This document shows positions 1-6,927 of a stretch of DNA of 6,927 bases, one piece after another. A model generated the notes under the pieces. The model had not been told where the DNA came from. It saw nothing but the letters and a program-made list of their open reading frames with translations, and searched no databases. The stretch's first letter is position 1. Every line of letters begins with the position of its first letter. Source of the stretch: Clostridia bacterium (GTDB lineage: Bacteria; Bacillota_A; Clostridia; Peptostreptococcales; JAAYPU01); the NCBI GenBank assembly GCA_022360735.1, contig JAKSCF010000623.1, positions 1 to 6,927 on the forward strand, given 5' to 3'. A program made the translations under genes and the position numbers.

Positions 1-190
1 CGGTGTACCATAGTGAAGATTCAGATATAAATAAGAATAAAAATAGAGGGAGTATATTATTATGATGAAATTTGATAAAATATATAGATAGTGTTTTAAA
101 TCAGAAAAACATGGAACGAAATGAGGCTGTTTTGTGAATGAATAATGTGACTGAAAATGGCTCTTACTAATATAGAATAGAGGTGAAGAA

Positions 191-1450
191 ATGAATCCTT
201 TAGCAGATAGAATAAGGCCGGAACAATTGGACGATATTGTGGGTCAAGAACATGTAATAGGAAAGGACAAACTTCTTAATAGAATGATTGAATCGGGTAC
301 CATACCTAATATGATTTTTTTTGGTCCTTCAGGAATTGGAAAAACCACCATTGCTAATATTATTGCTAAGTATTCTCATAAAAGGTTTTTTAAGCTGAAT
401 GGAACCAATGCTAATTTAGATGATATTAAGCAGGTGGTAGCACAAATTGGCACTTTAACCACTTTATCGGGAATCCTATTATATATTGATGAGTTGCATT
501 ACTTAAATAAGCGTCAACAGCAATCACTTTTAGAATACATTGAAAAAGGAGAGATTACTCTGATCGGAAGCACAACAGAGAATGTCAATTTTACCATATT
601 TAATTCTTTATTGAGCAGATGCAGCATCATACAATTCAAGCCCCTTGAAGTTCACCATATTCTTCAAGGCATTAAAAGAGCAATAAAAATAGAAGCTGAA
701 AGATTGGATTTAGATATAAAGGAAGAAGGGGAAGCACTAGAATATTTAGCGCAGATTTCCAATAAAGATTTGAGAAGAGCCTTAAACGTGTTAGAACTCG
801 TCATTAATACTTATACAATAATAGATAAAAAAGAACTGGTTATTGATTTTGATAAAGTGAAGGAATGTTCACAAAGCAGCATCCTATATCATGATAGAGA
901 TGGGGATAATCATTATAATTTATTAAGCTACTTTCAAAAGAGTATTCGCGGATCAAATCCAGATGCCAGTATACATGCGTTGGCTCGCCTCATTAAAGGA
1001 GGAGACTTAAACGGCATCTGCAGGAGACTGCTGGTGATTGCTTCGGAGGATATTGGATTGGCATATCCGCAAGCGGCACAAATTGTCAAGTCTTGTGTCG
1101 ATTCAGCATTACAGATTGGATTTCCTGAAGCTAAAATACCATTAGCACAAGCGACGCTTTTATTAGCAACATCCCCCAAATCCAATACTGCGTACATGGC
1201 AATCAAAGCTGCTTTGCATGATCTGGATCACATGGATGTAGGTAATATTCCTTTGCATTTATGTGATAATAATTCTAATGATAAAAAATTGAATAAAGAC
1301 AAGTATATATATCCTCACAGCTTTCCTAATCATTATGTTGAGCAAGAATATATGCCGGATAATCTTAAAGAGAAGAAATATTATGAGTATGGTGATAATA
1401 AATTTGAGCAGTCAATAAAAGCATATTGGGATAAAATTAAAGATATATAG
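191..1450 (+). CDS. rarA: Replication-associated recombination protein A (RarA/MgsA), AAA+ ATPase
   Basis: This is a 419-residue cytoplasmic AAA+ ATPase of the RarA/MgsA/WRNIP1 family, which acts at stalled or damaged replication forks as a clamp-loader-like homotetramer. Visible motifs in order: Walker A GPSGIGKT (45-52), Walker B LLYIDELH (96-103, D100/E101), sensor 1 GSTTEN (126-131), the SRC arginine finger (R143) followed by the KPL strand, and sensor 2 DLRRALN (193-199). The C-terminal tetramerisation region has the family signatures HDRDGDNHYNLLS, SIRGSNPDA and ASEDIGLAYP (284-293), and ends with YPHSFPNHYVEQEYMP. Length is close to B. subtilis RarA (about 420). The NGTNAN segment (70-75) and the SGIG version of Walker A look like the clostridial subtype. 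The start ATG has AGAGGTG at 180-186 with good spacing. The stop lies within the Shine-Dalgarno of the next gene, so the two are probably co-transcribed. The biochemical role comes from family knowledge. Confidence 0.95.
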   Translation: MNPLADRIRPEQLDDIVGQEHVIGKDKLLNRMIESGTIPNMIFFGPSGIGKTTIANIIAKYSHKRFFKLNGTNANLDDIKQVVAQIGTLTTLSGILLYIDELHYLNKRQQQSLLEYIEKGEITLIGSTTENVNFTIFNSLLSRCSIIQFKPLEVHHILQGIKRAIKIEAERLDLDIKEEGEALEYLAQISNKDLRRALNVLELVINTYTIIDKKELVIDFDKVKECSQSSILYHDRDGDNHYNLLSYFQKSIRGSNPDASIHALARLIKGGDLNGICRRLLVIASEDIGLAYPQAAQIVKSCVDSALQIGFPEAKIPLAQATLLLATSPKSNTAYMAIKAALHDLDHMDVGNIPLHLCDNNSNDKKLNKDKYIYPHSFPNHYVEQEYMPDNLKEKKYYEYGDNKFEQSIKAYWDKIKDI

Positions 1451-1465
1451 GGAGTGGAAAAAGTG
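1449..1465 (+). promoter_or_regulatory. Ribosome binding site that fixes the ispH-rpsA start at GTG 1463
   Basis: AGGGAG at 1449-1454 overlaps the rarA stop codon (TAG 1448-1450) and lies 8 nt before GTG 1463. A longer reading from GTG 1454 would begin inside this Shine-Dalgarno and has no ribosome binding site of its own. Starting at 1463 also puts the first iron-sulfur cysteine at residue 12, as in E. coli IspH. The overlap suggests translational coupling with rarA. Confidence 0.75.
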
Positions 1466-3505
1466 GAAATTCAGATTGCTGAACATTCAGGTTTTTGTTT
1501 TGGCGTAAAAGAAGCCATGAAAAAGGCGGAAGAAACCATTGAAATCAATAAAGAAAATGATAAGAAAATATATACATTTGGACCTTTAATACATAATACT
1601 CAAGTCAGTGAGTATTTACAAAAAAAAGGAGTTATTCGTGTCAATACATTAGATGAAGTAGATGAAGGGGCTACCATAATTGTACGTTCCCATGGCGTTC
1701 CAAAAGCATTTTATGAAGAAGCAGATCAAAAAAAAATAGAAGTCATTGACGCAACTTGCATTTTTGTAAGAAAGGTTCAAAAAAAAGCTCAAGATTGTTT
1801 TCAAAAAGGCAAGCAAGTGGTCATCGTTGGCAATAAAAGCCATCCAGAAGTAATTGGAATTAATGGTTGGTGTGATAACAGTGCAATTATAATTGAAAAT
1901 GAAAAAGATGCAGAAAATATTGCTGGTGATAATATTTGTGTCGTTGCACAAACTACTATTACAGAAAGTTTGTGGAATCAGATAGAAAAAGTTTTTAATA
2001 GCAACCTTAAAAATGTTGAATACTATAATACCATTTGCTCAGCAACAGAAGATCGTCAAAAAAGCTGTCAAACAATAGCAAAACAAGTTGATGCAATGAT
2101 TGTCATCGGAGGAAAGCATAGCTCAAACTCACGAAAATTATATACCATAGCGCAAAAATTTTGTAAAAAATCATATTTTATTGAAACAAAATCTGATTTA
2201 CCATTGAATGATTTTAAAAAATGTAATAAAATTGGAATCGCAGCAGGTGCATCGACACCTGAATGGATTATTAAGGAGGTTATTACTACTATGAGTGAAT
2301 TAAGCTTTCAAGGTGAGACTGAAAATATGACTGCAAACGGTTCGCCGGAAAACCAAATGGAAGAATTAATGGATGAGATTGAAAAATCTCTCAGAATTCC
2401 AGGAAGAGGAGAAATCGTAAAAGGAACTATTATTCAAGTAAGAGACAATGAAGTAGTTGTTAACTTGGGATGCAAAAAAGATGGTATTATTCCTAAAGAA
2501 GAGATAACAACTGACATTTCTGCTGATTTGAATAAATTATACAACATTAGTGATGAAATTGAAGCACAAGTTGTAAAAACGGATGATGGTGAAGGCAATT
2601 TACTATTATCTAAAAGAAAATTAGATGTCTATGAACATTGGAATGAAATGAATGAAATATTTAAAGATAAATCCGTTATTGAAGTGAAAGTAAAAAACAA
2701 AGTTAAAGGCGGCGTTATTGCTATTTATAAAGAATTAACAGGTTTTATTCCAATATCGCAATTATCTGATAAATATGTGGAAGATGTAGATGATTACGTA
2801 GGTAAAGTGCTTCCGGTAAAAGTAACGCAGCTTGATAAAAAGAAAAATAAAATCATTTTTTCTCATAGAACATATCTGGATGAAGAAAGAACTAAAAAAA
2901 TAGAGCAAGTCTGGAATAGTATTGCTGAAGGTGATATTATCGATGGTAAAGTCATGAGATTTACAAACTATGGTGCCTTTGTTGATATAGGCGGCATTGA
3001 TGGACTACTTCATATTTCTGAAATTTCATGGGGGAAAATTAATCACCCATCGGATGCTCTTAAAATCGGACAAGAAATAAAGGTTAAAGTGCTTTCTATT
3101 GATAAGGAAAATGAAAAAGTTTCTTTAGGATTAAAGCAAACGACTGCTGAACCTTGGGCAGAAGTAGATAATAAATTCCAGGTTGGGGATGTAATAGAAG
3201 GAAAAGTTGTTCAAATTAAAGAATATGGTGTATTTGTTGAAATAGAACCGGGTATGGACGGCCTAGTTCATATTTCAGAAATGTCTTACAAACATGTAGC
3301 CAATCCGTCCACTGAAGTAGAAATGAATCAAATGGTGAAAGCTAAGATACTCGATATAGATAAAGGCAATAAACGAATCAGTTTGAGTATTAAAGAAACA
3401 CTTGAAAAGCCGGAAGAAGAAGCCCCTGAACAACAGTCAACAGAAAGTCAAGAAAGTCAAGAAAGTCAAGAAAATGAAGAAAGTGAAAATCAAACAGAAG
3501 AATAA
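1463..3505 (+). CDS. ispH-rpsA: Bifunctional 4-hydroxy-3-methylbut-2-enyl diphosphate reductase (IspH) / S1 RNA-binding protein (ribosomal protein S1-like)
   Basis: A 680-residue fusion, numbered from GTG 1463. Residues 1-275 are IspH (LytB), the iron-sulfur enzyme that reduces HMBPP to IPP and DMAPP in the last step of the MEP isoprenoid pathway. The three cluster cysteines are C12 (GFCFGV), C99 (DATC) and C192 (NTICSAT). Substrate-site residues are H44, H77, H127/E129 (SHPEV), the QTT motif (163-165), SSNS (220-223) and S264 (GAST). After a linker come four S1/OB-fold RNA-binding domains at about 316-387, 401-470, 487-560 and 574-647; domains 3 and 4 have the classic YGAFV/YGVFV and GLLHISE/GLVHISE motifs. 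The tail is acidic and rich in Ser, Gln and Glu. The fusion is widespread in Clostridia. The four S1 domains resemble the shorter Gram-positive S1/YpfD rather than six-domain E. coli S1. The residue after DATC is Ile, where Pro is usual. It follows rarA with coupled spacing and ends at a terminator. Confidence 0.95.
   Translation: MEIQIAEHSGFCFGVKEAMKKAEETIEINKENDKKIYTFGPLIHNTQVSEYLQKKGVIRVNTLDEVDEGATIIVRSHGVPKAFYEEADQKKIEVIDATCIFVRKVQKKAQDCFQKGKQVVIVGNKSHPEVIGINGWCDNSAIIIENEKDAENIAGDNICVVAQTTITESLWNQIEKVFNSNLKNVEYYNTICSATEDRQKSCQTIAKQVDAMIVIGGKHSSNSRKLYTIAQKFCKKSYFIETKSDLPLNDFKKCNKIGIAAGASTPEWIIKEVITTMSELSFQGETENMTANGSPENQMEELMDEIEKSLRIPGRGEIVKGTIIQVRDNEVVVNLGCKKDGIIPKEEITTDISADLNKLYNISDEIEAQVVKTDDGEGNLLLSKRKLDVYEHWNEMNEIFKDKSVIEVKVKNKVKGGVIAIYKELTGFIPISQLSDKYVEDVDDYVGKVLPVKVTQLDKKKNKIIFSHRTYLDEERTKKIEQVWNSIAEGDIIDGKVMRFTNYGAFVDIGGIDGLLHISEISWGKINHPSDALKIGQEIKVKVLSIDKENEKVSLGLKQTTAEPWAEVDNKFQVGDVIEGKVVQIKEYGVFVEIEPGMDGLVHISEMSYKHVANPSTEVEMNQMVKAKILDIDKGNKRISLSIKETLEKPEEEAPEQQSTESQESQESQENEESENQTEE
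2274..2293 (+). promoter_or_regulatory. Internal Shine-Dalgarno and ATG at the IspH/S1 junction (possible start for separate S1)
   Basis: AAGGAGGT at 2273-2280 is a full match to the anti-Shine-Dalgarno end of 16S rRNA. It is followed 11 nt later by an in-frame ATG at 2291, exactly where the IspH domain ends and the S1 linker begins. Initiation there would give a 404-residue protein holding all four S1 domains. The site uses AAG and GAG codons in a gene that otherwise prefers AAA and GAA. Spacing is slightly long (optimum about 5-9), so use is inferred, not shown. Confidence 0.5.
3443..3487 (+). repeat. Five 9-bp tandem units in the coding tail of ispH-rpsA
   Basis: Three exact copies of GAAAGTCAA (3443-3469) are followed by two variants, GAAAATGAA (3470-3478) and GAAAGTGAA (3479-3487). 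They encode repeating Glu-Ser-Gln and then Glu-rich triplets in the disordered acidic C-terminus. The unit is a multiple of three, so gain or loss of copies keeps frame and would only change tail length. Confidence 0.85.
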
Positions 3506-3508
3506 TCA

Positions 3509-3544
3509 TTAAGGGCATCCAAGGATGTCCTTAAACTTTGTTTT
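3509..3544 (+). terminator. Rho-independent terminator of rarA-ispH-rpsA
   Basis: TTAAGGGCATCC (3509-3520) pairs with GGATGTCCTTAA (3523-3534) with one G-T wobble; the central bases open as a small loop. A T-rich stretch broken by one G follows (3537-3544). It begins 4 bp after the stop codon. Confidence 0.8.
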
Positions 3545-3550
3545 AAAAGA

Positions 3551-3588
3551 TAAAGCCGGTTTTAATTAAAACCGGCTTTAAATTTTTT
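3551..3588. terminator. Bidirectional terminator between convergent ispH-rpsA and recN
   Basis: Positions 3551-3580 form a perfect 30-bp palindrome whose arm is AAAGCCGGTTTTAA. On the plus strand it is followed by AA and six T (3583-3588), giving a second terminator after ispH-rpsA. On the minus strand it is followed by TCTTTT and serves recN. The recN stop codon (3562-3564) and its preceding codons are part of the stem, so the terminator is built into the end of the gene. Confidence 0.8.
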
Positions 3589-5268
3589 GGCTTGATCCAA
3601 GATATCTTGAGCATTTTGTATAGCAGCTTTGGAAATATTGTCACTACCTAATAATCTGCTGATTTCTTCTATGGTTTCCGTATCATCTAATTCTTTAACG
3701 GAGGTCAATGTATTGGATTGTTTGGTTTGTTTTTCTATACGATAATGGTGGCAGCCCATTGCGGCTATTTGAGGAAGATGGGTAATACATATCACTTGGT
3801 GGTTTAAAGCTATTTGCGCCAATTTTTTTCCAACGATACTTGCAGTTGAACCGCTGATGCCTGTGTCGATTTCATCAAAGATCATAGTGGAAATGTTATC
3901 ATATTGTCCGATAATTCGTTTAAAAGCAAGCATGATACGGGATATTTCACCACCTGAAGCTATTTTTGAAAGAGGTTTTAATGGCTCGCCTTTGTTAGTA
4001 GATATTAAAAATTCTATCAAATCCATGCCTTGTTCCGAATATGAAATATGACCTAAGGTATCCTTATATGTATCAAAATTAATTTTAAATTCAGCGTTAT
4101 TAAAGTTAAGGGCTTCCAGCTCAGTTCTTATTTTAGTTTCCAGTTCTAAAGCGATCTTCTTTCTGTGGTTACTCAGTATCAAACACTGTTCTTTTAAGGT
4201 GTTTTCGGCTGTTATTTTTTCTTTTTGAAGTTTTTCGATGATTTCATCTGAGTTTTCTATTTCATTGAGCTCATTTTCAATTTTGGATTGATATTCTAAT
4301 ATTTTTTCTATACTATTCCCATATTTTCTTTTTAAATCATTGATGAGTTCAAGTCTTTCTTGAATGTCATTAATTTGATTGGGAGAAAACTGGATACCCT
4401 CTCGATATTGTCTGATTTCTGTACTTAGGTCCTCTAATTGATACAAAGCATCATATAAGATGCTTTGGTAATTTTTAAGTTGATCATCCAATAAACTGAT
4501 GTCACCCATGAAAGAAGCAGCTTTTCCTAATTGGTTGACGACAGCCTCTGAATGTGAATAAGTTATATCATAAACTGATGATAAGTTTTGATATATTTTT
4601 TCACTGTTTTCTAAAATATTTAAGGATTGCTTAAGTGATTCATCTTCACCTACCGTTAACTTTGCAGAGGCAATTTCAGAATGCTCATACTTTAAAAAAT
4701 CTTGTTTTCGTTGGGATTCTTCTTTCGTATTGAGCAAATGATTTAATTGTTTTGAGATATTAGAGTATATTTTATAAGAATCATTCACTTTACCTTTTAA
4801 ATCTGAAAGATGATCTGCATCATATAAATCTAATAGATTGAGATGATTTTCAGGATTTAAAAGAGATTGATGGTCATATTGACCATGGATATCAACCATT
4901 TTTCGGCAGACTTTATTAAGCAGTGATACGGTTGTTAAAGTATCGTTAATTTTACAAATACTTTTACCTGAAGCGTGTATTTCCCTAGTAATAACCAGAT
5001 CCTCATGATCTATTTCTATACCATGCTCAATAAGAAAATTAACAATTTCCTGATTTTCAATATATATTATCAATTGTATTACCGACTTGTTTTTGCCTTT
5101 ACGTATAAAAGTAGTATCTGCCCGACTGCCCAATGCAAGATGAATGGCTTCAAATATAATAGATTTACCGGCACCTGTTTCTCCGGTAATAATATTAAGA
5201 CCATCATGAAAACTGACATTCAAACTATCGATTAAGGCAAAGTCCTTAATACTTAAATGGCATATCAT
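3562..5268 (-). CDS. recN: DNA repair protein RecN
   Basis: A 568-residue SMC-like ATPase that acts early in double-strand break repair, holding DNA ends and supporting RecA. The N-terminal half of the split ATPase head carries Walker A GETGAGKS (29-36) and the family signature DIHGQYDHQSLL (126-137). Residues about 150-370 are Glu-, Lys-, Leu- and Gln-rich and fit the antiparallel coiled coil. The C-terminal half has the ABC signature SGGE (438-441), Walker B MIFDEIDTG (D465/E466) and the switch motif THLPQIAAMG (H497). Length is typical (about 550-576). The start ATG at 5266-5268 is preceded by AGGTGA (5275-5280) with 6 nt spacing. It begins only 14 bp after argR, so the two form an operon, an order common in Firmicutes. 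In many relatives spoIVB and spo0A follow recN; here it instead meets ispH-rpsA tail to tail. Its last codons form part of a terminator palindrome. Confidence 0.96.
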   Translation of the reverse strand: MICHLSIKDFALIDSLNVSFHDGLNIITGETGAGKSIIFEAIHLALGSRADTTFIRKGKNKSVIQLIIYIENQEIVNFLIEHGIEIDHEDLVITREIHASGKSICKINDTLTTVSLLNKVCRKMVDIHGQYDHQSLLNPENHLNLLDLYDADHLSDLKGKVNDSYKIYSNISKQLNHLLNTKEESQRKQDFLKYEHSEIASAKLTVGEDESLKQSLNILENSEKIYQNLSSVYDITYSHSEAVVNQLGKAASFMGDISLLDDQLKNYQSILYDALYQLEDLSTEIRQYREGIQFSPNQINDIQERLELINDLKRKYGNSIEKILEYQSKIENELNEIENSDEIIEKLQKEKITAENTLKEQCLILSNHRKKIALELETKIRTELEALNFNNAEFKINFDTYKDTLGHISYSEQGMDLIEFLISTNKGEPLKPLSKIASGGEISRIMLAFKRIIGQYDNISTMIFDEIDTGISGSTASIVGKKLAQIALNHQVICITHLPQIAAMGCHHYRIEKQTKQSNTLTSVKELDDTETIEEISRLLGSDNISKAAIQNAQDILDQAKKFKAGFN

Positions 5269-5282
5269 ATTTTTTCACCTGC

Positions 5283-5732
5283 TTATTGTATTAATTCATT
5301 AAAATGGTTAACCAAGCTTTGTACATTTGCTTTTTCATCTACAACGATAAAAATGGTATTGTCACCGGCTATTGTTCCTAATATGTTATTGAGGTTTAAA
5401 GCATCAAGAGCCTCACAAGCAGCATTGGCACAGCCTGTTAAGGTTTTAATAATAATAATGTTATTGGAAGAAGTAACGGATAAAATAGTATCTTTAAAGA
5501 CTTTAATAAATCGATCAGATACGGTTTTATGGGACTGATTACCTGTAGAATACTTATATTTTCCGTTGGCTGTCTGAATTTTTATTAACTTTAATTCTTT
5601 AATGTCCCTGGATATGGTAGCTTGTGTCACGTTATAACCACCATCATTAAGCAATTGAGCCAGTTCTTCTTGCGTTTCAATCTCATGCTTATCAATTAAT
5701 TCAAGAATTTTATTATGTCTTGAATATTTCAT
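5283..5732 (-). CDS. argR: Arginine repressor ArgR/AhrC
   Basis: A 149-residue arginine-responsive transcription factor, normally hexameric, which represses arginine biosynthesis and can activate catabolism. The N-terminal winged helix (about 1-65) contains TQEELAQLL and the recognition helix TQATISRDIKEL (36-47). The C-terminal oligomerisation and arginine-binding domain (about 75-149) holds KTLTGCANAACEALD (96-110) and GTIAGDNTIFIV (119-130). Length matches the family (about 149-156). In many members the last motif reads GDD, whose aspartates contact arginine; here the second is Asn125. Thr99 stands where Pro is common in the T/L-P-G motif. I cannot tell whether these changes matter or are normal in this lineage. 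The ATG at 5730-5732 has AGGAGGG (5738-5744) 5 nt upstream. It is first in an argR-recN operon and divergent from ruvC. Confidence 0.95.
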   Translation of the reverse strand: MKYSRHNKILELIDKHEIETQEELAQLLNDGGYNVTQATISRDIKELKLIKIQTANGKYKYSTGNQSHKTVSDRFIKVFKDTILSVTSSNNIIIIKTLTGCANAACEALDALNLNNILGTIAGDNTIFIVVDEKANVQSLVNHFNELIQ

Positions 5733-5747
5733 GTGAACCCTCCTGGA

Positions 5748-5773
5748 TAAATATTTAAATTAATTAATATTTA
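5748..5773. promoter_or_regulatory. AT-rich dyad over the argR transcription start (possible operator)
   Basis: TAAATATT (5748-5755) and AATATTTA (5766-5773) are perfect 8-bp inverted arms with a 10-bp spacer, between the argR -10 box and its ribosome binding site. ArgR often represses its own gene through AT-rich palindromic ARG boxes at such positions. The sequence lacks a clear TGAAT...ATTCA box, so the role is a guess from position and symmetry. Confidence 0.3.
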
Positions 5774-5801
5774 TTATAGCATATAGGCGTAAAGGAATAT
5801 A
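5773..5801 (-). promoter_or_regulatory. Promoter of argR-recN (extended -10)
   Basis: On the minus strand TGCTATAAT gives a perfect -10 (5773-5778) with the extended TGn element. The -35 region at about 5796-5801 (TATATT) is poor, which an extended -10 can tolerate. The predicted start near 5766 leaves a leader of about 35 nt. Confidence 0.65.
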
Positions 5802-5804
5802 GGT

Positions 5805-5833
5805 TTTAAATATACATCGCCTTATGGTATAAT
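5805..5833 (+). promoter_or_regulatory. Promoter of ruvC
   Basis: TATGGTATAAT carries a perfect -10 (5828-5833) with an extended TG element. TTTAAA at 5805-5810 is a 4/6 -35 match at 17-bp spacing. Transcription would start near 5840, leaving a leader of about 23 nt with GGGAG at 5851-5855. It is divergent from the argR promoter, and the two -35 regions nearly touch. Confidence 0.7.
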
Positions 5834-5862
5834 ACAGTATTATTAGACATGGGAGAAAATGT

Positions 5863-6366
5863 ATGCGTATATTAGGAATAGATCCGGGTTATGCAATATT
5901 AGGATACGGCGTTATAGAAGTAGAAGGCAATCGTTTTATACCAATGGACTACGGTTCAATTATGACCGACTCAAAAATGATAATGCCATTGAGATTAAAA
6001 AAGATATATAATGAATTATGTGAATTGATCATAAAATATAATCCGGAAGAAGTAGCCATTGAAGAACTTTTCTTCAATAAAAATACCAAGACAGCTTTAC
6101 TCGTAGGTCAAGCCAGAGGAGCTGCCATTTTAGCGTGTGCCAATAATAATATTGAAATATTTGAATATACACCTTTACAAATTAAACAAGCCCTTGTAGG
6201 CTATGGTAGAGCAGAAAAAAAACAAATACAATTGATGGTTAGGCACATTTTAAACCTAAAAGAAACCCCAAAACCAGATGATACAGCAGATGCCCTAGCT
6301 ACTGCAATATGCCATTCAAATTCAAGAACGTATAAAAGAAAAGTTGCCCTAACACGGAATTTCTGA
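5863..6366 (+). CDS. ruvC: Crossover junction endodeoxyribonuclease RuvC (Holliday-junction resolvase)
   Basis: A 167-residue RNase H-fold nuclease that cuts Holliday junctions as a dimer, normally with the RuvAB branch-migration motor. The acidic catalytic set is visible: D7 in GIDPGY, E67 in AIEELFF, and D140 and D143 in PDDTADALA. The segment [19 protein letters not shown] (70-88) and [21 protein letters not shown] are standard family features. Length is typical. The ATG at 5863 is 7 nt after GGGAG; the ATG at 5859 is in another frame. Unlike the common ruvC-ruvA-ruvB order, ruvA does not follow: a repeat array and a lipoprotein gene do. The TGA stop is the first three bases of repeat module A, so the last residues may have been set by that repeat. 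Confidence 0.96.
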
Positions 6367-6440
6367 AGCCCTAGCAGTAATCTTTGATTACGTCGCAGGT
6401 CTTATACAGAAACTCTCCAATCTTTGATTGGCTAAGAGTT
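6364..6440 (+). repeat. Two-hairpin repeat module A
   Basis: First copy of an intergenic module. Hairpin alpha is GTAATC-TTT-GATTAC (6377-6391), with weaker outer pairing between CCTAGC on the left and GCAGG on the right. Hairpin beta is AACTCT-CCAATC-TTT-GATTGG-CTA-AGAGTT (6411-6440). Loop centres are at 6384 and 6424. The first 45 bp (6364-6408) match module B (6488-6532) at 40 positions, and all five differences are transitions. It starts at the ruvC stop codon. No open reading frame is apparent. Confidence 0.85.
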
Positions 6441-6443
6441 TTT
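6411..6443 (+). terminator. Possible ruvC terminator formed by hairpin beta of module A
   Basis: The bulged hairpin 6411-6440 (12 pairs, 3-nt loop, 3-nt bulge) is followed directly by a T run (6439-6443). This is the only hairpin of the array with a downstream T run on the plus strand, so it could end ruvC transcription. The short T run and bulge make it moderate at best. Confidence 0.4.
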
Positions 6444-6448
6444 CAGTT

Positions 6449-6487
6449 TAATTCCGATGTAGGTCATTCGCCACGAGACAGCAATTT
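6449..6487 (+). repeat. Degraded module D, interrupted by module B
   Basis: GTAGGTCATTCG plus ACGAGACAG (6459-6481) matches the alpha-to-beta linker of inverted module C (6614-6636) at 21 of 23 positions. To its left AATTCCGAT looks like a shortened alpha hairpin. To its right the beta hairpin starts as GCAATT and is cut off where module B begins at 6488. It appears to be an older copy broken by a deletion and by module B. Confidence 0.6.
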
Positions 6488-6564
6488 TGAAGCCCTAGCA
6501 GTAATCTCCGATTACGTTGCAGGTCTCATGCAAGGAGAAAGAAATCTCTGATTTCGTCTTCTCC
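6488..6564 (+). repeat. Two-hairpin repeat module B
   Basis: Second forward copy. Hairpin alpha is GTAATC-TCC-GATTAC (6501-6515). Hairpin beta is GAAATC-TCT-GATTTC (6541-6555), with outer arms GGAGAA (6534-6539) and TTCTCC (6559-6564) and a 3-nt GTC bulge. Loop centres are at 6508 and 6548. The alpha half is nearly identical to module A. The beta outer stem differs entirely in sequence from A but is still paired. Confidence 0.85.
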
Positions 6565-6614
6565 ACTGCGGAAGTTAAAAATTACGTAGTCTCGAAGACG
6601 AAATCAAAGATTTC
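6541..6614. repeat. Long inverted repeat between the beta hairpins of modules B and C
   Basis: Positions 6541-6561 and 6594-6614 are inverted repeats matching at 20 of 21 positions, separated by 32 bp. The spacer has a weaker inner pairing (ACTGCGGAA at 6565-6573 with TTACGTAGT at 6582-6590). The region can form either one long hairpin or the two separate short ones. Confidence 0.75.
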
Positions 6615-6663
6615 TGTCTCGTTACGAATGACCTACGACGCAATCCAAGATTGCTGTTAGGTC
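6594..6663 (-). repeat. Two-hairpin repeat module C (inverted copy)
   Basis: Inverted copy. Hairpin alpha is GCAATC-CAA-GATTGC (6640-6654), with outer arms GACCTAC (6630-6636) and TTAGGTC (6657-6663) and a 3-nt GAC bulge. Hairpin beta is GAAATC-AAA-GATTTC (6600-6614), with GA(A)GAC on the left pairing to GTCTC on the right. Loop centres are 6647 and 6607, again 40 bp apart. Read on the minus strand, the linker starts GTCGTAGGTC, like modules A and B. Confidence 0.8.
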
Positions 6664-6679
6664 AACTTAGGAGGATATA

Positions 6680-6927
6680 ATGAGAAAAATTTGCATAATT
6701 TTTTTAATACTACTTTTAGTTTTTACAGTTGGATGCAGTCAAAGTCAGGAGGATACAAGCGGCAATATTGGAATGATTGTATCTAAAGATTTTGGAAAAG
6801 AACTTATTTCAAATATCAGTATAGATTTTTCTGATGGGCAAACCGTTTTAGATATTCTTGAGGAAAATTACGAAATTGAAACAGCATATGGCGGTGGGTT
6901 TGTAAATGGTATTGATGGCCTGAAGTC
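6680..6927 (+). CDS. Lipoprotein with DUF4430-like domain (5' part only)
   Basis: The first 82 codons of a gene that continues past the window. The ATG at 6680 has AGGAGG (6669-6674) 5 nt upstream. The protein begins with a lipoprotein signal peptide: MRK, a hydrophobic stretch (residues 4-18) and a lipobox ending TVGC, so Cys19 would be lipidated and anchored outside the membrane. After a short polar linker the region about 48-82 (DFSDGQTVLDIL, then GGGFVNGIDGLKS) resembles the DUF4430 fold found in cobalamin-binding transcobalamin-like proteins and in lipoproteins near ECF-type transporters. Substrate is unknown, and the domain call rests on a partial sequence. No B12 riboswitch is seen upstream. 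The gene begins 16 bp after the repeat array and has no clear promoter of its own. Confidence 0.75.
   Translation, partial: MRKICIIFLILLLVFTVGCSQSQEDTSGNIGMIVSKDFGKELISNISIDFSDGQTVLDILEENYEIETAYGGGFVNGIDGLK

Follow-up and report, generated by a model that had tools for sequence, protein, structure and literature searches.

Genes of the window and the array behind ruvC

The window, that is the whole stretch of 6,927 nucleotides analysed here, carries rarA, a fusion of ispH and rpsA, recN, argR and ruvC; it also holds the beginning of a lipoprotein-like gene, whose match to DUF4430 lies below the cut-off. In the fused gene (1454-3505), ispH (LytB) and the S1-domain rpsA lie in one frame of 683 aa. 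The best relative of RuvC among GTDB contigs, at 74%, belongs to a metagenome-assembled genome of Anaerovorax odorimutans. In the related genome G041, and also in G001 and G005, RuvC ends in ...KLCLEK or KLCLGY and ruvA and ruvB follow directly. In the window (region 6341-6680), ruvC is followed instead of ruvA by an array of hairpins and then by the lipoprotein-like gene; the missing ruvA reflects either a rearrangement at the repeat or an assembly junction. The features of this region are listed below, with rough E-values of R1, a covariance model built from the units of relatives, element A being one of its 30 training rows.

5863..6366, plus strand: ruvC (Pfam RuvC, 1.1e-52); elements O and A supply the final codons (ALTRNF) and the TGA stop
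6341..6363, plus strand: first piece of module O, comprising its left end plus the 5' half of alpha, CCTAACACGGAATT; identity of joined O to C, 79%
6364..6447, plus strand: element A, TGAAGCC...TTTTTCAGT, with an uncertainty of 1-2 T at its exact end; alpha loop centre 6384, beta 6424; R1 3.4e-25; sits in the alpha loop of O
6448..6487, plus strand: middle piece of O, alpha 3' half AATTCCGATGTAGG, linker, beta 5' half CGAGACAGCAATTT
6488..6569, plus strand: element B, TGAAGCC...CACTGC; loop centres 6508 and 6548; R1 5.1e-13 (6488-6568); sits in the beta loop of O
6570..6594, plus strand: last piece of O, beta 3' half AAAAATTACGTAGTCTCG, complementary to CGAGACAG on the 5' side (judged from the sequence)
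6593..6667, minus strand: element C, inverted relative to O; beta loop centre 6607, alpha 6647; R1 1.1e-7 (6589-6667)

Thus ruvC terminates here in repeat sequence, an example of how hairpin arrays can alter gene ends.

The motif AATCNNNGATT is present six times in the window, at 6379, 6419, 6503, 6543, 6602 and 6642, and the loop centres of the AATC-N3-GATT hairpins (6384, 6424, 6508, 6548, 6607 and 6647) form three pairs, each exactly 40 bp apart, as a preliminary description of the sequence had claimed. Shuffling of the window gave a mean of 0.40 and a maximum of 3 occurrences of the motif, and six were reached in 0 of 200 shuffles. A further point of that description, that two modules are forward and one inverted, agrees with the detection of A and B on the plus strand and of C on the minus strand by R1; the linker starts, described there as shared, read GTCGCAGGTC, GTTGCAGGTC and GTCGTAGGTC. 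A and B begin identically (TGAAGCCCTAGCAG), and the right end of B is of the type found in the copies at L159 and L165 in G041.

A fourth module, O, had been overlooked. It is split into the pieces 6341-6363, 6448-6487 and 6570-6594, and once A and B are removed the joined O aligns with the reverse complement of C at 79% identity (48/61 nt; E 7e-10, the subject set amounting to just 246 letters). O and C share the start AAGTTG. The alpha hairpin of O, CCTAACACGGAATT/AATTCCGATGTAGG, holds element A in its loop, and the beta hairpin, CGAGACAG.../...CGTAGTCTCG, holds element B. Because O resembles the reverse complement of C, and because A and B can be removed from it, the array is an inverted pair O/C with one later insertion per O loop. 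It forms a nest, with A and B in the two loops of the split O, itself paired with the inverted C.

The array folds far more strongly than shuffled sequences (z -12.3). A long stem-loop RNA was considered as the primary unit and rejected; the long fold arises from the inverted pair O/C plus nesting. A search against Rfam returned nothing at gathering score, with one chance match (E 0.86).

Structure of the unit

The canonical unit, of 83-90 bp, reads TGAAGCCCTA-alpha-GCAGGTCTCATACAG-beta-TTTTTCAGTT, with GACTGC as a variant right end; both hairpins are imperfect. The family's length of about 80-90 bp excludes coding capacity for a transposase. The similarity between its two ends, TGAAGCCC... 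and ...TTTTTCAGTT, is by eye only TGAA-like, and long terminal inverted repeats are absent. The inner stems are of 5-6 bp with 3-nt loops; CGTC stands on the 3' side, and in the CAG-type hairpins only. In G041 the spacing between alpha and beta is 40 bp in 16 cases, 41 bp in 16 and 44 bp in nine, and it ranges over 39-49 bp in other genomes. The 40-bp spacing is therefore real and common in G041, but the proposal that the geometry is selected is weaker than it had appeared, because spacings of 39-49 bp occur elsewhere and the linkers of the G041 copies are shared by descent. A pure 40-bp geometry signal was rejected on the same grounds.

Of the 39 distinct units, 30 were used to assess covariation, with a structure drawn by hand from their alignment; units of the GACTGC type and some near-duplicates were excluded. 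Paired cells make up 97.4%, nine of 24 base pairs are changed on both sides, and columns 15/30 show CG, GC and AU. The covariation score of 0.229 compares with 0.072 for shuffled alignments and at most 0.051 for slid partners; one of the five measures, that of further pair types, was no higher than in the shuffles (341/500).

Distribution in Clostridia

The preliminary description had proposed that a covariance model be built and searched in relatives, and a search of this kind, with R1, brought to light many further copies. R1 gave 62 matches in 649 kb of G041 (65 minus three reverse-strand echoes), some of them cut by contig ends, most of these loci having been picked for holding copies and many of the rows having trained R1. 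BLAST with the window DNA gave at least 63 matches in G041, where 40 of 102 candidates were scored, and nine in G001. Cores of the form xAATC(2-4)GATTx' number 134 in the 649 kb of G041; two control words gave 8 and 11. R1 copies were also found in G001, G212, G404, G097, G483, G347 and one locus of G368.

A 20-mer of the CAG-type hairpin occurs in 10 of 297 genomes of the order (1 of 297 for a reversed-pattern control), 22 times in G041, and some of the lone matches, for example that in G056, resemble chance in coding sequence. A strict 21-mer had no match in 33 relatives, G001 included, though a looser pattern and R1 find G001 positive. A different, looser two-hairpin pattern was met in 25 of 391 genomes of the class, with 8 of 391 for the reversed control, and many of the single matches look like chance; several copies were counted in G404 (16), G368 (seven), G001 (six), G669 (four), G326 (two) and G504 (two, which differ from one another). 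When R1 was run over the phylum with strict filters, only two of 299 genomes passed E 0.001, and the canonical unit is therefore rare. Plasmid and phage collections held no match to the element. In IMG/VR, a first pattern hit two contigs, by eye chance matches in coding-looking sequence; a second hit 18, with an R1 E of 0.0034 in one and 0.13 in two, these being coding-like by eye; two further patterns hit none.

Element A is 99% identical to one G041 copy, and the genes of the window (part of rarA, ispH-rpsA, recN, argR and ruvC) are 66-76% identical to theirs. This gap suggests either recent exchange or strong sequence constraint.

Two local hairpin arrangements may be mentioned here. At L091 and L092 (G108, G119), 62-bp tandem units combine a CAGAAATCTTTGATTTCGTC hairpin with a second, unrelated hairpin and adjoin an apparent gene start. 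At L084 and L093 (G289), CAG/CGTC hairpins have an extended outer stem, with a short run of T behind it, and look terminator-like.

Mapping of the copies against gene ends was another proposal of the preliminary description. The copies are intergenic, since none of 40 clusters in G041 and G001 overlaps an ORF (ATG-started, at least 80 aa); their gene arrangements are mixed, with 24 same-direction, five divergent and two convergent pairs among the 31 clusters with both neighbours, nine more lying at contig edges. As regards the strand bias that single-strand transposition would be expected to leave, 15 of 24 are in opposite orientation relative to the flanking genes in G041 and G001. Six of the eight copies in G347 lie in the lagging sense, three of them in a stretch of near-zero skew, with origin and terminus located by GC skew over 26 sampled stretches.

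These data bear on the idea that the hairpins are a structured RNA, or a terminator or attenuator at gene ends, that was secondarily multiplied. The strong covarying hairpins, the fold of the array, the lack of ORF overlap and, by eye, the short T run after two G289 copies would all suit such a function, but the elements stand in both orientations and in every gene arrangement, have no Rfam match at gathering score and form nested and tandem copies, and DNA hairpins predict covariation equally. We consider this explanation very unlikely.

Insertion sites and palindrome targets

In a set of 26 non-tandem sites, TT stands directly after CAG in 26/26 and directly before GAAG in 23/26, and shuffled pairings give the same; the search word TGAAG itself imposes the T before GAAG, and the bases after CAG were left free in this count. 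Beyond the TT the flanks show no duplication, save for three 9-bp matches and one 3-bp match. The three 9-bp matches arise because the target, a heptamer repeat, itself matches. From these flanks, target duplication would be at most 2 bp at most sites, and 2 bp is indistinguishable from none. The family does not fit a DDE-type MITE: long inverted ends are lacking, and outside the heptamer repeats there is no duplication beyond TT except for the one 3-bp match. On the 5' side, beyond T/TT, only C at -2 stands out (16/27 sites), and there is no fixed tetra- or pentanucleotide.

Repeat targets close in phase around the insertion, by eye, as in AATTCT^TAATTC and GCCACGCT^TCGCTCGC, the latter being the type of the copies within REPs at L155, L214 and L215. 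At three G041 loci (L152:10060-10250, L150:9380-9520 and L161:2860-3000) copies lie inside degenerate heptamers (TTAATTC, TAAATCC) whose phase is kept across the insertion.

Nesting is not confined to the window, which contributes two further cases to those of G041. There, four of 40 distinct non-tandem left-end contexts fall in beta or gamma hairpin loops of the family itself, against an expected 0.0046 (P=3.6e-5), the 0.46% being the share of such loop positions in the non-ORF DNA of the same loci. One of the four is present three times but entered the count as a single context, and the test is conservative because the 40 include chance matches of a short word. A general preference for hairpin loops of any geometry across all 27 sites gave no excess (p=0.34). 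Cutting of a 3-nt loop after its second base was seen at 9/29 sites, compared with 3.7% in controls, and at 5/22 with identical 8-mers collapsed, this being the best of 45 geometries. The data safely support recurrent palindrome insertion but not an exclusive preference for loops.

Foreign palindromes are targets as well. In G347, an arm of a GTAG REP precedes seven of eight copies, and both arms are readable in three (L299, L300:13341 and L303), with two different stems; the remaining copy, L304, lies outside a GTAG REP. Beyond these eight, R1 has two further, weak matches in G347. In G404 and G368, copies lie, by eye, inside a GTCATTCTGAGCG-type repeat. One G404 locus (L256:8100-9750, that is G404:C1:213100-214750) consists of six tandem repeats of about 300 bp, each harbouring a single two-hairpin element that lies within a GTCATTCTGAGCG-type repeat.

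Such neighbourhoods raise the question of whether the elements are cargo, spreading from within REP loops because RAYTs move the surrounding REP. The REP arms in G347 fit this, as does the reading by eye that the G404 copies inspected lie inside one repeat type; G041, however, is left unexplained, as the copies there follow diverse sequences on the left (40 distinct contexts) and have ends that belong to the element itself, and copy L304 stands outside any GTAG REP. Passive carriage of this kind thus seems improbable as a general explanation.

Search for a mobilising enzyme

Y1_Tnp matches were found in 6/8, 6/7 and 1/1 carrier genomes of three sets, 42 matches in total. The preliminary description had suggested a RAYT- or TnpA-like gene with similar flanking hairpins as partner; no such partner was found: R1, run over all 42 matches and their surroundings, found the element near one only, a RAYT in G347. 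There an alpha hairpin lies about 0.2 kb off, on one side only, among GTAG REPs. The locus (L300:1100-2000) has a 168-aa RAYT frame and several GTAG REPs with different stems, with the AATC alpha hairpin in between. The other R1 match in the Y1 loci is on contig C101 of G041, 12 kb from its Y1 gene. In three genomes with modules or single hairpins (G669, G119 and G289) there was no Y1_Tnp match, and in G404 only a broken one.

The six Y1 genes of G041 are, by eye, RAYT- or TIRYT-like. At their loci (L181-L186), those on C14, C40, C53, C101 and C109 are bordered by other repeats on either side and that on C77 on the 5' side only. On C101 and C109 these are REPs that terminate in CCTAC (GTAG when read from the opposite strand); the remaining Y1 genes have GGGG- or GGACGG-type repeats.

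TnpB (PF01385) was found in 0/3 genomes searched and the Y2 transposase (PF04986) in 0/10, the latter an outcome without weight, as control genomes gave no match either. Around the 42 Y1 matches in carriers, neither an autonomous relative nor a cognate transposase of the AATC family was found.

This result leads to the question of whether recombination only, by tandem duplication, template switching or gene conversion between palindromes, could have multiplied the units without any transposase. Head-to-tail tandem copies, which account for 10/58 left ends, the 300-bp tandem repeats of G404 and, by eye, a recombined copy at L177 are in keeping with such events, as is the failure of the enzyme search. 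Identical ends recur at dozens of sites, with 40 distinct left contexts of which some are chance words; this speaks against recombination as the sole process, and we regard it as an unlikely one.

Comparison with known systems

The comparisons below refer to the available portions of the cited papers. As described there, PATEs (PMC3119063, PMC7290912) have no terminal inverted repeats and have palindromes near both ends, and both traits are found here; in these sources PATEs are also too short to code, present in high copy number and targets of other mobile elements, which is a further likeness. The palindromes of PATEs match the ends of IS605-type transposons (PMC3119063, PMC7290912), whereas the carriers searched yielded no IS605 element whose ends match, and the fixed target word of PATEs is absent here. 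As to their lack of target duplication, the TT on both sides of our elements at 23/26 sites is no more frequent than in shuffled pairings. Judged by these portions of the literature, the family matches PATEs operationally, except for the IS605 link, the fixed target word and proof that there is no duplication.

With REPs, BIMEs and REPINs (PMC3733652, PMC6006769, PMC8266576), as far as the accessible text describes them, our elements share the character of small, intergenic, high-copy palindromes that form inverted pairs and large combined hairpins. They differ in being two-hairpin units with ends of their own, and no RAYT bordered by them was found. GTAG REPs as defined in the consulted part of PMC3733652 require GTAG or GTGG at the 5' foot of the hairpin, which is absent in the element alignment. 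For CGTC REPs the same text gives a 5' CGTC, a stem of 8-9 bp, a loop of 4-5 nt and a CCA tail (PMC3733652); membership was rejected because orientation and sizes do not fit (CGTC on the 3' side, stem of 5-6 bp, loop of 3 nt). Words starting with Clostridi or Firmicutes are absent from the main text of PMC3733652.

That the family is a classical REP/BIME of the GTAG or CGTC super-family kept by a dedicated RAYT is a proposal already weakened by these differences. It would account for the short, high-copy intergenic palindromes, the inverted pair O/C, the CGTC beside some hairpins, the RAYT-type genes in G041, G001 and G347 and the one G347 RAYT close to an alpha copy. However, the GTAG foot is absent, CGTC is on the 3' side of one hairpin type only, stems and loops are smaller than the 8-9 bp and 4-5 nt of the definition, the Y1 genes of G041 are flanked by other repeats (five on both sides, C77 on the 5' side), and the unit consists of two different hairpins in direct order, unlike an inverted REP pair. 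Little weight can be given to it.

TIRYT genes, which in the sections consulted likely correspond to subclass 2.1 of PMC6006769 and to the GGGGWSAS repeats of PMC3733652, have by eye similar Y1 genes in G041, but the repeats flanking these (GGGGTCAG and GGGGACGG types) have no relation to the AATC elements. Among insertion sequences, members of IS3, IS110, IS4, IS256 and IS5 target REPs, according to the available text (PMC1525189). They resemble our elements in using palindromes as landing sites (PMC1525189, as far as accessible) and differ as full transposons with their own gene from the non-coding units of about 85 bp described here, which enter their own as well as foreign palindromes.

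Nature of the elements and a possible mode of movement

The units are dispersed, their hairpins covary, their ends are repeatable and their insertions are nested; the suggestion of the preliminary description, that this is a dispersed palindromic element of REP/PATE type, is thereby supported. By their anatomy they are PATE/REP-like non-autonomous elements. Mobility in trans of the single-strand Y1 (HUH) type would follow by analogy with these systems. We thus favour, with a probability of about 0.7, a clostridial family of short, non-coding, non-autonomous mobile elements, made of two hairpins with AATC-N3-GATT tips about 40 bp apart, which insert next to T/TT in intergenic DNA and palindromes and are probably moved as a single strand by Y1 in trans.

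Under this reading of the family, an element would leave as folded single-stranded DNA, and a candidate Y1 (HUH) transposase would cut and join it in trans, the mode described for PATEs and proposed for REPs. Entry would occur next to T/TT in intergenic DNA and repeatedly into palindrome loops, those of the family's own hairpins and of unrelated REPs. In the window, the inverted pair O/C lies behind ruvC, A and B having entered the two loops of O.

The array itself is real and, as non-autonomous palindromic mobile DNA, ordinary in kind; the nested loop insertions and the missing enzyme are unusual. A bolder proposal is that the elements form a distinct class of miniature mobile DNA across Clostridia, with AATC-N3-GATT tips, entering the loops of their own and foreign palindromes so that nested 'Russian-doll' arrays arise, and moved in trans by a single-strand-acting enzyme new to such a role; this we regard as a tentative and rather doubtful possibility.

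REP-like repeats with no known transposase are an open question, and CGTC REPs are, in the part of PMC3733652 available, apparently such a case. As the family offers repeatable ends, dozens of copies and readable nestings, the insertion chemistry, the choice of target and the search for the enzyme are accessible to testing. The nestings also show that arrays of hairpins can grow by insertion into loops.

In the open-licence literature, mostly titles and abstracts, no description of an AATC-N3-GATT family was found, and other occurrences of the element words look, by title and among the matches listed, incidental. In the rRNA spacers of Clostridium difficile, as covered by the available portion of PMC3090617, an element word is present in one AAATCTTTGATTT palindrome, which is not treated there as a repeat family.
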